Shown here: one piece after another, positions 1 through 64,000 of the stretch
How positions within the stretch are numbered: the stretch's first letter is position 1
Layout of the letters: every line of letters begins with the position of its first letter
Source: Actinacidiphila cocklensis
Lineage (GTDB): Bacteria; Actinomycetota; Actinomycetes; Streptomycetales; Streptomycetaceae
Assembly: GCF_907177275.1 (NCBI RefSeq)
Contig: NZ_CAJSLV010000048.1
Coordinates: forward strand, 207,476 to 271,475
DNA: 64,000 nucleotides
Reading direction: 5' to 3'
Position numbers and translations under genes: made by a program
The notes under the pieces: model-generated
What the model saw: only the letters and a program-made list of their open reading frames with translations
What the model was told of the DNA's origin: nothing
Database searches by the model: none

Positions 1-387
1 CTTACGCGTCGCACGACGACGGGCAGGCGCCGCAGCCTCTGTCGCGGGGGATTCTTCGGTGCCGGCTGCCGCAGCCTCGGGCGCGGCAGCCGTCTTGCGG
101 GTCGCACGGCGGCGCGGACGGGCCGGAGCGGCGTCCTCGGAGGCTGCGGCGGCGTCGCCGGTCTGGCCCGCCGAGTCGGTGGGTGCGGCCTCGGCGGCCG
201 CGGTCTTGCGCGTACGGCGCTTGGCCGGCGCGGCCTCGGGCGCGTCGCCGGCGACGGAGTCGCCGTCCGCGGTGGAGCCGGCCGGGGGGCCGGCGGGGCG
301 GGAGGCGGCGCGGCGGCGGCGGGCCGGAGCGGCCTGCGCCGGGGTGTCGTCGCCTGCGGTCGGCTGGGAATCGGTCTGGTCGGGCAT
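1..387 (-). CDS. rne: Ribonuclease E/G, N-terminal part only (cut by window edge)
   Basis: Only the first 129 codons are present; the frame runs off the left edge. Translation from the ATG at 387 begins MPDQTDSQPTAGDD and continues into a low-complexity Ala/Arg/Pro/Thr region with repeated RRRRAASR, RRTRKTAAA and RRRATRK motifs. This is the style of the disordered, basic N-terminal extension of Streptomyces RNase E/G (RNase ES), which precedes the S1 and catalytic domains. None of the catalytic part is visible, so the call rests on the N-terminal style and on the neighbour: a TIGR03936 gene lies directly upstream of rne in streptomycetes. The role in the family is 5'-end-sensitive endonucleolytic mRNA decay and rRNA processing. 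The frame stays open upstream of 387, so the exact start is uncertain. The 215 bases between this start and the next gene show no other gene. Confidence 0.7.
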   Translation of the reverse strand, partial: MPDQTDSQPTAGDDTPAQAAPARRRRAASRPAGPPAGSTADGDSVAGDAPEAAPAKRRTRKTAAAEAAPTDSAGQTGDAAAASEDAAPARPRRRATRKTAAAPEAAAAGTEESPATEAAAPARRRATRK

Positions 388-602
388 TCGGGCATTGCTC
401 CCGTCGGGCTCCCGGGCGCCGCGTCCAGGTCGGAGGGGGCAGGCCGCTTGGTCGCGGGGCCGCCCTCCGGGGCGCGGGCGCCGCACGGGAGCTGCTGTGT
501 CGCTCATCGGCCGCCCCTGTGGGGGCCGACGAAAGTCTCATGTGGTCAGCGGCGCCGGACCCGGGTGGCTCCCTGGTGCGTCGGCGACGCGTGACGACGT
601 GG

Positions 603-1421
603 CTACGCGGAACCGGCGGGCACCGCCACTGCGTCGCGATCTGGCGCGAGCGGGTCGGTGACCGTCCCGGTGTCCTCGTCGAGCGGCCCCTGCGCCAGCC
701 TGGTCACCGCTGCGGGGACCGGCGGCGCGAGGTCGGCCGTCGCATGGAGGCCGGACAGTACGTCGTCGGGTCGTACGGCAGGTGTCAGGTGTCGCACAAC
801 CAGCCGCAGTATCGCACAAGCCTGGTCCTGCGGCCTATCGGCACCCTCGCGCGTCGTGTCGGCGAGGTCGCCGGCGGCCCCGTCGCCCTCCACGACCTCG
901 AACCGCGTGACGGCGGCCCGGCAGTCGAAGGTGCGGATGCCGTTCTTGGTGCTGCGCTGTACTTCCACGGTGTCCGCGGCAAGGAACGCCGCGACCGCCT
1001 GCCTGGCCACGGCCGGCTCGACGCCGTCGAGCCTGAGCTGCCAGACCGACGCTTCGAGGCGGTCCGCCAGGCCCGAGGTGCGGGCCTCGACCGCCTCGAT
1101 GACATCGAGTCCGGCCGGCAGCGACTCGTCCAGCAGCGCCCGCAGCATCTCCGGGTCGCGGAACTGGGCCAGCCCGATCTCCAGGTACTCCGCCTCGCTG
1201 CCGACGCCGGTGGGTGCGGCGTTGGCGTAGGACACCTTGGGGTGCGGGGTGAATCCCGCCGAGTACGCCATGGGCACCTCGGCGCGGCGCAGAGCCCGCT
1301 CGAAGGCGCGCTGGAAGTCACGGTGGCTGGTGAACCGGAGGCGGCCCCGCTTGGTGTAGCGGAGACGGATGCGCTGCACCGCGGGTGCGGGCGGCGGGCC
1401 TTCGGGCTGTCGCTTGCCCAG
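603..1421 (-). CDS. TIGR03936 family protein (DUF2344, radical-SAM associated)
   Basis: The core reads VQRIRLRYTKRGRLRF, then a conserved SHRDFQRAFERALRR stretch and GFTPHPKVSYANAAPTG, diagnostic of the DUF2344/TIGR03936 family. This family is encoded near, or fused to, TIGR03960 radical SAM proteins, and that partner is present at 4938-6860. Its biochemical role is not established. The first standard start in frame is GTG at 1379 (258 residues). The 14 codons upstream, back to a CTG at 1421, read GKRQPEGPPPAPA, which matches the N-terminus I recall for Streptomyces homologues (MAKRQPEGPPPAPAVQRIRL). An in-frame stop lies just beyond, at 1428-1430. I therefore favour the rare CTG start, giving 272 residues; an AGGG purine run sits about 11 bases upstream of it. 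If CTG is not used, the gene is 603-1379. Confidence 0.82.
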   Translation of the reverse strand: MGKRQPEGPPPAPAVQRIRLRYTKRGRLRFTSHRDFQRAFERALRRAEVPMAYSAGFTPHPKVSYANAAPTGVGSEAEYLEIGLAQFRDPEMLRALLDESLPAGLDVIEAVEARTSGLADRLEASVWQLRLDGVEPAVARQAVAAFLAADTVEVQRSTKNGIRTFDCRAAVTRFEVVEGDGAAGDLADTTREGADRPQDQACAILRLVVRHLTPAVRPDDVLSGLHATADLAPPVPAAVTRLAQGPLDEDTGTVTDPLAPDRDAVAVPAGSA

Positions 1422-1503
1422 TGTCGTTCAGTCCCTACGTGCGAATCGGGGGTACGTCGTCCCGTCCAAGGTTACGCCGCGCCACAGGGCACCGCCGCCG
1501 CCC

Positions 1504-2460
1504 TCAGCGGTGGGACGGCGGTGTGCGCCCGTCGCTGCCGCCGTCGCCGCGGCCGAAGTCCTTGCGGGGGTCGGGCCGCCGCTGCACGGGAGCCTGCGCG
1601 GGGGCGGGTGGCGGGGCGGGGCGCTCGTACCGCTGCTGCTCGGGAGCCGGCGCGGGCGCCGGTTGCGGCGCGGCAGTGGACGCCGGGGCGGGCGGAGGCT
1701 GCGGTGTCCTGCGGTGCGGAGCCACGGGCGGCGGGCGGTGCGCGGGCGCACCGAGCAGCGCGCGGCGTACGGTGCGCCGCACCTCGGCGACGGCTTCCGC
1801 GACCGGCCGCAGGACCGCCCGCACGAGCCAGCGCAGCACCGGGCCGAGGGTCCGGCTCCAGACCCACGCCACCGGGATGACGACCAGCACCCGGCCGATC
1901 CAGGCCAGCGCCCGTCCGATCGCCCGCGACACGTACGCCGTCGCCCGCCATGCGTAGGCCAGCGCCGACCCGATCCCCCGGGCGATCGGCACGACGACCC
2001 ACCGCCACAGGAAGCCCAGCGGCACCACCAGCAGGTAGTGCACGAGGAAGCCCACCGCGGCGCCGATCGCCCGGGCCACCGGCAGGATCAGCACCCTGCC
2101 GATCGGCGCGAGCACGTAACGCCAGAGGGCGACCACCGGCCACACCACGAGGTAGCGCCACAGGAACGCCACCGCGGTGCCGAGCGGTACGAGGACGTAG
2201 CGGTAGAGGAGGGTGAGCGGCCACACGACCAGGTAGCGCCACAGGAACGCCAGCGGCGGCGCCAGCACGTTCCGCCACACCCACAGGAACGCGGTCCTGC
2301 CCGCGCGTCCGACGGCGGCCAGCAGGTCCCACAGCAGCCGCAGCGGCAGGACGACGACGAACGCGACGACGCGTACGGGGATCCTTATCGCAGCGGTCAG
2401 GCAGCCGTCGCCGCCTGCTCCTTCCGGCGCGGGGCGCCGGCCCTCCCCCTGAAGACTCAT
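1504..2460 (-). CDS. Trp/Arg-rich repeat membrane protein, unknown function
   Basis: This 318-residue protein has a polar N-terminus (about 1-25), then about 190 residues of imperfect repeats of roughly 20 residues built on the pattern FLWRYLVVWPL, LYRYVLVPLG, LWRYVLAPIG and FLWRWVVVPIA. A Pro/Ala-rich, highly charged tail follows from about residue 215. Each repeat pairs a short hydrophobic stretch with an Arg-Tyr/Trp pair and a Pro. This suggests re-entrant or interfacial helices rather than ordinary 20-residue spans. I do not recognise a named family; similar proteins occur near rne in Streptomyces, so it is probably real. Codon use is typical of the window. It lies between the TIGR03936 and TetR genes on the same strand. 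The ATG is preceded by a weak purine stretch. No function is proposed. Confidence 0.7.
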   Translation of the reverse strand: MSLQGEGRRPAPEGAGGDGCLTAAIRIPVRVVAFVVVLPLRLLWDLLAAVGRAGRTAFLWVWRNVLAPPLAFLWRYLVVWPLTLLYRYVLVPLGTAVAFLWRYLVVWPVVALWRYVLAPIGRVLILPVARAIGAAVGFLVHYLLVVPLGFLWRWVVVPIARGIGSALAYAWRATAYVSRAIGRALAWIGRVLVVIPVAWVWSRTLGPVLRWLVRAVLRPVAEAVAEVRRTVRRALLGAPAHRPPPVAPHRRTPQPPPAPASTAAPQPAPAPAPEQQRYERPAPPPAPAQAPVQRRPDPRKDFGRGDGGSDGRTPPSHR

Positions 2461-2570
2461 GGCCAGAACCTAACGGACCCCTGGCCGGCAGGGGACCCCG
2501 AGGGGGTGCCATGTTGCGGCGGCCCGGCGGCCGCGCCGGTGTGGCGGCTCCCCGTGCCCCTGACGGGCGG

Positions 2571-3197
2571 TCACCCGCGGGGGCGGAGGCCGACGAGGCC
2601 GGTGAGGAAGCGGTCCAGCTGTTCGGCGAAGGGCGGCCACGGCGTGGCGCAGCGGTTGATCCGCATCGACACGCTGCCGTGCACCGCCGCCATGAGGTCC
2701 TGGGCGGTCTCCCTCGGATCGCGCCGCGGCGCGAGGCCCGCGGCGACGCAGCGCTCGACCGCGGCCACCCAACTCTCCTTGAAGTCCCGCCTGAAGCGCA
2801 TCTCGACCCGCTGGTTGAGGGTGCTCTCGTGGAGCACCTTGTACAGCCCGGTGTGCTCCTGCGCCCACGTCCCCAGCAGCAGCATCCTCGCGCGGAGCGC
2901 CTCGGCGGGGTCGGCCGCGGACGCGTCCGCGGCCTCCATGGCCCGCATGATGTCGCTGTGGCAGCGTTCGAGGGTGGCGAGAACCAAAGCGTCGCGATCG
3001 GCGAAGTGCAGGTAGACGGATGTCGCGGCGATGCCGATCTCGCGGGCCACGGCCCGCATCGACAGCGCCTGGTCGTCCGCGAGCACGTCCAGCATCTCGG
3101 TGGCCGTGGCGATGATGTCGGCCCGCAGCCGCTCGCCCTGGCCACGCGGGTTGTTGCGGCTCCGGGTCCCGCTCCGGGGTGGAGTGGTCGCATCCAT
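2571..3197 (-). CDS. TetR/AcrR family transcriptional regulator
   Basis: A 208-residue protein with an N-terminal helix-turn-helix at about residues 45-72 (LSMRAVAREIGIAATS followed by VYLHFADRDAL), the standard TetR recognition pattern, and a helical C-terminal ligand/dimerisation domain including HGSVSMRINRC. The length is usual for the family. It is divergent from the gene at 3282, separated by 84 bases that contain a 28-bp perfect dyad (3221-3248). By the usual TetR arrangement it probably represses itself and that neighbour. The ligand is unknown. The start is the ATG at 3197 (MDATTPP). Confidence 0.88.
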   Translation of the reverse strand: MDATTPPRSGTRSRNNPRGQGERLRADIIATATEMLDVLADDQALSMRAVAREIGIAATSVYLHFADRDALVLATLERCHSDIMRAMEAADASAADPAEALRARMLLLGTWAQEHTGLYKVLHESTLNQRVEMRFRRDFKESWVAAVERCVAAGLAPRRDPRETAQDLMAAVHGSVSMRINRCATPWPPFAEQLDRFLTGLVGLRPRG

Positions 3198-3220
3198 GAT
3201 TGCGATTGTATGGGCACAAC

Positions 3221-3248
3221 CCGTAGGGCTACAGTCGTAGCCCTACGG
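3221..3248. promoter_or_regulatory. Candidate TetR operator (28-bp dyad)
   Basis: Perfect inverted repeat: arms CCGTAGGGCTA at 3221-3231 and TAGCCCTACGG at 3238-3248 around a 6-base spacer. It lies in the 84-bp gap between the divergent TetR gene and the gene starting at 3282. Its length and position fit a TetR dimer-of-dimers or extended-dimer operator overlapping both promoters. Binding by the neighbour is inferred. Confidence 0.65.
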
Positions 3249-3281
3249 CCGTTCGGTCAGAGCGACACCGAGGAGGCACCC

Positions 3282-3794
3282 GTGGACCACAGCAGGGACA
3301 TGCCCGTCGAGACACCGGTGGACACCCTCACGTACCACCAGGGTTGGGACGAGTTCCCGGAGTTGACCGACCGCGAGAAGGTCACGCTGTGCGTCGTCGC
3401 CGACATCTGCCGGCAGACGCTGGGCATGCCCTTCGAGTCGCAGGGCACGATGGGGCTCACCCACGGCGTGTCCGGCGACGCGCTGCGCGAACTGCTCATC
3501 TTCCAGGGCGACTACGCCGACCTGCAGCGCCACCTGTACGCCGCCACAGCACAGTTGACGGTGCGTGAGCGGGTCTTCGGCGCGCTGACCGCGGACGTGC
3601 TGCACGGCGTGCTCGACGGCGTCTTCGCCGTCCATGTCTCCAGGGCACTGGCGATCGGCGCGTCGCCCGCCGACGTGCGGGCCGCGATCCGCTTCTCCGG
3701 CCAGTTCGGCGCGACCGCGGCATGGCACGGCCTGCGGGCCGCCGAGCGGCTGCTCCCCACCGCGGCGGACACCCAGGACACCGCGGTCGCCTAG
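3282..3794 (+). CDS. Carboxymuconolactone decarboxylase-like (AhpD-fold) protein
   Basis: I chose the GTG at 3282 because AGGAGG at 3271-3276 stands 5 bases upstream; it gives 170 residues starting MDHSRDMPVETPVDTL. The central segment LTDREKVTLCVVADICRQ, followed by THGVSGDALRELLIF and later ADVRAAIRFSGQFG, follows the helical pattern of the carboxymuconolactone decarboxylase family (two-helix repeats with a GVS/T-x-x-ELREVL-like motif). I do not see the CxxC redox pair of AhpD-type peroxidases, so a peroxidase function is not supported. The gene is divergent from a TetR regulator with a shared palindrome, so it is probably the regulated target. Substrate unknown. Confidence 0.7.
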   Translation: MDHSRDMPVETPVDTLTYHQGWDEFPELTDREKVTLCVVADICRQTLGMPFESQGTMGLTHGVSGDALRELLIFQGDYADLQRHLYAATAQLTVRERVFGALTADVLHGVLDGVFAVHVSRALAIGASPADVRAAIRFSGQFGATAAWHGLRAAERLLPTAADTQDTAVA

Positions 3795-3828
3795 CACCCC
3801 GCGGCCGCGCGCAGGGCCACGACCAGGA

Positions 3829-4248
3829 TCACTCCTGGCCGCGGTACTCGGCGACGGCGTCGGCGAGCAGGCCGAGGCCGACACCGAGCATCCAGGAGTC
3901 CTTGGCCAGCGCGATGCCCTCCTGCGTGGGCCACACACTGCCGGGCTGCCGCATCCCCGGGGTGCGCGCGTACAGGCCCAGCAGGGCCGAGGCGAACCCG
4001 GTCAGCGCCGCACCGGCCACCACACCCGGCACGAACGGTGTCAGCAGCAGCGTCCCGGTGGCGATCTCCCCGCACGCCAGCAGGCGCTGGAACTGCTGCG
4101 GGGTTAGCTTCTTGAACACCGGATACGTCCCGCAGGCCATCCCGTGCAGCATCTCCGCGGTGGCGTCGTCGCCCTTCCACTTCTGCAGCCCCGTGTGCAG
4201 GACGAACGCACCGGTGGCCGCCCGAGGCGGGGCTTGCCGCAGCTTCAT
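3829..4248 (-). CDS. DoxX-like small membrane protein
   Basis: A 139-residue protein starting MKLRQAPPRAATGAFVLHTG; GAGGAG sits 6 bases before the ATG at 4248. About four hydrophobic segments are visible: the N-terminal GAFVLHTG region, IATGTLLLTPFVPGVVAG at the centre, ALTGFASALLGLYA, and SWMLGVGLGLLADAVA near the end. This matches the DoxX/DoxD-type four-helix membrane fold seen in many actinobacterial proteins of unknown function. It lies downstream of, and on the same strand as, the acetyltransferase gene with a 98-base gap, and convergent to the AhpD-fold gene. Function is unknown beyond membrane location. Confidence 0.72.
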   Translation of the reverse strand: MKLRQAPPRAATGAFVLHTGLQKWKGDDATAEMLHGMACGTYPVFKKLTPQQFQRLLACGEIATGTLLLTPFVPGVVAGAALTGFASALLGLYARTPGMRQPGSVWPTQEGIALAKDSWMLGVGLGLLADAVAEYRGQE

Positions 4249-4346
4249 GACCGACTCCTCACAGCTCGCGTGGCGCCCCTCCCCCAGGATGCCCGCCCCG
4301 CCAGGACCCGCCACCCGGCCGCCGCCGGACGTGCCCCCGCGCCGGC

Positions 4347-4901
4347 TCAGGAGGTCGGCGGGACCGGGGACCACACGCCGAACCACTGCTCGGCACCGTA
4401 CTCCTCGAACCGCTCCACCTCGGTGAACCCCAGCTTCGCCGCGAGGCGCATCGAGCGGCCGTTGGCGGCCTGGGTGGTGAGCACCACCGGCTCGCCGGGA
4501 AACGCGCCCGCGAACCAGCCGAGCGCCGCCGCACACGCCTCGGCGGCATACCCGTAGCCCCACGCGTGAGGCAGGAACATGTAGCCGAGTTCCGCCTCCC
4601 CGCCCTCCGTACGGACGTGCCCGGGACGCTCCGCGTCACGCCGGTCGAGCAGCTGGATGAAGCCGATCATCGCCCCGTCGAGCTCGGCCACGAAGAAGCC
4701 GGGGCGCCGCCCCGGCACCTCGGGCACCGTGCGCTCCAGCTCGTCGCGCGGGCGGGCGCCACCGACGTAGGTGCCCACCTCCTGCGAGGCGGACAGCTCG
4801 ATGCACGCCGCACGGTCCCGCGCCTCGGACTCGCGCAGCACCAGCCGCGCGGTCCTGATCGGGGCGGGCGGCCAGGCGGCGGAAGGTCCCGGCTCGGTCA
4901 T
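4347..4901 (-). CDS. GNAT family N-acetyltransferase (RimJ/RimL type)
   Basis: A 184-residue protein opening with IRTARLVLRESEARDRAACIEL, the N-terminal beta-alpha signature of the RimJ/RimL branch of GNAT enzymes. The acetyl-CoA region is ELGYMFLPHAWGYGYAAEA at the centre, followed by NGRSMRLAAKLGFTEVERFE, the typical C-terminal helix-strand. It should transfer an acetyl group from acetyl-CoA to an amine; the substrate cannot be told from sequence. The start is the ATG at 4901. It stands alone between the radical SAM gene and the DoxX-like gene. Confidence 0.85.
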   Translation of the reverse strand: MTEPGPSAAWPPAPIRTARLVLRESEARDRAACIELSASQEVGTYVGGARPRDELERTVPEVPGRRPGFFVAELDGAMIGFIQLLDRRDAERPGHVRTEGGEAELGYMFLPHAWGYGYAAEACAAALGWFAGAFPGEPVVLTTQAANGRSMRLAAKLGFTEVERFEEYGAEQWFGVWSPVPPTS

Positions 4902-4937
4902 GCCGGGGAACCTACCGCACGCGCGCCGGGCCGGGCC

Positions 4938-6860
<1,923 letters not shown>

Positions 6861-6931
6861 CTCGGCGACTTTCATCAGCTGGGCGGTGGGCGCCCCCGGG
6901 CGGCGGCCCAAGGGGTGGGTGACCCTCAAGA

Positions 6932-8452
6932 CTACCCGGACGCCCAGCCCTCCCGGTCCGCCCGCGCCCAGGCCCCCGGCAGCTCCGCCTCGACGTCCGC
7001 TGCCCGTGCCCGCTCGGCGTCCAGCAGCGCGTCGTACGGTGCCGGGTCCTCGCCCGCGGCACGCGCGCCGGCCGCGGCGCCGTCCAGCGCGGTCCTGCAC
7101 AGCACGCTGTCCTGGTGCTCGCCGAGCAGCTGCTGCAGCGCCTTCATGCGGCCGGTGTGCGCCTTCGCGGGCGCCCCCAGCACGGGCTGCACGGCCTCGC
7201 CGGAGTAGCGGGCGCGCTTGGCCGCCTTGCGGGCCTCGTGCAGTGCGACGTCCTTGTCCTGGCCGGGCTCCAGCGCGAGCGCCGCCTCGACGGCGCGCCG
7301 CAGCCGCGCCAGGTCCCGCCGTACGGTCGCGGCGGCGGCCTCCGCCGCGTGCCGGCGGGCGGGCTTGCGGTACGGCGGGGCGGCGATCAGCGCTTCGAGT
7401 GCGTCGAGCAGGGCGAAGTAGCGGGTGCCGTCCAGGGTTTCCAGCAGGGCGGTGTGCGAGGCGGACGACGTCTCCGCCGCCAGCGCGTGCAGCCGTTCCC
7501 GCACGGCGTCGGTGGCCAGGGCGCCGTCCAGCTCGCCGAGCCGGACCGACAGCCGCTCCGCGAGCACCTCGCGGTCGCGCTCGGTGCCGAGGACCGCGGC
7601 GAGCCATTTCAGCTCGGCGCCCAGCGGGTCGGTGACCGCCCGGTCCAGTTCCTTGCGGAAGCTCTTGAGGGCGCTGCGTGCCCGGCGGGTCGCGACCCGC
7701 ATCTGGTGGACGGCGTCCTCCTCGTCCCTGCGGACGGCCGGGTCGAGCGCCAGGATCGCGGTGAGCTGGGCGTGCAGGTAGCCGACGGCGGTCTGCCCCG
7801 CGCTGCCCGGCACCGCGGGCGGCCCGGCCGGCGGGGCGACCAGCAGCCCGCCCAGCGCCCTGGCCAGCTTCGACGGGGAGGCCGAGCGGTGCAGGCCGGC
7901 CGCGGTGAGCCGCTCCTCGACCGCGTCGAGCAGCGCCGCGTCCCCTCGTGCCGCCGCGCCCAGCTCCACCTCGACCTCGGTCCACCGCGACTCCCGGCCG
8001 GCCGGGAGGACCTGGGCCTGCACCCGGTCGTAGGCCACTTCGGCGAGGATCGCGCCCTGGGGGTCCAGCAGGTGGACGCGGCGGCGGGAGGTGCGCAGCC
8101 GCGCCACCGGGTGCAGTTCGCGGCCGCGGGCCAGGGCCGCGGCCTCGTCGCGCAGCTCCTTCGGGGGGCCGTCCGCGGCGGGGGTCAGCGGGACCTGCAC
8201 CTCGGTGCGGGTGTCCGCCGCCGCGGCGGGCAGCTTCAGGTGCCAGCCGGCGTCGTCCCCGCCGGTGCGGCGGCGCAGCGTCACCTTGTGCGCGGCCAGG
8301 GCCAGGCCGGCGGTGTCGTAGTACACCGCCTCCAATTGGACGGCGTCCAGCGCTCTCGACCCTGCGGTCAGCCCGGCGAGATCCGCCCGTACGGTGCCGG
8401 TGCCGTCACCGGCCTCGTACTTCCGCTCCGTCTCCCGCACTCGGGCGCCCAT
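6932..8452 (-). CDS. CYTH and CHAD domain protein
   Basis: A 506-residue protein. The N-terminal CYTH domain (about residues 5-205) shows VRETERKYEA, the charged ExExK-type signature, then YYDTAGLALAAHKVTLRRR and WHLKLP. These are the acidic and basic ligands that in the family bind triphosphates or polyphosphate with a metal. The C-terminal CHAD domain (about 220-490) starts with the conserved helix AVHQMRVATRRARSALKSF and repeats His/Arg helices such as LHEARKAAKRARYSGEA, typical of polyphosphate-binding CHAD domains. A link to polyphosphate is therefore likely, but no catalytic activity can be assigned. The ATG at 8452 gives the expected CYTH start. It ends 71 bases before the radical SAM start on the same strand. 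Confidence 0.9.
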   Translation of the reverse strand: MGARVRETERKYEAGDGTGTVRADLAGLTAGSRALDAVQLEAVYYDTAGLALAAHKVTLRRRTGGDDAGWHLKLPAAAADTRTEVQVPLTPAADGPPKELRDEAAALARGRELHPVARLRTSRRRVHLLDPQGAILAEVAYDRVQAQVLPAGRESRWTEVEVELGAAARGDAALLDAVEERLTAAGLHRSASPSKLARALGGLLVAPPAGPPAVPGSAGQTAVGYLHAQLTAILALDPAVRRDEEDAVHQMRVATRRARSALKSFRKELDRAVTDPLGAELKWLAAVLGTERDREVLAERLSVRLGELDGALATDAVRERLHALAAETSSASHTALLETLDGTRYFALLDALEALIAAPPYRKPARRHAAEAAAATVRRDLARLRRAVEAALALEPGQDKDVALHEARKAAKRARYSGEAVQPVLGAPAKAHTGRMKALQQLLGEHQDSVLCRTALDGAAAGARAAGEDPAPYDALLDAERARAADVEAELPGAWARADREGWASG

Positions 8453-8530
8453 ACGGCGACGGTACCTCGCCGCTGCCGCTGAGCCGAGCCCCTGACACCT
8501 TGCCCTCTGCGTGGAGGGCGAGCGTTTTGC

Positions 8531-8566
8531 GGGGCGCGGGGACCTGCGCGCTCAGCCCCCACCGGG
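8531..8566 (-). repeat. Dispersed Streptomyces-type intergenic repeat, inverted copy
   Basis: Read on the minus strand, this is a version of the element whose core is CGCGCAGTTCCCCGCGCCCC. It opposes the copy at 8621-8657, so the two arms (about 36 bases with a few mismatches) could fold into one long stem. Further copies lie near 45282, 45360, 51444, 51517 and 51586. Confidence 0.7.
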
Positions 8567-8620
8567 GCGCGGGTCGTCTCCGTCGGAAAGGGGCTGTTCG
8601 GTCCCGTGCCGGACCACCGC

Positions 8621-8657
8621 CCGGTGGGGGCTGGTCGCGCAGTTCCCCGCGCCCCTG
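8621..8657 (+). repeat. Dispersed Streptomyces-type intergenic repeat, direct copy
   Basis: Contains CTGGTCGCGCAGTTCCCCGC followed by GCCCCTG. It is nearly identical to the copy at 51517-51566, and inverted relative to 8531-8566. Confidence 0.75.
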
Positions 8658-8786
8658 ATGGGCACCCTCTACACAAGGGGCACCCCGCACCCGCCGCGCC
8701 CCGCGGAAGGGCATCCCTCTGGGCAAGGGGGGCCGCCCGGGCCGCCGCGGGCCGCGGAAGGGCATCCCCGGCAGCAAGGGCACCGG

Positions 8787-9986
8787 CTACGCCGACATCG
8801 GGCGCTGCATCTTCACGGACTGGAGGAGGCCTATGGCCACGCAGTTGGCGAACATGGATGACCCTCCGTAGGAGACGAAGGGTAGGGGGATGCCCGCGAC
8901 CGGCATGATGCCCAGCGTCATGCCGATGTTCTCGAAGGCCTGGAAGGCGAACCACGCCACGATGCCGGCGGCGACGATCGTGCCGTAGAGGTCGGTCGCC
9001 CCGCGGGCGATGGCGCAGCCGCGCCAGAGGATCACGCCGATCAGCAGGATGATGAACGCCGCACCGACGAAGCCCAGTTCCTCGCCGGCCACCGAGAAGA
9101 CGAAGTCCGTCTGCTGCTCGGGCACGAACTGCCCGGTGGTCTGGCTGCCGTGGAAGAGGCCTTTGCCGAGCAGGCCGCCCGAGCCGATCGCGATCCGCGC
9201 CTGGCTGGTGTTGTAGCCGACCCCTGAGGGGTCGAGCGCGGGGTTGGCGAAGGCCGCGAAGCGGTCGATCTGGTACTTGTCGAGGATGCCGAGCTGCCAG
9301 ACCAGCAGGGCGCCGAGGATGCCGGAGGCGATCAGCCCGAAGACCCAGCGGTTGGACGCGCCGGAGGCGAGCAGCACGCCGAGGATGATCGCGCCGAGCA
9401 CCATCACCGAGCCGAGGTCCGGCATCATCATGATGATCGCGATGGGCAGCGCGGCCAGGCCAAGGGACTGCAGGACGGTGCGGTGGTCGGGGTGTTCGCG
9501 GTCGCCCGCGTCGACCCGGGCGGACAGCACCACCGCCATGCCGAGGATGATCGCGACCTTCACGAACTCCGAGGGCTGGAGCGAGAAGCCGCCGCCGATG
9601 ACGATCCAGGAGTGCGCGCCGTTGACGGTGGAGCCGAGCGGGCTGAGCACCGCGAGGATGCCGAGGATGGCGAGGGCGTAGTAGAAGGGCACCACGTCCC
9701 GCATCCTGCGGTGGCCGATCACGACCGCGCCGATGCCGAGGCCGGCGCCGATGCCGGCGTTCATCAGGTGCCGCAGCAGGAAGTAGTACTGGTCGCCGTG
9801 GGTGAGGCCGGTGCGGTGGCGGGTCGCCGAGTACACCAGCAGGGTGCCGATGCCGCACAGCAGCAGGGCCGCGAAGAGCAGCAGCCAGTCCATCCGGCGC
9901 ACTATCGAGTCCCGGGCGAAGATCTTGCCGAGGGCCGACTTCTCCGGGGTGTAGCGGCGGATCGTGGTGTAGCCGGAGGCGCTCAT
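8787..9986 (-). CDS. rodA: RodA/FtsW-type SEDS peptidoglycan glycosyltransferase
   Basis: A 399-residue polytopic membrane protein. After a 35-residue cytoplasmic start there are about ten hydrophobic segments beginning MDWLLLFAALLLCGIGTLLV. SEDS family signatures are present: HSWIVIGGGFSLQPSEFVK, MMPDLGSVMVLGAI, GQFVPEQQTDFVFSVAGEELG and GIMPVAGIPLPFVSYGGSSM. The enzyme polymerises glycan strands from lipid II at the membrane together with a class B PBP. Here the stop overlaps the mrdA gene by 4 bp, and the PBP is its expected partner. In Streptomyces this cluster acts mainly in spore wall synthesis. The start is the ATG at 9986. Confidence 0.95.
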   Translation of the reverse strand: MSASGYTTIRRYTPEKSALGKIFARDSIVRRMDWLLLFAALLLCGIGTLLVYSATRHRTGLTHGDQYYFLLRHLMNAGIGAGLGIGAVVIGHRRMRDVVPFYYALAILGILAVLSPLGSTVNGAHSWIVIGGGFSLQPSEFVKVAIILGMAVVLSARVDAGDREHPDHRTVLQSLGLAALPIAIIMMMPDLGSVMVLGAIILGVLLASGASNRWVFGLIASGILGALLVWQLGILDKYQIDRFAAFANPALDPSGVGYNTSQARIAIGSGGLLGKGLFHGSQTTGQFVPEQQTDFVFSVAGEELGFVGAAFIILLIGVILWRGCAIARGATDLYGTIVAAGIVAWFAFQAFENIGMTLGIMPVAGIPLPFVSYGGSSMFANCVAIGLLQSVKMQRPMSA

Positions 9987-12229
9987 GACCAGTACCGCCT
10001 GCCCAGCAGCAGCTTCTCCGGGCGGCCGGGCGCGAGTGCGGCGAGCACCTGGGCGGTGCCGTCGGCGGTGTGCGGTCCGGTGGGGGTGGGCACGACCAGG
10101 TCGTCGGCGGACGGGACCGTGTAGGACGCCGCGGTGGCGACACCGTCGGCGGAGATCTTCGGCAGCCCGGTGACCGGCTTCGGCATGATCCCCTTCTTGG
10201 GGTCGATCGTCGCGGTGTCCTTCTTGATGCCGTACATCGCCTCGTAGATCCGCCGGACGGCCTCGCCGGAGGCGCCGGAGCCGGTGCCGCCCTGGGAGAT
10301 CGTCATGACGATCGTGTAGTCCTTGGTGTAGGTGTCGAACCAGGACGTGGTCTGCTTGCCGGAGACCTCCGCCGTACCGGTCTTGGCGTGCAGCGGGATC
10401 TTGTCCTGCGGCCAGCCGCCGAACTTCCAGTCGGCGGTGCCCTCGGTGACCACGCCGGCCAGCGCCTTGTCGATGTACTTCAGGGTGGTCTTGGTGTCGG
10501 GCAGCTTGCCGGTGACCTTCGGCTTGATCGGCGCGACGGTCTTGCCGTCGGCGCTGACCACGGCCTTGCCGATCGTCGGCTGGTACAGGGTGCCGCCGTT
10601 GGCCAGTGCCGCGTAGGCCCGGGCCATCTGCACCGGGGTGACGAGCGTGTCGCCCTGGCCGATGGAGTAGTTGATGGAGTCACCGGCGCGGATCACGTTG
10701 TGGTCGGCGCACTTCTCGATGGAGTTCTGGACATCGAAGCTCTTCTTCGGGTCGTTCTTGTGGGCCGCCGCGGTGCGGCACCAGTAGCCCTGCATCATGT
10801 CGTTGTAGTCCGAGGCCCACTTGCGGTCGGGCACCCGGCCGGTGACCTCGCCGGGCAGGTCGACACCGGTCTTGGCGCCCAGGCCGAACTGGTGGGCGGT
10901 CTTGAAGAACCAGTCCTTGGGGTGCTTGGCGTTCAGGCCGCCGTCCTTCAGCCACTCCTGGTAGGCGATGCCGTAGAAGACGGTGTCGCAGGAGACCTCC
11001 AGGGCGCGGCCCAGCGAGATGTCCCCGAAGCTCTCGTTCTCGAAGTTCTTGAATGTCGTGCCGCCGACGGTCATCGACGAGGTGCACGGGTAGTTGCCGT
11101 CCGCGGTGTAGCCGGCGTTGATGGCGGCGCTGGTGGAGACCACCTTGAAGGTCGAGCCCGGTGCGGACTGGCCCTGGATGGCCCGGTTCAGCAGCGGGTA
11201 ATCGGACTTCTTGTCGATCAGCTGGTTGTACGCCTTCGAGGAGATGCCGCCGACCCACTCGTTGGGGTCGTAGGTGGGCAGGCTCGCCATGGCGATGATC
11301 TGCCCGGTGCGGTTGTCCATCACGACGGCGGCGCCGGAGTCGGCCTTGTAGTTCTCGTGCGAGACGGTGTCGAACGTCTTGCGCGCGGCCACCATCGCGT
11401 CGTTGAGTTCCTTCTCGGTGACCGCCTGGACCCGGGCGTCGATGCTGGTGACCAGGTTGCTGCCGGGCCTGGCGGGGGTGTCGCCCGCCTTGCCGATGAC
11501 CCGGCCGAGGTTGTCGACCTCGTAGCGGGTGACGCCGGCGGTGCCGCGCATCTGCTTGTCGTAGACGCTCTCCAGGCCGGAGCGGCCGATCTGGTCGGAG
11601 CGCAGCAGCGGGGTGTCGGTCTTCTCCGAGGCGCTGACCTCGTCGTCGGTGACCGGGCCGAGGTAGCCGAGCACCTGGGCGGCGTTCGACTTGAAGGGGG
11701 CGGCGTAGCGGCGGACCGCGGTGGGCTCCGCGGTGACGCCGGGGAAGTCCTCGCGGCGCTCCATGATCTGCAGCGCCTGCTGGGTGGTGGCCGAGTCGGT
11801 GATCGGGATGGGCTGGTAGGGCGACCCGTTCCAGCACGGCTTGGGCGTCTCGGCGTCGCAGAGCCGGACCTTGTCGGTCACTTCCTCGGGCTTCATGCCC
11901 AGCACACCGGCCAGCCGGGTGAGGACGGCGGTGCCGTCGTCGGCCTGCTTGAGCAGGTCGGTGCGGCTGGCCGAGACGACCAGCTTGGTCTCGTTGTCGG
12001 CCAGCGGCACACCGCGGTCGTCGAGGATCTGCCCGCGGACCGCGGAGGTGACGACCTGCTGGATGTGGTTGTTCGCGGCCTTCTGGTCGTACTGCTGGCC
12101 GTTGCGGATCTGCAGGAACCACAGCCGCCCGCCGAGGGTCAGCAGCAGCGACACCACGAGGATCTGCAGGATGACCAGGCGGATGGTGATGCGGGTGTTC
12201 CGGCCGGTCTCGGGGATGTTGCCGCTCAT
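9983..12229 (-). CDS. mrdA: Penicillin-binding protein 2 (class B transpeptidase)
   Basis: A 748-residue class B PBP with one N-terminal membrane anchor (about residues 16-34, ITIRLVILQILVVSLLLTLG) and a pedestal domain. The transpeptidase domain has active-site motifs SxxK at Ser359-Lys362 (SAPGSTFK), a serine in EVSCDTVFYG, and KTG at Lys616-Gly618 (HAKTGTAEVSG). It cross-links peptidoglycan stem peptides outside the membrane and pairs with RodA, whose gene overlaps it by 4 bp; mreD overlaps its start by 4 bp. The SxN position reads SCD rather than the commoner SSN. The C-terminal tail after KTG is long and low-complexity, as in streptomycetes. Confidence 0.95.
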   Translation of the reverse strand: MSGNIPETGRNTRITIRLVILQILVVSLLLTLGGRLWFLQIRNGQQYDQKAANNHIQQVVTSAVRGQILDDRGVPLADNETKLVVSASRTDLLKQADDGTAVLTRLAGVLGMKPEEVTDKVRLCDAETPKPCWNGSPYQPIPITDSATTQQALQIMERREDFPGVTAEPTAVRRYAAPFKSNAAQVLGYLGPVTDDEVSASEKTDTPLLRSDQIGRSGLESVYDKQMRGTAGVTRYEVDNLGRVIGKAGDTPARPGSNLVTSIDARVQAVTEKELNDAMVAARKTFDTVSHENYKADSGAAVVMDNRTGQIIAMASLPTYDPNEWVGGISSKAYNQLIDKKSDYPLLNRAIQGQSAPGSTFKVVSTSAAINAGYTADGNYPCTSSMTVGGTTFKNFENESFGDISLGRALEVSCDTVFYGIAYQEWLKDGGLNAKHPKDWFFKTAHQFGLGAKTGVDLPGEVTGRVPDRKWASDYNDMMQGYWCRTAAAHKNDPKKSFDVQNSIEKCADHNVIRAGDSINYSIGQGDTLVTPVQMARAYAALANGGTLYQPTIGKAVVSADGKTVAPIKPKVTGKLPDTKTTLKYIDKALAGVVTEGTADWKFGGWPQDKIPLHAKTGTAEVSGKQTTSWFDTYTKDYTIVMTISQGGTGSGASGEAVRRIYEAMYGIKKDTATIDPKKGIMPKPVTGLPKISADGVATAASYTVPSADDLVVPTPTGPHTADGTAQVLAALAPGRPEKLLLGRRYWS

Positions 12230-12876
12230 CGCCGCGCTCCCCTGGCCATCGAGTTGATCCTGACCATCCTGCCGCCGCGGCCGAACAGCCCGGCGCGCTG
12301 CGGGGCGATACCGGTGCGCATCCGGCTGCGCCCCCCGCCGCCGTAGCCGCCCGCGGCGTCCTCGGAGAGCGGGTCGTGGTCGAAGCGCCGGGCCAACGCC
12401 ATGACCAGCGGCACCACGAAGGGCGCGAGCAGCAGGTCGTAGACCGTGGCGGTGAAGACCAGCTTGGCCAGGCCCACGTGGGCGCCTGCGGTGTCGCCGA
12501 CCAGGCTGCCGACGCCCGCGTAGAGCACGGTGGTGCCGATCGCGGCGCCGATGACGACGAGCATCGGCCCTGCCGCGGTACGCAGCCGGCCGCTGTCCGG
12601 CTTGAACAGGCCGGCCACGTAGCCGATGACGCAGAGCACCAGCGCGTAGCGGCCGACCGCGTGGTCGGCGGGTGGTGCCAGGTCGGCGAGCAGGCCGGCG
12701 AAGAAGCCGATCAGGCAGCCGGCGACGTGGCCGTAGCTGATGGCGAGACCCAGCACGGTCAGCAGCAGCAGGTCGGGCACCGCGCCCGGCAGGTGGAGCC
12801 GGGCCAGCACGCTGACCTGGGCGACCATGGCGAAGACCACCAGGACGGTGGGAAGCAGAATCCGGTTCAGGCGCAT
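12226..12876 (-). CDS. mreD: Rod shape-determining protein MreD
   Basis: A 216-residue protein with five to six hydrophobic segments, starting MRLNRILLPTVLVVFAMVAQ and including LLLLTVLGLAISYGHVAGCLIGFFAGLLADLAPP, the most conserved part of MreD. The final 45 residues are basic and cytoplasmic. MreD is the integral membrane subunit of the elongasome, linking MreC and the Rod machinery. The gene overlaps mrdA by 4 bp and starts 3 bp after the mreC stop, so these genes are almost certainly co-transcribed. Confidence 0.92.
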   Translation of the reverse strand: MRLNRILLPTVLVVFAMVAQVSVLARLHLPGAVPDLLLLTVLGLAISYGHVAGCLIGFFAGLLADLAPPADHAVGRYALVLCVIGYVAGLFKPDSGRLRTAAGPMLVVIGAAIGTTVLYAGVGSLVGDTAGAHVGLAKLVFTATVYDLLLAPFVVPLVMALARRFDHDPLSEDAAGGYGGGGRSRMRTGIAPQRAGLFGRGGRMVRINSMARGARR

Positions 12877-12879
12877 GGG

Positions 12880-13872
12880 TCAGCCCCTGCTGCTGGTGGG
12901 CGTGTTGGTGCCGGTCGCCGGGGGCATGGTGCCGCCGGTCGGGGTGCTGCCGGGCGACGCCGGGGCCGTCGGCGAGGCAGGGGCCTTCGGCTTGGGCTTG
13001 GGCGACGGGGTCGGCTTCGGGGGCAGCACGCTGTCCCGCGGGTCGGTGCGCGGTCCGACGACGACGACACCGACGACGTCCAGCCGGGTGAAGCCGACGA
13101 AGGGCTGCACCAGCAGCGTCTTGGTCAGGTTGCCGCCCGACGGGTCGACACCGACGATCTTGCCGACCGGCACTCCCGGCACGAAGGGCTTGCCCGCTTC
13201 GGAGCCGAAGGTGACCAGCCGGTCGCCCTTGTGTGCGGCGGCCTTGCCGTTGAGCAGCTGGACCCGCATCGGGCGGTCGCCCTGGCCGGTGGCGAAGCCG
13301 AGCTCCATGGAGTTCTCCAGCCGGGTGCCGACCGTGAAGTCCGGGTCGTTGGCGAGCAGCACGGTCGCCGTGGAAGGGCCGACGGTGGTGACCCGACCGA
13401 CCAGGCCGTCGCCGTTTATGACGGTCATGTCGCGGGTGATGCCGTCGTGGCTGCCGGCGTCGATGGTGACCGTCCAGGAGAAGCCCTGGGCCGCTCCTAT
13501 GGCGATGACCTGCGCGCCCTTGATGGCGTACTGCCCTGCACCCGCGGTCTTGAGCAGCTTGTCGAGTTCCTGCGCCCGGTTGCGGGTGATGTCCTTGCTG
13601 CCGAGCTGCTGCTTGAGCGCGGCGTTCTCGCGTTCCAGCCGGCTGATGGTGCTGCTGCGGCCGCCCGAGTCGCGCACCGCGTCCACCGCGTTGCCCACCG
13701 GGTCGACGACACCGGACACGGCGTTCTCGACCGGCCCGAACACGGATTGTGCGGCCTGCCGCGGCCGGTCGAGCGGTGAGTTCTCACCGCCCCTGATGTC
13801 CATGGTGATCAGCGCGAACGCGACCACCACCAGCAGCACCAGCAGCAGCCGGCTCTCCTTTGTGTCCCTCAC
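12880..13872 (-). CDS. mreC: Rod shape-determining protein MreC
   Basis: A 330-residue bitopic protein: a short cytoplasmic start, a membrane span at about 8-25 (LLLVLLVVVAFALITMDI), and a coiled-coil at about 75-110 (ISRLERENAALKQQLGSK). The two beta-barrel MreC core follows, with GDGLVGRVTTVGPSTATVLL and the late FVPGVPVGKI. The last 60 residues are a Pro/Ser/Thr-rich extracellular tail (PTPSPKPKPKAPASPT), usual in streptomycetes. It scaffolds PBP2/RodA on the outer face of the membrane. It lies 126 bp downstream of mreB and 3 bp upstream of mreD. Confidence 0.94.
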   Translation of the reverse strand: MRDTKESRLLLVLLVVVAFALITMDIRGGENSPLDRPRQAAQSVFGPVENAVSGVVDPVGNAVDAVRDSGGRSSTISRLERENAALKQQLGSKDITRNRAQELDKLLKTAGAGQYAIKGAQVIAIGAAQGFSWTVTIDAGSHDGITRDMTVINGDGLVGRVTTVGPSTATVLLANDPDFTVGTRLENSMELGFATGQGDRPMRVQLLNGKAAAHKGDRLVTFGSEAGKPFVPGVPVGKIVGVDPSGGNLTKTLLVQPFVGFTRLDVVGVVVVGPRTDPRDSVLPPKPTPSPKPKPKAPASPTAPASPGSTPTGGTMPPATGTNTPTSSRG

Positions 13873-13998
13873 GGGCGCCAGTCCGTGCCTTCCTCATCGG
13901 ACCCGCCGCCGGTGGGGCCGCGGCCGGTCGGAGCTACTGTGCTGTGGTTCGCATGACGCGGGTGATCCGGCTCGCCGAGGTCGTCTGCGGGCCGCGCG

Positions 13999-15033
13999 TC
14001 ATCTGCGGGGAGCGGCGTCGAGGACCCGCTGCAGTGCCTCGAACTCCTCGACGCACTTGCCCGCGCCGAGTGCCACGCAGTCCAGCGGGGTCTCGGCGAT
14101 GTGGATGGGCATGCCCGTCTCGTGCCGCAGCCGCTCGTCCAGGCCGCGGAGCAGTGCGCCGCCGCCGGCCAGCACGATGCCGCGGTCCATGATGTCGCCC
14201 GACAGTTCCGGCGGGCACTTGTCCAGCGTGGTCTTGACCGCGTCCACGATCGCGTTGACGGGTTCCTCGATGGCCTTGCGCACTTCGGCCGCCGAGATGA
14301 CCACCGTCTTGGGCAGCCCGCTGACCAGGTCGCGGCCGCGGATCTCGGTGTGCTCCTCGTCGTCCTTGGTCGCGAAGGCCGACCCGACGGTGAGCTTGAT
14401 CTGCTCGGAGGTGCGCTCGCCGAGCAGCAGGCTGTACTCCTTCTTGATGTGCTGGATGATCGCGTTGTCCAGCTCGTCGCCGGCCACCCGGATGGACTGG
14501 GCGGTGACGATGCCGCCGAGGCTGATGACCGCGACCTCGGTGGTGCCGCCGCCGATGTCCACCACCATGTTGCCGGTGGCCTCGTGCACGGGGAGCCCGG
14601 CGCCGATCGCGGCGGCCATCGGCTCCTCGATGATGTGCACGGTCCGCGCACCCGCCTGGTTGGCCGCGTCGATCACGGCCCGGCGCTCGACGCCGGTGAT
14701 GCCGGAGGGCACGCAGATGACCATCCGCGGGCGGGCGAGGTAGCGGCGCCTGTGCACCTTGAGGATGAAGTACCGCAGCATGCGCTCGGTGATCTCGAAG
14801 TCGGCGATGACGCCGTCCTTGAGCGGCCGGACCGCGACGATGTTGCCCGGTGTGCGGCCGATCATCTTCTTGGCCTCTGCACCGACCGCCAGGATGCCGC
14901 CGGTGTTGGTGTTCACTGCCACGACGGAGGGCTCGTTCAGAACGATCCCGCGACCCCTGACGTACACCAGCGTGTTGGCGGTCCCGAGGTCGACAGCCAT
15001 GTCACGGCCGATGAACGACATGTTGTTCGCCAT
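13999..15033 (-). CDS. mreB: Rod shape-determining protein MreB (actin homologue)
   Basis: The actin-fold protein begins [20 protein letters not shown], with the phosphate-1 loop [11 protein letters not shown], phosphate-2 loop [15 protein letters not shown], and adenosine motif [17 protein letters not shown]. It forms membrane-attached ATP-dependent filaments that organise the Rod complex. The open frame extends to an ATG at 15126, adding [20 protein letters not shown] and more. I favour 15033 because recalled Streptomyces MreB proteins begin [17 protein letters not shown]. No candidate has a clear ribosome binding site, so the start is uncertain within 15021-15126. It is the first gene of the mreBCD-mrdA-rodA cluster. 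Confidence 0.95.
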
Positions 15034-15218
15034 GAGGATACGTCTGGCCTTCCCGAGCTTGAGCGGAGATTCCATCGTAGTCGCGACCGGTACGGCGCGG
15101 AGTCGGGGTTCCGACGTCATTGTCATCAGAACACACAGCGGACCTCGGTAATGGTGACGCCGTGTCGGGATGTTTGGTTCCCGATCGACCGTGACATATG
15201 CCCTGTCCGGCGGGGGTG

Positions 15219-15632
15219 TTAGGCCAGACCGGGGAAGAACAGCTTGATCTCGCGATCCGCGGACTCCTCCGAGTCCGAGGCGTGGACCAGGTTCTCGCGC
15301 ACGATCGTGCCGAAGTCCCCCCGGATGGAGCCCGGCGCTGCGGCAATCGGGTCAGTCGGGCCGGCAAGCGCGCGCAGGCCCTCGATGACGCGTTCGCCCT
15401 CGACCACCAGCGCCACCGAGGGACCGGACTCCATGAACGCCACCAGCGGCTCGTAGAACGGGCGTCCGACGTGCTCGGCGTAGTGCTGTTCGAGGATGCC
15501 GCGGTCCAGGGTGCGCAGTTCCAGGGCGCCGATCGTCCAGCCCGCCTTGCGCTCGATCCGGCCGAGGATCTCGCCCACCAGGCCACGGCGTACGGCGTCG
15601 GGCTTGAGAAGGACGAGGGTGCGCTGAGACAC
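15219..15632 (-). CDS. ndk: Nucleoside diphosphate kinase
   Basis: A 137-residue protein beginning [20 protein letters not shown], the N-terminal NDK signature. The phospho-accepting histidine is His117 in the motif NLVHASDS. It transfers the terminal phosphate between nucleoside triphosphates and diphosphates through that phosphohistidine. Length matches bacterial NDKs. It lies between mreB and the DUF4233 gene on the same strand. Confidence 0.97.
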
Positions 15633-15698
15633 GGGGCGGCTCCTGCTGAATACGGAAAGATGTGTGACGGCTGGTACGACGACCCTACTAGGCGGCCG

Positions 15699-16034
15699 TC
15701 AGGCCGCTTGCGCCGCGTTCCGCGCCTTGGCCTCGTCGACCTTGCGGCCGAAGTGGATCGACGCCCACCACAGCCCGCCGAAGACCAGCCCGAGGAAGAA
15801 CATCGTACCGACCACGAAGCCACTGGCGAACAGGCCTACCTGCAGCGCCCAGCCGACCACCAGCGCACCGGGCCGTTTCAGCAGTCCGCACAGCACGACG
15901 CACAGCCCCATGGCGATTCCCGACACCGTCCACACGGTGCCCATCGACAGGTCGGGATTCTTCATCGCGACCAGTCCGGCGAAGCCGATGACGAAGAACT
16001 CGCCGATCAGCGTGCTCGAACAGAGCGTCCGCAT
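15699..16034 (-). CDS. DUF4233 small membrane protein
   Basis: A 111-residue protein with three to four hydrophobic segments (EFFVIGFAGLVAMKNPDLS, VWTVSGIAMGLCVVLCGLL, ALVVGWALQVGLFASGFVVG, TMFFLGLVFGGLWWASIHFG) ending in a charged tail. This is the actinobacterial DUF4233 family, regularly found between folC and ndk, as here. It begins 12 bp after the folC stop, so co-transcription with folC is likely. Function unknown. Confidence 0.88.
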   Translation of the reverse strand: MRTLCSSTLIGEFFVIGFAGLVAMKNPDLSMGTVWTVSGIAMGLCVVLCGLLKRPGALVVGWALQVGLFASGFVVGTMFFLGLVFGGLWWASIHFGRKVDEAKARNAAQAA

Positions 16035-16046
16035 GGACCCAGCCCC

Positions 16047-17573
16047 TTACTTGCGGCCCAGCAGCAGCCGGGCCTCTCCCACGGTGATGACGGAACCGGT
16101 GACCAGTACACCGGCGCCCGCGTATGCGCCCTCGTCCTCGGCCAGCGTGATCGCCGCCTCCAGAGCGTCGTCCAGCCGCGGCTCGACCTGCACCCGGTCC
16201 TCGCCGAAGACCTCGACGGCCAGCGCCGCCAGCTCGTCCACGTCCATCGCGCGGTGGGTGGAGTTGCGGGTCACCACGATCTCGGTGAGCACCGGCTCGA
16301 AGGCCTCCAGCAGCCCGCGTACGTCCTTGTCCCCGCTCGGGGAGACCACGCCGACCAGGTGGGTGAAGTCGAAGACCTCGCTGATCGCCGCCGCCGTGGC
16401 CTGCGCGCCCGCCGGGTTGTGCGCCGCGTCCAGCACCACGGTGGGGCTGCGGCGGACCACTTCGAGGCGGCCGGGCGAGGTGACCGCGGCGAACGCGCCG
16501 CGCACGGTCTCCACGTCCAGGGTGCGCTGGTGCAGCCGGCCGATACCGAAGAAGGCCTCGACCGCGGCGAGTGCGACCGAGGCGTTCTGCGCCTGGTGCT
16601 CGCCGTGCAGCGGCAGGAAGATCTGGTCGTACTCGCCGCCGAGGCCGCGCAGCGTCAGCAGCTGCCCGCCGACCGCGACCTCGCGGTGGGCGACGCCGAA
16701 CTCCATGCCCTCGCGGGCCACCGTCGCGTCGACCTCGACGGCCCGCTTCAGCAGCACCTGGGCGGCGTCCGCGGGCTGCCTGCCGAGCACGGCGGTGGCG
16801 TCCTTCTTGACGATGCCGGCCTTCTCGACCGCGATCTCGCCGGGGGTGCCGCCGAGCCGGTCGGTGTGGTCGAGCGCGATCGGGGTGACGACGGCGACCT
16901 GCCCGTCGACCACGTTGGTCGCGTCCCAGCTGCCGCCCATGCCGACCTCGACCACGGCCACGTCGACGGGTGCGTCGGCGAAGGCTGCGTAGGCCATCGC
17001 GGTGAGCACCTCGAAGAACGACAGGCGGTACGGCTGGGCCGCGTCCACCATCCCGACGTAGGGCTGCAGATCGCGGTAGGTCTCGATGAAGCGCTCGGCG
17101 CTGATCGGGGCGCCGTCCAGGCTGATCCGCTCGGTGACGGACTGGACGTGGGGGCTGGTGTACCGGCCGGTGCGCAGTTCGAAGGCGAGCAGCAGCCGCT
17201 CGATCATCCGGGCGGTGCTGGTCTTGCCATTGGTGCCGGTGATGTGGATGGCCGGGTAGGCGCGCTGCGGCTCGCCCAGCACGTCCATGATCGCGGCCAT
17301 CCGGTCCAGCGACGGGTCGAGCTTCGTCTCCGGCCACCGCCCGAGCAGCTCCTCCTCGACCTCCCGCAGCTCGCGGTCGACCGCGGGGTCGGACGGGCGG
17401 GACGGTACGTCGTCGACGGCGGCCGGGCTGATGCCGGCGCGCAGCGTGCGGCTGCCGGCCTCGATGACGGCCATGTCGGCCTCGCGCGGGCCGGCGCCGG
17501 GGTCGAGGTCGTCGTCGGCTTCTTCGAAGTGCGGATCGTCCGCGGTGTCGCCGTTCGGGGGGAGGTCGGTCAC
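16047..17573 (-). CDS. folC: Folylpolyglutamate / dihydrofolate synthase
   Basis: A 508-residue Mur-ligase-fold enzyme. The ATP-binding P-loop is HITGTNGKTSTARMIERLLL (about residues 114-133), followed by SPHVQSVTERI, the folate-site loop, then VEVGMGGSWDATNV and IALDHTDRLGGTPGEIAVEKAGI. The C-terminal domain has VLDAAHNPAGAQA and VTGSVITVGEAR. It adds glutamate to folates, and in many bacteria also makes dihydrofolate from dihydropteroate. The N-terminal 80 residues are an acidic, disordered extension, as in other streptomycetes. It lies 75 bp downstream of valS and 12 bp upstream of the DUF4233 gene. Confidence 0.95.
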   Translation of the reverse strand: MTDLPPNGDTADDPHFEEADDDLDPGAGPREADMAVIEAGSRTLRAGISPAAVDDVPSRPSDPAVDRELREVEEELLGRWPETKLDPSLDRMAAIMDVLGEPQRAYPAIHITGTNGKTSTARMIERLLLAFELRTGRYTSPHVQSVTERISLDGAPISAERFIETYRDLQPYVGMVDAAQPYRLSFFEVLTAMAYAAFADAPVDVAVVEVGMGGSWDATNVVDGQVAVVTPIALDHTDRLGGTPGEIAVEKAGIVKKDATAVLGRQPADAAQVLLKRAVEVDATVAREGMEFGVAHREVAVGGQLLTLRGLGGEYDQIFLPLHGEHQAQNASVALAAVEAFFGIGRLHQRTLDVETVRGAFAAVTSPGRLEVVRRSPTVVLDAAHNPAGAQATAAAISEVFDFTHLVGVVSPSGDKDVRGLLEAFEPVLTEIVVTRNSTHRAMDVDELAALAVEVFGEDRVQVEPRLDDALEAAITLAEDEGAYAGAGVLVTGSVITVGEARLLLGRK

Positions 17574-17648
17574 GATGTCCAGTCTACGGAAGGCGGCCCC
17601 GGCCTCACGGCCAGGGCCACCACGCTCACCTGTGCGCCTGTGTACGCC

Positions 17649-20303
17649 TCAGCCCTGCTCGGGCAGGGCGCCCAGCTGGGCGGTGATCCGTTCGATGTCC
17701 GCCTCGGCCGCCGCCAGCCGTGCCCTGATGCCGGCCACGACCTTCTCCGGCGCCTTCGCCAGGAATGCGTCGTTGCCGAGCTTGCGGCCCGCGTCGGACT
17801 TCTCCTTCTCGGCCAGGCCCAGGTCCTTGGTGAGCCGCCTGCGCTCGGCGGCCACGTCGATGGCGCCGGACAGGTCCAGCTCGACGGTGGCGCCGGCCAC
17901 CGGCAGCGACGCGGTGGCGTGGAAGCCGTCGCCGGCCGGCTGCAGCCGCAGCAGCTGCCGGATGGCGTCCTCGTGCGCGGCCAGCAGGGTGCCGGCCAGG
18001 CCGAGCCTGGCCGGGACCTTCTGGCCGGGCTGCAGGCCCTGGTCGGCACGGAAGCGGCGGACCTCGGTGACGACCCGCTGGACCTCGGCGATCTCCGCCT
18101 CGGCCGCCGGGTCGCGGAAGCCGCCGTCCTTCGGCCAGTCCGCGATCACCAGCGACTCGCCGCCGGTGAGCGTCGTCCACAGCGTCTCGGTGACGAAGGG
18201 GACGACCGGGTGCAGCAGCCGCAGCAGGGTGTCCAGGACCTCGCCGAGGACCCGCTGCGAGACCCGCGCGCCCTCGCCGCCCTTGAGGAAGGTGGTCTTG
18301 GACAGCTCGACGTACCAGTCGAAGACCTCGTCCCACGCGAAGTGGAAGAGGCTGTCGGACAGCTTCGCGAACTGGTAGTCGTCGTAGAGGGCGTCGACCT
18401 CGGCGACGGTCCTGCCGAGCCGCGACAGGATCCACCGGTCGACCGCGGACAGCTGCTCCGCCGGCGGCAGTTCGCCCTCGACGGTGGCGCCGTTCATCAG
18501 CGCGAAGCGGGTGGCGTTCCAGATCTTGTTGGCGAAGTTGCGGGACGCCTGGACCCAGTCCTCGCCGATCGGCACGTCGATGCCCGGGTTGGCGCCGCGG
18601 GCCAGCGTGAAGCGGACCGCGTCGGAGCCGTAGGTGTCCATCCAGTCCAGCGGATTGACCGCGTTGCCGAAGGACTTGGACATCTTCTTGCCGAACTGGT
18701 CGCGGACCATGCCGTGCAGGGCGATGGTGTGGAAGGGCGGGGTGCCGTCCATCGCGTACAGGCCGAACATCATCATCCGGGCGACCCAGAAGAAGAGGAT
18801 GTCGTAGCCGGTGACCAGGACCGCGTTCGGGTAGAACTTCTCCAGCGCCGGGGTCTGCTCGGGCCAGCCCATGGTGGAGAAGGGCCAAAGGCCCGAGGAG
18901 AACCAGGTGTCCAGGACGTCGGAGTCCTGCGTCCAGCCCTCGCTGGGGGTCCCCCCGCCGGAGGTAGGGGGCGCCTCGTCGTCGGGTCCGACGCAGACCG
19001 TCTCGCCGTTCGGGCCGTACCAGACCGGGATGCGGTGGCCCCACCACAACTGCCGCGAGATGCACCAGTCGTGCAGGTTGTCGACCCAGTCGAAGTAGCG
19101 CTTCTCCATCTCCTGCGGGTGGATGGCGACCCGGCCGTCGCGGACCGCGTCGCCCGCGGCCTTGGCCAGCGGGCCGACCTTGACCCACCACTGCATGGAC
19201 AGCCGCGGCTCGATGGTCGTCTTGCAGCGCGAGCAGTGGCCGACCGAGTGGCGGTACGGGCGCTTCTCGGCGACGATCCGGCCGTCGGCGCGCAGCGCCG
19301 CGACGATCGCGGAGCGCGCTTCGAGCCGGTCGAGGCCCTGGAAGGGGCCGGAGACGGTGATGACGGCGTGCTCGTCCATGACCGTGATCGCCGGCAGATC
19401 GTGGCGGCGGCCGATCTCGAAGTCGTTCGGATCGTGCGCGGGCGTCACCTTGACCGCGCCGGTGCCGAACTCGGGGTCGACGTGGGTGTCGGCGACGACC
19501 GGGATCGAGCGGTCGGTCAGCGGCAGCCTGACGGTCCTGCCGACCAGGTGCCGGTAGCGCGGGTCGTCGGGGTGGACGGCGACCGCGGTGTCGCCGAGCA
19601 TCGTCTCGGCCCGGGTGGTGGCCACGACGATGCTGTCGTCACCGTCGCCGTAGCGCATTGAGACCAGCTCGCCGTCCTCCTCCTCGTACTCGACCTCGAT
19701 GTCGGAGATGGCGGTCAGGCAGCGCGGGCACCAGTTGATGATCCGCTCGGCGCGGTAGATCAGCTCGTCGTCGTAGAGCCGCTTGAAGATGGTCTGGACG
19801 GACTTCGACAGGCCCTCGTCCATCGTGAAGCGTTCGCGGGACCAGTCGACGCCGTCGCCGAGGCGGCGCATCTGGCCCGAGATCTGGCCGCCGGACTCGG
19901 CCTTCCACTGCCAGACGCGCTCGACGAACGCCTCGCGGCCGAGGTCGTGCCGGGACTTGCCCTCCTTGCCCAGTTCGCGCTCGACGACGTTCTGCGTGGC
20001 GATGCCGGCGTGGTCCATGCCGGGCTGCCACAGCGTCTCGTAGCCCTGCATGCGCTTGCGCCGGGTCAGCGCGTCGATCAGCGTGTGCTCGAAGGCGTGG
20101 CCCAGGTGCAGGCTGCCGGTGACGTTCGGCGGCGGGATGACGACGGCGAACGGCGGCTTGTCGCTCTTGGCGTGGGCCTCGAAGTAGCCGCGCTCTACCC
20201 AGCGCTCGTACAGCGGCCCCTCTACGTCGGCCGGCGCGTAGGTCGTCGGCAGTTCGGGGGCGCTGGTCGGCCCGTCGTGGGGGCGCTGAGTGTTGTCGGT
20301 CAC
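17649..20303 (-). CDS. valS: Valyl-tRNA synthetase
   Basis: An 884-residue class I synthetase. The HIGH-type motif is [20 protein letters not shown] near residues 56-75, and KMSKS is [10 protein letters not shown] near 585. The editing domain lies between, with [18 protein letters not shown]. The DALR-type anticodon domain and a C-terminal coiled-coil arm ([19 protein letters not shown]) follow. An oddity is the segment [17 protein letters not shown], where recalled homologues read PPTGEGWTQD. The extra residues are encoded by a G/C palindromic stretch at about 18942-18973 that looks like an intergenic mini-repeat inserted in frame. The function should be intact because the insertion is in a surface loop before DVLDTWF (inference). 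Confidence 0.96.
18942..18973 (-). repeat. Short palindromic repeat inserted inside valS
   Basis: On the minus strand a CCCCCT run, TACCTCC, then GGCGGGGGGACCCCC form overlapping inverted G/C runs encoding [10 protein letters not shown]. Similar palindromic motifs occur in intergenic DNA in this window (CTGGGGGTACCCCCAG at 45434-45449). It adds about seven to eight residues to ValRS without breaking the frame. Mobility is inferred from the resemblance and from the apparent absence in recalled homologues. Confidence 0.5.
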
Positions 20304-20422
20304 CCGGCGATTCTACGGTGGCGTGCCGGGCTGTTACGAACCAGTTGCTCCCCCGCGGTAAGCGCGGCGTAAAGGATCGGCGAAGATGGGGCAAGGCATC
20401 CACGGGAGGGGAACCCGAGCCC

Positions 20423-21394
20423 ATGAGCAACGACCAGCCGCCGCCGAACCCTTATGGCCAGCAGCCGTCCGATCCGTACGGGCAGCAACCGCAGCAGCCG
20501 CCCCAGCCGCCACCGGGCTACGGCTACCCGCAGCAACAGCCCGGGTACGGCTACCCGCAGCAGCAGCCGGGATACGGCCAGCCGCAGCCCGGGTACGGCC
20601 AGGTCCCACCGCAGCAGCCCGGCTACGGCCAGGTGCCGCCCCAGCAGCCCGGGTACGGCTACCCGCAGCAACAGCAGCAGCCGTACGGCTACGGCCAGCA
20701 GCCGCCGCAGGGCGGGAAGGGCAAGCGCACCGGGATCATCGTCGGCACGGTCGTCGCCCTCGCGGCGATCGGCGCCGGCGTCTTCTTCGTCGTGGGCAAG
20801 AGCGACGGCGGCCTGAAGGACGACGGCAAGAAGTACAAGCTGACCACGCCGGAGACCGTCGCGACGGACTACAAGCTCCAGGGCGACGACTCGGACTTCA
20901 GCGACACCGACGGCCTGGACAAGGACACCATGACCTTGCTGGCCGCCAACGGGATGACGAACGCGCAGAAGACCCAGGCGGGCTATCTGCAGGGCAGTGA
21001 CACCAGCGGCAGGGTGCTGTCCTTCGAGGGCGCGTACGGCACCGTCAAGGACCCGCAGAAGGTCGCCGACGCGATGATGAAGTCGCTGCGCGACGACCCG
21101 GACAAGGACTCCGACGGCACCAAGACCGAACTGATCGGCGACCCGCAGACGATGCACCCGGCGGGCGCGGACGACGCGGTGGTGCAGTGCCAGACCGCCA
21201 AGGTCACCGACTCCGAATCCGGCAAGGGCTACACCCTGTCGGTGTGCCTGTGGGCGGACTACAGCACCGTCGGCACCGTCGCGCCGCTGGACCTCAGCGT
21301 GCTGACCACCGGCAGCGGAACGGGCATGTCGGCGAAGGACACCGCCGACCTGCTGGCCAAGGTCCGCAAGGACACCCGGGTACTGGCGGGCTGA
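20423..21394 (+). CDS. Secreted/membrane protein with Q/P/G/Y-rich N-terminus, paralogue 1
   Basis: A 323-residue protein. Residues 1-95 are a low-complexity tract of [11 protein letters not shown]-type repeats. A single membrane span follows (about 105-127, [22 protein letters not shown]), then a 195-residue domain beginning [17 protein letters not shown], probably outside the cell, with two cysteines (VVQCQTAKV and [12 protein letters not shown]) that could form a disulphide. It lies downstream of valS on the opposite strand, as in other streptomycetes. The start is the ATG at 20423 with GGGAGGGG upstream; the neighbouring paralogue shares [15 protein letters not shown], supporting this start. 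Function unknown. Confidence 0.82.
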
Positions 21395-21403
21395 TCAGCC
21401 TTC

Positions 21404-21441
21404 CCCAGGGGGGCGGTTGCGGGCCGATCCGCCCCCCTGGG
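21404..21441 (+). terminator. Hairpin between the two paralogues
   Basis: Perfect 13-bp stem: arms CCCAGGGGGGCGG (21404-21416) and CCGCCCCCCTGGG (21429-21441) with a 12-base loop, starting 9 bases after the first paralogue's stop. It has no T-run, as is usual in Streptomyces. It probably terminates or attenuates transcription before paralogue 2. Confidence 0.75.
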
Positions 21442-21506
21442 TGAAGAGGACGTGCCACGTCCGCAAGGATGGGCCGACGATGTCAACGGAGGGGACCCTC
21501 GTTCCA

Positions 21507-22514
21507 ATGAGCAACAACCAGCCGCCGCCCAACCCTTACGGCCAGCAGCCGCCGAACCCGTACGGCCAGCAGCCCCCGCAGCAGCCCGGCGGCTACGGCC
21601 AGCCCCAGCCCGGTTACGGCTACCCGCAGCAGGGCCAGCCCGCGCAGCCGGCGTACGGCCAGCCTCCGCAGCAGCCCGGCTACGGCCAGCAGCAGCCCCA
21701 GCCGGGTTACGGCTACCCGCAGCAGGGCCAGCCCGGTCAGCCCGCGTACGGCCAGCAGCCGGCGTACGGCCAGGTGCCGCAGCAGCCCGGTTACGGCTAC
21801 GGCCAGCCGCCCGGCGCCCCGCAGGGCGGCGGCGGCAAGCGCACCGGGATCATCATCGGCGCCGTCGTGGCACTGGTGGCGGTCGGCGTCGGCGTCTTCT
21901 TCGTCGTGGGCAAGGACGACGGGGGCTCCGGCCCGAAGAACGACGGCAAGAAGTACAAGCTGACCACCCCGGCCACCGTCGCCACGGACTACAAGAAGTC
22001 CGACGACGCGGAATCCGACGACATGGCCTTCGACGACGACGACGTGAAGACGCTCACGTCGCTCGGCATGACGAACCCTCAGCGGGTCTCGGCGGGCTAC
22101 ATCAAGGGCTCGCAGACCACCGGCACGCTGCTGTCGTTCAGCGGCGCCTACGGTGACGTCAAGGACCCGAAGAAGGTCGCCGACGGCATGATGGCCGAGC
22201 TGCGCAAGGGCGCCACCACCGACGACAGCGACGACACCAAGACCGAACTGGTCGGTGACACGCAGACGTTGCACCCGGCCGGCGCCGAGGACGCGGTCGT
22301 GGAGTGCCAGACCGCCAAGGTCACCAACAAGGACGACACGTCCAAGGCGGTCACCTTCAGCATCTGCCTTTGGGCGGACTACAGCACGGTCGGCACGGTC
22401 ACGCCGCTCGACTTCGCCTCCCTGACCACCGGCAGCGGCACCAGCCTGTCGGCGAACGACACCGCCGACCTGCTCGTCAAGGTCCGCAAGGACACGCGGG
22501 TGCCGCTGGCGTAG
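21507..22514 (+). CDS. Secreted/membrane protein with Q/P/G/Y-rich N-terminus, paralogue 2
   Basis: A 335-residue tandem duplicate of the gene at 20423. It has the same plan: Q/P/G/Y-rich repeats (about 1-105, GYGYPQQGQPGQPAYG units), a membrane span ([25 protein letters not shown]), and a C-terminal domain with KYKLTTPATVATDYKKSD, AVVECQTAKV and [20 protein letters not shown]. The C-terminal domains align closely along their length, so the pair arose by duplication. The N-terminal repeats have diverged in number. The ATG at 21507 (GGAGGGG 12 bases upstream) is favoured over an in-frame ATG at 21480 because it matches paralogue 1. Function unknown. Confidence 0.82.
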   Translation: MSNNQPPPNPYGQQPPNPYGQQPPQQPGGYGQPQPGYGYPQQGQPAQPAYGQPPQQPGYGQQQPQPGYGYPQQGQPGQPAYGQQPAYGQVPQQPGYGYGQPPGAPQGGGGKRTGIIIGAVVALVAVGVGVFFVVGKDDGGSGPKNDGKKYKLTTPATVATDYKKSDDAESDDMAFDDDDVKTLTSLGMTNPQRVSAGYIKGSQTTGTLLSFSGAYGDVKDPKKVADGMMAELRKGATTDDSDDTKTELVGDTQTLHPAGAEDAVVECQTAKVTNKDDTSKAVTFSICLWADYSTVGTVTPLDFASLTTGSGTSLSANDTADLLVKVRKDTRVPLA

Positions 22515-22536
22515 CCACGCGCCCGGCAGGCACGGC

Positions 22537-22575
22537 GAAGGGGGCGCCCCGGTCCAGGACCGGGGCGCCCCCTTC
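22537..22575. terminator. Strong bidirectional terminator hairpin
   Basis: A 19-bp perfect inverted repeat (22537-22555 and 22557-22575, arm sequence GAAGGGGGCGCCCCGGTCC) with a 1-base centre, 22 bp after the stop of paralogue 2. Before the IS insertion it would also have stood just downstream of clpX on the other strand, so it probably served both converging genes. Confidence 0.88.
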
Positions 22576-22595
22576 GTGTGCCGTGCTGCGTGACG

Positions 22596-22601
22596 GCTAG
22601 G
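22596..22601. repeat. Target-site duplication GCTAGG, left copy
   Basis: GCTAGG directly abuts the left end of the IS481-type element and matches the right copy at 23667-23672. It fits the NCTAGN target known for Bordetella IS481. Bases 22597-22599 provide the TAG stop of the transposase on the minus strand. Confidence 0.9.
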
Positions 22602-23550
22602 TGTACTGACCCGTGAGGTTGGGGACGCGGCTGGCGGGTGGTTGGCCTTTGAGTGCGGTGTGTCCGCGGTGGTGATTGTAGGTGTGGAGCCAGAGGAGGT
22701 ATGCCTCGCGTCGTTCGGTCTCGGTCCGGTATGGCTTGGCGTAGGCCCACTCGTCCAGCAGGGTCCGGTTGAACCGCTCGACCTTCCCGTTGGTCTGTGG
22801 CCGGTAGGGGCGGGTGCGCTTGTGAGTGATCCCGGCCGCTGCCAGGGTGTCGCGCCACAGGTGGGACTTGTAGCAGGCGCCGTTGTCGGTCAAGACGCGC
22901 TGGACGGTGATCCCGGCTTCGGCGAAGTAGGTGTGGGCGCGCTGCCAGAACCCGGCGGCGGTCTCTTTCCTCTCGTCGGTGAGGATCTCGCTGTAGGCCA
23001 GGCGGGAGTGGTCGTCGACGGCGTTGTGCAGGAAGCTCATCCCGGCCTTGGCCCGGTTCTTGCGGCCTGCCTGCCGGCCCAGGGCCCTGTGGCCGCCGCC
23101 GTCCGGGATGTTGCCGAGTTTCTTGATGTCGACGTGCACAAGGTCGCCGGGGGCGGCGTGCTCATAGCGCCGGATCACCTGGTTGGTGGCGCGGTCCAGG
23201 TGGGCCAGGCGGGCGAGGCCGAAGCGGGTCAGGACGCGGTGCACGGTGGCCGGGTTCAGCCCCAGCAGATAGGCGATACGGGCCGGTCCCCACCGGCGCA
23301 GGACACGGACCTTGATGATCCGCCGCTCGGTCCGGGTCGGCGTCCGGGTCGGGCTGTGGTGCGGGCGCGATGAGTGGTCGGACATCCCGGCCTCGCCGAG
23401 CTCACGGTAGCGGGACGCCCACCGGTGAGCTGTTGTGGGCGAGACCTGGAAGCGCTCAGCCGCGCGGCGCAGGGGCCAGCCGTCGTCCACGACGCAGCGG
23501 GCCAGACGCAGGCGACCAGTCTCGGTCAGGGGTGCATTACGGTGGGGCAT
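22597..23550 (-). CDS. IS481 family transposase
   Basis: A 317-residue DDE transposase starting MPHRNAPLTETGRLRLARCV at 23550. The N-terminal helix-turn-helix is about residues 28-52 (LRRAAERFQVSPTTAHRWAS), followed by a second HTH-like region (RWGPARIAYLLGLNPATVHRVL). Catalytic residues are Asp in LVHVDIKKLG, Asp in RVLTDNGACYKS and Glu in TNGKVERFNRTLL, with the PYRPQTNGKVERF signature of IS481/IS3 relatives. The last codon and the stop lie outside the element: the final Thr codon takes one base from the IS and two from the target duplication, and TAG comes wholly from the duplication. The frame is intact, so the element may be active. Confidence 0.95.
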   Translation of the reverse strand: MPHRNAPLTETGRLRLARCVVDDGWPLRRAAERFQVSPTTAHRWASRYRELGEAGMSDHSSRPHHSPTRTPTRTERRIIKVRVLRRWGPARIAYLLGLNPATVHRVLTRFGLARLAHLDRATNQVIRRYEHAAPGDLVHVDIKKLGNIPDGGGHRALGRQAGRKNRAKAGMSFLHNAVDDHSRLAYSEILTDERKETAAGFWQRAHTYFAEAGITVQRVLTDNGACYKSHLWRDTLAAAGITHKRTRPYRPQTNGKVERFNRTLLDEWAYAKPYRTETERREAYLLWLHTYNHHRGHTALKGQPPASRVPNLTGQYT

Positions 23551-23666
23551 GAGGGCCTTCTGATCGTTCGGTGGCGATGTCGCAATCCACACCGAACCCG
23601 GAAGGCCCTCACTCGTTCAAGATCCCCCAGCCGTGATCACTGTCACCAACCTCCATGGACAGAACA
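22602..23666 (-). mobile_element. IS481 family insertion sequence, complete (1065 bp)
   Basis: Bounded by 26-base imperfect terminal inverted repeats that begin TGT and end ACA (left 22602-22627, right 23641-23666; about 19 of 26 positions match, sharing GAGGTTGG) and by a 6-bp target duplication GCTAGG on each side. It holds one transposase gene reading leftward. The target NCTAGN and 6-bp duplication are the known habit of IS481. The insertion lies one base past the stop codon of clpX, leaving clpX intact but separating it from its downstream terminator. The undamaged frame and exact duplication suggest a fairly recent insertion. Confidence 0.93.
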
Positions 23667-23672
23667 GCTAGG
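23667..23672. repeat. Target-site duplication GCTAGG, right copy
   Basis: Second copy of GCTAGG, adjoining the right end of the IS. Read on the minus strand as CCTAGC, it contains the last two bases of the final clpX Ala codon and the clpX TAG stop. Confidence 0.9.
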
Positions 23673-24951
23673 CGCTCTTCTGCTCGCCCTTGCCCACGAT
23701 CCGCGGCTCGCGCGGGACCAGGGTCGGGTTGACGTTGGAGTGGACGACGTCGGCGCTGATCACCACGCGGGCCACGTCCTTGCGGGACGGCACCTCGTAC
23801 ATCACCGACATCAGCACCTCCTCCATGATCGCCCGCAGGCCGCGCGCGCCGGTCTGCCGCAGGATCGCCTGGTCGGCGATGGCTTCCAGCGCGCCGCGCT
23901 CGAACTCCAGCTCCACACCGTCGAGTTCGAACAGTTTTTGGTACTGCTTCACCAGCGCGTTACGCGGCTCGACCAGGATCTGCAGCAGGGCCTCGCGGTC
24001 CAGGTTGTGCACGCTGGTGATGACCGGGAGGCGGCCGATGAACTCCGGGATCATGCCGAACTTCACCAGGTCCTCGGGCATGATCTCCTGGAACTGGTCG
24101 GCGGCCTGGATCTCCCGCTTGGACCGGATGGTCGCGCCGAAGCCGATGCCCTTGGCGCCGGCCCGCGACTCGATGATCTTCTCCAGGCCCGCGAAGGCGC
24201 CGCCCACGATGAAGAGCACGTTCGTGGTGTCGATCTGGATGAACTCCTGGTGCGGGTGCTTGCGGCCGCCCTGCGGCGGCACGCTCGCGGTGGTGCCCTC
24301 CAGGATCTTCAGCAGCGCCTGCTGCACGCCCTCGCCGGAGACGTCCCGGGTGATCGACGGGTTCTCGCTCTTGCGGGCCACCTTGTCGATCTCGTCGATG
24401 TAGATGATCCCGGTCTCGGCCTTCTTGACGTCGTAGTCCGCCGCCTGGATCAGCTTCAGCAGGATGTTCTCGACGTCCTCGCCCACGTAGCCGGCCTCGG
24501 TGAGCGCGGTGGCGTCCGCGATGGCGAACGGCACGTTCAGCATCCGGGCCAGCGTCTGGGCCAGCAGCGTCTTGCCCGAGCCGGTCGGGCCGAGCAGCAG
24601 GATGTTGGACTTCGCCAGTTCGATCGCGTCGTCGTGGCCGGGGCGGCCGTTCTCACCCGCCTGGACGCGCTTGTAGTGGTTGTAGACCGCCACCGAGAGC
24701 GCCTTCTTGGCGGGCGTCTGGCCGACCACGTAGCCCTCGAGGAACTCGTAGATCTCCCGGGGCTTGGGAAGATCCTCCCAACGGACCTCGGAGGACTCTG
24801 CCAGCTCCTCCTCGATGATCTCGTTGCAGAGGTCGATGCACTCGTCGCAGATGTACACACCAGGGCCTGCGATGAGCTTCTTCACCTGCTTCTGGCTCTT
24901 TCCGCAGAACGAGCACTTCAGCAGGTCTCCGCCGTCACCGATGCGTGCCAC
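23668..24951 (-). CDS. clpX: ATP-dependent Clp protease ATP-binding subunit ClpX
   Basis: A 427-residue AAA+ unfoldase. The N-terminal zinc-binding domain has [14 protein letters not shown] and [13 protein letters not shown] (four Cys). Walker A is [19 protein letters not shown], Walker B is [20 protein letters not shown], and the sensor/pore region includes [11 protein letters not shown] and RKHPHQEF. The C-terminal small domain has [16 protein letters not shown]. It unfolds substrates for ClpP1P2, whose genes are just upstream. I chose GTG at 24951 ([13 protein letters not shown]) because GAAGGGGA lies 8 bases before it and known Streptomyces ClpX start there; an ATG at 24990 would add 13 residues. 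An IS481 element sits one base after its stop. Confidence 0.96.
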
Positions 24952-25114
24952 GAGGTCTTTCCCCTTCGCCTGGGTTCCGCCGGCCTTCAACGGAGCCTGG
25001 TGCTTCTCTCATCGACGGTACCTTGCCACGCCCCCCGAGTGGGTCCCCCTTGGACGTACTCGCTCATCCAGGTCCAGGGGGACCGCACGCGTCCGGCACC
25101 GCTTGCCGGGTGGT

Positions 25115-25789
25115 TCAGACGTTCACAGAGGTCTTGCGGGTGGAGACGATCTGGTCGACCAGACCGTAGGCCAGCGACTCCTCGGCGGTCAGGATCTTGT
25201 CCCGCTCGATGTCCTCCCTGATCTGCTCGATCGGGGTCGTGGAGTGCTTGGCCAGCATCTCCTCCAGCTGCTGCCGCATCCTGATGATCTCGTTGGCCGC
25301 GATCTCCAGGTCGGAGACCTGCCCGCGGCCGGTCTCGCTGTACGGCTGGTGGATCAGCACCCGGGCGTTCGGCAGCGCCATCCGCTTGCCGGGGCTGCCT
25401 GCGGCCAGCAGGACGGCCGCGGCGGAGGCCGCCTGGCCCATGCAGACCGTCTGGATGTCCGGCTTCACGAACTGCATCGTGTCGTAGATCGCGGTGAGCG
25501 CGGTGAACGAGCCGCCGGGGCTGTTGATGTAGACCGAGATGTCCCGGTCGGGGTCCATCGACTCCAGGCACAGCAGCTGCGCCATGACGTCGTTGGCCGA
25601 GGCGTCGTCGATCTGCACGCCGAGGAAGATCACCCGCTCCTCGAAGAGCTTGGCGTACGGGTCGTACTCGCGCACGCCCTGCGAGGTGCGCTCCACGAAG
25701 CGCGGGATGACATAGCGGGCCTCAGCCCCGAACACGCCGGGCCGCTCGGCCTCGGTGCGCTCGTACAGGCCGCTGCCGGGGAAGTTCAT
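25115..25789 (-). CDS. clpP2: ATP-dependent Clp protease proteolytic subunit ClpP2
   Basis: A 224-residue serine protease subunit. The catalytic Ser is Ser122 in [12 protein letters not shown] and the catalytic His is His147 in LIHQPYSE; the segment [20 protein letters not shown] shapes the binding cleft. The N-terminus [16 protein letters not shown] and [20 protein letters not shown] match streptomycete ClpP2. It assembles with ClpP1 into the barrel served by ClpX and ClpC. The gene lies 67 bp after clpP1 and 163 bp before clpX. The start is the ATG at 25789; an in-frame GTG at 25798, with GGACGG 5 bases upstream, is an alternative that adds three residues. Confidence 0.95.
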
Positions 25790-25856
25790 GGGGTTCACGT
25801 CCACCGTCCTGGTGATGAAGTGCTTCGAGTGATCAGGGGCTGCTCGGCGGTGCGCC

Positions 25857-26477
25857 TCAGGAGGCCGCACCGGTGCCGCCGCCGCCGGGCACGTGCGCGG
25901 CGGAGAGCATGACCCCGTCCAGCAGGCCGTACTCCTGGGCCTCCTCGGCCGAGAACCAGCGGTCGCGGTCGGAGTCCTTGGTGATCTGCTCGAAGGTCTG
26001 GCCGGAGTGCTGGGCGATCAGCTCGGCCATGCGGCGCTTGGTGTGCAGCAGCTGCTCCGCCTGGATCTTGATGTCGGTGGCCGAGCCGCCGAGGCCGGCG
26101 GAGGGCTGGTGCATCAGGATCCGGGTGTTCGGCAGCGCGAAGCGCTTGCCGGGGGTGCCCGCGGTGAGCAGGAACTGCCCCATCGAGGCGGCCATGCCCA
26201 TGGCGATCGTGACGACGTCGTTCTGGATGAACTGCATCGTGTCGTAGATCGCCATCCCCGCGGTCACCGAACCGCCGGGGCTGTTGATGTAGAGGAAGAT
26301 GTCCTTGTCCGGCTCTGCTGCCAGCAGCAGCAGCTGCGCGGTGATCTTGTTGGCGATGTCATCGTCGACCGCTTGGCCGAGGAAGATGATTCGCTCGCCG
26401 AGCAGTCGGTTGTAGACCTGGTCGCCGAGTCCACCGGGGTTGGACTCACCGGCGGCGGAAGGCATCGGAGTCGTCAC
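25857..26477 (-). CDS. clpP1: ATP-dependent Clp protease proteolytic subunit ClpP1
   Basis: A 206-residue protein with catalytic Ser98 ([12 protein letters not shown]) and His123 ([13 protein letters not shown]), and [20 protein letters not shown]. The start GTG at 26477 is chosen because AGGTGG lies 4 bases upstream, and [10 protein letters not shown] matches the VTNLMPSAAGE start of recalled Streptomyces ClpP1. The longer open frame back to 26795 is not needed. It is the first gene of the clpP1-clpP2 pair; in Streptomyces this promoter is activated by ClgR, and a candidate ClgR-like dyad lies upstream at 26628-26638. Confidence 0.95.
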
Positions 26478-26627
26478 GTATCCACCTGCTCGTTGTCGGA
26501 CGGTAGACATGCCGTCACAGGGTCTTCGTCTGGGCCGGGTACCGCCCCCGTGCCGGGGGCTGCACCCTTTCTCCTTACGGACCCTAACGCGCGGGTGGTG
26601 GCCGACAATCCTGTACGGCCACCATTT

Positions 26628-26638
26628 CGCTCTGAGCG
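26628..26638. promoter_or_regulatory. Candidate ClgR-type operator upstream of clpP1
   Basis: CGCTCTGAGCG is an 11-bp dyad (CGCT/AGCG arms) about 150 bases upstream of the clpP1 start, preceded by ATTT. It fits most of the CGC-N5-GCG core recalled for actinobacterial ClgR sites. The centre and right flank differ from the corynebacterial consensus, so this is tentative. Confidence 0.35.
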
Positions 26639-26655
26639 CATGCCCTGCGCAGGAA

Positions 26656-26680
26656 GGTGCGCCCCCGTCAGGGGCGCACC
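26656..26680 (-). terminator. Terminator of tig
   Basis: A 10-bp perfect stem (GGTGCGCCCC at 26656-26665, GGGGCGCACC at 26671-26680) with a 5-base loop, 6 bp beyond the tig stop on the minus strand. It separates tig from clpP1. Confidence 0.8.
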
Positions 26681-26685
26681 CCGTG

Positions 26686-28080
26686 TCAGGCCTGCTCGTC
26701 CTCGGCGGAGGCGTCCTCGGCAGCGGCGTCCGCGGCCGCGGCGGCGTCCTCGGCGGAGGCGTCGTCCTCCTCGTCGGCGAGGTCGACGACCTCACCGTTG
26801 GAGTCGGTGACCTTCGCCGCCTCGACGACCACGGCCAGCGCCTTGCCGCGGGCGACCTCGCCCACCAGCATCGGCACCTGGCCGCCTTCGACGACGGCCT
26901 GCGCGAACTGGTCGGGGCTCATCCCGGAGGTCGCGGCCCGCCGCATGAGGTGCTCGGTGAGCTCCTCCTGGTTGACCGACAGCTTCTCCTTGTTGACCAG
27001 CTCGTCGAGGATGAACTGGGTCTTGATGCCCTTGACCGCCTGGGCCTCCACCTCCGCGTCGTACTCCTCGCGGGTCTTGCCCTCGCGCTCCAGGTAGGTG
27101 TCCCAGGTCAGCCCCATCTGCGGGAACTGGTGGTGCTCCAGGTTGTGCGTCCTGGTCTCGATCTCGTCCTTGAGCAGCTTCTCCGGGATCGGCACCTCGG
27201 TCAGCTCGATGAGCGCGTCGAGGACCTTCTCCTGTGCGGCCGTCGCCTGGTCGTACTGCTTCATCGACTCCAGGCGCTTGCGGCTGTCGCCGCGCAGCTC
27301 CTCCAGGGTGTCGAACTCGCTCGCCAGCTGGGCGAAGTCGTCGTCCAGCGCGGGCAGTTCGCGCTCCTGCACGTCGGAGACCTCGACCTTGACCTCGGCC
27401 GGCTTGCCGGCGGCGGAGCCGCCCTTCAGCTCGGAGGTGAAGGTCGCGGAGCCGCCGGCGGACAGGCCGGTGACGGCCTCGTCGATGCCGTCGAGCAGCT
27501 GGCCGGAGCCGATGGTGTAGCTGACGGCCTTGGCGATGCCGTCGCCGAGCACCTCGCCGTCGACCGAGGCCTCCAGGTCGACCACGACGACGTCGCCCTC
27601 GGCGGCCGGGCGGTCCACGGTGCTGGTGGAGGCGAAGCGGTCCCGCAGCTGCTCCAGGGACTTCTCGACGTCCTCGTCGCTGACCTCGACGGCGTCGACG
27701 GTGACCTCGATGCCGGAGTAGTCCGGGATCTCGATGGCCGGCCGGATGTCGACCTCGGCGGTGAACTTCAGCTCGTCGCCGTCGTTGAACTCGGTGATGT
27801 CGACGTCGGGCTGCCCGAGCACGTTCAGCTCACCCTCGCTGACCGCCTCCGTGTAGAACTTCGGCAGCGCGTCGTTGATGGCCTCTTCGAGGACCGCGCC
27901 ACGGCCGAACCGCTGGTCGATGACGCGCGCAGGGATCTTGCCCTTGCGGAAGCCCGGCACCGTGACCTGGTCGTTGATCTTCTTGTACGCCGCGTCGAGG
28001 CTGGGCTTGAGCTCCTCGAAGGGCACCTCGACAGTGAGTCGAACCCGGGTCGGGTTCAGAGTCTCGACGGCGCTCTTCAC
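26686..28080 (-). CDS. tig: Trigger factor (ribosome-associated chaperone / PPIase)
   Basis: A 464-residue protein. The N-terminal ribosome-binding domain (about 1-145) carries the signature [17 protein letters not shown] (normally GFRxGKxP, the contact with ribosomal protein L23). The FKBP-like PPIase domain (about 150-245) starts near [17 protein letters not shown]. The C-terminal helical arms include [22 protein letters not shown]. The tail is very acidic and Ala-rich ([21 protein letters not shown]), as in actinobacteria. The start is GTG at 28080 with AAGGAG 8 bases upstream. It lies upstream of clpP1 on the same strand, with its own terminator. Confidence 0.96.
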
Positions 28081-28284
28081 GGTTGGGTCTCCTTGGGGCT
28101 TTACGTTGATGGGGGCGGACCGTCGGTACGCGTCGTACTCCCGGTACTCCCGGCACTCGGCCTTGCCGCGTGCCCGGTCGCCAGCGGCCCATCCTACCGG
28201 TACCACAAAGCCCGCAGGGCGGGGTCCGGCGGAGGCCTCCCGGCCGGCGCCGCCGCGGGTGCCTGCCCGCACGTGAACTGCTGG

Positions 28285-28358
28285 TCGGGGTGGCCGGATT
28301 CGAACCGACGGCCTTCCGCTCCCAAAGCGGACGCGCTACCAAGCTGCGCCACACCCCG
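28285..28358 (-). tRNA. tRNA-Pro (TGG)
   Basis: A 74-base cloverleaf on the minus strand: acceptor arms CGGGGTG/CACCCCG, D-arm region with AGCTTGGTAGC, anticodon stem-loop CCGCTTTGGGAGCGG with anticodon TGG, T-arm GGTTCGAATCC. No CCA is encoded. It lies upstream of tig and divergent from tRNA-Gly. Confidence 0.95.
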
Positions 28359-28468
28359 CTGGTGCGACACGTAGAGTACATGCACCGTCGACCGTGGGCA
28401 GCCGGTATTCCACCCGCCGCCGATCCGGTTCGACCGACCAGCGTGCGGTGTGCCAGAATCGAGGCGCT

Positions 28469-28539
28469 GCGGGCGTAGCTCAATGGTAGAGCCCTAGTCT
28501 TCCAAACTAGCTACGCGGGTTCGATTCCCGTCGCCCGCT
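28469..28539 (+). tRNA. tRNA-Gly (TCC)
   Basis: A 71-base cloverleaf: acceptor arms GCGGGCG/CGCCCGC, D-arm GCTCAATGGTAGAGC, anticodon stem-loop CTAGTCTTCCAAACTAG with anticodon TCC, T-arm GGGTTCGATTCCC. No CCA is encoded. Its 3' half is duplicated at 29577-29623, marking it as the attachment site of an integrative element. Confidence 0.96.
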
Positions 28540-28543
28540 CTGT
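28497..28543 (+). other. attL-like site within tRNA-Gly
   Basis: 47 bases from the anticodon loop through 4 bases beyond the tRNA 3' end recur at 29577-29623 with one mismatch (A at 28509, G at 29589). This is the usual footprint of tyrosine-recombinase integration into a tRNA 3' end. Confidence 0.85.
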
Positions 28544-28608
28544 ACGACTACGGCCCAGGTGGCGGAGGTAAATCCGCAGCCCGGGCCGCTGTCATTTCCG
28601 ATCTTGTT

Positions 28609-28992
28609 CTAGCTCGCCGTGCCCCCCACGTGCCCCTTCCGGCCGGAGCCCCGCTTGAGCGCCTTCACGATCATGCCGTCGATGGCGTCGGCGATCTCGC
28701 GTTCCCGCTCCTGGTTGCCGGTGTGCCGAAGGTCATGGAAGTGCAGGCCCTTGATCCCGACCTCGGCGCACGCCTTCCGCCATAGCCCGTTGAAGTGGTT
28801 CGGGCGTGGCGTGGCCCCCTTCGCTCCGACGAGGATTCGACCCTGAGCACCAGGCTCGGCGTACACCTGTATGTGGACGTTGACGACCGGCATGATCGAC
28901 GCCGGTATCGCCACGGAGCGCTTTCCCGCCTCACTCTTCGGAGTCTTGTAGACGCGCTGTCCCCCGTTCAGCCCAGAGACCGTTTCCCCACC
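28609..28992 (-). pseudogene. Decayed tyrosine integrase fragment
   Basis: The open frame between stops encodes an integrase-like piece: NGGQRVYKTPKSEAGKRSV, then AIPASIMP, GATPRPNHFNGLWRKACAEV, and the catalytic box LHFHDLRHTGN (HxxR). This is followed at once by QEREREIADAIDGMIV, which in Streptomyces integrases lies after the catalytic Tyr (IYQHATxERDREIADAL). About 30-40 residues, including the active Tyr, are missing by an in-frame deletion, and the N-terminal DNA-binding part is absent beyond the stop at 28993-28995. The gene sits 66 bp inside the duplicated tRNA-Gly end, the classic place for an integrase. It cannot be functional. Confidence 0.82.
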
Positions 28993-29221
28993 TCACCAAG
29001 GCACCCGGCTGCGCTCCTGTCTCCGCCCCGCTCGGCCGGCGCCGCGCGCGCCCGCGAGGGGGAGGCCTGCGGCATGAGCTGATCCCGCACAGCCGAGTCA
29101 CGACGATGCCTCCGGCGGGGGCGCTCCGGCTCCGAGATGGCCCCAACTCGCCGGCGTCTGCACCAGACCCCCGCCCATAGTTCGCATCGAGAGGCTAGAC
29201 GCCTCGCTGTAGCGTGACTCC
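28993..29221. other. Intergenic remainder of the integrative-element remnant
   Basis: 229 bases between the integrase fragment and the small gene at 29222. No gene with supporting features is seen; it is probably decayed element DNA. Confidence 0.5.
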
Positions 29222-29428
29222 ATGGATGAACCTCGGATCACCGTGTACGGCTCCGCTACCGAGATCACCATCGCCGCCAATGCCGCCGGACTACGGGAAC
29301 TTGCCGAGCGACTCCACGGCCTTGCCGAGCCCCATCTCCGTGACGGGTACCACGAGCACCTTGAGGGCGGTATCAACCTCGAAGACGGATCGATCAGCTT
29401 GATCCTGACCCGAGATGAGACGTTGTAG
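29222..29428 (+). CDS. Small hypothetical protein in the element remnant
   Basis: A 68-residue acidic protein, MDEPRITVYGSATEITIAAN, continuing GLRELAERLHGLAEPHL and LEGGINLEDGSISLILTRDE. The pattern of alternating strand-like and amphipathic helix segments resembles small Streptomyces proteins sometimes labelled immunity-protein (Imm32-like) folds, but I cannot confirm this. There is no clear ribosome binding site. It lies between the integrase fragment and the attR-like site, so it is probably cargo of the former element. Function unknown. Confidence 0.55.
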   Translation: MDEPRITVYGSATEITIAANAAGLRELAERLHGLAEPHLRDGYHEHLEGGINLEDGSISLILTRDETL

Positions 29429-29576
29429 AACGCGCCGGGTTGAGCCCGAGTCGGCTTCGTGGCCGCTGCGTGCCCGACTGAGGGGCGAACGAGGGGGAAC
29501 CACGGGGAACAGCGGGCCGGACGCTCCGGAGGCCCTGGACGGGGCCGTACGAGGTCACCGCGGGGGCACCGCACTC

Positions 29577-29623
29577 GTCTTCCAAACTGGCTACGCGGGT
29601 TCGATTCCCGTCGCCCGCTCTGT
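29577..29623 (+). other. attR-like site (duplicated 3' end of tRNA-Gly)
   Basis: A partial tRNA-Gly copy from the anticodon loop to 4 bases beyond the tRNA end, 46 of 47 identical to 28497-28543. The 5' half of a tRNA is absent upstream, so this is not a functional tRNA gene. It marks the right end of a roughly 1.08-kb integrated remnant. Confidence 0.85.
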
Positions 29624-29701
29624 GGCCTCCGGCCCGGGTCCTGCCCGGCGACCGGGGGGTTTTCCTTGGGCGGCTCCCTTGCGCGGCGAATGGCGGCACG
29701 G

Positions 29702-30154
29702 TCAGTCGACCGGGATGCCCCGGGGGGACTTGATGCGGCGCATGATCATCTGGGAGTTGACGTCGCTGACGCCCGGCAGGGCGATGAGCTTCTCGGTCCA
29801 GAAGCGCTCGTAGGCGTCGGAGTCGGCCACCGCGATGCGCAGCAGGCAGCCCGGGGCGCCGTAGAGGCGGTAGGCCTCGACGACGTCGGTGGTGGACTGC
29901 ACCTCGGCCTCGAAGGCGGCGACGGAGTCGCGGTCGCGCTGGACCTCGACCGAGGCGAAGACCTCGAAGCCGCGTCCGACCGCCGCCGGGTCGACCACCG
30001 CGCGGTAGGTCTGGATCACCCCGTCGTCCTCCAGCTGGCGCACCCGGCGCAGGCAGGGGGACGGGGTCAGGCCGACCCGCTGGGCCAGCTCCTGGTTGGT
30101 CAGCCGGCCGTCGGCCTGAAGTTCGCGCAAGATGCTTCTGTCGATGGCGTCCAT
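29702..30154 (-). CDS. Lrp/AsnC family transcriptional regulator
   Basis: A 150-residue protein. The N-terminal HTH is MDAIDRSILRELQADGRLTN, then QELAQRVGLTPSPCLRRVRQLEDDGVI, the canonical Lrp/AsnC recognition segment. The RAM effector domain follows, with VVEAYRLYGAPGCLLRIAVADSDAYERF. Family members bind amino acids and regulate nearby metabolic genes. It is divergent from an asparaginase gene with a 121-bp gap containing a dyad (30200-30234), so it may control that gene and itself. Confidence 0.93.
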   Translation of the reverse strand: MDAIDRSILRELQADGRLTNQELAQRVGLTPSPCLRRVRQLEDDGVIQTYRAVVDPAAVGRGFEVFASVEVQRDRDSVAAFEAEVQSTTDVVEAYRLYGAPGCLLRIAVADSDAYERFWTEKLIALPGVSDVNSQMIMRRIKSPRGIPVD

Positions 30155-30199
30155 AGGAGCAGTATCCGCCAGGTTTCAGCGCGGTACCAGCCGGTATTA

Positions 30200-30234
30200 G
30201 CAATCATATGGCGGGTCTACGCGCATATCATTGC
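30200..30234. promoter_or_regulatory. Candidate Lrp/AsnC operator
   Basis: Inverted repeat in the divergent gap: arms GCAATCATATG (30200-30210) and CATATCATTGC (30224-30234), 10 of 11 complementary, 13-base spacer. This A/T-rich island stands out in a very GC-rich region and ends 41 bases before the asparaginase GTG. Regulation by the neighbouring Lrp-type protein is inferred. Confidence 0.6.
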
Positions 30235-30275
30235 AGAGGGATCGGAATCAGTAGCAGCAGTGGAGCGGAGGCGTC

Positions 30276-31307
30276 GTGCGACACGTCGTGGTCATCAGCA
30301 CCGGAGGCACCATCGCCAGCCGTTGGCAGGGCGACGGTTACGCGGCCGAGGCCGCAGGGCGGGAGGTTCTGGAAGCCGGCGCGGTGCCGCAGGACGTCGA
30401 GGTGCGGGTGGTGGACCTCTTCACCGTCAACAGCTCCCGGCTCACCACCGACCACCAGCTGCGGCTGCTGCACGCGGTGCACGACGCGCTCGCCGACCCC
30501 GAGGTGGACGGTGTCGTCGTCACCCACGGTACCGACACGCTGGAGGAGTCGGCGTTCTTCGTCGACCTCTTCCACGGCGACCGGCGCCCGGTGGTCTTCA
30601 CCGGCGCCCAGCAGCCGCTGGACGCGGCGGACGGCGACGCGGCGGGCAACCTCTACGACGCGCTGCTGACGGCCGTCTCAGGCCGGGACATCGGCGCCGT
30701 GATCGTCTTCGCCGGGCAGGTCTTCGCCGCCCGCGGCACCGTCAAGCGGCACACGGTCAACGCCCGCGCCTTCGGCGACCCGGACGGGCCGCCGCTGGGC
30801 CGGGTGGAGTTCGGCCGGGTGAGCTGGGGGCGGCGGCAGCCGCGCCGCGCGCCGCTGCCGCTGCCGGAGCGCGGCAGCGCCACGCCCCGGGTGGACATCG
30901 TGATGCACCACAGCGACGCCGACTCGGTACTCTTCGACGCGGCGGTCTCGGCCGGCGCCCGCGGCATCGTGCTGGTCGGCACCGGCGCGGGCAACGCGAA
31001 CCCGGAGATCGCCGACGCCGTCCGCCGGGCCGTCGCGGGCGGGGTGCGGGTAGCGGTCAGCACCCGGGTGGCGGCCGGCGCCGTGGCGCCGCTCTACACC
31101 GGCGGCGGTGCGGTGGACCTGGCCGCGGCGGGCGCGCTGCTGACCGGCACGCTCAAGCCGGGGCAGGCCCGTATCGCGGTGCTCGCCGCCCTGCTGGCGA
31201 CCGGGGACGCGGCGAGCGCCGACGTGGAGCTGCGGCGGCTGCTGGACACCGCGCCGAAGACGGCGCCGGCGTCAGAGCTTTATCTGGTTGATGGTGTCGG
31301 CCACTGA
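30276..31307 (+). CDS. L-asparaginase
   Basis: A 343-residue enzyme of the bacterial asparaginase fold. The two catalytic threonines lie in STGGTIASRW (Thr12) and VTHGTDTLEESAFF (Thr86, with Asp87). The C-terminal domain has IVLVGTGAGNANPEI and VAVSTRVAAG. It has no signal peptide, so it is probably cytoplasmic, hydrolysing asparagine to aspartate and ammonia. The start is GTG at 30276 with GCGGAGG upstream. It is divergent from an Lrp-type regulator. Its last 36 bases overlap the convergent small membrane-protein gene at 31272-31466. Confidence 0.92.
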   Translation: MRHVVVISTGGTIASRWQGDGYAAEAAGREVLEAGAVPQDVEVRVVDLFTVNSSRLTTDHQLRLLHAVHDALADPEVDGVVVTHGTDTLEESAFFVDLFHGDRRPVVFTGAQQPLDAADGDAAGNLYDALLTAVSGRDIGAVIVFAGQVFAARGTVKRHTVNARAFGDPDGPPLGRVEFGRVSWGRRQPRRAPLPLPERGSATPRVDIVMHHSDADSVLFDAAVSAGARGIVLVGTGAGNANPEIADAVRRAVAGGVRVAVSTRVAAGAVAPLYTGGGAVDLAAAGALLTGTLKPGQARIAVLAALLATGDAASADVELRRLLDTAPKTAPASELYLVDGVGH

Positions 31308-31466
31308 GTTGAGGAACCGGTTGATGTCCGGCGCCATGTCCGTGGACGCGAGGAAGAAGCCGAAGAGGGCCGCGACGATCGCGGGACCCACCTTTATCGA
31401 CTTGGACCGGATCATCACCACCAGGACGATCGCGAGCAACAGTGCGGCGGACAGGGAGATAACCAC
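31272..31466 (-). CDS. Small conserved membrane protein
   Basis: A 64-residue protein, MVISLSAALLLAIVLVVMIR, then SKSIKVGPAIVAALFGFFLA and STDMAPDINRFLNSVADTIN. It has two hydrophobic spans with a short basic turn. I recall near-identical small proteins throughout Streptomyces, so it is probably real despite its size and its 36-bp tail-to-tail overlap with the asparaginase gene. The start is GTG at 31466 with GAGGAAG about 9 bases upstream. Function unknown. Confidence 0.75.
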   Translation of the reverse strand: MVISLSAALLLAIVLVVMIRSKSIKVGPAIVAALFGFFLASTDMAPDINRFLNSVADTINQIKL

Positions 31467-31606
31467 AGCGGATCACTTCCTCTTTCGGTTCCTTGCCGGT
31501 CCGGGGACCGCCGCTGCGCCCCCCGCCTCGCCCGTACCCATGGTGCCACCGGTGACCGACAATCAACGCCCGTACGACACACGGCCCATAGTCCCATTCC
31601 CGTGGG

Positions 31607-32749
31607 CTAGTCCCGGCACACCACGAGCAACGCCCGGTCGTCGTTGACGTCTTTGGCGACGGCCTCGATCAACCGCCAGGCGGAGCCGCGGAATCCGGTG
31701 GCCACGAAGCGGTCGGCCTCGCCGATCAGCCGGTCCATGCCCTCGGCGATCTCCCGCTCGGCGGTCTCCACCAGCCCGTCGGTGAACAGCATCAGGACGT
31801 CGCCCGACCGCAAAGTGCCCTTCACTCCGTTGAATTCGGCCCCGTCGTAGACGCCGAGCAGCGGCCCCTCGGCGGCCTTCTCCTCCCACCGCCCGCTGCC
31901 CGCGTGCAGTTGGACGCCCGGCGGGTGGCCCGCGGAGAGCAGTTCGTAGTCGCCGCTCTCCAGGTCGAGCACCAGGTGCACGGAGGTCGCGAAGCCCTCC
32001 TCCCAGTTCTGCCGCAGCAGATAGCCGTTGGCCGCGGTGAGGAAGGCGTGCGGCGGCAGCGAGCCGAGCAGGCCGCCGAAGGCGCCGGACAGCAGCAGCG
32101 AGCGCGAGGCGGCGTCCATGCCCTTGCCCGACACGTCGGTGAGCACCGCTTCGAGCACCCGGCCGCCGGAACTGCGGGTGGCGACCACGAAGTCGCCGGA
32201 GAAGGACTGGCCGCCGGCCGGCCGCAGCGACATCTCGGCGTGCCAGCCGCCGGGCAGCCGCGGCAGCCGGCTCTGGACCCGGATGCGCTCCCTGAGGTCG
32301 AACAGCATGGTGTGGCCGCCCCGCCACGGCACCCCGACCCTGGCTCTGAACTGCGCGATGACCAGGCCGGTGAGCGCCACCGCGGTCACCACGAGGACGG
32401 TGCCGGGGGTGACCCTGGCCGGGCCTTCGCGGTACGGGCCGAGGGCGGCGGACTCGGCGATCAGCGCGACGGCGGAGGCCGCGTAGACCAGCAGCAGGCT
32501 GGAGGGGCGCAGCAGCAGCCCGCCGGCCAGGATGGGCAGCACCAGGGCGCTGGGCGGGCACCACACGGGGGTGACCACCGTGGTGTACGCCAGGATCGGG
32601 ATGACCGCGACCAGGACGCCGAGGCCGACCCAGTCGGACGCGCCGCCGCGGAAGTAGTCCACGGCGGATTTGCGCACGCTGAGCCTGGCCCGGTGCAGCC
32701 TTCTGCGCCACCTGAGCCGAGGCCCCTCGCCCACCGCCGTTTTCGCCAT
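31607..32749 (-). CDS. Membrane PP2C-type (SpoIIE-like) serine/threonine phosphatase
   Basis: A 380-residue protein. The N-terminal part has about three to four membrane spans (GLGVLVAVIPILAYTTV, ALVLPILAGGLLL, SLLLVYAASAVALIAESAAL, GTVLVVTAVALTGLVIA). The C-terminal SpoIIE phosphatase domain shows the metal-binding motifs QSFSGDFVVA, EAVLTDVSGKGMDAA, LLSAGHPPGVQ, LMLFTDGLVE and DVNDDRALLVV. Such proteins dephosphorylate anti-sigma-factor antagonists; no PAS or GAF sensor is seen, so the membrane part may sense the signal. No partner anti-sigma gene is nearby. It is divergent from the Eis-like gene. Confidence 0.9.
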   Translation of the reverse strand: MAKTAVGEGPRLRWRRRLHRARLSVRKSAVDYFRGGASDWVGLGVLVAVIPILAYTTVVTPVWCPPSALVLPILAGGLLLRPSSLLLVYAASAVALIAESAALGPYREGPARVTPGTVLVVTAVALTGLVIAQFRARVGVPWRGGHTMLFDLRERIRVQSRLPRLPGGWHAEMSLRPAGGQSFSGDFVVATRSSGGRVLEAVLTDVSGKGMDAASRSLLLSGAFGGLLGSLPPHAFLTAANGYLLRQNWEEGFATSVHLVLDLESGDYELLSAGHPPGVQLHAGSGRWEEKAAEGPLLGVYDGAEFNGVKGTLRSGDVLMLFTDGLVETAEREIAEGMDRLIGEADRFVATGFRGSAWRLIEAVAKDVNDDRALLVVCRD

Positions 32750-32902
32750 GTCCCGGCGACCCTATCCACGGATGGCCCTGCCGTGCAGGCCGGATGGGCT
32801 GTGAGCTGTCCGGGTGAGCCGGGAGGCGGCTCGTAGTGCCGGCGGGACGGCCCGGGAGAAAATGTGTGTCCCCACCGCGGGTCGGCCTGGTAGGCAGAGC
32901 CC

Positions 32903-34135
32903 ATGACGATCGATCTGCGGGTGCTGGCGGCGGAGGACTGGGACGAGTTCGCGCTCCGCCTGGGGCGGGCCTTCGGCGGGGCGATCGAGGACCCCGAAGA
33001 GATGGCGATGTGGCGGGACTTCCTGCCCTTCGAACGGACGGTCACCGCCCGGGCGGACAGCGGGATCATCGGTACCGCGGGTGCCTTCGACTTCCGGATG
33101 GCCCTGCCGGGCGGCAGCCTGCTGGACGTGGCGGGCGTCACCATGGTCAGCGTCCAGCCGACCCACCGGCGGCGCGGCGTCCTCACCGCGATGATGCGCC
33201 GCCAGCTCGACGACTTCCGCGAACGCGGCCTGGCCGCAGCGGTGCTGACCGCTTCGGAGCCGTCGATCTACGGCAGGTTCGGCTACGGCACCGCGACCCG
33301 GCAGATGCACGGCGAGATCGACACCACCCGGGTCTCGGTGGCGGTGCCGCCGGGCGCGGGGCGGGTGCGGATGCGGCTGGTGACCCCCGCGGAGGGCGTG
33401 GCCGCCTGCGAGGCGGTGTACGCCCGCGTGGCGCCCGGGCGGCCCGGCATGCTGGCCCGGCAGCCCGGCTGGGAGCGGCTGCCGCTGATGGACCCGCCCG
33501 GGGAGCGCGGGGGCTTCGGCCCGCGGCTGTGCGTGCTCGCCGAGGTCGACGGCGAGGTGCGCGGCTACGCCCGCTACAGCGTCAGGGCCGGCGGCACCAC
33601 CTACGGCGTGCCCGACTCCACCGTCAAACTCAAGGACGTCGAAGCACTCGACCCGGTGACGTACGCGGCGCTGTGGCGCTACCTCACCGACATCGACCTG
33701 GTGGCCCGGCTGGTCTTCCACAACCGCCCGGTCGACGACCCGGTGCAGCAGATCGTCTCCGACATCCGCCGCTGCAACTTCGGCTGGCGCGACGGTCTCC
33801 ACGTCCGCCTCGTGGACCTGCCTGCGGCCCTGGAGGCGCGTGCCTACGCGGCGCCCGTCCACGTCGTGCTCGACGTCGAGGACGCCTTCTGCCCGTGGAA
33901 CTCGGGGCGCTGGCGGCTGTCGGGCGACGCGAAGGGGGCGAGCTGCGAGCGGACCTCGGACCCGGCCGATCTGGCCCTGACCGTGCGGGAGTTGGGCGCC
34001 GCGTATCTGGGCGGGCACGGGCTGCGGGCGCTGGCCGGTGCGGGGCTGGTCGCCGAACTGCGGCCCGGCGCGCTGGCGGAGGCCTCCGCGGCCTTCCGCT
34101 CCGACCTGGAGCCGTGGCTGCCGCACGGGTTCTAG
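32903..34135 (+). CDS. Eis-like GNAT N-acetyltransferase
   Basis: A 410-residue protein with the three-part Eis layout. The N-terminal GNAT domain has VAGVTMVSVQPTHRRRGVLT and LTASEPSIYGRFGYGTATRQ; a second degenerate GNAT domain contains DLVARLVFHNRPVDDPV; and there is a C-terminal SCP2-like domain. It ends in Phe, and in mycobacterial Eis the C-terminal carboxylate of Phe is catalytic. Mycobacterial Eis acetylates aminoglycosides at several amines, but many actinobacterial homologues have unknown substrates, so a resistance role is only possible. It is convergent with the Nei-type gene; both stops lie in one hairpin. Confidence 0.9.
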   Translation: MTIDLRVLAAEDWDEFALRLGRAFGGAIEDPEEMAMWRDFLPFERTVTARADSGIIGTAGAFDFRMALPGGSLLDVAGVTMVSVQPTHRRRGVLTAMMRRQLDDFRERGLAAAVLTASEPSIYGRFGYGTATRQMHGEIDTTRVSVAVPPGAGRVRMRLVTPAEGVAACEAVYARVAPGRPGMLARQPGWERLPLMDPPGERGGFGPRLCVLAEVDGEVRGYARYSVRAGGTTYGVPDSTVKLKDVEALDPVTYAALWRYLTDIDLVARLVFHNRPVDDPVQQIVSDIRRCNFGWRDGLHVRLVDLPAALEARAYAAPVHVVLDVEDAFCPWNSGRWRLSGDAKGASCERTSDPADLALTVRELGAAYLGGHGLRALAGAGLVAELRPGALAEASAAFRSDLEPWLPHGF

Positions 34136-34161
34136 GGCGGATCCGCAAGGTCCCGCCCTAG
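34132..34161. terminator. Bidirectional terminator shared by eis-like and nei-like genes
   Basis: A 9-bp perfect stem (CTAGGGCGG at 34132-34140, CCGCCCTAG at 34153-34161) with a 12-base loop. Each arm contains the TAG stop of one of the two converging genes, so the hairpin begins at the last sense codons. Confidence 0.7.
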
Positions 34162-34976
34162 GCGCCCGCTCCCGGCTGGCAGCGCGGGCACCAGAAGAGG
34201 TTGCGGGCGTCGAGCGGCTGCGTGCGGACCGGGGTGCCGCACACCAGGCAGGGCAGGCCGGTGCGGCGGTAGACGTAGACCTCGCCGCCGTGGTCGTCGA
34301 CCCGCGGCGGGCGGCCCATCGCCTCGGGCTCGTGCTCGGGGCGCACGGTGTCGATGCGGTTGGTGCGCACGCCCTCGCGCATCAGCGCCGCCAGGTCGGC
34401 CCACATCGCGTCCCACACCGGCCGCGGCAGGTCGCGGCCGGCCAGGAAGGGGTCGACACCGTGCCGGAAGAGGACCTCGGCGCGGTAGACGTTGCCGACG
34501 CCGGCGATCACCTTCTGGTCAAGCAGCAGCGCGGCCACGCTGATCCGGGACCTGGCGATCCTGGCGTAGACCCGGTCGAGGTCGTCGCCGGGGCGCAGCG
34601 GGTCGGGGCCGAGCCGGGCGTGTATCGCCTGCTTGTCCGGCTCGGCGATCAGCCCGCAGGCGGCGGGGCCGCGCAGGTCGGCGTAGTGCGACGGCGTGGC
34701 TATGCGCAGCCGTACGGTGCCGGTCGGCGGCGGCGCGAGGCCGTCGCCGAAGCCGAACTTCCCGATCAGGCCCAGGTGGACGTGCACCCAGCCGGCGCCG
34801 CCGAAGCCGAGGAAGAGGTGCTTGCCGTGCGCCTCCGCCTCGGCCATGACCAGGCCGTCGACCAGGGCGGCGCCGTCGGAGAACTTGCCCTGCGGGCTGC
34901 TGGCCCGCACCGGCCGGCCGGCGAACCGCTCGCGGTGGTCGGCGGCCAGCCGGTGGATCGTGTGGCCCTCGGGCAT
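34158..34976 (-). CDS. Fpg/Nei family DNA glycosylase
   Basis: A 272-residue protein beginning MPEGHTIHRLAADHRERFAG; Pro2 is the catalytic nucleophile and Glu3 the acid of the family. Lys in GKHLFLGF and the H2TH region LDQKVIAGVGNVYRAEVLF are present. The C-terminal zinc finger is CLVCGTPVRT with FWCPRCQPG (four Cys). The MPEGHTIHR start is typical of the actinobacterial Nei branch (endonuclease VIII-like), which removes oxidised bases and nicks the abasic site. It lies 7 bp downstream of rpiB on the same strand. Confidence 0.92.
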   Translation of the reverse strand: MPEGHTIHRLAADHRERFAGRPVRASSPQGKFSDGAALVDGLVMAEAEAHGKHLFLGFGGAGWVHVHLGLIGKFGFGDGLAPPPTGTVRLRIATPSHYADLRGPAACGLIAEPDKQAIHARLGPDPLRPGDDLDRVYARIARSRISVAALLLDQKVIAGVGNVYRAEVLFRHGVDPFLAGRDLPRPVWDAMWADLAALMREGVRTNRIDTVRPEHEPEAMGRPPRVDDHGGEVYVYRRTGLPCLVCGTPVRTQPLDARNLFWCPRCQPGAGA

Positions 34977-34983
34977 CGCCCGG

Positions 34984-35472
34984 TCAGTCCTGCTGCGGGT
35001 GGTTCGCGGGGATGGGCGGCAGCTCGCCGGTGGCCTCGTACGCGCTGAGCATGTCGATACGCCGCTGGTGGCGCTCCTCGTGGGAGTACGGCGTCGTCAG
35101 GAACAGCTCGACGAACTTCACCGCCTCCTCCTGGGCGTGCATCCGGCCGCCGATGCTCAGCACGTTCGCGTCGTTGTGCTCGCGGGCCAGCGTGGCGGTC
35201 TGCTCGCTCCAGGCCAGGGCCGCGCGGACGCCGCGCACCTTGTTGGCAGCGATCTGCTCGCCGTTGCCCGAGCCGCCGATCACGATGCCGAGGCTGCCGG
35301 GGTCAGCGGCGGCGCGCTCGGCTGCGCGCAGGCAGAAGGGCGGGTAGTCGTCCACGGCGTCGTAGATGTGCGGCCCGCAGTCGACGGGCTGGTACCCGTT
35401 GCCTGTCAGCCACTCGACGAGGTGGTTCTTGAGTTCGAAGCCGGCATGATCCGAGCCGAGGTACACACGCAT
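34984..35472 (-). CDS. rpiB: Ribose-5-phosphate isomerase B
   Basis: A 162-residue protein beginning MRVYLGSDHAGFELKNHLVE, the RpiB/LacAB signature. It has GIVIGGSGNGEQIAANKVRG, in which the Ser replaces the catalytic Cys of the E. coli type, as in actinobacterial RpiB, and EHNDANVLSIGGRMHA. It interconverts ribose 5-phosphate and ribulose 5-phosphate in the pentose phosphate pathway. The start is the ATG at 35472. It lies just upstream of the nei-like gene. Confidence 0.93.
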   Translation of the reverse strand: MRVYLGSDHAGFELKNHLVEWLTGNGYQPVDCGPHIYDAVDDYPPFCLRAAERAAADPGSLGIVIGGSGNGEQIAANKVRGVRAALAWSEQTATLAREHNDANVLSIGGRMHAQEEAVKFVELFLTTPYSHEERHQRRIDMLSAYEATGELPPIPANHPQQD

Positions 35473-35594
35473 GCCCTCAGTCTTTCACCCCGGGGCGCCC
35501 CCGTGCCCCTCGCCTCCCCTCGGCGAGTGGTACTTCCGCTGGTCGCGGTGGCCAGGGCACGGCTTGCGCGGGGCGGCGCCCCCGAATGCGCCGG

Positions 35595-35610
35595 CCCCTT
35601 GCGCAAGGGG
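35595..35610. terminator. Hairpin downstream of bioY
   Basis: CCCCTTGCGCAAGGGG is a perfect 16-bp palindrome 3 bp beyond the bioY stop on the minus strand. It probably acts as terminator between bioY and rpiB. Confidence 0.6.
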
Positions 35611-35613
35611 GGG

Positions 35614-36207
35614 TCAGGGGCGGGTCAGGCGCCAGGCGGTGGGGAGCAGCGCCATGGCGAACGCGGCCTTGAGCGCGTCACCGAGCAGGTAGGGGCGCAG
35701 GCCCAGAGTGAGGGCCTGGTGGGCCGAGAGGTGGGCGGACCACGCCAGGTAGGGCACGCCCACGGCGTAGATGACGGCGGAGCCGAGCACCATCACCGCC
35801 GCGGTGCGCCCGACCGTGCGGTCCCCGCCGCGCCGGGCGAGGAAGCCGACCACGCCCGAGGCGAGCAGCATGCCGAGGATGTACCCGAAGCTCGGCATGG
35901 ACCAGCCGGACGAGCCGTCCGCGAACCACGGCAGGCCGGCCGCGCCGGCGGCGGCGTACAGGCCGAGGGACGCGACGCCGCGCCGCGCCCCGAGGGCCGT
36001 GCCGACCAGCAGCGCGGCGAAGGTCTGGCCGGTGACCGGGACCGGGGAGCCGGGCACCGGCAGGGACAGCTGCGCGGCGAGCCCGGTGAGCGCGGCGCCG
36101 CCGGCCACCAGGGCGGCGTCCCTGAGCCGGGCGCGGCCGGCGGAGGACGCGGGGAGCAGGTCGGCGAGTACGGTTCCGGCCCGGCCGGGTGCAGCTGTGG
36201 CGCTCAT
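35614..36207 (-). CDS. bioY: Biotin transporter S-component BioY
   Basis: A 197-residue membrane protein with about six hydrophobic segments. BioY motifs include LSLPVPGSPVPVTGQTFAALLVG at about 48-70, GASLGLY-like GVASLGLYAAAGAAGLPWFA, and PSFGYILGMLLASGVVGFLA. It should bind biotin as the substrate-specific unit of an ECF transporter, alone or with shared EcfAT; no EcfAT genes are in the window. The start is the ATG at 36207 (MSATAAPGRAG), with GGAG 6 bases upstream. I saw no riboswitch in the 232 bases upstream. Confidence 0.93.
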   Translation of the reverse strand: MSATAAPGRAGTVLADLLPASSAGRARLRDAALVAGGAALTGLAAQLSLPVPGSPVPVTGQTFAALLVGTALGARRGVASLGLYAAAGAAGLPWFADGSSGWSMPSFGYILGMLLASGVVGFLARRGGDRTVGRTAAVMVLGSAVIYAVGVPYLAWSAHLSAHQALTLGLRPYLLGDALKAAFAMALLPTAWRLTRP

Positions 36208-36439
36208 CGGTTCTCCGCGGGGTGAGGGTGATCGGGGGGACACCGTGACGCTAGCCCAGCCCCCGAGCACCCTTCATCGTCGGACCCCGACAAAGCCCTG
36301 ATCATCCGCTTGGAGACTCCCGCGCCCGCCCCCGAGGCCGTTTGGGCAGGTCGCGTGACCCAGGTCACGCGCGCTCGGCGGACGGGGCGGGCGCGTCGAG
36401 CACCGCCCCGTCCACCTCACTCTGTGCGGTTCCACCAAC

Positions 36440-36826
36440 TCAGGCCGGCTGGATGAGATCCCACCTGTTGCCGTACAGGTCGTGGAAGACGACCACCGCG
36501 CCGTACGGCTCGTACCGCGGCTCCTCCTCGAAGACGACGCCGGCCGCGACCATCCGCTTGTAGTCGCCGTCGAAGTCCTCGGTGTTCAGGAAGAGCCCGA
36601 CCCGGCCGCCGGTCTGGTCGCCGATCCTGGCGGTCTGCCCGGGTGTGGTGGCCAGGGCGAGCAGCAGGCCCGTCTCGCGGGAGCCGGGCGGCGCGACGAC
36701 CACCCAGCGTCCGCCGTCCTGCCGCGCGGTGTCCTCGCGCAGCTCGAAGCCCAGTGCACCGGTGTAGTACGCGATGGCCTCGTCGTAGTCCCGCACGACG
36801 ACGGCCACCAGACCCAGGTGTGCCAT
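36440..36826 (-). CDS. Glyoxalase/VOC superfamily protein
   Basis: A 128-residue protein with one VOC fold: MAHLGLVAVVVRDYDEAIAY at the start, GFELREDTARQDGGRWVVVAP in the middle, and VVVFHDLYGNRWDLIQPA at the end, the typical metal-site Glu/Gln strand. The family includes glyoxalases, dioxygenases and resistance proteins; the substrate cannot be told. It lies 51 bp downstream of the nitroreductase-like gene on the same strand. Confidence 0.85.
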   Translation of the reverse strand: MAHLGLVAVVVRDYDEAIAYYTGALGFELREDTARQDGGRWVVVAPPGSRETGLLLALATTPGQTARIGDQTGGRVGLFLNTEDFDGDYKRMVAAGVVFEEEPRYEPYGAVVVFHDLYGNRWDLIQPA

Positions 36827-36877
36827 CTTTGCGACCGCTTTCCTTCCTGCCGCTTTCTTTCCGACCGCTCGCCCGAA

Positions 36878-37519
36878 CTACTCGAAGCTGGGGCCCGCGG
36901 TCCGGGTGCGCTTGATCTCGTAGAAGCCCGGGATGGACGCGACCATGATCGTGCCGTCCCACAGCTTGGCGGCGTCGTCGCCCCGCGGCGTGGGGGTGAC
37001 GACCGGGCCGAAGAAGGCGATCTGCTCGCCGTCGGCGCCGGGAACCGCGATCACCGGGGTGCCGACCTCCTGGCCGACCTTGTCGATGCCCTCCTTGTGG
37101 GAGGCGCGCAGTTCGGTGTCGTACGTGTCGCGGTCGGCGTAGTCGGCCAGCTCGGCGGGCAGCCCCACCGCTTCGAGCGCGGCGACGATGGTCTCCCGGT
37201 CCCTGGGCAGCGCCTGGTTGTGGAAGCGGGTGCCGAGCGCCTCGTAGAGCGGGCCGACGACCTCGTCGCCGTGCTCCTGCTGGGCGGCGATCACCACGCG
37301 GACCGGCCCCCACGCGTCGCGCAGGGCGCTCGCGTAGTTCTCCGGGAGGGTGTCGAGCTTGTCCTCGTTGAGGACCGCCAGGCTCATCACGTGCCAGCGC
37401 ACCTGGATCGGGCGGAGCTTCTCGACCTCAAGAATCCAGCGGGACGTCATCCATGCCCACGGGCACAGCGGGTCGAACCAGAAGTCTGCCGGCGTCTTGG
37501 TGGTGTCGGTCGCGGTCAC
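36878..37519 (-). CDS. Mycothiol-dependent nitroreductase Rv2466c-like (DsbA-fold) protein
   Basis: A 213-residue thioredoxin-superfamily protein that follows the recalled M. tuberculosis Rv2466c sequence closely: PADFWFDPLCPWAWMTSRWI, VRWHVMSLAVLNED, GPVRVVIAAQQEHGDEVVGP, GTPVIAVPG and IPGFYEIKRTRTAGPSFE. Rv2466c has a CPWC site at 19-22; here the site is Cys19-Pro-Trp-Ala22, so the second Cys is missing and a monothiol mechanism is implied. The family reduces substrates using mycothiol, fitting an actinomycete. The start is GTG at 37519 with GAGGAG 6 bases upstream. Confidence 0.9.
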   Translation of the reverse strand: MTATDTTKTPADFWFDPLCPWAWMTSRWILEVEKLRPIQVRWHVMSLAVLNEDKLDTLPENYASALRDAWGPVRVVIAAQQEHGDEVVGPLYEALGTRFHNQALPRDRETIVAALEAVGLPAELADYADRDTYDTELRASHKEGIDKVGQEVGTPVIAVPGADGEQIAFFGPVVTPTPRGDDAAKLWDGTIMVASIPGFYEIKRTRTAGPSFE

Positions 37520-37747
37520 TGCGTACTCCTCGTGCGGAATGGATAAGGGGGCGGCGTCCGGGGTGGCCGGGCGCGACCGGGTGGGACTGGGCATGTCGCT
37601 CCTCCAACCGACAACGTGCCGGGAGCGCGGCGGCATTCCCGCCCGCGCCGCCCCGTACGCGCTGGTCGGCTCCACTGTCCTACCACCGTGGAAGGATGCG
37701 AGGCGTTACCTGTCCGTATCCGGTGGTCATAGACGAAGGAGCCGCCC

Positions 37748-40375
<2,628 letters not shown>

Positions 40376-40543
40376 TCCTGGCGCGGGGCCGTCCTGCCTG
40401 GTGGGGCGGCCCCCGTCACCCGAACAGGTGAAAGACGCCGATCGGCATCCGAACATCTGGACTTTAGCCCGGCCTTGTCCCGTTTTGTCGACGAGCGCGT
40501 AACAGCGGTTAGTGACCGCCCGGGCAGCGGGAACGACGTCGCC

Positions 40544-41695
40544 ATGAACGCGAACTCCCGCACCCACCGCGCCCTGGACCGCCGACTGCCCGCGCAGCAA
40601 CGGGTCCTGACGCTTCATCAGCTACGCGACCACGGCCTCTCTCCGGCCCTGGTCGCCGCCCGCTGCCGCCCCGGCGGCCCCTGGCGGCAGCTGCTCCCCC
40701 AGGTGTACCTGCTGCACTCGGGTCAGCCGACCAGCCACGAGCGGCTGCAGGCCGCCCTCCTCTACGCCGGCCCCGGCCCGCACGCGCACGGGCCGCGCAG
40801 CGGCGGCCGGGAGGCCATGGTGACGGGCCTGGCCGCGCTCGCCCTGCACCGCTTCCTGTGCGTGCCGCCGCTTCCCGGGCTGCCGCGGATCGACGTCCTG
40901 GTGCCGCACCGGCGCAGGCTGCGGGACGCCGGAGAGGTGTCCGTCCACCGCACCCGCACCCTGCCGCGCCCGCAGGAGGTGACGGGCCTGCCCTGCGCCC
41001 CCGTGCCGCGCGCCCTGGCCGACGCCGTTGCGGGCCTGGACGACACCGAGACCGTACGGCGGCTGCTGACCGAGGCGGTACGCGGCGGGCACTGCGACGC
41101 CGGGGCCGTCCTGCACGAGTTGGCAGCCGCGGGGCTGCTGGAGCGCCCGCAGGTCGCCGCGGCGGTCGGGGCCTTGCGGACCGCCGACCGCACCATGGCC
41201 GAGCAGCGGCTCTACGCGATGGTGCGCGGCCAGCAACTGCCCGACCCGGTCTGGAACGTGGAGCTGCGGCTGCCCAGCGGGCCGCCGCTGGGCGCGGTGG
41301 ACGCCTACTGGCCCGAGCACGCGGTGGCCCTGGCGATCGACCCGCGCCCCGGCCTGCCGCCGGGCGGCGCGGACCCGTACGCGACGCGGGAGTCCGCGGC
41401 GATGGACGGCGGCCCGGAAGCGGACGACGTCTACGCCGATCCGTTCGGCGACGCCTTCTACGCCGGGGAGCGCGACGAAACCCCCCTGCCGGGTGCGGAC
41501 TTCGGCGACGCGGAGATCTGGTCGCGCTGCGTGCAGCAGCGCGAGCGGCTGGAGGCGCTGGGCATCACGCTGCTGCACGTCACCGCGGCCAAGCTGCGCG
41601 ACGCCGTGGAACAGCAGGCCGCCGTGGTGCGCACCGCGCTGGTGGCCACGGCGGACCAACTGCCCGCCGCCTATGTCGTGGTGACACCCCGCTGA
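40544..41695 (+). CDS. AbiEi-like / Vsr-fold (DUF559-like) protein, uncertain
   Basis: A 383-residue protein from the ATG at 40544; an open frame extends to 40475. The N-terminal third, RVLTLHQLRDHGLSPALVAA, PGGPWRQLLPQVYLLHSG and later VTGLAALALHRF, has the winged-helix layout of AbiEi-type antitoxin or regulator domains. The C-terminal third, AEQRLYAMVRGQQLPDPVWN, AVDAYWPEHAVALAID and QQRERLEALGITLLHVTAAK, follows the order of the Vsr/DUF559 nuclease fold, with Asp in VDAYW and AID. Between them lies an acidic linker unlike the usual DUF559 proteins. No toxin gene is adjacent. It may be a solitary regulator or nuclease; function not established. Confidence 0.6.
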   Translation: MNANSRTHRALDRRLPAQQRVLTLHQLRDHGLSPALVAARCRPGGPWRQLLPQVYLLHSGQPTSHERLQAALLYAGPGPHAHGPRSGGREAMVTGLAALALHRFLCVPPLPGLPRIDVLVPHRRRLRDAGEVSVHRTRTLPRPQEVTGLPCAPVPRALADAVAGLDDTETVRRLLTEAVRGGHCDAGAVLHELAAAGLLERPQVAAAVGALRTADRTMAEQRLYAMVRGQQLPDPVWNVELRLPSGPPLGAVDAYWPEHAVALAIDPRPGLPPGGADPYATRESAAMDGGPEADDVYADPFGDAFYAGERDETPLPGADFGDAEIWSRCVQQRERLEALGITLLHVTAAKLRDAVEQQAAVVRTALVATADQLPAAYVVVTPR

Positions 41696-41869
41696 GCCCG
41701 CCTCACGGCTCTTGGACGGTTTTGCGGCGGTACGACACTGGCGGAAACACGTCACGCAAGACCCAACGGAAGGTCAACGCACCACAAAGAGCGGCTTTCC
41801 CCGGCAAGGTGACGAGGCGTACGGTTCCGTTTTCCGCACACCCATCCGATGGTCCGAACAGGGATGCCC

Positions 41870-44800
41870 ATGCCACTCGATCACATACCAGGCAAGAGAC
41901 GCGCGGCCCGGCTCGCGCTCGCCGCGGGCCTGGTGGCCGCGCTGACGGCCGCCGGCCCCGCGCTGGCGGTCGCCGACCCCGCCCCCTCCTCCCCCGCCAC
42001 CGGCTCGGACGCCCCCGGCGAGCCCGGCAAGGACGCGGCGGACAAGCTCGGCTCCGCCGACGCCACCCTGCTGGCCAAGGCCAAGGCGGACGGCGACAAG
42101 AACGTCACCTTCATGATCGCCGGCAAGCCCGGCAGCACCGCGGAGATCAGCTCCCGGCTGCACGCCCAGGGCGCCAGCGTCGGCCGGACGTACGACCAGC
42201 TCGGCTACGTCCGCGCCACCGTGCCCACCGCCAAGGCCGACGCGGCGATCGGCGCGGCGCAGAAGCTGCCCTCGGTGCTGGCCATCGACCTCCGGCAGGA
42301 GGTGAAGCTCGACGACCCGACGCCGGCCGCCGACACCACCGCCGCGGCGTCCCGCCACCCGGGCAAGCCCGCCACCACCTACCCGGGTCCCGACAGGAAC
42401 ACCCCCGCCAAGAACCCGTACCAGCCCGCCTTCGAGACCGGCGCGGTGGACTTCGTCAAGGACCACCCCACCGCCGACGGGCGCGGCATCACCATCGGCA
42501 TCCTGGACTCCGGCGTCGACGTCGGCCACCCGGCGCTGCAGAAGACCACCACGGGCGAGCGGAAGATCGTCGACTGGGTCACCTCGACCGACCCGATACT
42601 CGACGGCGACGCCACCTGGCGGCCCATGGTCACCGCGGTCTCCGGGCCGTCCTTCACCGCGGCGGAGCGCACCTGGACCGCGCCCGCCGGCAGCTACTTC
42701 TTCAGCACCTTCGCCGAGGCCGCCACCAAGGGCGGCGACATGCTGGGCGACCTCAACCGCGACGGCGACACCACCGACGTCTGGGGCGTGCTCTACGACC
42801 CGGCGGCCGGCACCGTCCGGGTGGACCTGGACAACAACGGCGACTTCGGCGACAACGCCGCCATGAAGCCGTACAAGGACGGCTTCCAGATCGGCCACTT
42901 CGGCACCGACGACCCGGCCACGGCGATCTCCGAGTCGATCCCGTTCACCATCGAGATCCGCAAGGGCGTCCCGATGGACCCCTACGGCGGCCCCTGGGTC
43001 GGCAAGACGGCCGACTTCGTCAACATCGGCCTCGTGCAGTCCGAGCACGGCACGCACGTCGCCGGCATCACCTCCGCCAACGGGCTCTTCGGCGGCAGGA
43101 TGAACGGCGCCGCGCCCGGCGCGAAGATCGTCTCCTCCCGGGCCTGCACCTGGACCGGCGGCTGCACCAACATCGCGCTCACCGAGGGCATGACCGACCT
43201 GGTGGTCAACCACCACGTCGACGTCGTCAACATGTCCATCGGCGGCCTCGGCGCGCTCAACGACGGCGCCAGCGCCCGCGACCTGCTCTACCAGCAGCTG
43301 ATCGACACCTACGGGGTGCAGCTGGTGATCTCCGCGGGCAACGACGGCCCCGGCGTCAACACCATCAGCGACCCGGGCCTGGCCGACCACGTCCTCAGCG
43401 TCGGCGCGTCCATCTCCCGGGAGACCTGGGCGGCCAACTACGGCTCGCAGACCACCGTGCCGTACTCGCTGCTGCCCTTCTCCGCCCGCGGCCCGCGCGA
43501 GGACGGCGGCCTCGCCCCCGTCATCACCGCGCCCGGCGCCGCCATCAACTCGGTGCCGACCTGGGAGCCGGGTGCGCCCGTCGCCGACGCCGGCTACGAC
43601 CTGCCGCCCGGCTACGCCATGCTGCAGGGCACCTCGATGGCCTCACCGCAGGCCACCGGAGCCGCGGCACTGCTGCTGTCCGCCGCCAAGGGCCAGCATC
43701 TGGCGGTCACCCCCGCGCAGCTGCGCACCGCGCTGATCAGCACCGCCACGAACATCCCCGGCTTCCAGACCGTCGACCAGGGCGCGGGACTCGTCGCCGT
43801 CGGCCCCGCCTGGAACCTGCTGCGGCAAGGCGGCACCACCGACACGTACACCGTCAAGGCGCCGGTCGACACCGCCCTGTCGAGCTACCTGCGGACCCCC
43901 GGCTACGGCACCGGCGTCTACGACCGTGAGGGCGGCCTGGCGGCCGGTCAGCAGCGGACGTACAACGTCACCGTCACCCGCACCAGCGGCCCGGCCTACG
44001 CGCAGCTGCACACCCTGAGCTGGGCGGGCAACGACGGCACCTTCTCCGTCGGCAGCCCCCTCGTGGTGCTGCCGCTGGACAAGCCGGTCACCGTGAAGGT
44101 CACCGCCAAACCGCGATCCGCCGGTGTGCACAGCGCGCTGCTGAACGTCGACGACCCGCTCACCCGCGGCACCGACACGCAGGTCGCGGCCGCCGTCGTC
44201 GTCTCCACGCCGATCGCGGGCCCGTCCTACACCCTGACCCGCTCCGGGACGATCCAGCGGGACAGCACCCGCTCGTACTTCCTCACCGTCCCGGCCGGCG
44301 CGACCTCGCTCGAAGTCGCCATGGGCGGCCTCAAGCCGGGCAGCCAGACCCGCTTCATCTCCATCCACCCCTACGGTGTGCCGCTGGACTCCACGCAGAC
44401 GCCCGACTGCTACCCCAACTACAACAACCCCGCCAACACCTGCCGGCCCGACCTGCGGTCCTACGCCGACCCGCTGCCGGGCGTGTGGGAGATCGAGGTC
44501 GAGGCCCGGCGCACCTCGCCGCAGCTCGACAACCCGTACGTGCTGACCGTCTCGGTCCTGGGCGCGTCCTTCGACCCGGCCGTGCAGACCGTACCCGAGG
44601 CCAAGGTGGGCACGCCGGCGCCGGTGAGCTGGACCGTCAGCAACGGCTTCGCGCCGATCAGCGGGGGCTCGCTGAGCGGCGGGCCGCTCGGCTCGGCGCT
44701 CACCGCGACGCCGACCATCGCCCAGGGCGGCTCACGGACGACCTCGCTGACGCTCGGTTCCGGGGTCTCCCGGCTGGACGTCTCGATCGGGTCGCCCTCC

Positions 44801-45190
44801 GACCAGCAGGCCGACCTCGACCTCTACGTCTACCTCGACGGCGTGCTGATCGCGCAGTCCGCCGACGGTGACGCGGAGGAGGCGGTCAGCCTCGCCGACC
44901 CGGCGCCGGGCACGTACACCTTCGAGGTGGACGGGTACTCGGTGCCGTCCGGCTCGACGACCTACTCCTACGAGGACGTCTACTACTCGGCCGCCCTCGG
45001 CCAGGTCACGGTCGACACGTCGGCCCCGGTCAACCTGCCGCACGGTGCGTCGGCGACCGTCTCGGCGTCCGTCCTGGCCTCGGCGGCGGCCCCCGCGGGC
45101 CGCCAGCTCTTCGGCCAGGTCCAGCTCCTGGACGCGGGCGGTACGCCTGCCGGCACGGGCAGTGTGATCATCACCTCCACGACGCCCTAG
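41870..45190 (+). CDS. Secreted subtilisin-like serine protease (S8)
   Basis: A 1106-residue protein with a signal peptide (RRAARLALAAGLVAALTAAG, cleavage near ALAVA) and an inhibitor-like propeptide (about 50-140). The S8 catalytic domain has Asp213 in GILDSGVDVGHPAL, His393 in SEHGTHVAGITSAN and Ser589 in LQGTSMASPQATGA, with the oxyanion Asn in VISAGNDGPG. The 180-residue gap between Asp and His suggests the TPP-II-like/large subtilase branch. The 450-residue C-terminal part is beta-rich with two PPC-like segments (SGTIQRDSTRSYFLTVPAGA and DVSIGSPSDQQADLDLYVYL), likely for binding or stability. Start choice: ATG at 41870 with CAGGG upstream; 41864 and 41849 are in frame. Confidence 0.93.
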   Translation: MPLDHIPGKRRAARLALAAGLVAALTAAGPALAVADPAPSSPATGSDAPGEPGKDAADKLGSADATLLAKAKADGDKNVTFMIAGKPGSTAEISSRLHAQGASVGRTYDQLGYVRATVPTAKADAAIGAAQKLPSVLAIDLRQEVKLDDPTPAADTTAAASRHPGKPATTYPGPDRNTPAKNPYQPAFETGAVDFVKDHPTADGRGITIGILDSGVDVGHPALQKTTTGERKIVDWVTSTDPILDGDATWRPMVTAVSGPSFTAAERTWTAPAGSYFFSTFAEAATKGGDMLGDLNRDGDTTDVWGVLYDPAAGTVRVDLDNNGDFGDNAAMKPYKDGFQIGHFGTDDPATAISESIPFTIEIRKGVPMDPYGGPWVGKTADFVNIGLVQSEHGTHVAGITSANGLFGGRMNGAAPGAKIVSSRACTWTGGCTNIALTEGMTDLVVNHHVDVVNMSIGGLGALNDGASARDLLYQQLIDTYGVQLVISAGNDGPGVNTISDPGLADHVLSVGASISRETWAANYGSQTTVPYSLLPFSARGPREDGGLAPVITAPGAAINSVPTWEPGAPVADAGYDLPPGYAMLQGTSMASPQATGAAALLLSAAKGQHLAVTPAQLRTALISTATNIPGFQTVDQGAGLVAVGPAWNLLRQGGTTDTYTVKAPVDTALSSYLRTPGYGTGVYDREGGLAAGQQRTYNVTVTRTSGPAYAQLHTLSWAGNDGTFSVGSPLVVLPLDKPVTVKVTAKPRSAGVHSALLNVDDPLTRGTDTQVAAAVVVSTPIAGPSYTLTRSGTIQRDSTRSYFLTVPAGATSLEVAMGGLKPGSQTRFISIHPYGVPLDSTQTPDCYPNYNNPANTCRPDLRSYADPLPGVWEIEVEARRTSPQLDNPYVLTVSVLGASFDPAVQTVPEAKVGTPAPVSWTVSNGFAPISGGSLSGGPLGSALTATPTIAQGGSRTTSLTLGSGVSRLDVSIGSPSDQQADLDLYVYLDGVLIAQSADGDAEEAVSLADPAPGTYTFEVDGYSVPSGSTTYSYEDVYYSAALGQVTVDTSAPVNLPHGASATVSASVLASAAAPAGRQLFGQVQLLDAGGTPAGTGSVIITSTTP

Positions 45191-45281
45191 CCGGGGTGGC
45201 TTGCGCGGGGTACGGGCCTTCCGCTCGTACCCCGCGCCCCCCGGGGGTGCCACGTGCCGTGGCGTTGCTTTCTCCCCCGCC

Positions 45282-45330
45282 GTCGTGGCTTGTCGCGCAG
45301 TTCTCCGCGCCCCTGGGGGATTGCCCCTTG
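45282..45330 (+). repeat. Dispersed intergenic repeat
   Basis: GTCGTGGCTTGTCGCGCAG followed by TTCTCCGCGCCCCTG. The surrounding 60 bases, including ATTGCCCCTTG and GGGCTCGCA, recur almost unchanged at 51517-51576, 6 kb away. Confidence 0.75.
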
Positions 45331-45359
45331 CGGCGGGCTCGCACCCTTTCCCACCGATC

Positions 45360-45410
45360 GGGCTGAGCGCGCAGCTCCCCGCGCCCCTGGTGGCGTGCCC
45401 TCTGCGCGGA
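45360..45410 (+). repeat. Dispersed intergenic repeat, second copy at this locus
   Basis: GGGCTGAGCGCGCAGCTCCC then CGCGCCCCTGGTGGCGTGCCCTCTGCG. The TGCCCTCTGCG tail is shared with copies near 8503 and 51481. Confidence 0.7.
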
Positions 45411-45542
45411 GGGTGACCGCTTGTCAGGAGGCGCTGGGGGTACCCCCAGGCGAAGCCCCGGGGGCGGAACTGCGCGCCCCAGCACACCACCGGGGGAAGG
45501 TCCCGGGACCCGGGAGAGGGGCGGCCAGGGTGGGGTACCCCC

Positions 45543-48035
45543 TTACGGTGCGCGGTGCAGGATCGTCCGGGCCGGGAGGGCCGTGGACGCGAGGGTCAGG
45601 GCGACAGCGCCGGCCGCGAGGCCGATCGCGGTGGAGGCGGGGACGTAAGGGGACGCCCCGGTGAGGCCGCGGGCGATCGGGACGAGCGTGATCCACGCGA
45701 TGACCGCCCCGATACCCAGGCCGGCCACGGCCACGAGCACCGCCTCCAGCCGCAGCATCCGCAAGACCTGCCGCCGGGTCGTCCCGGCGAGCCGCAGCAG
45801 CGCGACCTCGCGCCGCCGGTCGAACACCGTCATGACCAGCGTGTTGGCCGCGGCGACCGCCGCGAACCCGCCGAGGACCGCGGCCATCACCCGGTTGGCC
45901 CAGGCGTTGAGTTCGAGGTCGCGGTCGGCCTGCGCGCGGTAGCCGGCCCGGTCGGTGACCCGGAGGCCGGGCACGTCGAGCCGGCCGAGGTCCCGCCGTA
46001 CCGCACCCGCGTCGGCCCCCGGCCCGTCGTGCACGAGCACCTCCGTGTCGAAGGCGCTCGCCGCGTGCGGTGCGACCGCGGCCCGCGGCAGCAGCAGCGA
46101 CCCGAGGCCCAGCCCGCGGCTGTACGTGGCGACGACGGTCGGCCGCAGCGTCGTACCGTCGCCGAGCCACAGCGAGATGCGGTCGCCGACCTGGACCTTG
46201 GCCGTCGCGGCGAGCAGCGTGTCGACCGCGACCGTGCGCCCGTCGCCGGTGAGGTCGGCGAGCGAACCGGTGCGTACGCCGAGCGCGAGGACGCCGGGCA
46301 GCCGGGCGGGGTCGCCGTCGACGCCGAGCACGCTCGTGGAGTTGAGCGAACCGCTCGCCCGGTAGAGGGCGCCGCTGCGCAGCACGCCCACCGCGCCGGC
46401 CACGCCCTTGACCTGCGCGGCCCGCGCCGCGGTGCCGGCCGGCAGCCCGCCCGCGCCGGAGCCGACCACCTGGTCGGCGACGACACCGTCCCTGATCTGC
46501 CGGGACGCCTCGTGCTGGATCGAGCTCTGCATGCACAGCAGCGTCCCGGCGAAGGCGGTGACCAGCACGATGGGGGTGATCGCGGAGGCGAGCCTGCGCG
46601 CGTTGGCACGGGTGTTGGCCGCGGCCAGCACGCTGGCGGCGCCGCCGGCCCGCAGCGGCAGCCCGAGCACGGCGGAGGCGAGCCAGGCGACGACCGGGCC
46701 GAGGAAGGCGACGCCGAGCATGAAGCTGAAGACGACGCCGAGCGCGATCGAGGCGGCGTCGTCGCCCGTGGTGTGCGCGGCGACCGCGGCCAGCACGACC
46801 CCGCCCGCGACAGCCGCCAGGCCGAGCACCGTACGGACCACGCCGGGCCTGCGCCGCTCCACCGCGGCCTCGCCGAGCGCCTCGCTGGGCCGGGCCTTCG
46901 ACGGCCGCCTGGCCGCCAGCAGGCCCGCGCTCAGCGCGGCCAGCAGCCCGGCGCCGACCGCGGCGACCATCGGGATCCAGCCCACCGCCAGGGTCACCCC
47001 GTGCGGCACCGCGTCCCTGTCCACGAGTTGGCCGAGCCACCAGCAGGCCAGCGCGAGGCCGGGCAGGATGCCGGCCAGCCCGGCGAGCGGGGCGACGAGC
47101 AGCGCCTCGGTCGCGACGGTGCGGCGGATCTGCCGCGGGGTCGCGCCGATGGCGCGCAGCAGGGCGATCTCCCGGCGGCGCTGGCCGACGGCGAGCGCGA
47201 CGGTGCCCATCACCACGAAGACCGCGGTGGCGGCGGCGATGCCGCCGAAGGAGGCGCCGATGGCGGTGAGCATCTCCTTGGCTCCGGCGAGCTGCGGCTG
47301 CTCGGCGGCGCCGCGTCCGTTCCCCGTGCGGACCTGGGCGGCGCCGCCGACGGCGTGCCTGGCCTGGTTCGCGGCCTCCGCGGTGGCGACGCCCGGGCGG
47401 GGCAGGACGGCGACGGCGTCGGCGAGCCCGGGGTGTCCTGACAGCCGGGGCGCGGCGGACTCGGCGAAGTACGCGGTCGCGGAACGGCCCGGCGCGGTCA
47501 GCCCCGCCACCCGGTAGGCGGCGGTTCCGCCGGGCGCGGTCAGGGTGACGGTACGTCCGACGCCGGTGTGCGCGGCCCGCGCGGTGCCGGGGTCGAGGAC
47601 GACCTCGCCGCTGCCGGGCGCGTGGCCCTGTACGGCGGCGGCGCCCTCGACGAGGCGCGCGTCCCAGTTGCGCCCGGTCAGCGCGGGCAGCCCGGCGCCC
47701 TGAACGGGGAAGGCGACGTCGGGTACGGCGGCGGCGACGCCCGGCTCCGCGGCGATCCGGGTGGCGAGGGCGGCGGGCAGCCGCGGGGTGTCGGTGAGCG
47801 GCTCCGCCTCGGTGTCGCGGTCCCCGCCGTGCCCGACGGTGATCCGCGCGTCGGGGTCGGGGGCCACGACGACCGGCACATGGGCGTACCGCACCGGCGC
47901 GACATGGGCGGTCAGCCCGGTCTGCAGCAGGGTGCCGCAGGCCGTGACGACCGCGGCGGCGAAGAGCAGCGCCACGAACGTCCCGACGAAGGACGCGGGG
48001 CGGAAGCGTACGGACGCACGAGCCAGCCCGTTCAC
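45543..48035 (-). CDS. FtsX-type ABC transporter permease
   Basis: An 830-residue protein with a MacB-like periplasmic-type domain (about 45-250) after the first span, then two FtsX domains. The first (about 265-390) starts IGASFGGIAAATAVFVVMGT and includes RRREIALLRAIGATPRQIRR. The second (about 710-825) has WANRVMAAVLGGFAAVAAAN and RRREVALLRLAGTTRRQVLR. In total about ten spans. Together with the ATPase gene 85 bp upstream it forms an exporter or lipoprotein/peptide-release system (MacB/LolCDE class). Substrate unknown. Confidence 0.9.
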   Translation of the reverse strand: MNGLARASVRFRPASFVGTFVALLFAAAVVTACGTLLQTGLTAHVAPVRYAHVPVVVAPDPDARITVGHGGDRDTEAEPLTDTPRLPAALATRIAAEPGVAAAVPDVAFPVQGAGLPALTGRNWDARLVEGAAAVQGHAPGSGEVVLDPGTARAAHTGVGRTVTLTAPGGTAAYRVAGLTAPGRSATAYFAESAAPRLSGHPGLADAVAVLPRPGVATAEAANQARHAVGGAAQVRTGNGRGAAEQPQLAGAKEMLTAIGASFGGIAAATAVFVVMGTVALAVGQRRREIALLRAIGATPRQIRRTVATEALLVAPLAGLAGILPGLALACWWLGQLVDRDAVPHGVTLAVGWIPMVAAVGAGLLAALSAGLLAARRPSKARPSEALGEAAVERRRPGVVRTVLGLAAVAGGVVLAAVAAHTTGDDAASIALGVVFSFMLGVAFLGPVVAWLASAVLGLPLRAGGAASVLAAANTRANARRLASAITPIVLVTAFAGTLLCMQSSIQHEASRQIRDGVVADQVVGSGAGGLPAGTAARAAQVKGVAGAVGVLRSGALYRASGSLNSTSVLGVDGDPARLPGVLALGVRTGSLADLTGDGRTVAVDTLLAATAKVQVGDRISLWLGDGTTLRPTVVATYSRGLGLGSLLLPRAAVAPHAASAFDTEVLVHDGPGADAGAVRRDLGRLDVPGLRVTDRAGYRAQADRDLELNAWANRVMAAVLGGFAAVAAANTLVMTVFDRRREVALLRLAGTTRRQVLRMLRLEAVLVAVAGLGIGAVIAWITLVPIARGLTGASPYVPASTAIGLAAGAVALTLASTALPARTILHRAP

Positions 48036-48120
48036 AGGAAGACCCCTCCCGGGGTGGCAGGCGCCATCGGCGCGGCGGCGGGGGAACGCGGTGCGGGGGC
48101 CGCCGGCGCGGCCGTCGCGG

Positions 48121-48894
48121 TCATGCCGCCGCTCCCAGGGACGGGCCGGCCTGCGGGCGCTCGGTCAGGGCGACCATGCGGTCGGCGACGGCGGTCGGGG
48201 TCGGGGCGTGCAGTTCGCCGGCCAGCAGGCCGTCGGCGAGGAAGAGGACCCGGTCGGCGCGGGAGGCGGCGACCGGGTCGTGCGTCACCATCACCACGGT
48301 GGCGCCCATCGTGTCGACCGCCCGCCGCAGCAGGTCCAGGATGTCGCGGGCGGTGCCGGTGTCCAGCGCGCCGGTCGGCTCGTCGGCGAAGACCACCTCG
48401 GGCCGGCTGATCAGCGCCCGCGCGATGGCGACGCGCTGCTGCTGCCCGCCCGACAGCTGCCCGGGCCGGCGCCGCCCGTGGCCTTCGAGGCCCACCTCGG
48501 CCAGCAGCGCCTGCGCCCGGCGGCGGTCCGGGCGTACTCCGGCCAGCCGCAGCGGCAGCAGCACGTTCTGCTGCACCGTCAGCGAGGGCAGCAGGTTGAA
48601 GGACTGGAAGACGAAGCCGATACGGCTGCGCCGCAGCTTGGTCAGCCGGTTCTCGTTCAGACCGGTGATCGGCTCGCCGCCGAGCAGCACCTCGCCGCCG
48701 GTCGGCCGGTCGAGACCCGCCGCGCACTGCAGGAACGTGCTCTTGCCCGAGCCCGAAGGCCCCATCACCGCGGTGAAGCTGCCGCGCGGCAGCGCGAGGT
48801 CGATCCCGCGCAGCGCGCGCACCGCCGCGTCGCCGCGGCCGTAGGTGCGGGTCAGGGAGCGGAGTTCCACAGCGGAGGTGCCGTTCGTAGCCAT
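48121..48894 (-). CDS. ABC transporter ATP-binding protein (LolD/MacB type)
   Basis: A 257-residue ATPase. Walker A is TAVMGPSGSGKSTFLQCAAG, the Q-loop is GFVFQSFNLLPSLTVQQNVL, the signature is GQLSGGQQQRVAIARALI, Walker B is PEVVFADEPTGALD and the switch His is in VVMVTHDPVAASRADRV. This is the LolD/MacB subgroup that partners FtsX permeases. The ATG at 48894 (MATNGTSAVELRSLTRTYG) is chosen; the open frame upstream to 49305 lacks support. The permease gene follows after 85 bp. The gap to the divergent malQ has a 15-bp dyad (48986-49000). Confidence 0.93.
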   Translation of the reverse strand: MATNGTSAVELRSLTRTYGRGDAAVRALRGIDLALPRGSFTAVMGPSGSGKSTFLQCAAGLDRPTGGEVLLGGEPITGLNENRLTKLRRSRIGFVFQSFNLLPSLTVQQNVLLPLRLAGVRPDRRRAQALLAEVGLEGHGRRRPGQLSGGQQQRVAIARALISRPEVVFADEPTGALDTGTARDILDLLRRAVDTMGATVVMVTHDPVAASRADRVLFLADGLLAGELHAPTPTAVADRMVALTERPQAGPSLGAAA

Positions 48895-48985
48895 GTTCAC
48901 GACGCTACGGAGTGCCGACCGGGTGAACCATGGCGTCTGCCGCCCTCTCAGGGGTGGGGACAACCCCACCGTCACCGAACGCGCC

Positions 48986-49000
48986 GGGTGTGGCACACCC
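48986..49000. promoter_or_regulatory. Dyad between ABC ATPase and malQ
   Basis: GGGTGTGGCACACCC has perfect 7-bp arms around a 1-base centre, 57 bases upstream of malQ in the divergent gap. It could be an operator for either gene; no regulator is adjacent. Confidence 0.35.
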
Positions 49001-49057
49001 CGGAAGGGGTAGGGCTCTGGGATCGACCGGAAGAGACCGCATGAAGGCGGAGGCTTG

Positions 49058-51112
49058 ATGGACCGGGCACGGCTGGCGGCGCTGCACGGCGTGGATGTGA
49101 CGTACCAACCGGCCCCGGGCCAGGAGGTCGAGGTCTCCGAGGAGACCGTGGTGGCCGTGCTGGCCGCCCTGGGCGTGGACGCGTCCACGCCGCACGCGGT
49201 GCGGGACGCGCTGGCCGCGCACGAGATGCGCACCGCCCACCGGCTGCTGGCGCCGTGCACGGTGCTGCGTGCGGGGCAGCCGCTGACCGGTCTGCCCGAG
49301 GGCACCGAGATCAGCGTCGAGACCGCGGCGGGCGAGCGCCTGGCCGCCGTGCCGCGGGAGCCCGGGCGCTACGTGCTGCGTGCGGCCGCCCCCGACGGGC
49401 GGGCCGCCAGGGGCGACCTGGTGGTGGCGCCTGCACGGGTCGCGGGGCCGCCGGGCCGGGCGTTCGGCTTCATGGCGCAGCTGTACTCCACGCTGTCCGA
49501 GCGTTCCTGGGGCATGGGCGACCTCGGTGACCTGGCGGAGCTGGCCGCCTGGTCCGGCCGCGCGCTGGGCGCCGGCTTCGTCCAGATCAACCCGCTGCAC
49601 GCGGCGGTGCCGGGCCATCCCACCGACCCGTCGCCGTACCGCCCCTCCTCGCGCCGCTTCCCCGACCCGGTCTACCTGCGGATCGAGGAGGTCCCCGAGT
49701 ACGCGTACCTGTCCAGGGACGCCCGCGAGCAGGCCGGGCGGCTGCTGGTCAAGGCCGCGGCCCTGCGGGACAACGTGCTGCTCAAGGACACGCTCATCGA
49801 CCGGGACGCGGTCTGGGAGCTGAAGGCGCAGGCGCTGGAGCTGCTGCGCCAGGTGCCGCTCAGCCCCGGCCGGCGGGCCGCCTACGCCGACTTCCTGGCC
49901 GCGCAGGGACAGGCGCTCGACGACCACGCCACCTGGTCCACGCTGGCCGAACTGCACGGCCCCGACTGGCAGAAGTGGCCGGCCGGGCTGCAGAACCCGC
50001 GCTCCGCGCAGGTGGCCAGGCTCCGCAGCCGGCACCTGGAGCGGGTCGACTTCCACTGCTGGCTGACCTGGCTGACGGACAGCCAGCTGGCCACCGCCCA
50101 GCGGGCCGCACGCGACGCCGGGATGCCGATCGGCGTGGTGCACGACCTCGCGGTCGGCGTCCACCCGGCCGGCTCCGACGCCTGGTCCATGCAGGACGTG
50201 CTGGCCAGGGGCATGTCGACGGGGGCGCCCCCGGACGCCTTCAACGCCCGCGGCCAGGACTGGGGCCTGCCGCCCTGGCGCCCCGACGCCCTCGCCGCCA
50301 CCGGGTACGCCCCGTACCGCGACCTGATCGCCCGCATGCTGCGGCATGCCGGCGGCCTGCGGATCGACCATGTGATGGGCCTGTTCCGGCTGTGGTGGGT
50401 GCCGGAGGGCCGCCCGCCCACCGAGGGCACATACGTGCGCTACGACGCCGACGCGATGCTCGGGCTGCTCGCCCTGGAGGCATACGAGGCCGGCGCCGTC
50501 GTCATCGGCGAGGACCTGGGCACCGTCGAGCCCGGGGTCAGGCAGAAGCTCGCCGACCGCGGCATCCTCGGCACCTCCGTGCTGTGGTTCGAACGCAACT
50601 ACGACGGCGCGGGGGCCGACCGCCGCCCGCTGCGCCCGGCCGCCTGGCGCGAGGCCTGCCTGGCCACCGCGACCACCCACGACCTGCCGAGCACCGCAGC
50701 CCGGCTGACCGGCGAGCACGTCGAGCTGCGGCACCGGCTGGGGCTGCTCACCCGCCCGCTGGAGCAGGAGCAGGCGGAGGACGCCGCGGAGGTCGCCGAG
50801 TGGATCGCGCTGCTCGGGCGGCTCGGGCTGCTGCCCGAGGGCGCGGCCGACGAGGAGGCCGTCGTCCGGGCCGTGCACCGCTTCCTGGCGGCCACGCCCG
50901 CCCGGATGGTCGGCGTCTGGCTGCCCGACGCCGTCGGCGACCGCCGTCCGCAGAACCTCCCGGGCACATGGGACCAGTACCCGAACTGGCGGCTTCCCGT
51001 CGCCGACCCCGACGGCAAGGCGCTCACGCTGGAACAGCTCGCCGCGTCCCGGCGGCTGCACGCCCTCACCGACGAGATCCGCCGCGCCCTGGACCCGGAC
51101 GGCGAACCCTAA
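49058..51112 (+). CDS. malQ: 4-alpha-glucanotransferase (amylomaltase)
   Basis: A 684-residue GH77 enzyme with the actinobacterial N-terminal extension (about 1-150). The GH77 core has RSWGMGDLGDLAELAAWSGR, FVQINPLHAAVPG, GVVHDLAVGVHPAGSDAWSM, RGQDWGLPPWRP, and LRIDHVMGLFRLWWVPEG, in which Asp is the nucleophile. The acid/base Glu is in GAVVIGEDLGTVEPGV, and the third acidic residue in TTHDLPSTA. It transfers maltosyl or longer glucan chains in maltodextrin metabolism. The start is the ATG at 49058 with GGAGG 5 bases upstream; the TTG at 49055 is not needed. Confidence 0.95.
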   Translation: MDRARLAALHGVDVTYQPAPGQEVEVSEETVVAVLAALGVDASTPHAVRDALAAHEMRTAHRLLAPCTVLRAGQPLTGLPEGTEISVETAAGERLAAVPREPGRYVLRAAAPDGRAARGDLVVAPARVAGPPGRAFGFMAQLYSTLSERSWGMGDLGDLAELAAWSGRALGAGFVQINPLHAAVPGHPTDPSPYRPSSRRFPDPVYLRIEEVPEYAYLSRDAREQAGRLLVKAAALRDNVLLKDTLIDRDAVWELKAQALELLRQVPLSPGRRAAYADFLAAQGQALDDHATWSTLAELHGPDWQKWPAGLQNPRSAQVARLRSRHLERVDFHCWLTWLTDSQLATAQRAARDAGMPIGVVHDLAVGVHPAGSDAWSMQDVLARGMSTGAPPDAFNARGQDWGLPPWRPDALAATGYAPYRDLIARMLRHAGGLRIDHVMGLFRLWWVPEGRPPTEGTYVRYDADAMLGLLALEAYEAGAVVIGEDLGTVEPGVRQKLADRGILGTSVLWFERNYDGAGADRRPLRPAAWREACLATATTHDLPSTAARLTGEHVELRHRLGLLTRPLEQEQAEDAAEVAEWIALLGRLGLLPEGAADEEAVVRAVHRFLAATPARMVGVWLPDAVGDRRPQNLPGTWDQYPNWRLPVADPDGKALTLEQLAASRRLHALTDEIRRALDPDGEP

Positions 51113-51160
51113 AGCACCCCCGGGCGCGCGGGTCCCCGGGGCGGTCACTACATTGGCCAC

Positions 51161-51403
51161 GTGGACAAGAAGCTCAACAAGAAGGTCATGCGCGCCGGCG
51201 TCGTCACCGCGGTGACCACCGTGATGCTGCTGGTGTCGTCCCCTGCGTTCGCGCTGACGCGCGATGACGGTGACGACCCGGGCTCGGGTCTGAGCGTCAT
51301 CCAGACCCTCGGCCTCTTCGTCGCCCTCCCCCTGGTGCTCTTCGGCGTCATCGCCGGGTGCGTGATGGCCACGGACAAGACCCGCAAGCAGCAGCAGGGC
51401 TGA
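51161..51403 (+). CDS. Small membrane protein with signal-like N-terminus
   Basis: An 80-residue protein, MDKKLNKKVMRAGVVTAVTT, then VMLLVSSPAFALTRDDGDD, then a second span LGLFVALPLVLFGVIAGCVM. The first span ends in SPAFA, a possible signal-peptidase site, so the mature protein may keep one membrane span with a short acidic outside loop. No ribosome binding site precedes the GTG at 51161, but TACATT lies 6 bases before it, so the transcript may be leaderless. I recall similar small proteins downstream of malQ in Streptomyces. Function unknown. Confidence 0.72.
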   Translation: MDKKLNKKVMRAGVVTAVTTVMLLVSSPAFALTRDDGDDPGSGLSVIQTLGLFVALPLVLFGVIAGCVMATDKTRKQQQG

Positions 51404-51682
51404 GCCCTTTGCCGCTTCCCCCCGGCCCACGGTTGCGGCCGGTGGTGGGTTGCGCGCGCGGTTCCCCGCGCCCCTGAGGTCCTGCCCTCTGCGGTGCGTT
51501 GATTGTCTGCGGCCGCGTCGTGGCTGGTCGCGCAGTTCCCCGCGCCCCTGGGTGATTGCCCCTTGCTGTGGGCTCGCATCTTCCGGTCCGTCGTGGTCGC
51601 GCGCGCGGTTCCCCGCGCTCCTGAAAAACGCCCACCCTCTGCTCAGAGGGCAAGCCGTCAGGGCCGCGAGGAGTCGCTCGCG
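51404..51682. other. Repeat-rich intergenic stretch, no gene
   Basis: Three copies of the dispersed repeat occur at about 51444-51492, 51517-51566 and 51586-51640, separated by GCCCTCTGCG and GCCCCTTG modules. A short hairpin (CCCTCTGCTCAGAGGG, 51635-51650) follows and may terminate the MarR gene. Confidence 0.6.
51444..51640 (+). repeat. Cluster of three dispersed GC-rich repeat copies
   Basis: Each copy has the core GCGCGGTTCCCCGCGCCCCTG or CGCAGTTCCCCGCGCCCCTG. The middle copy (51517-51566) matches 45282-45330 with very few changes. Confidence 0.75.
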
Positions 51683-52171
51683 TTACTGGGACGCGGCCAG
51701 GAGGCGCCGGAGAAGTCCGGCAAGGACATCCGCCTCGTCCGCGTCCAGCGCGGAAAGCGCGGCCTGTTGGACGGCGAGGCCCGCGACGAGTGCCTCGTCG
51801 ACGACGGTGATCCCCCGCTCGGTGAGCGAGACCCGCAGCCCGCGCCGGTCGTGCGGGTCGGGCGCCCGCACCAGGAGCCCGGCGCGCTCCAGCTTGTCCA
51901 GCCGCCCCGTCATCCCCCCGGTGGTGAGCATCAGCGTCGCCGACAGCTCGCGCGGCGACAGCGTGTAGGGCGATCCCGCCCGCCGCAGCGTGCCGAGCAC
52001 GTCGAACTCCCCCCGCCCGATGCCGTACCGCAGGTACTCGCTCTCCATCCGGTCCCCCATCGCCCGCGCGATGCGGTAGACGCGCCCGAAGACGGCCATG
52101 GCAAGGGTGTCGAGCTCGGGCCGCTCCACGGCCCACTGCCCGGTGACGGCATCCACAGCATCCGCTTCCAT
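51683..52171 (-). CDS. MarR family transcriptional regulator
   Basis: A 162-residue protein from the ATG at 52171 (MEADAVDAVTGQWAVERPEL). The winged helix-turn-helix lies at about 58-125: IGRGEFDVLGTLRRAGSPYT, LSPRELSATLMLTTGGMTGR, LDKLERAGLLVRAPDPHDRR and GLRVSLTERG, the MarR wing. It is divergent from an MFS gene, with a 16-bp perfect palindrome over the MFS promoter, the usual MarR-efflux arrangement. An open frame to 52252 upstream is not supported. Confidence 0.9.
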   Translation of the reverse strand: MEADAVDAVTGQWAVERPELDTLAMAVFGRVYRIARAMGDRMESEYLRYGIGRGEFDVLGTLRRAGSPYTLSPRELSATLMLTTGGMTGRLDKLERAGLLVRAPDPHDRRGLRVSLTERGITVVDEALVAGLAVQQAALSALDADEADVLAGLLRRLLAASQ

Positions 52172-52215
52172 CTCTTCAGTATCGGCCGCATACCACTCTG
52201 TCGCAAGAAACTTGC

Positions 52216-52243
52216 TTGACCGTAAGCAGCTTAGCGCTAAGCT
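52216..52243 (+). promoter_or_regulatory. MFS promoter overlapped by candidate MarR operator
   Basis: TTGACC (52216-52221) and TAAGCT (52238-52243) with a 16-base spacer form a plausible promoter for the MFS gene. The perfect 16-bp palindrome AGCTTAGCGCTAAGCT (52228-52243) overlaps the spacer and -10 element, so a bound dimer would block transcription. MarR binding is inferred. Confidence 0.6.
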
Positions 52244-52276
52244 AGTTAGCACCGACCTACTTGCGGGAGAACCGAC

Positions 52277-53608
52277 ATGCCGCCGTCACGCACACGCCCC
52301 ACCTCCCCCACCAGAGCCACCACCCGCCTCCCCGGCGAGAAGGCCATGCTCGGCGCGATGGCGGTGGACTCGGTCGGCTCCGGCATGTACGTCCCGTTCA
52401 GCCTGGTCTTCTTCCACCACATCACCGGGCTGTCCTTCGCGGTCGTGGGCGCGGTGCTCACCGCGGTCGGGCTGGTCGGCATGGCGGCGCTGCCGCTCGC
52501 GGGCGCGGCGGTGGACCGCTACGGCGCCCGGCGGGTGCAACTGCTGCTCTACGGGGTGCGCGGCGCCGGCTTCGCGCTCTACCCGTTCGCCACCGCGCTG
52601 CCCGCGTTCGCCGCCGTCGCGCTCGGCACGGCCTTCGGCGACCGCGCCTTCCCCGCCGTGCAGCAGTCCTGGATCGGCGAGGTCGCGACCGGCGCGGACC
52701 GGGACAGGCTGCAGGCCGCCGGCCGCGCGCTGCGCAACGGCGGGCTCGGCGCGGGCGCGCTGCTCGCCTCGCTGGTGGTCACCCTCGCGGGCGACCGCGG
52801 CTTCATCGCCGCGGCCTGGCTGAACGCGGCGAGCTTCGCCGTCGCCTGGCTGCTGATGCGCCGCGTGCAGGCACCCGCTCGGCCGGCGGCGCAGGCGGCA
52901 CCCAAGGCGGCGGGCGCCGGTTACCGGGTGGTCTTCGCCGACCGCCCCTTCCTCGGCCTCACCAGCGCCAACTTCCTTGTCGCACTGGGGTATTCGGCCC
53001 TGTCGGTGCTCTTCCCGCTCCTCATCGCCGGGTCGCTGCACGGCCCGCAGTCGCTGACCGGCGCCGCCTTCACGGTCAACACGGTGCTGTGCGCGGTCGG
53101 CGGGGTCCACATCGCCCGGCTGAGCCGCCGCGGCGGCGCCCGCCGCACCCGGTCGGCGGCGCTGGGCGCGGTGCTCTTCGCGTCGGCCTTCGCCGGCCTC
53201 GCCGTGCTCGCGACCGTACGGCCGCAGGCCGGCTGGGTGTCAGTGGGCCTGCTGCTCGCGCTGGTCACGCTCTACACGGTCGCCGAGACGGTGCACAATC
53301 CCGCGGCGAGTTCGCTGGCCGTCGCGGCGGCGCCCGAGGCGCTGCGCGGGCGTTACATGGCCGCCTACCAGCTGTCCTGGTCGCTGGCCTCGATCCTGGC
53401 GCCGTCGCTCTTCACCGCGCTGACCGCGGCGGGCGCGGCTCTGCCCTGGCTGCTGCTGGTGGGCACCTCGCTGGGCGCCGCGGGCCTGCTGCTCCGGCTG
53501 GAACGCGTCCTGCCCGCCGAGGCCGTCAACCTCCCGGCCCCGCGCCGCACTTGGCACAGCCCCGCCCGGCCGGCGAACCTCCCTGCGCGGACCGCCGCCC
53601 GGGGCTGA
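52277..53608 (+). CDS. MFS transporter
   Basis: A 443-residue protein with about twelve hydrophobic segments. The loop 2-3 motif is AGAAVDRYGARRVQLLLYG, an MFS signature A variant. Other segments include LGTAFGDRAFPAVQQSWIGE and AAPEALRGRYMAAYQLSWSL, as in drug-efflux MFS proteins. It is probably a proton-driven exporter of a small molecule. GCGGGAG lies 7 bases before the ATG at 52277. It is divergent from a MarR gene and is the likely target of it. Substrate unknown. Confidence 0.9.
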   Translation: MPPSRTRPTSPTRATTRLPGEKAMLGAMAVDSVGSGMYVPFSLVFFHHITGLSFAVVGAVLTAVGLVGMAALPLAGAAVDRYGARRVQLLLYGVRGAGFALYPFATALPAFAAVALGTAFGDRAFPAVQQSWIGEVATGADRDRLQAAGRALRNGGLGAGALLASLVVTLAGDRGFIAAAWLNAASFAVAWLLMRRVQAPARPAAQAAPKAAGAGYRVVFADRPFLGLTSANFLVALGYSALSVLFPLLIAGSLHGPQSLTGAAFTVNTVLCAVGGVHIARLSRRGGARRTRSAALGAVLFASAFAGLAVLATVRPQAGWVSVGLLLALVTLYTVAETVHNPAASSLAVAAAPEALRGRYMAAYQLSWSLASILAPSLFTALTAAGAALPWLLLVGTSLGAAGLLLRLERVLPAEAVNLPAPRRTWHSPARPANLPARTAARG

Positions 53609-53624
53609 CGCCCGCGCGGCCGGC

Positions 53625-54173
53625 TCACCAGACGTCGCCGTCGCGCCAGTCGCAGGTCAGCTCGCCGTCGAGGTCCAGCGCGGTCACCGGGTAGACGTAG
53701 ATCCCGTTGTCCTCGTCGGGGGTGGCGACGACGCCGTCCGGTGTCAGGGCGCTGGTGCGGCCCGCCCAGGGGCGCCAGCCGCGGGCGGCGTAGAAGCCGG
53801 TCGCCGCGTCGGCGGAGCCGAGGGCGCCCAGGTCGTAGGCGCCCTGGATGATCCGCTCGGCCACCGCCATCACCGCGGCCCCGTGGCCCTGCCCGCGCCG
53901 GTCGGCGCGCACGGCGACGGCCTCGACGTAGCCGCTGCGCAGCGCCCGGCCGCCGTGCAGCAACCGCCGCTGGACGACGGCCGCGTGGCCGATCGGCTCG
54001 TCGCCGTCGATGACCACGGTGTGCAGGCCGCCGAGGGTGTGGTCCCAGTCGGCGTCGGTGAAGGCGCCGTCGGGATGCCCGGCGAAGGCGCCGTCCAGCA
54101 GCCGGCGGATCGCGGCACGCTGATCGGGGGTCAGGTCCGCGGTGTGCACGGTTCGTACGAAGGTCTCGGCCAC
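53625..54173 (-). CDS. Probable aminoglycoside 2'-N-acetyltransferase, AAC(2')-I family
   Basis: A 182-residue GNAT protein that follows mycobacterial AAC(2')-Ic end to end by recall: VRTVHTADLTPDQRAAIRRL, GAFAG, DWDHTLGGLHTVVIDGDEP, HAAVVQRRLLHGGRALRSGY, VEAVAVRADRRGQGHGAAVM, GAYDLGALGSADAATGFYAARGW and the final LTCDWRDGDVW. The length equals AAC(2')-Ic (181). The acetyl-CoA site is VAVRADRRGQGHG. Family enzymes acetylate the 2' amine of aminoglycosides such as gentamicin and tobramycin. Chromosomal copies in actinomycetes can be intrinsic with other physiological roles, so a resistance phenotype is not assured. It is convergent with the MFS gene. Confidence 0.85.
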   Translation of the reverse strand: MAETFVRTVHTADLTPDQRAAIRRLLDGAFAGHPDGAFTDADWDHTLGGLHTVVIDGDEPIGHAAVVQRRLLHGGRALRSGYVEAVAVRADRRGQGHGAAVMAVAERIIQGAYDLGALGSADAATGFYAARGWRPWAGRTSALTPDGVVATPDEDNGIYVYPVTALDLDGELTCDWRDGDVW

Positions 54174-54243
54174 GGACCCATACTCCCGCCCTACCGCCGG
54201 TACGGGTCCCAGGCGCGGCGGCCGGGGACCCGTATCGTCGCGG

Positions 54244-56814
54244 TCAGCCCGCTGCCGCGTCCGCGGCCTGGGCGCGCAGCGCGCGGTCGACGCCCGAGCG
54301 GGCCTCGACGACCAGCCGGCGCAGTGCCGGTACCGGCTCGGCGCTCGCCAGCCACGCGTCGGCCGCGTCCAGCGTGGCCTGCGAGACCTGCAGCGTCGGG
54401 AAGAGGCCGGTGACGATCTGCTGGCCCATCTCGTTGCTGCGGTCCGCCCAGACCTGCTTGATCGCGGCGAAGTACCGCTCGCTGTAGGCGGCGAGCAGCT
54501 CGCGCTGGTCGGTCTGCACGAAGCCGCCGATGACGGCCTCCTGCATCGCGTTGGGCAGCTTGTCGGACTCGACGACCGACGCCCACACCTCGGCCTTGGC
54601 CGCCTCGGTCGGCCGGGCGGCCTTCGCCGCGGCGGCGTGCTGCTCGCCGGCCGAGGTCGGGTCGAGGGCCAGCTCCGCGTCGATCGCCTTCTCGTCGGCC
54701 CGGCCGGTCACGGCGAGCCGGTTGAGCAGCGCCCAGCGCAGGTCGGTGTCGACGGCCAGGCCCTCGTAGCCCACCGTGCCGTCGAGCAGCCCGGCCAGGA
54801 TGTCCAGCTGCTCGGGGGTGCGGGCGGTCGCGGCGAACGCCCTGGCCCACGCCAGCTGGTGGTCGCTGCCGGCCGCGGCGGCGGCCAGGTGCTCCTGGGC
54901 GGCGGCCGTCCAGCGGGCGAGCCCGGTCTCCCGCCACGCCGGGTCGGCGTACAGGTCGAGGGCCAGCTTCACCTGGCGGTGCAGGGACTGCACCACGCCG
55001 ATGTCGGTCTCCTTGCCGATGCCGTGCAGCACCAGCTCCAGGTAGTCGCGGGTGGCCAGTTCGCCGTCCCGCGTCATGTCCCAGGCCGACGCCCAGATCA
55101 GGGCGCGCGGCAGCGACTCGGTGAAGTCGCCGACGTGGCCGCGGACCACGGCCAGGGACTGCTCGTCGAGCCGCACCTTGGCGTAGGACAGGTCGTCGTC
55201 GTTGAGCAGGATCACGTCGGGGCGGCGGGTGCCCGCGGCGAGCGGCACCTCGGTCAGCTCGCCGTCCACGTCCAGCTCGATCCGCTCGGTGCGCACCAGC
55301 GCGCCGTCCCGCAGGTCGTAGAGCCCGACCGCGATCCGGTGCGGCCGCAGCACGGGCTCGCCCTTGGCGCCCGCGGGCAGCGCCGGCGCCTCCTGGCGGA
55401 CCGCGAAGGACGTCACCGCGCCCTGGGCGTCCACCGTGATCTCCGGCCGCAGCACGTTGATGCCCGCGGTCTCCAGCCACGCCTTGGACCAGGCCTTCAG
55501 GTCGCGGCCGGAGGTCTCCTCCAGCGCGCCCAGCAGGTCGGCCAGCCGGGTGTTCCCCCACGCGTGCCGCTTGAAGTACGCCTGCACGCCGGCGAAGAAC
55601 TCGTCCATCCCGACGTAGGCGACCAGCTGCTTGAGCACCGATGCGCCCTTGGCGTACGTGATCCCGTCGAAGTTGACGAGCACGTCCTCCAGGTCGTTGA
55701 TCTCCGCCATGATCGGGTGGGTCGAGGGCAGCTGGTCCTGCCGGTAGGCCCAGGTCTTCATGGTGTTGGCGAACGTCGTCCACGAGTGCGGCCAGCGCGA
55801 GCCCTCGGCGTGCGCCTGGCAGGCGATGGACGTGTAGGTGGCGAACGACTCGTTCAGCCACAGGTCGTTCCACCACTCCATGGTGACCAGGTCGCCGAAC
55901 CACATGTGCGCCAGCTCGTGCAGGATCGTCTCGGCCCGCATCTCGTACGCCGCGTCGGTCACCTTCGACCGGAAGACGTACTGGTCGCGGATCGTCACCG
56001 CGCCGGCGTTCTCCATCGCGCCCGCGTTGAACTCCGGTACGAACAGCTGGTCGTACTTGGCGAACGGGTACGCGTAGTCGAACTTCTCCTGGAACCAGTC
56101 GAAGCCCAGCCGGGTGACCTCGAAGATCGCCTCGGCGTCGAGGTGTTCGGCCAGCGACGGGCGGCAGTAGATGCCCAGCGGCACGCTGCGGCCTTCGCCC
56201 TCCCAGCTGCCGTGCACCGAGGTGTAGGGACCGGCGATCAGCGCGGTGATGTACGACGACATCCGCGGGGTCGGCTCGAACGTCCACACCCCGTCGGCGG
56301 ACGGCTCGGGCGTCGGCGAGTTGGAGATGACCGTCCAGCCCTGCGGCGCCTTGACCGTGAAGGCGAAGGTGGCCTTCAGGTCCGGCTGCTCGAAGCTGGC
56401 GAACACCCGCCGCGCGTCCGGCACCTCGAACTGCGTGTACAGATACGCCTGCTTGTCCACCGGGTCGACGAACCGGTGCAGACCCTCACCGGTGTTGGTG
56501 TAGGCGCAGTCGGCGACCACCAGCAGCTCGTTGCGCCCGCCGCGCAGCGAGTCCAGCGCGATCCGCGAGTCCGCGAAGACCTCGGCCGGGTCGAGCGCGG
56601 TCCCGTTCAGCACCACCTCGTGCACCTCGGGCGCCACCAGGTCGATGAAGCTCGCGCCGCCGTCCCCGGCCACGTCGAAGTGCACCGTCGTCCGCGACCT
56701 GAAGGTGCCCCCCTCCTGGGCGCCGCTCAGGTCCAGCTCGATCCCATAGCCGTCCACAGTCAGCAGAGCGGCCCGCTGCTGCGCCTCCTCGCGCGTGAGG
56801 TTCGTACCAGGCAC
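54244..56814 (-). CDS. pepN: Aminopeptidase N (M1 family), second copy
   Basis: An 856-residue M1 peptidase. GTG at 56814 is chosen (PGTNLTREEAQQRAALLTVD) with AAGGAG 9 bases upstream; this gives the length and start recalled for S. lividans PepN (857 residues). The exopeptidase motif is FNAGAMENAGAVTI. The zinc site is HELAHMWFGDLVTMEWWNDL with His299, His303 and Glu322 (WLNESFATY), followed by the ERAP1-like helical domain. It is a cytoplasmic broad-specificity aminopeptidase, paralogous to 37748-40375. It lies 70 bp upstream of the AAC(2')-like gene on the same strand. Confidence 0.95.
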   Translation of the reverse strand: MPGTNLTREEAQQRAALLTVDGYGIELDLSGAQEGGTFRSRTTVHFDVAGDGGASFIDLVAPEVHEVVLNGTALDPAEVFADSRIALDSLRGGRNELLVVADCAYTNTGEGLHRFVDPVDKQAYLYTQFEVPDARRVFASFEQPDLKATFAFTVKAPQGWTVISNSPTPEPSADGVWTFEPTPRMSSYITALIAGPYTSVHGSWEGEGRSVPLGIYCRPSLAEHLDAEAIFEVTRLGFDWFQEKFDYAYPFAKYDQLFVPEFNAGAMENAGAVTIRDQYVFRSKVTDAAYEMRAETILHELAHMWFGDLVTMEWWNDLWLNESFATYTSIACQAHAEGSRWPHSWTTFANTMKTWAYRQDQLPSTHPIMAEINDLEDVLVNFDGITYAKGASVLKQLVAYVGMDEFFAGVQAYFKRHAWGNTRLADLLGALEETSGRDLKAWSKAWLETAGINVLRPEITVDAQGAVTSFAVRQEAPALPAGAKGEPVLRPHRIAVGLYDLRDGALVRTERIELDVDGELTEVPLAAGTRRPDVILLNDDDLSYAKVRLDEQSLAVVRGHVGDFTESLPRALIWASAWDMTRDGELATRDYLELVLHGIGKETDIGVVQSLHRQVKLALDLYADPAWRETGLARWTAAAQEHLAAAAAGSDHQLAWARAFAATARTPEQLDILAGLLDGTVGYEGLAVDTDLRWALLNRLAVTGRADEKAIDAELALDPTSAGEQHAAAAKAARPTEAAKAEVWASVVESDKLPNAMQEAVIGGFVQTDQRELLAAYSERYFAAIKQVWADRSNEMGQQIVTGLFPTLQVSQATLDAADAWLASAEPVPALRRLVVEARSGVDRALRAQAADAAAG

Positions 56815-56908
56815 GGTGGCCCACTCCTTCTCGTCAGGTGAGACGCCCATCCTCGCATGTCACCCTCGGGCGCCGGGGAAAGCCCGGGCATCGGGGCGCA
56901 CGCCGTCG

Positions 56909-56945
56909 CGGGGTGTCCCGGCCGGCCTGCGGGCGGGGCACCCCG
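56909..56945 (-). terminator. Terminator hairpin downstream of HNH gene
   Basis: Arms CGGGGTGTCCCG (56909-56920) and CGGGGCACCCCG (56934-56945) pair at 11 of 12 positions (the other G-T), with a 13-base loop. A second, perfect 10-bp hairpin (GGCCCGGATC at 56957-56966, GATCCGGGCC at 56985-56994) straddles the HNH stop codon just upstream. Confidence 0.6.
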
Positions 56946-56966
56946 GGACGCACGAAGGCCCGGATC

Positions 56967-57503
56967 TCAGGCCGATATGCCGTCGATCCGGGCCAGGGCG
57001 TCATCCGCGCCGAAGGGTTGCAGGTATGGCAGCCAGCGCGGGTCCCGATGACCGGTCCCGATGATCCGCCAGGCCAGTCCCGAGGGCGGGGCCGGTTGGT
57101 GCCGCAGCCGCCAGCCGAGCTCGGCGACGTGGCGGTCGGCCTTGACGTGGTTGCAGCGTCTGCAGGCCGCTACCACGTTCTCCCAGGCGTGCTGGCCGCC
57201 CCGGCTGCGCGGGATGACATGGTCGACGCTGGTGGCCGCGGCACCGCAGTAGGCGCACCTGCCGCCGTCCCGGGCGAAGAGCGCCCTTCGGGTCAGCGGA
57301 ACGGTGCCGCGAAAAGGGACGCGGACGAATTTGGTGAGCTTCACGACACTGGGCGCGGGCAGCGCCTGTGACTCGCTGTGCAGATAGGCGCCGGATTCCT
57401 CTAGGCATACGGCCTTGTTATTGAGTACGAGGACGAGCGCGCGGCGGAGCGGTACGACGCCGAGCGGCTCGTACGACGCGTTCAGGACCAGGACATGCGG
57501 CAC
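56967..57503 (-). CDS. HNH endonuclease
   Basis: A 178-residue protein beginning MPHVLVLNASYEPLGVVPLR. GTG at 57503 is chosen because AAAGGAGG lies 5 bases upstream. The HNH motif is in GRCAYCGAAATSVDHVIPRSRG, then NVVAACRRCNHVKADR, with paired CxxC cysteines that hold zinc. The actinobacterial family (LNASYEPL) is widespread and chromosomal, with unknown target; it is not part of a visible restriction or homing system here. It is divergent from the MscS gene. Confidence 0.9.
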   Translation of the reverse strand: MPHVLVLNASYEPLGVVPLRRALVLVLNNKAVCLEESGAYLHSESQALPAPSVVKLTKFVRVPFRGTVPLTRRALFARDGGRCAYCGAAATSVDHVIPRSRGGQHAWENVVAACRRCNHVKADRHVAELGWRLRHQPAPPSGLAWRIIGTGHRDPRWLPYLQPFGADDALARIDGISA

Positions 57504-57760
57504 GGATGCCTCCTTTAACGCCGGCGGCGCGTGGCTCGCGCCGGGACGATCTGTCTCAGTCTCTCCGGAAGGCGGGGCGCCGCGCCACCATGCCCGGGTA
57601 ACGGACCGAGAGTGTTTTGGGCCACACGGCTGCTCCTCCCCCAGGCGCCCCTTCCCTTTTCTCCCCCGCCTGACGGCGTTCCGCTCCTCGAACGGGGCAA
57701 CGGAACAGCATCGGTCCTTCGTTACTGTGGAGGCTTCGTACACTCCGGAGGTTTCCGCCC

Positions 57761-58807
57761 GTGTCCACCGCGACGCCCCCCGCCGCCGCCCCTCTCGACA
57801 GCGTCTCCCACACCGCCTCCCAGGCCGGAAGCTGGGTGGACGACAACTGGGCCGACTGGCTGAACGCCGGGCTGCAGATCCTGCTGATCCTGGTGATCGC
57901 GATCGTGCTGCGCTCGGTGGTGCGGCGCACGATCAGCCGGCTGATCGACCGGATGAACCGGGGTGCGGAGGCCGCTGCGGCGACCGCGCTGGGCGGGCTG
58001 CTGGTCAACGCGGAGCGGCGCAAGCAGCGCAGCGAGGCGATCGGCTCGGTGCTCAGGAGCGTGGCGTCGTTCCTCATCCTGGGCACCGCGGCGCTGACCG
58101 TCCTGTCGGTACTGAAGATCGATCTGGCCCCGCTGCTGGCCAGCGCGGGCGTGGCCGGCGTCGCGATCGGCTTCGGCGCCCGCAACCTGGTCACGGACTT
58201 CCTGTCAGGCGTCTTCATGATCCTTGAGGACCAGTACGGCGTCGGCGACGTCATCGACGCGGGCGTGGCGTCCGGCACGGTCGTCGAGGTGGGCCTGCGG
58301 GTGACGAAGCTGCGCGGCGAGAACGGCGAGATCTGGTACGTGCGCAACGGCGAGGTCAAGCGGATCGGCAACCTCAGCCAGGGCTGGGCGACGGCCGTGG
58401 TGGACGTCCAGGTGGGCTCCGGCGAGGACATGGACCGGGCGCGTGCGGTGGTCGTCGAGACCGCCGACGCGATGAGCAAGGAAGACCCCTGGGACGAGTA
58501 CCTGTGGGAGCCGGTGCAGATGCTCGGCCTGGAGTCGGTCGGCTCGGACTTCGTGGTGCTCCAGGTGCAGGCCAGGACGATGCCGGGGCAGGCCGCGGCG
58601 GTGGCGCGCGAGCTGCGCTGGCGGATCAAGCGGGCCTTCGACCGCGAGGGCATAGTGATCACCGGCGGCACCCCCGCCGCCACGGTGACCGATCCGGCGG
58701 CGGTGGCCGCCGAGGGCGCGCCGGTCGCCGACGGCGCCGAAGAGAACGGCCCGGCGCCCGTGCAGCGCGCCGCGTCCGTACCGCCGCCGGCCGCCGGCGA
58801 GCAGTAG
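57761..58807 (+). CDS. Mechanosensitive ion channel, MscS family
   Basis: A 348-residue protein with three membrane spans: about 35-55 (AGLQILLILVIAIVLRSVV), about 95-113 (SVASFLILGTAALTVLSVL), and the pore helix at about 118-145 (LAPLLASAGVAGVAIGFGAR followed by NLVTDFLSGVFMILEDQYGV), the MscS pore-lining and beta-domain signature. The cytoplasmic domain follows to about 300; the last 50 residues are an Ala/Pro-rich tail. It releases solutes on hypo-osmotic shock. The start is GTG at 57761 with GGAGG upstream. A strong terminator follows. Confidence 0.94.
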   Translation: MSTATPPAAAPLDSVSHTASQAGSWVDDNWADWLNAGLQILLILVIAIVLRSVVRRTISRLIDRMNRGAEAAAATALGGLLVNAERRKQRSEAIGSVLRSVASFLILGTAALTVLSVLKIDLAPLLASAGVAGVAIGFGARNLVTDFLSGVFMILEDQYGVGDVIDAGVASGTVVEVGLRVTKLRGENGEIWYVRNGEVKRIGNLSQGWATAVVDVQVGSGEDMDRARAVVVETADAMSKEDPWDEYLWEPVQMLGLESVGSDFVVLQVQARTMPGQAAAVARELRWRIKRAFDREGIVITGGTPAATVTDPAAVAAEGAPVADGAEENGPAPVQRAASVPPPAAGEQ

Positions 58808-58829
58808 TCCCGGTACCGCACACCTTCCA

Positions 58830-58865
58830 CCCGCAGGGGGCCGTCTACGGACGGCCCCCTGCGGG
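58830..58865 (+). terminator. Terminator of the MscS gene
   Basis: A perfect 16-bp stem (CCCGCAGGGGGCCGTC at 58830-58845, its complement at 58850-58865) with loop TACG, 23 bp after the stop. Confidence 0.9.
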
Positions 58866-58901
58866 TAGATAACGACTTGGCCGCACGGCCTTCTGCACCC
58901 C

Positions 58902-58931
58902 TTGACGCTCCCCTTGCGGCAGGCCTACCTT
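58902..58931 (+). promoter_or_regulatory. Promoter of the csnR-type operon
   Basis: TTGACG (58902-58907) and TACCTT (58926-58931) with an 18-base spacer; the start point should fall near 58938, just before the operator at 58942-58956. Confidence 0.6.
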
Positions 58932-58941
58932 TCGTTGCCAA

Positions 58942-58956
58942 TAGGAAACTTTCCTA
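58942..58956. promoter_or_regulatory. ROK/CsnR-type operator
   Basis: TAGGAAACTTTCCTA is a perfect 15-bp dyad (7-bp arms, 1-base centre) between the promoter and the regulator start. It matches the AGGAAA-S-TTTCCT operator I recall for the ROK repressor CsnR of Streptomyces chitosanase genes. Its place just downstream of the predicted start point suggests repression by blocking elongation or initiation. Confidence 0.75.
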
Positions 58957-58983
58957 ACAGTGAACTGAGGGAGGATGGCGCGC

Positions 58984-60201
58984 ATGGCTGGCACACCTGG
59001 TACACCGCGCGTCCTGCGCGCCATGAACGACCGCGCCGCGCTCGACCTCCTGCTGGAGCACGGCACGCTCTCCCGGACCCGGATCGGCAAGCTCACCGGC
59101 CTGTCCAAGCCCACCGCCTCGCAGCTGCTGGCCCGCCTGGAGGCGGCCGGGCTGGTCCTGGCCACCGGCACCACCGCGGGCCGCCCGGGGCCGAACGCCC
59201 AGCTCTACTCGGTCAACCCGGCCGCCGCCCACGTCGCGGGGCTCGACGTGACCACGGAGCGCATCAGGGCCGCGGTTGCCGACATCACCGGCCGCACGGT
59301 CGGCTCCTTCCGGCTGCCCACGCCGCACCACCGGGCCGGCAGCGCCGTGGAGCAGGTCGTCCAGGCGCTGGACGGCGCGGTGAAGGCCGCCGGCCTCGGC
59401 CGCTCCGACCTGCACCGCGCGGTCATCGGCACGCCCGGCGCCTTCGACCCCAGCACCGGGCGGCTCCGCTACGCCAGCCACCTGCCCGGCTGGCACTCCC
59501 CCGCGCTGCTCGACGAGCTGGCCGCGGCCCTGCCGATGCCGCTGGAGTACGACAACGACGTCAACCTCGCCGCCGTCGCCGAGCAGCGGATCGGCGCGGC
59601 CCGCGGACACGACGACTTCGTCCTGCTGTGGAACGAGGAGGGCATCGGCGCGGCCCTGATGATCGGCGGCCGGCTGCACCGCGGCTGGACCGGCGGCGCC
59701 GGCGAGGTCGGCTTCCTGCCGGTCCCCGGCACCCCGCTGGTCCGCAACGTGACCAGGACCAACAACGGCGGCTTCCAGGAGCTGGCCGGCTGCAACGCCG
59801 TGCTGCGGCACGCACGGGAGCTGGGCCTCGACATCCCCGAAGGCCCGCTGCCGGACGCCGCCGCCGCGGTGCTGTGCCGCGCGGCCGCGGTCCACGCCGA
59901 GGGCGGGGAGGGCGGCGCCGAGCCGTACGCGGAACTGCTCGCCCGCTGCGCCACCGGTATGGCGGTCGGCCTGGCCTCCGTGGTCGCCGTGCTCGACCCC
60001 GAGCTGATCGTGCTGGCCGGCGACGTCGCCGTCGCGGGCGGCGAGCCGCTGCGCGCCCTCATCCAGTCGGAGCTCGCGGAGCTGGCCGTGCCCAGGCCGC
60101 GGCTCGTCCTCGGCAGCGTGGAGATGCACCCCGTCCTGAGCGGTGCCCTGGAAAGCGCGCTCGCCACCACCCGCGACGAGGTGTTCGACACCTCGCGCTG
60201 A
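58984..60201 (+). CDS. csnR: ROK family transcriptional repressor, CsnR-like
   Basis: A 405-residue protein with an N-terminal winged HTH (about 12-70: RAALDLLLEHGTLSRTRIGK, LTGLSKPTASQLLARLEAAG, LVLATG) and a ROK sugar-kinase-like domain: GLDVTTERIRAAVADITG, IGTPGAFDPSTGRL, YDNDVNLAAVAEQRIG, and LLWNEEGIGAALMIGG, which replaces the kinase active site. The ATG at 58984 is chosen because GGAGG lies 10 bases upstream; the ATG at 58975 abuts it. It heads a sugar ABC operon and has a dyad operator upstream, so it is probably an autoregulated repressor released by an oligosaccharide (by analogy chitosan oligomers). Confidence 0.88.
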   Translation: MAGTPGTPRVLRAMNDRAALDLLLEHGTLSRTRIGKLTGLSKPTASQLLARLEAAGLVLATGTTAGRPGPNAQLYSVNPAAAHVAGLDVTTERIRAAVADITGRTVGSFRLPTPHHRAGSAVEQVVQALDGAVKAAGLGRSDLHRAVIGTPGAFDPSTGRLRYASHLPGWHSPALLDELAAALPMPLEYDNDVNLAAVAEQRIGAARGHDDFVLLWNEEGIGAALMIGGRLHRGWTGGAGEVGFLPVPGTPLVRNVTRTNNGGFQELAGCNAVLRHARELGLDIPEGPLPDAAAAVLCRAAAVHAEGGEGGAEPYAELLARCATGMAVGLASVVAVLDPELIVLAGDVAVAGGEPLRALIQSELAELAVPRPRLVLGSVEMHPVLSGALESALATTRDEVFDTSR

Positions 60202-60300
60202 CCGCACCACCCCCACCGCCCAGCGGAACGGCACCCGGCTGCCGTCCCGACGGCACCGCACGCCCTCGCCCACCCCCTCGTACCCCGGAGGTAAAGAGCA

Positions 60301-61632
60301 GTGTCCCGTATACGCAAGGCAGCAGCCGCTGTGGCGGCGAGCGCCGCGATCACCCTGCTCGCGAGCGCGTGCACCGGCCAGAGCAGCACCTCGGCCGACG
60401 ACGACGCCAGCAAGGACGTCACCATCACCTTCTGGCACGGCTGGTCGGCGCCCAACGAGCTCAAGGCGATCAACGACAACGTCGCCCGGTTCGAGAAGGC
60501 GCACCCCAACATCCACGTCAAGGTGCAGGGCAACATCACCGACGACAAGATCAACCAGGCGCTGCGGGCGGGCGGTTCCAAGGCGCCCGACGTCGTCTCC
60601 TCCTTCACCACCGACAACGTCGGCCAGTTCTGCTCGTCCGGCACCTTCGCCGACCTCGCGCCCTTCCTGCAGAAGTCGAAGATCGACCCGGCCGCGACAT
60701 TCCCCAAGCCGATGCTCGAATACACCCAGTTCGAGGGCAAGCGGTGTTCGCTGCCGCTGCTGGGCGACGCGTACGGGCTGTACTACAACACCAAGGAGTT
60801 CGCGGCCGCCGGCATCAAGGCGCCGCCGAAGACCCTCAGCGAGTTCAAGGCGGACGCGGTCAAGCTGACCAAGTCCAGCGGCGACTCGTACTCCCAGCTC
60901 GGATTCATGCCGGACTTCCACGGCTACGAGTCGACTCCGATGCACATTGCCGCGCAGTGGGGCGTGAAGTACTTCGACGCCTCCGGCAAGTCCCAGGTCG
61001 CCAAGGACCCCGGTTTCGCGGCGATGTTCGGCTGGCAGCAGGACATGGTCAAGGCGCTCGGCGGCTTCTCCAAGCTGGAGAAGTACCGCGCCGGCTTCGG
61101 TGACGAGTTCGGCGCCAAGAACCCGCTGCAGACCGGTCAGGTCGCCATGGGCATCGACGGCGAGTGGCGGGCCGGCATGGCCAAGGACGCCGGGATGAAC
61201 GACCTGGCCGTGGCGCCCTTCCCGGTGCCCGACGACCAGGCTGCGTCCTACGGCAAGGGCTACCTGTCCGGCACGATCATCGGCATCGCCAACACCAGCG
61301 CCAAGAAGAACGCGGCCTGGGAGCTGGTGAAGTTCATGACCACCGACACCGACGCGGTCGTCTCCTTCGCCAACGCCATCCACAACGTGCCCTCGACGCT
61401 GGCGGCGCTCACCTCGCCGAAGCTCGACCAGGACCCGTCCTTCAAGACCTTCCTCGACATCGCGCAGAACCCGGACAGCACCACCACCCCGCCGAGCGTC
61501 AACGGCGGCGCCTACCAGGTGACGCTGCAGGACTTCGGCTACTCCTACGAGTCGGGCAAGTCCAGGGACCTCGCACAGGGACTGAAGGGCGTCGACACGC
61601 AGGTCGACAAGGACATCGCGCAGGCCAAGTGA
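60301..61632 (+). CDS. csnE: Sugar ABC transporter substrate-binding lipoprotein, CsnE-like
   Basis: A 443-residue family-1 solute-binding lipoprotein. The signal peptide MSRIRKAAAAVAASAAITLL ends in lipobox LASAC, with the Cys lipidated. Typical motifs are VTITFWHGWSAPNELKAIND, KAPDVVSSFTTDNVG and QVAMGIDGEWRAG. GTG at 60301 has GGAGG 9 bases upstream. Its stop overlaps the next start by 1 bp (TGATG). It captures the substrate outside the membrane for the permeases that follow; by position and operator the substrate is probably a glucosamine oligosaccharide. No ATPase gene is in the operon, so a shared MsiK-type ATPase is expected. Confidence 0.92.
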   Translation: MSRIRKAAAAVAASAAITLLASACTGQSSTSADDDASKDVTITFWHGWSAPNELKAINDNVARFEKAHPNIHVKVQGNITDDKINQALRAGGSKAPDVVSSFTTDNVGQFCSSGTFADLAPFLQKSKIDPAATFPKPMLEYTQFEGKRCSLPLLGDAYGLYYNTKEFAAAGIKAPPKTLSEFKADAVKLTKSSGDSYSQLGFMPDFHGYESTPMHIAAQWGVKYFDASGKSQVAKDPGFAAMFGWQQDMVKALGGFSKLEKYRAGFGDEFGAKNPLQTGQVAMGIDGEWRAGMAKDAGMNDLAVAPFPVPDDQAASYGKGYLSGTIIGIANTSAKKNAAWELVKFMTTDTDAVVSFANAIHNVPSTLAALTSPKLDQDPSFKTFLDIAQNPDSTTTPPSVNGGAYQVTLQDFGYSYESGKSRDLAQGLKGVDTQVDKDIAQAK

Positions 61633-62582
61633 TGAGCGCCGCCGTCCACCCCCTGCTGAGGGCCAAACGCCGCAAGGCGGCGCTGCGCAACCTCGCCTTC
61701 CTGTCGCCGTGGATCATCGGATTCTGCGTCTTCTTCGCCTACCCGCTGCTGTCGACCGTCTACTTCTCCTTCATGCACTACAACGGGGTGAATCCGCCGA
61801 CCTGGACCGGCACCAAGAACTGGTCCTACGTCTTCAGGGACTACCCGCTGTTCTGGCCGGCGCTGCGCAACACCCTGTGGCTGGTCGTCGTCATGGTCAC
61901 GCTCCGGGTCGTCTTCGGCCTGGGCGTGGGCCTGCTGATCACCAAGATCAAGACCGGCGCGGGCCTGTTCCGCACCGCCTTCTACCTGCCCTACCTGGCC
62001 CCGCCGGTCGCCGCGACGATGGCCTTCGTCTTCCTGCTCAACCCCGGCACCGGCCCGGTCAACCACATCCTGGGCGGCCTCGGCATCCCCACCCCCGGGT
62101 GGTTCACCGACCCGCACTGGTCCAAGCCGGCCCTGACCATCCTGGCGGTCTGGGGCATCGGCGACCTCATGGTCATCTTCATGGCCGCACTGCTCGACGT
62201 GCCCAAGGAGCAGTACGAGGCCGCCGAGCTGGACGGCGCAGGGGCCTGGGCGCGGTTCCGCTTCGTGACGCTGCCGAACATCTCGCCGATCGTGATGTTC
62301 GCGGTGGTCACCGGGGTCATCCAGACCATGCAGTACTACACGCAGCCGCTGGTGGCGGGGAAGGTCGCCTCCGGGATCATCGGCAACTCGGGCCAGCAGT
62401 TCGAGCCCGGCTATCCGGACAAGTCGACCCTGACCCTGCCGCAACTGGTCTACGAGCGCGGCTTCCAGCGCTTCGACTACGGCTCGGCATGCGTCATCGC
62501 CCTGGTGCTCTTCGTCCTGGCGATGGCCTTCACCGCACTGCTCATGCGCCGGCGAAACGGCTTCCTGTCGGCGGAGGACTGA
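61632..62582 (+). CDS. csnF: Sugar ABC transporter permease, CsnF-like
   Basis: A 316-residue permease with six membrane spans, starting MSAAVHPLLRAKRRKAALRN at the ATG that overlaps the csnE stop by 1 bp. MalF-type motifs are FLSPWIIGFCVFFAYPLLST and the EAA loop EQYEAAELDGAGAWARFRFV (EAA---G-----F). It pairs with the second permease gene at 62705. Longer open frames upstream belong to shadows of csnE. Confidence 0.92.
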   Translation: MSAAVHPLLRAKRRKAALRNLAFLSPWIIGFCVFFAYPLLSTVYFSFMHYNGVNPPTWTGTKNWSYVFRDYPLFWPALRNTLWLVVVMVTLRVVFGLGVGLLITKIKTGAGLFRTAFYLPYLAPPVAATMAFVFLLNPGTGPVNHILGGLGIPTPGWFTDPHWSKPALTILAVWGIGDLMVIFMAALLDVPKEQYEAAELDGAGAWARFRFVTLPNISPIVMFAVVTGVIQTMQYYTQPLVAGKVASGIIGNSGQQFEPGYPDKSTLTLPQLVYERGFQRFDYGSACVIALVLFVLAMAFTALLMRRRNGFLSAED

Positions 62583-62704
62583 CGCCCGAACTCCCGCAGT
62601 GGCCGGCCGAGGAACGAGGCCGTCCGCGAAGGGAGGGGGCACCTTCCGCCGAAGGCAGGGGGAGAGCAGGAAGTCCGACCGAAAGAGATGTGGACTGATC
62701 ACCC
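62583..62704. other. 122-bp gap inside the operon with palindromic repeat
   Basis: Between csnF and csnG. It contains GGGAGGGGGCACCTTCCGCC followed by GAAGGCAGGGGG, with the small hairpin CCTTC-CGCC-GAAGG (62642-62655). It resembles the mini-repeat in valS and at 45434. No gene is seen, and no strong ribosome binding site precedes the csnG ATG. Confidence 0.55.
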
Positions 62705-63610
62705 ATGACCCAAGCGACTCTCACCGCCCCGGCCGCCTCCGCGCCCGGGCACCCGGCCGACGCGCGTGCCCGGCGCACCGCCCGCCGCAAGGCACGGCTG
62801 CACTGGATCGCCGTGCACTCCCTCGGCCTGGCCGCCGCCGCCTTCTTCGTGCTGCCCTTCGTGTTCGTCTTCCTCACCGCGGTGATGAGCGACAACCAGG
62901 CCCTCACCAGGGACCTGTGGCCGCACTCCTGGCAGTGGTCCAACTTCCGTACCGTGTGGGACACCCCGGGATTCCTCACCTGGTGGCGCAACACGCTGGT
63001 CTACGCGGTGTCCGGCACCGTGCTGACCGTGGTGTCCTCGCTGCCGGTGGCCTACGCACTGGCCAAGTTCCGCTTCCGCGGCCGCAACCTGGTCATGGTG
63101 CTGGTCATCTCCACGATGATGCTGCCGCCCCAGGTGATCATCATCCCGATGTACCTGTTCTGGACCAAGCAGCTCGGCATGGACGGCACCCTGTGGCCGC
63201 TGATCATCCCGATGGCCTTCGGCGACGCCTTCACCATCTTCCTGCTGCGCCAGTTCCTGCTGACCATCCCCAAGGAGTACACCGAGGCAGCCAGGGTGGA
63301 CGGCTGCGGCGAACTGCGCACCCTGGTCACGGTGATCGTCCCGATGATCCGCCCGGCCATCGCCGCCGTCGCGCTCTTCCAGTTCTTCTACTGCTGGAAC
63401 GACTACTTCGGCCCGCAGATCTACGCCAGTTCCAACCCGGCTGCCTGGACACTGAGTTACGGCCTGGAGTCCTTCAAGGGGGCGCACCACACCAACTGGA
63501 ACCTGACAATGGCCGCGACCGTCCTGGTGATGGCGCCGGTGATCGTGGTCTTCTTCTTCGCTCAAAGGGCCTTCATCGAAGGCGTGACCCTGACTGGAGT
63601 CAAGGGATGA
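62705..63610 (+). CDS. csnG: Sugar ABC transporter permease, CsnG-like
   Basis: A 301-residue MalG-type permease with six spans (AVHSLGLAAAAFFVLPFVFV, LVYAVSGTVLTVVSSLPVAY, LVMVLVISTMMLPPQVIIIP and others). The EAA loop is KEYTEAARVDGCGELRTLVT VIVP-like, contacting the ATPase. It is the partner of csnF. The stop overlaps the next start by 4 bp (ATGA). An in-frame stop at 62696-62698 fixes ATG 62705 as the first possible start. Confidence 0.93.
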   Translation: MTQATLTAPAASAPGHPADARARRTARRKARLHWIAVHSLGLAAAAFFVLPFVFVFLTAVMSDNQALTRDLWPHSWQWSNFRTVWDTPGFLTWWRNTLVYAVSGTVLTVVSSLPVAYALAKFRFRGRNLVMVLVISTMMLPPQVIIIPMYLFWTKQLGMDGTLWPLIIPMAFGDAFTIFLLRQFLLTIPKEYTEAARVDGCGELRTLVTVIVPMIRPAIAAVALFQFFYCWNDYFGPQIYASSNPAAWTLSYGLESFKGAHHTNWNLTMAATVLVMAPVIVVFFFAQRAFIEGVTLTGVKG

Positions 63611-64000
63611 AACTGGCAGTCGTGGGCGGCGGGTCCACCTACACCCCCGAGCTGATCGACGGGTTCGCGCGGCTGCGCGACAGCCTGCCCGTCGAGGAGC
63701 TGGCGCTGATCGACCCGGACACGCACCGTCTGGACCTGGTCGGCGGGCTCGCCCGGCGGATCTTCGCCAAGCAGGGCCACCCGGGCCGCGTCGTCACCAC
63801 CTCCGACCTGGAGGCGGGGGTGGCGGGGGCCGACGCGGTGCTGCTCCAGCTGCGGGTCGGCGGGCAGGCCGCGCGCAACCAGGACGAGACGTGGCCGCTG
63901 GAGTGCGGCTGCATCGGCCAGGAGACCACCGGCGCGGGCGGCCTCGCAAAGGCGATGCGCACCGTTCCCGTGGTCCTGGACATCGCCGAACGCGTCCGGC
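63607..64000 (+). CDS. csnH: GH4 family glycosidase (6-phospho-beta-glucosidase-like), partial
   Basis: The first 131 codons of a GH4 enzyme: MKLAVVGGGSTYTPELIDGF is the NAD-binding start of the family, then LALIDPDTHRLDLVGGLARR, ADAVLLQLRVGGQAARNQDE and the metal/active region LECGCIGQETTGAGGLAKAM (CxxGQETTG). GH4 enzymes cleave glycosides by an NAD- and Mn-dependent oxidation-elimination route. The gene overlaps csnG by 4 bp and is cut by the window edge. By position it matches csnH of the Streptomyces csnR-K operon and should process imported oligosaccharide. Confidence 0.88.
   Translation, partial: MKLAVVGGGSTYTPELIDGFARLRDSLPVEELALIDPDTHRLDLVGGLARRIFAKQGHPGRVVTTSDLEAGVAGADAVLLQLRVGGQAARNQDETWPLECGCIGQETTGAGGLAKAMRTVPVVLDIAERVR

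Follow-up and report, generated by a model that had tools for sequence, protein, structure and literature searches.

How did the valyl-tRNA synthetase (ValRS) of this genome acquire a short Gly/Pro/Ser/Thr-rich stretch that its relatives do not share? The gene lies in the window, the 64,000-nt stretch of Actinacidiphila cocklensis DNA analysed here, and a first-pass annotation had proposed that a palindromic mini-element was inserted in frame within it. We find it very probable that a repeat interspersed through the genus was copied into a C-run of valS (a proline codon), a step that would have added 24 nt, or eight residues, and left the frame intact. The tiny repeat has the look of a selfish DNA unit that adds short pieces to essential proteins. 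The features concerned are as follows.

17649..20303, reverse strand: valS, encoding ValRS (884 aa), host of the insert; supported by the ORF, phmmer and tblastn relatives
18945..18968, reverse strand: 24-nt net insert, encoding PTSGGGTP (residues 446-453), defined against the two nearest relatives
18944..18971, reverse strand: full 28-nt repeat CCCCCTACCTCCGGCGGGGGGACCCCCA, of which 27 nt are identical to the korA copy in the same genome

An in-frame insert in valyl-tRNA synthetase

The encoded protein matches the T. thermophilus ValRS (1gax; phmmer E 1.1e-240). Relatives of valS were collected by tblastn, and 29 of the 34 other genus members were read at this locus. The two nearest over the valS region (genus genomes are labelled with G numbers) are G013, which reads DDEAPGEGW at 93% DNA identity, and G020, which reads DDETPGEGW at 92%; against both, the insert is a clean net gain of 24 nt, and relative to the most common streptomycete form (APTGEGW and similar) it amounts to 21 nt. 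The segment running from ISRQ(L/M)WWGH to D(V/T)LDTWFS spans 38 residues only here and 29–33 residues in all 80 named loci and all 29 genus relatives, so the insert is young and, among the genomes read, particular to this one. Aligning ValRS across the family, as the first-pass annotation had advised, located the insert residues in none of 109 other actinobacterial ValRS (80 named records and 29 genus relatives), and the claim of extra in-frame DNA is thereby confirmed as a 24-nt net insert.

ValRS residues 429-460 align with a cysteine-bearing stretch of the T. thermophilus enzyme. In a ColabFold model of ValRS (mean pLDDT 83), residues 438-457 are predicted without secondary structure and residues 449-453 fall below a pLDDT of 50, as do residues 464-466 and 544-547 outside the insert. 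The model fits a tolerated loop at the insertion site, short of proving it.

When searched at up to 3 mismatches, a whole 33-mer matched the window copy alone, and the element was therefore re-bounded to 28 nt, CCCCC-TACCTCCGGCGGGGGGA-CCCCCA, with the plan C-run, short loop, G-run and second C-run. The G/C runs described by the first-pass annotation are thus present, though as a palindrome the window copy is imperfect: a search for inverted repeats of at least 8 nt found none in it, and it folds no better than shuffled sequences, either as RNA (z 0.75) or as DNA (z 0.92 and 1.53, one per strand). A genus variant, CCCCCTGCCTTCGGCGGGGGG, folds as DNA into a perfect 9-bp stem (z -1.70).

Copies in the same genome and empty sites in relatives

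The 27-nt core of the repeat, CCCCTACCTCCGGCGGGGGGACCCCCA, occurs at one other exact place in the genome and at four places in total at up to 3 mismatches, and the reversed pattern occurs at none, a difference that is not chance. This second exact copy lies inside korA (2-oxoacid:acceptor oxidoreductase alpha; POR_N and PFOR_II by Pfam), in tandem with a near-identical second unit at a 24-nt period (2 x 24 nt); its reading frame matches that of the ValRS copy. The korA gene of G013 is 48 nt shorter, and the repeat is present in none of 29 relatives, the linkers of some of which vary in length. A diverged in-frame copy, LDPPPSYAGGTPNS, is found in nuoN, where all 29 relatives read are exactly 24 nt shorter. 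A shorter pattern adds one weak match (C68), which the GC3 rule (third-position GC together with an open frame) classes as non-coding. Counting genome copies therefore turned up further examples, also within genes: an exact copy with a near-identical tandem partner in korA and a diverged one in nuoN.

We then compared orthologues for valS and five other genes. Four genes exceed the nearest relative by exactly one or two units of 24 nt (valS +24, nuoN +24, pgk +24 and korA +48). The pgk site is filled in G012; the 94%-identical G001 is exactly 24 nt shorter, and the copy is likewise missing from the 28 further relatives read. An inner sequence resembling TACCTCCGGC is absent from the empty sites of valS, korA, nuoN and pgk. 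The further proposal that an essential gene had absorbed a small mobile repeat is supported by these copies elsewhere and by the comparison, in four genes, of sites with and without the repeat. The valS and korA sites, which hold exact copies of one variant, are both empty in G013, pointing to copying within the lineage. Such clean empty sites make the insertion mechanism and its cost testable, with the valS, nuoN and pgk pairs sharing 92-94% local DNA identity.

The remaining two genes are less regular. Linker length in the HpcH-type gene ranges across relatives from 57 to 81 nt; copies are intact in G013 and G026, three relatives (G006, G009 and G031) have the length of an intact copy with degenerate sequence, and G029 has that length with unlike sequence. 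In ppc of G010 the linker is variable, and the gain of 27 nt over the closest relative is not cleanly 24.

The first-pass annotation had likened the insert to intergenic Streptomyces mini-repeats. A related repeat with a CTTCG loop (often gcgcagttccgCCCCCAGAGCTTCGCCTGGGGGTACCCCCAgcgcc) is abundant in this genome and shares the plan of C-run, loop, G-run and C-run, but differs in its non-coding sites: in a 670-kb sample made up of contigs already known to carry copies, the GC3 rule puts 19 of 19 CTTCG-loop places outside coding frames (one at the sample's very edge), whereas the window-type repeat is coding at 3 of 3 loci. The intergenic family that is abundant here is related to the window's repeat but distinct from it in type. 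At window positions 45435-45454, and on C47 and C23, gcgcagttccgCCCCCAGAGCTTCGCCTGGGGGTACCCCCAgcgcc is an abundant intergenic composite, apparently a related hairpin that sits in or beside a longer repeat starting gcgcagttcc.

Host genes, reading frame and orientation

A genus-wide search with TACCTCCGGCGGGGGGACCCCCA, allowing 3 mismatches, gave 61 places spread over 24 of the 35 genomes, where the reversed pattern gave 3; single genomes have 0-9 close copies, and a 25-nt exact copy is also found in G023. All 61 were read. Merging two repeats with identical context leaves 59 distinct places, 22 of them coding by the GC3 rule. In-frame copies in recognisable genes are found at at least 25 loci, which with one frame-breaking copy account for 28 of the 59 places when tandem units are taken separately. 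Genes carry fewer copies (28/59) than random insertion predicts at an assumed coding fraction of 0.87.

The count of 25 rests on the GC3 rule, Pfam, homology and a set of exclusions. Two places were dropped from the GC3-coding set, one in G003 (no C-runs, taken as chance, and otherwise the sole copy in the Arg-rich frame) and one in G018 (a low-complexity ORF with no Pfam match there). Loci L134, L148, L197, L206, L144 and L145 (aroB) and L196 (queA) were added on Pfam or homology despite missing the GC3 rule. We excluded L129/L140 (ahead of an apparent NuoA start), L187, L147, L136 and L133 as probable leaders or doubtful cases, and L205, at the RsmB N-terminus, where the left C-run is absent. 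All 20 of the first Pfam-scanned proteins match families, and aroB (two genomes) and queA came from later checks. Further scans took in 10 ORFs and then 60 ORFs (both orientations of 20 remaining loci), of which 5 of the 60 matched anything; L151, L185, L188 and L210, which are weak or atypical matches, stood outside the Pfam scans. Besides valS, korA and nuoN, the hosts by Pfam are the following.

PGK; PEP carboxylase (ppc); 3-dehydroquinate synthase (aroB, two genomes)
Queuosine synthesis (QueA family); FAD-linked oxidase; FGGY kinase; FAA hydrolase (two genomes)
Aldehyde dehydrogenase; ribonucleotide reductase; GGDEF-EAL; tRNA_edit; DUF3097
ATPase with two ABC domains (read as ABC-F); oligopeptide ABC ATPase; Tricorn
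HpcH/HpaI (two genomes); acetyltransferase/CoA-ligase fusion; SNO glutaminase; CCG/FAD protein

For tRNA_edit, DUF3097 and SNO the family match lies downstream of the copy only, so the copy could be a leader, SNO most of all. Three sites are common to two genomes: the HpcH-type gene (G013 and G026), the FAH gene (G002 and G019) and aroB (G031 and G008). The repeat accounts for odd PTSGGGTPS and LPLPSAGGPP stretches in enzymes, which could be mistaken for assembly errors or functional motifs.

Copies in genes are biased in both strand and frame. At the 25 in-frame loci, the strand on which the C-run comes first is coding in 20 and the opposite strand in 5 (p 0.004); counting two-genome sites once gives 18 versus 4 (p 0.004), and the wider Pfam scanning changed the counts from 20 versus 3 to 20 versus 5. 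Among the 20 sense-strand copies, the frame that reads TSGGGTPS-like occurs in 13 and the one that reads LPLPSAGGPP-like in 7, and the third, Arg-rich frame (YLRRGDPQ) is never used, a distribution with a probability of 0.0003 under equal frame use, or 0.001 without the three downstream-only loci. We interpret the frame bias as the result of selection acting on the peptide that is encoded. For the orientation bias, the cause may be strand-biased insertion, or avoidance of the Shine-Dalgarno-like GGAGG that the opposite orientation carries.

The frame-breaking copy (L207, G008 C1:1666721-1666743) lies in an AP_endonuc_2 gene, where the family match ends at the copy and the rest of the conserved sequence is read in a different frame. 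This copy seems to have broken its gene; the gain is thus not always a multiple of 3, and the in-frame state appears to be maintained at least partly by selection.

Two further loci stand out. G010 holds 9 of the 61 close copies (L135 and L191-L198), each of them assigned to a recognisable gene through GC3, Pfam or homology (one may lie in a leader), in what looks like a recent burst. L183 (G022 C5:119733-119779) carries tandem copies with the same 24-nt period as korA, within the oligopeptide ABC ATPase gene of the opposite strand.

Possible routes of spread and comparison with known elements

Spread within a genome would proceed by copying and insertion at C-runs, as suggested by the two exact copies of one variant, both at sites where the nearest relative has no copy. 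The copies are probably passengers, which would survive where a Gly/Pro/Ser/Thr-rich loop linker is harmless, with frame-breaking inserts mostly lost. Insertion might involve a single-strand hairpin or a template switch at C/G runs and need no dedicated transposase. Stalled or slipped replication forks may be where the copying occurs, as hinted by targets that are C-runs, a tandem period of 24 nt and the hairpin that one variant forms. We put forward only tentatively the combined picture of a 24-bp streptomycete unit that spreads in this transposase-free way and seeds eight-residue Gly/Pro linkers into essential enzymes. If true, protein insertions could arise by a route that replication itself drives.

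A dedicated transposase acting in trans (RAYT/IS200-like HUH or other) could instead move the repeat as a miniature transposon, with valS as one target. Near-identical copies at unrelated sites within genomes are consistent with such an enzyme, and G010, the genome richest in close copies (9/61), leads in Y1_Tnp matches as well, with 18 that include fragments. The distributions nevertheless disagree: the repeat is present in 24 of 35 genomes, and the REP/RAYT-type Y1 transposase (PF01797) is matched in only 7 of 35, with 0 matches in the genome of the window, where this profile turned up no mobilising gene for the repeat. A conserved GTAG tag is also absent, and any target-site duplication is unresolvable, since C-runs make up both target and insert; the C-run ends likewise blur this feature of a MITE. 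A degenerate 23-mer had no exact match among IMG/VR viral contigs, and the 33-mer of one variant had no match among plasmids, the latter a weak test in that a low-complexity filter may mask a G/C-run query. On balance we consider a trans-acting transposase a possible but less likely route.

It is improbable that the insert was retained for its usefulness, be it through structure at the mRNA or DNA level or through a linker in the protein. The frame bias and the weaker orientation bias among genic copies would agree with such a role, as would the sites common to two genomes (the HpcH-type gene, the FAH gene and aroB). Against it, only one genome of those read is filled at each of valS, korA, nuoN and pgk, no relationship links the host genes, three relatives have an HpcH-gene copy that looks decayed, and the RNA fold at valS is not unusual. 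Local slippage in a G/C-rich Pro/Gly-coding stretch, with any likeness elsewhere being compositional, would fit the C- and G-runs beside the segment and the existence of a tandem 24-nt duplication, but it is very improbable indeed, being contradicted by an inner sequence common to the copies (27 nt shared exactly with korA and 25 nt with G023, and 61 places versus 3 reversed) and missing, in its TACCTCCGGC-like form, at the empty sites of all four genes.

A genus repeat copied into valS, as preferred here, has partial parallels. Rickettsia palindromic elements (RPEs) are described in PMC2229807 as palindromes of 105-146 bp, inserted in frame in conserved genes and also intergenic. The first-pass annotation had drawn this analogy, which holds for in-frame insertion in conserved protein genes and fails for size: the gain here is 24 nt (a 28-nt repeat), G/C-rich and in a streptomycete genus, about one-fifth of a classic RPE. 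As described in PMC3733652, intragenic REPs tagged with GTAG or CGTC are palindromes of 20-40 bp, some of them in ORFs including those of tRNA synthetases; more than half of the inserts are dimers or groups, and the set includes RPE-4 and RPE-6 of R. conorii. Our repeat falls within this REP size range, but the conserved GTAG/CGTC end tag is absent (GTAG sits inside the repeat, on the reverse strand, in TACC variants and is gone in TGCC variants), as is a Y1 transposase match in this genome. In its behaviour the repeat resembles RPEs and intragenic REPs; we assign it to neither, because the RPE length, the REP tag and the Y1 transposase all differ or are lacking.

In-frame palindromic inserts are thus already known from Rickettsia and, as REPs, from other bacteria; here the outcome recurs in a streptomycete genus, with a far smaller unit and in a window genome where the usual REP transposase is not seen. 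The main text of PMC3733652 contains neither the word Streptomyces nor the word Actinobacteria, and PMC4681348 mentions REPs for E. coli. Among the papers listed, titles and abstract openings, with subscription journals largely outside, yielded no actinobacterial or Streptomyces report, which is weak evidence of novelty. The intrastrand triplex motif TM_ECO, given in PMC4666352 as CCCTCNCCC-GGGNGAGGG-GGGNGAGGG with 9-nt blocks and tied to local instability, likewise has three G/C-rich blocks on one strand, but the order here is C-G-C with blocks of 5-6 and, compared by eye, the pattern is not matched.

The neighbourhood of valS has features of its own. Two adjacent similar ORFs at window positions 20318-22514, with Gln/Pro/Gly-rich N-termini followed by a hydrophobic segment, form an apparent tandem duplication beside valS. 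An ORF at 22597-23592 on the reverse strand resembles, by eye, an IS481-type integrase/transposase.
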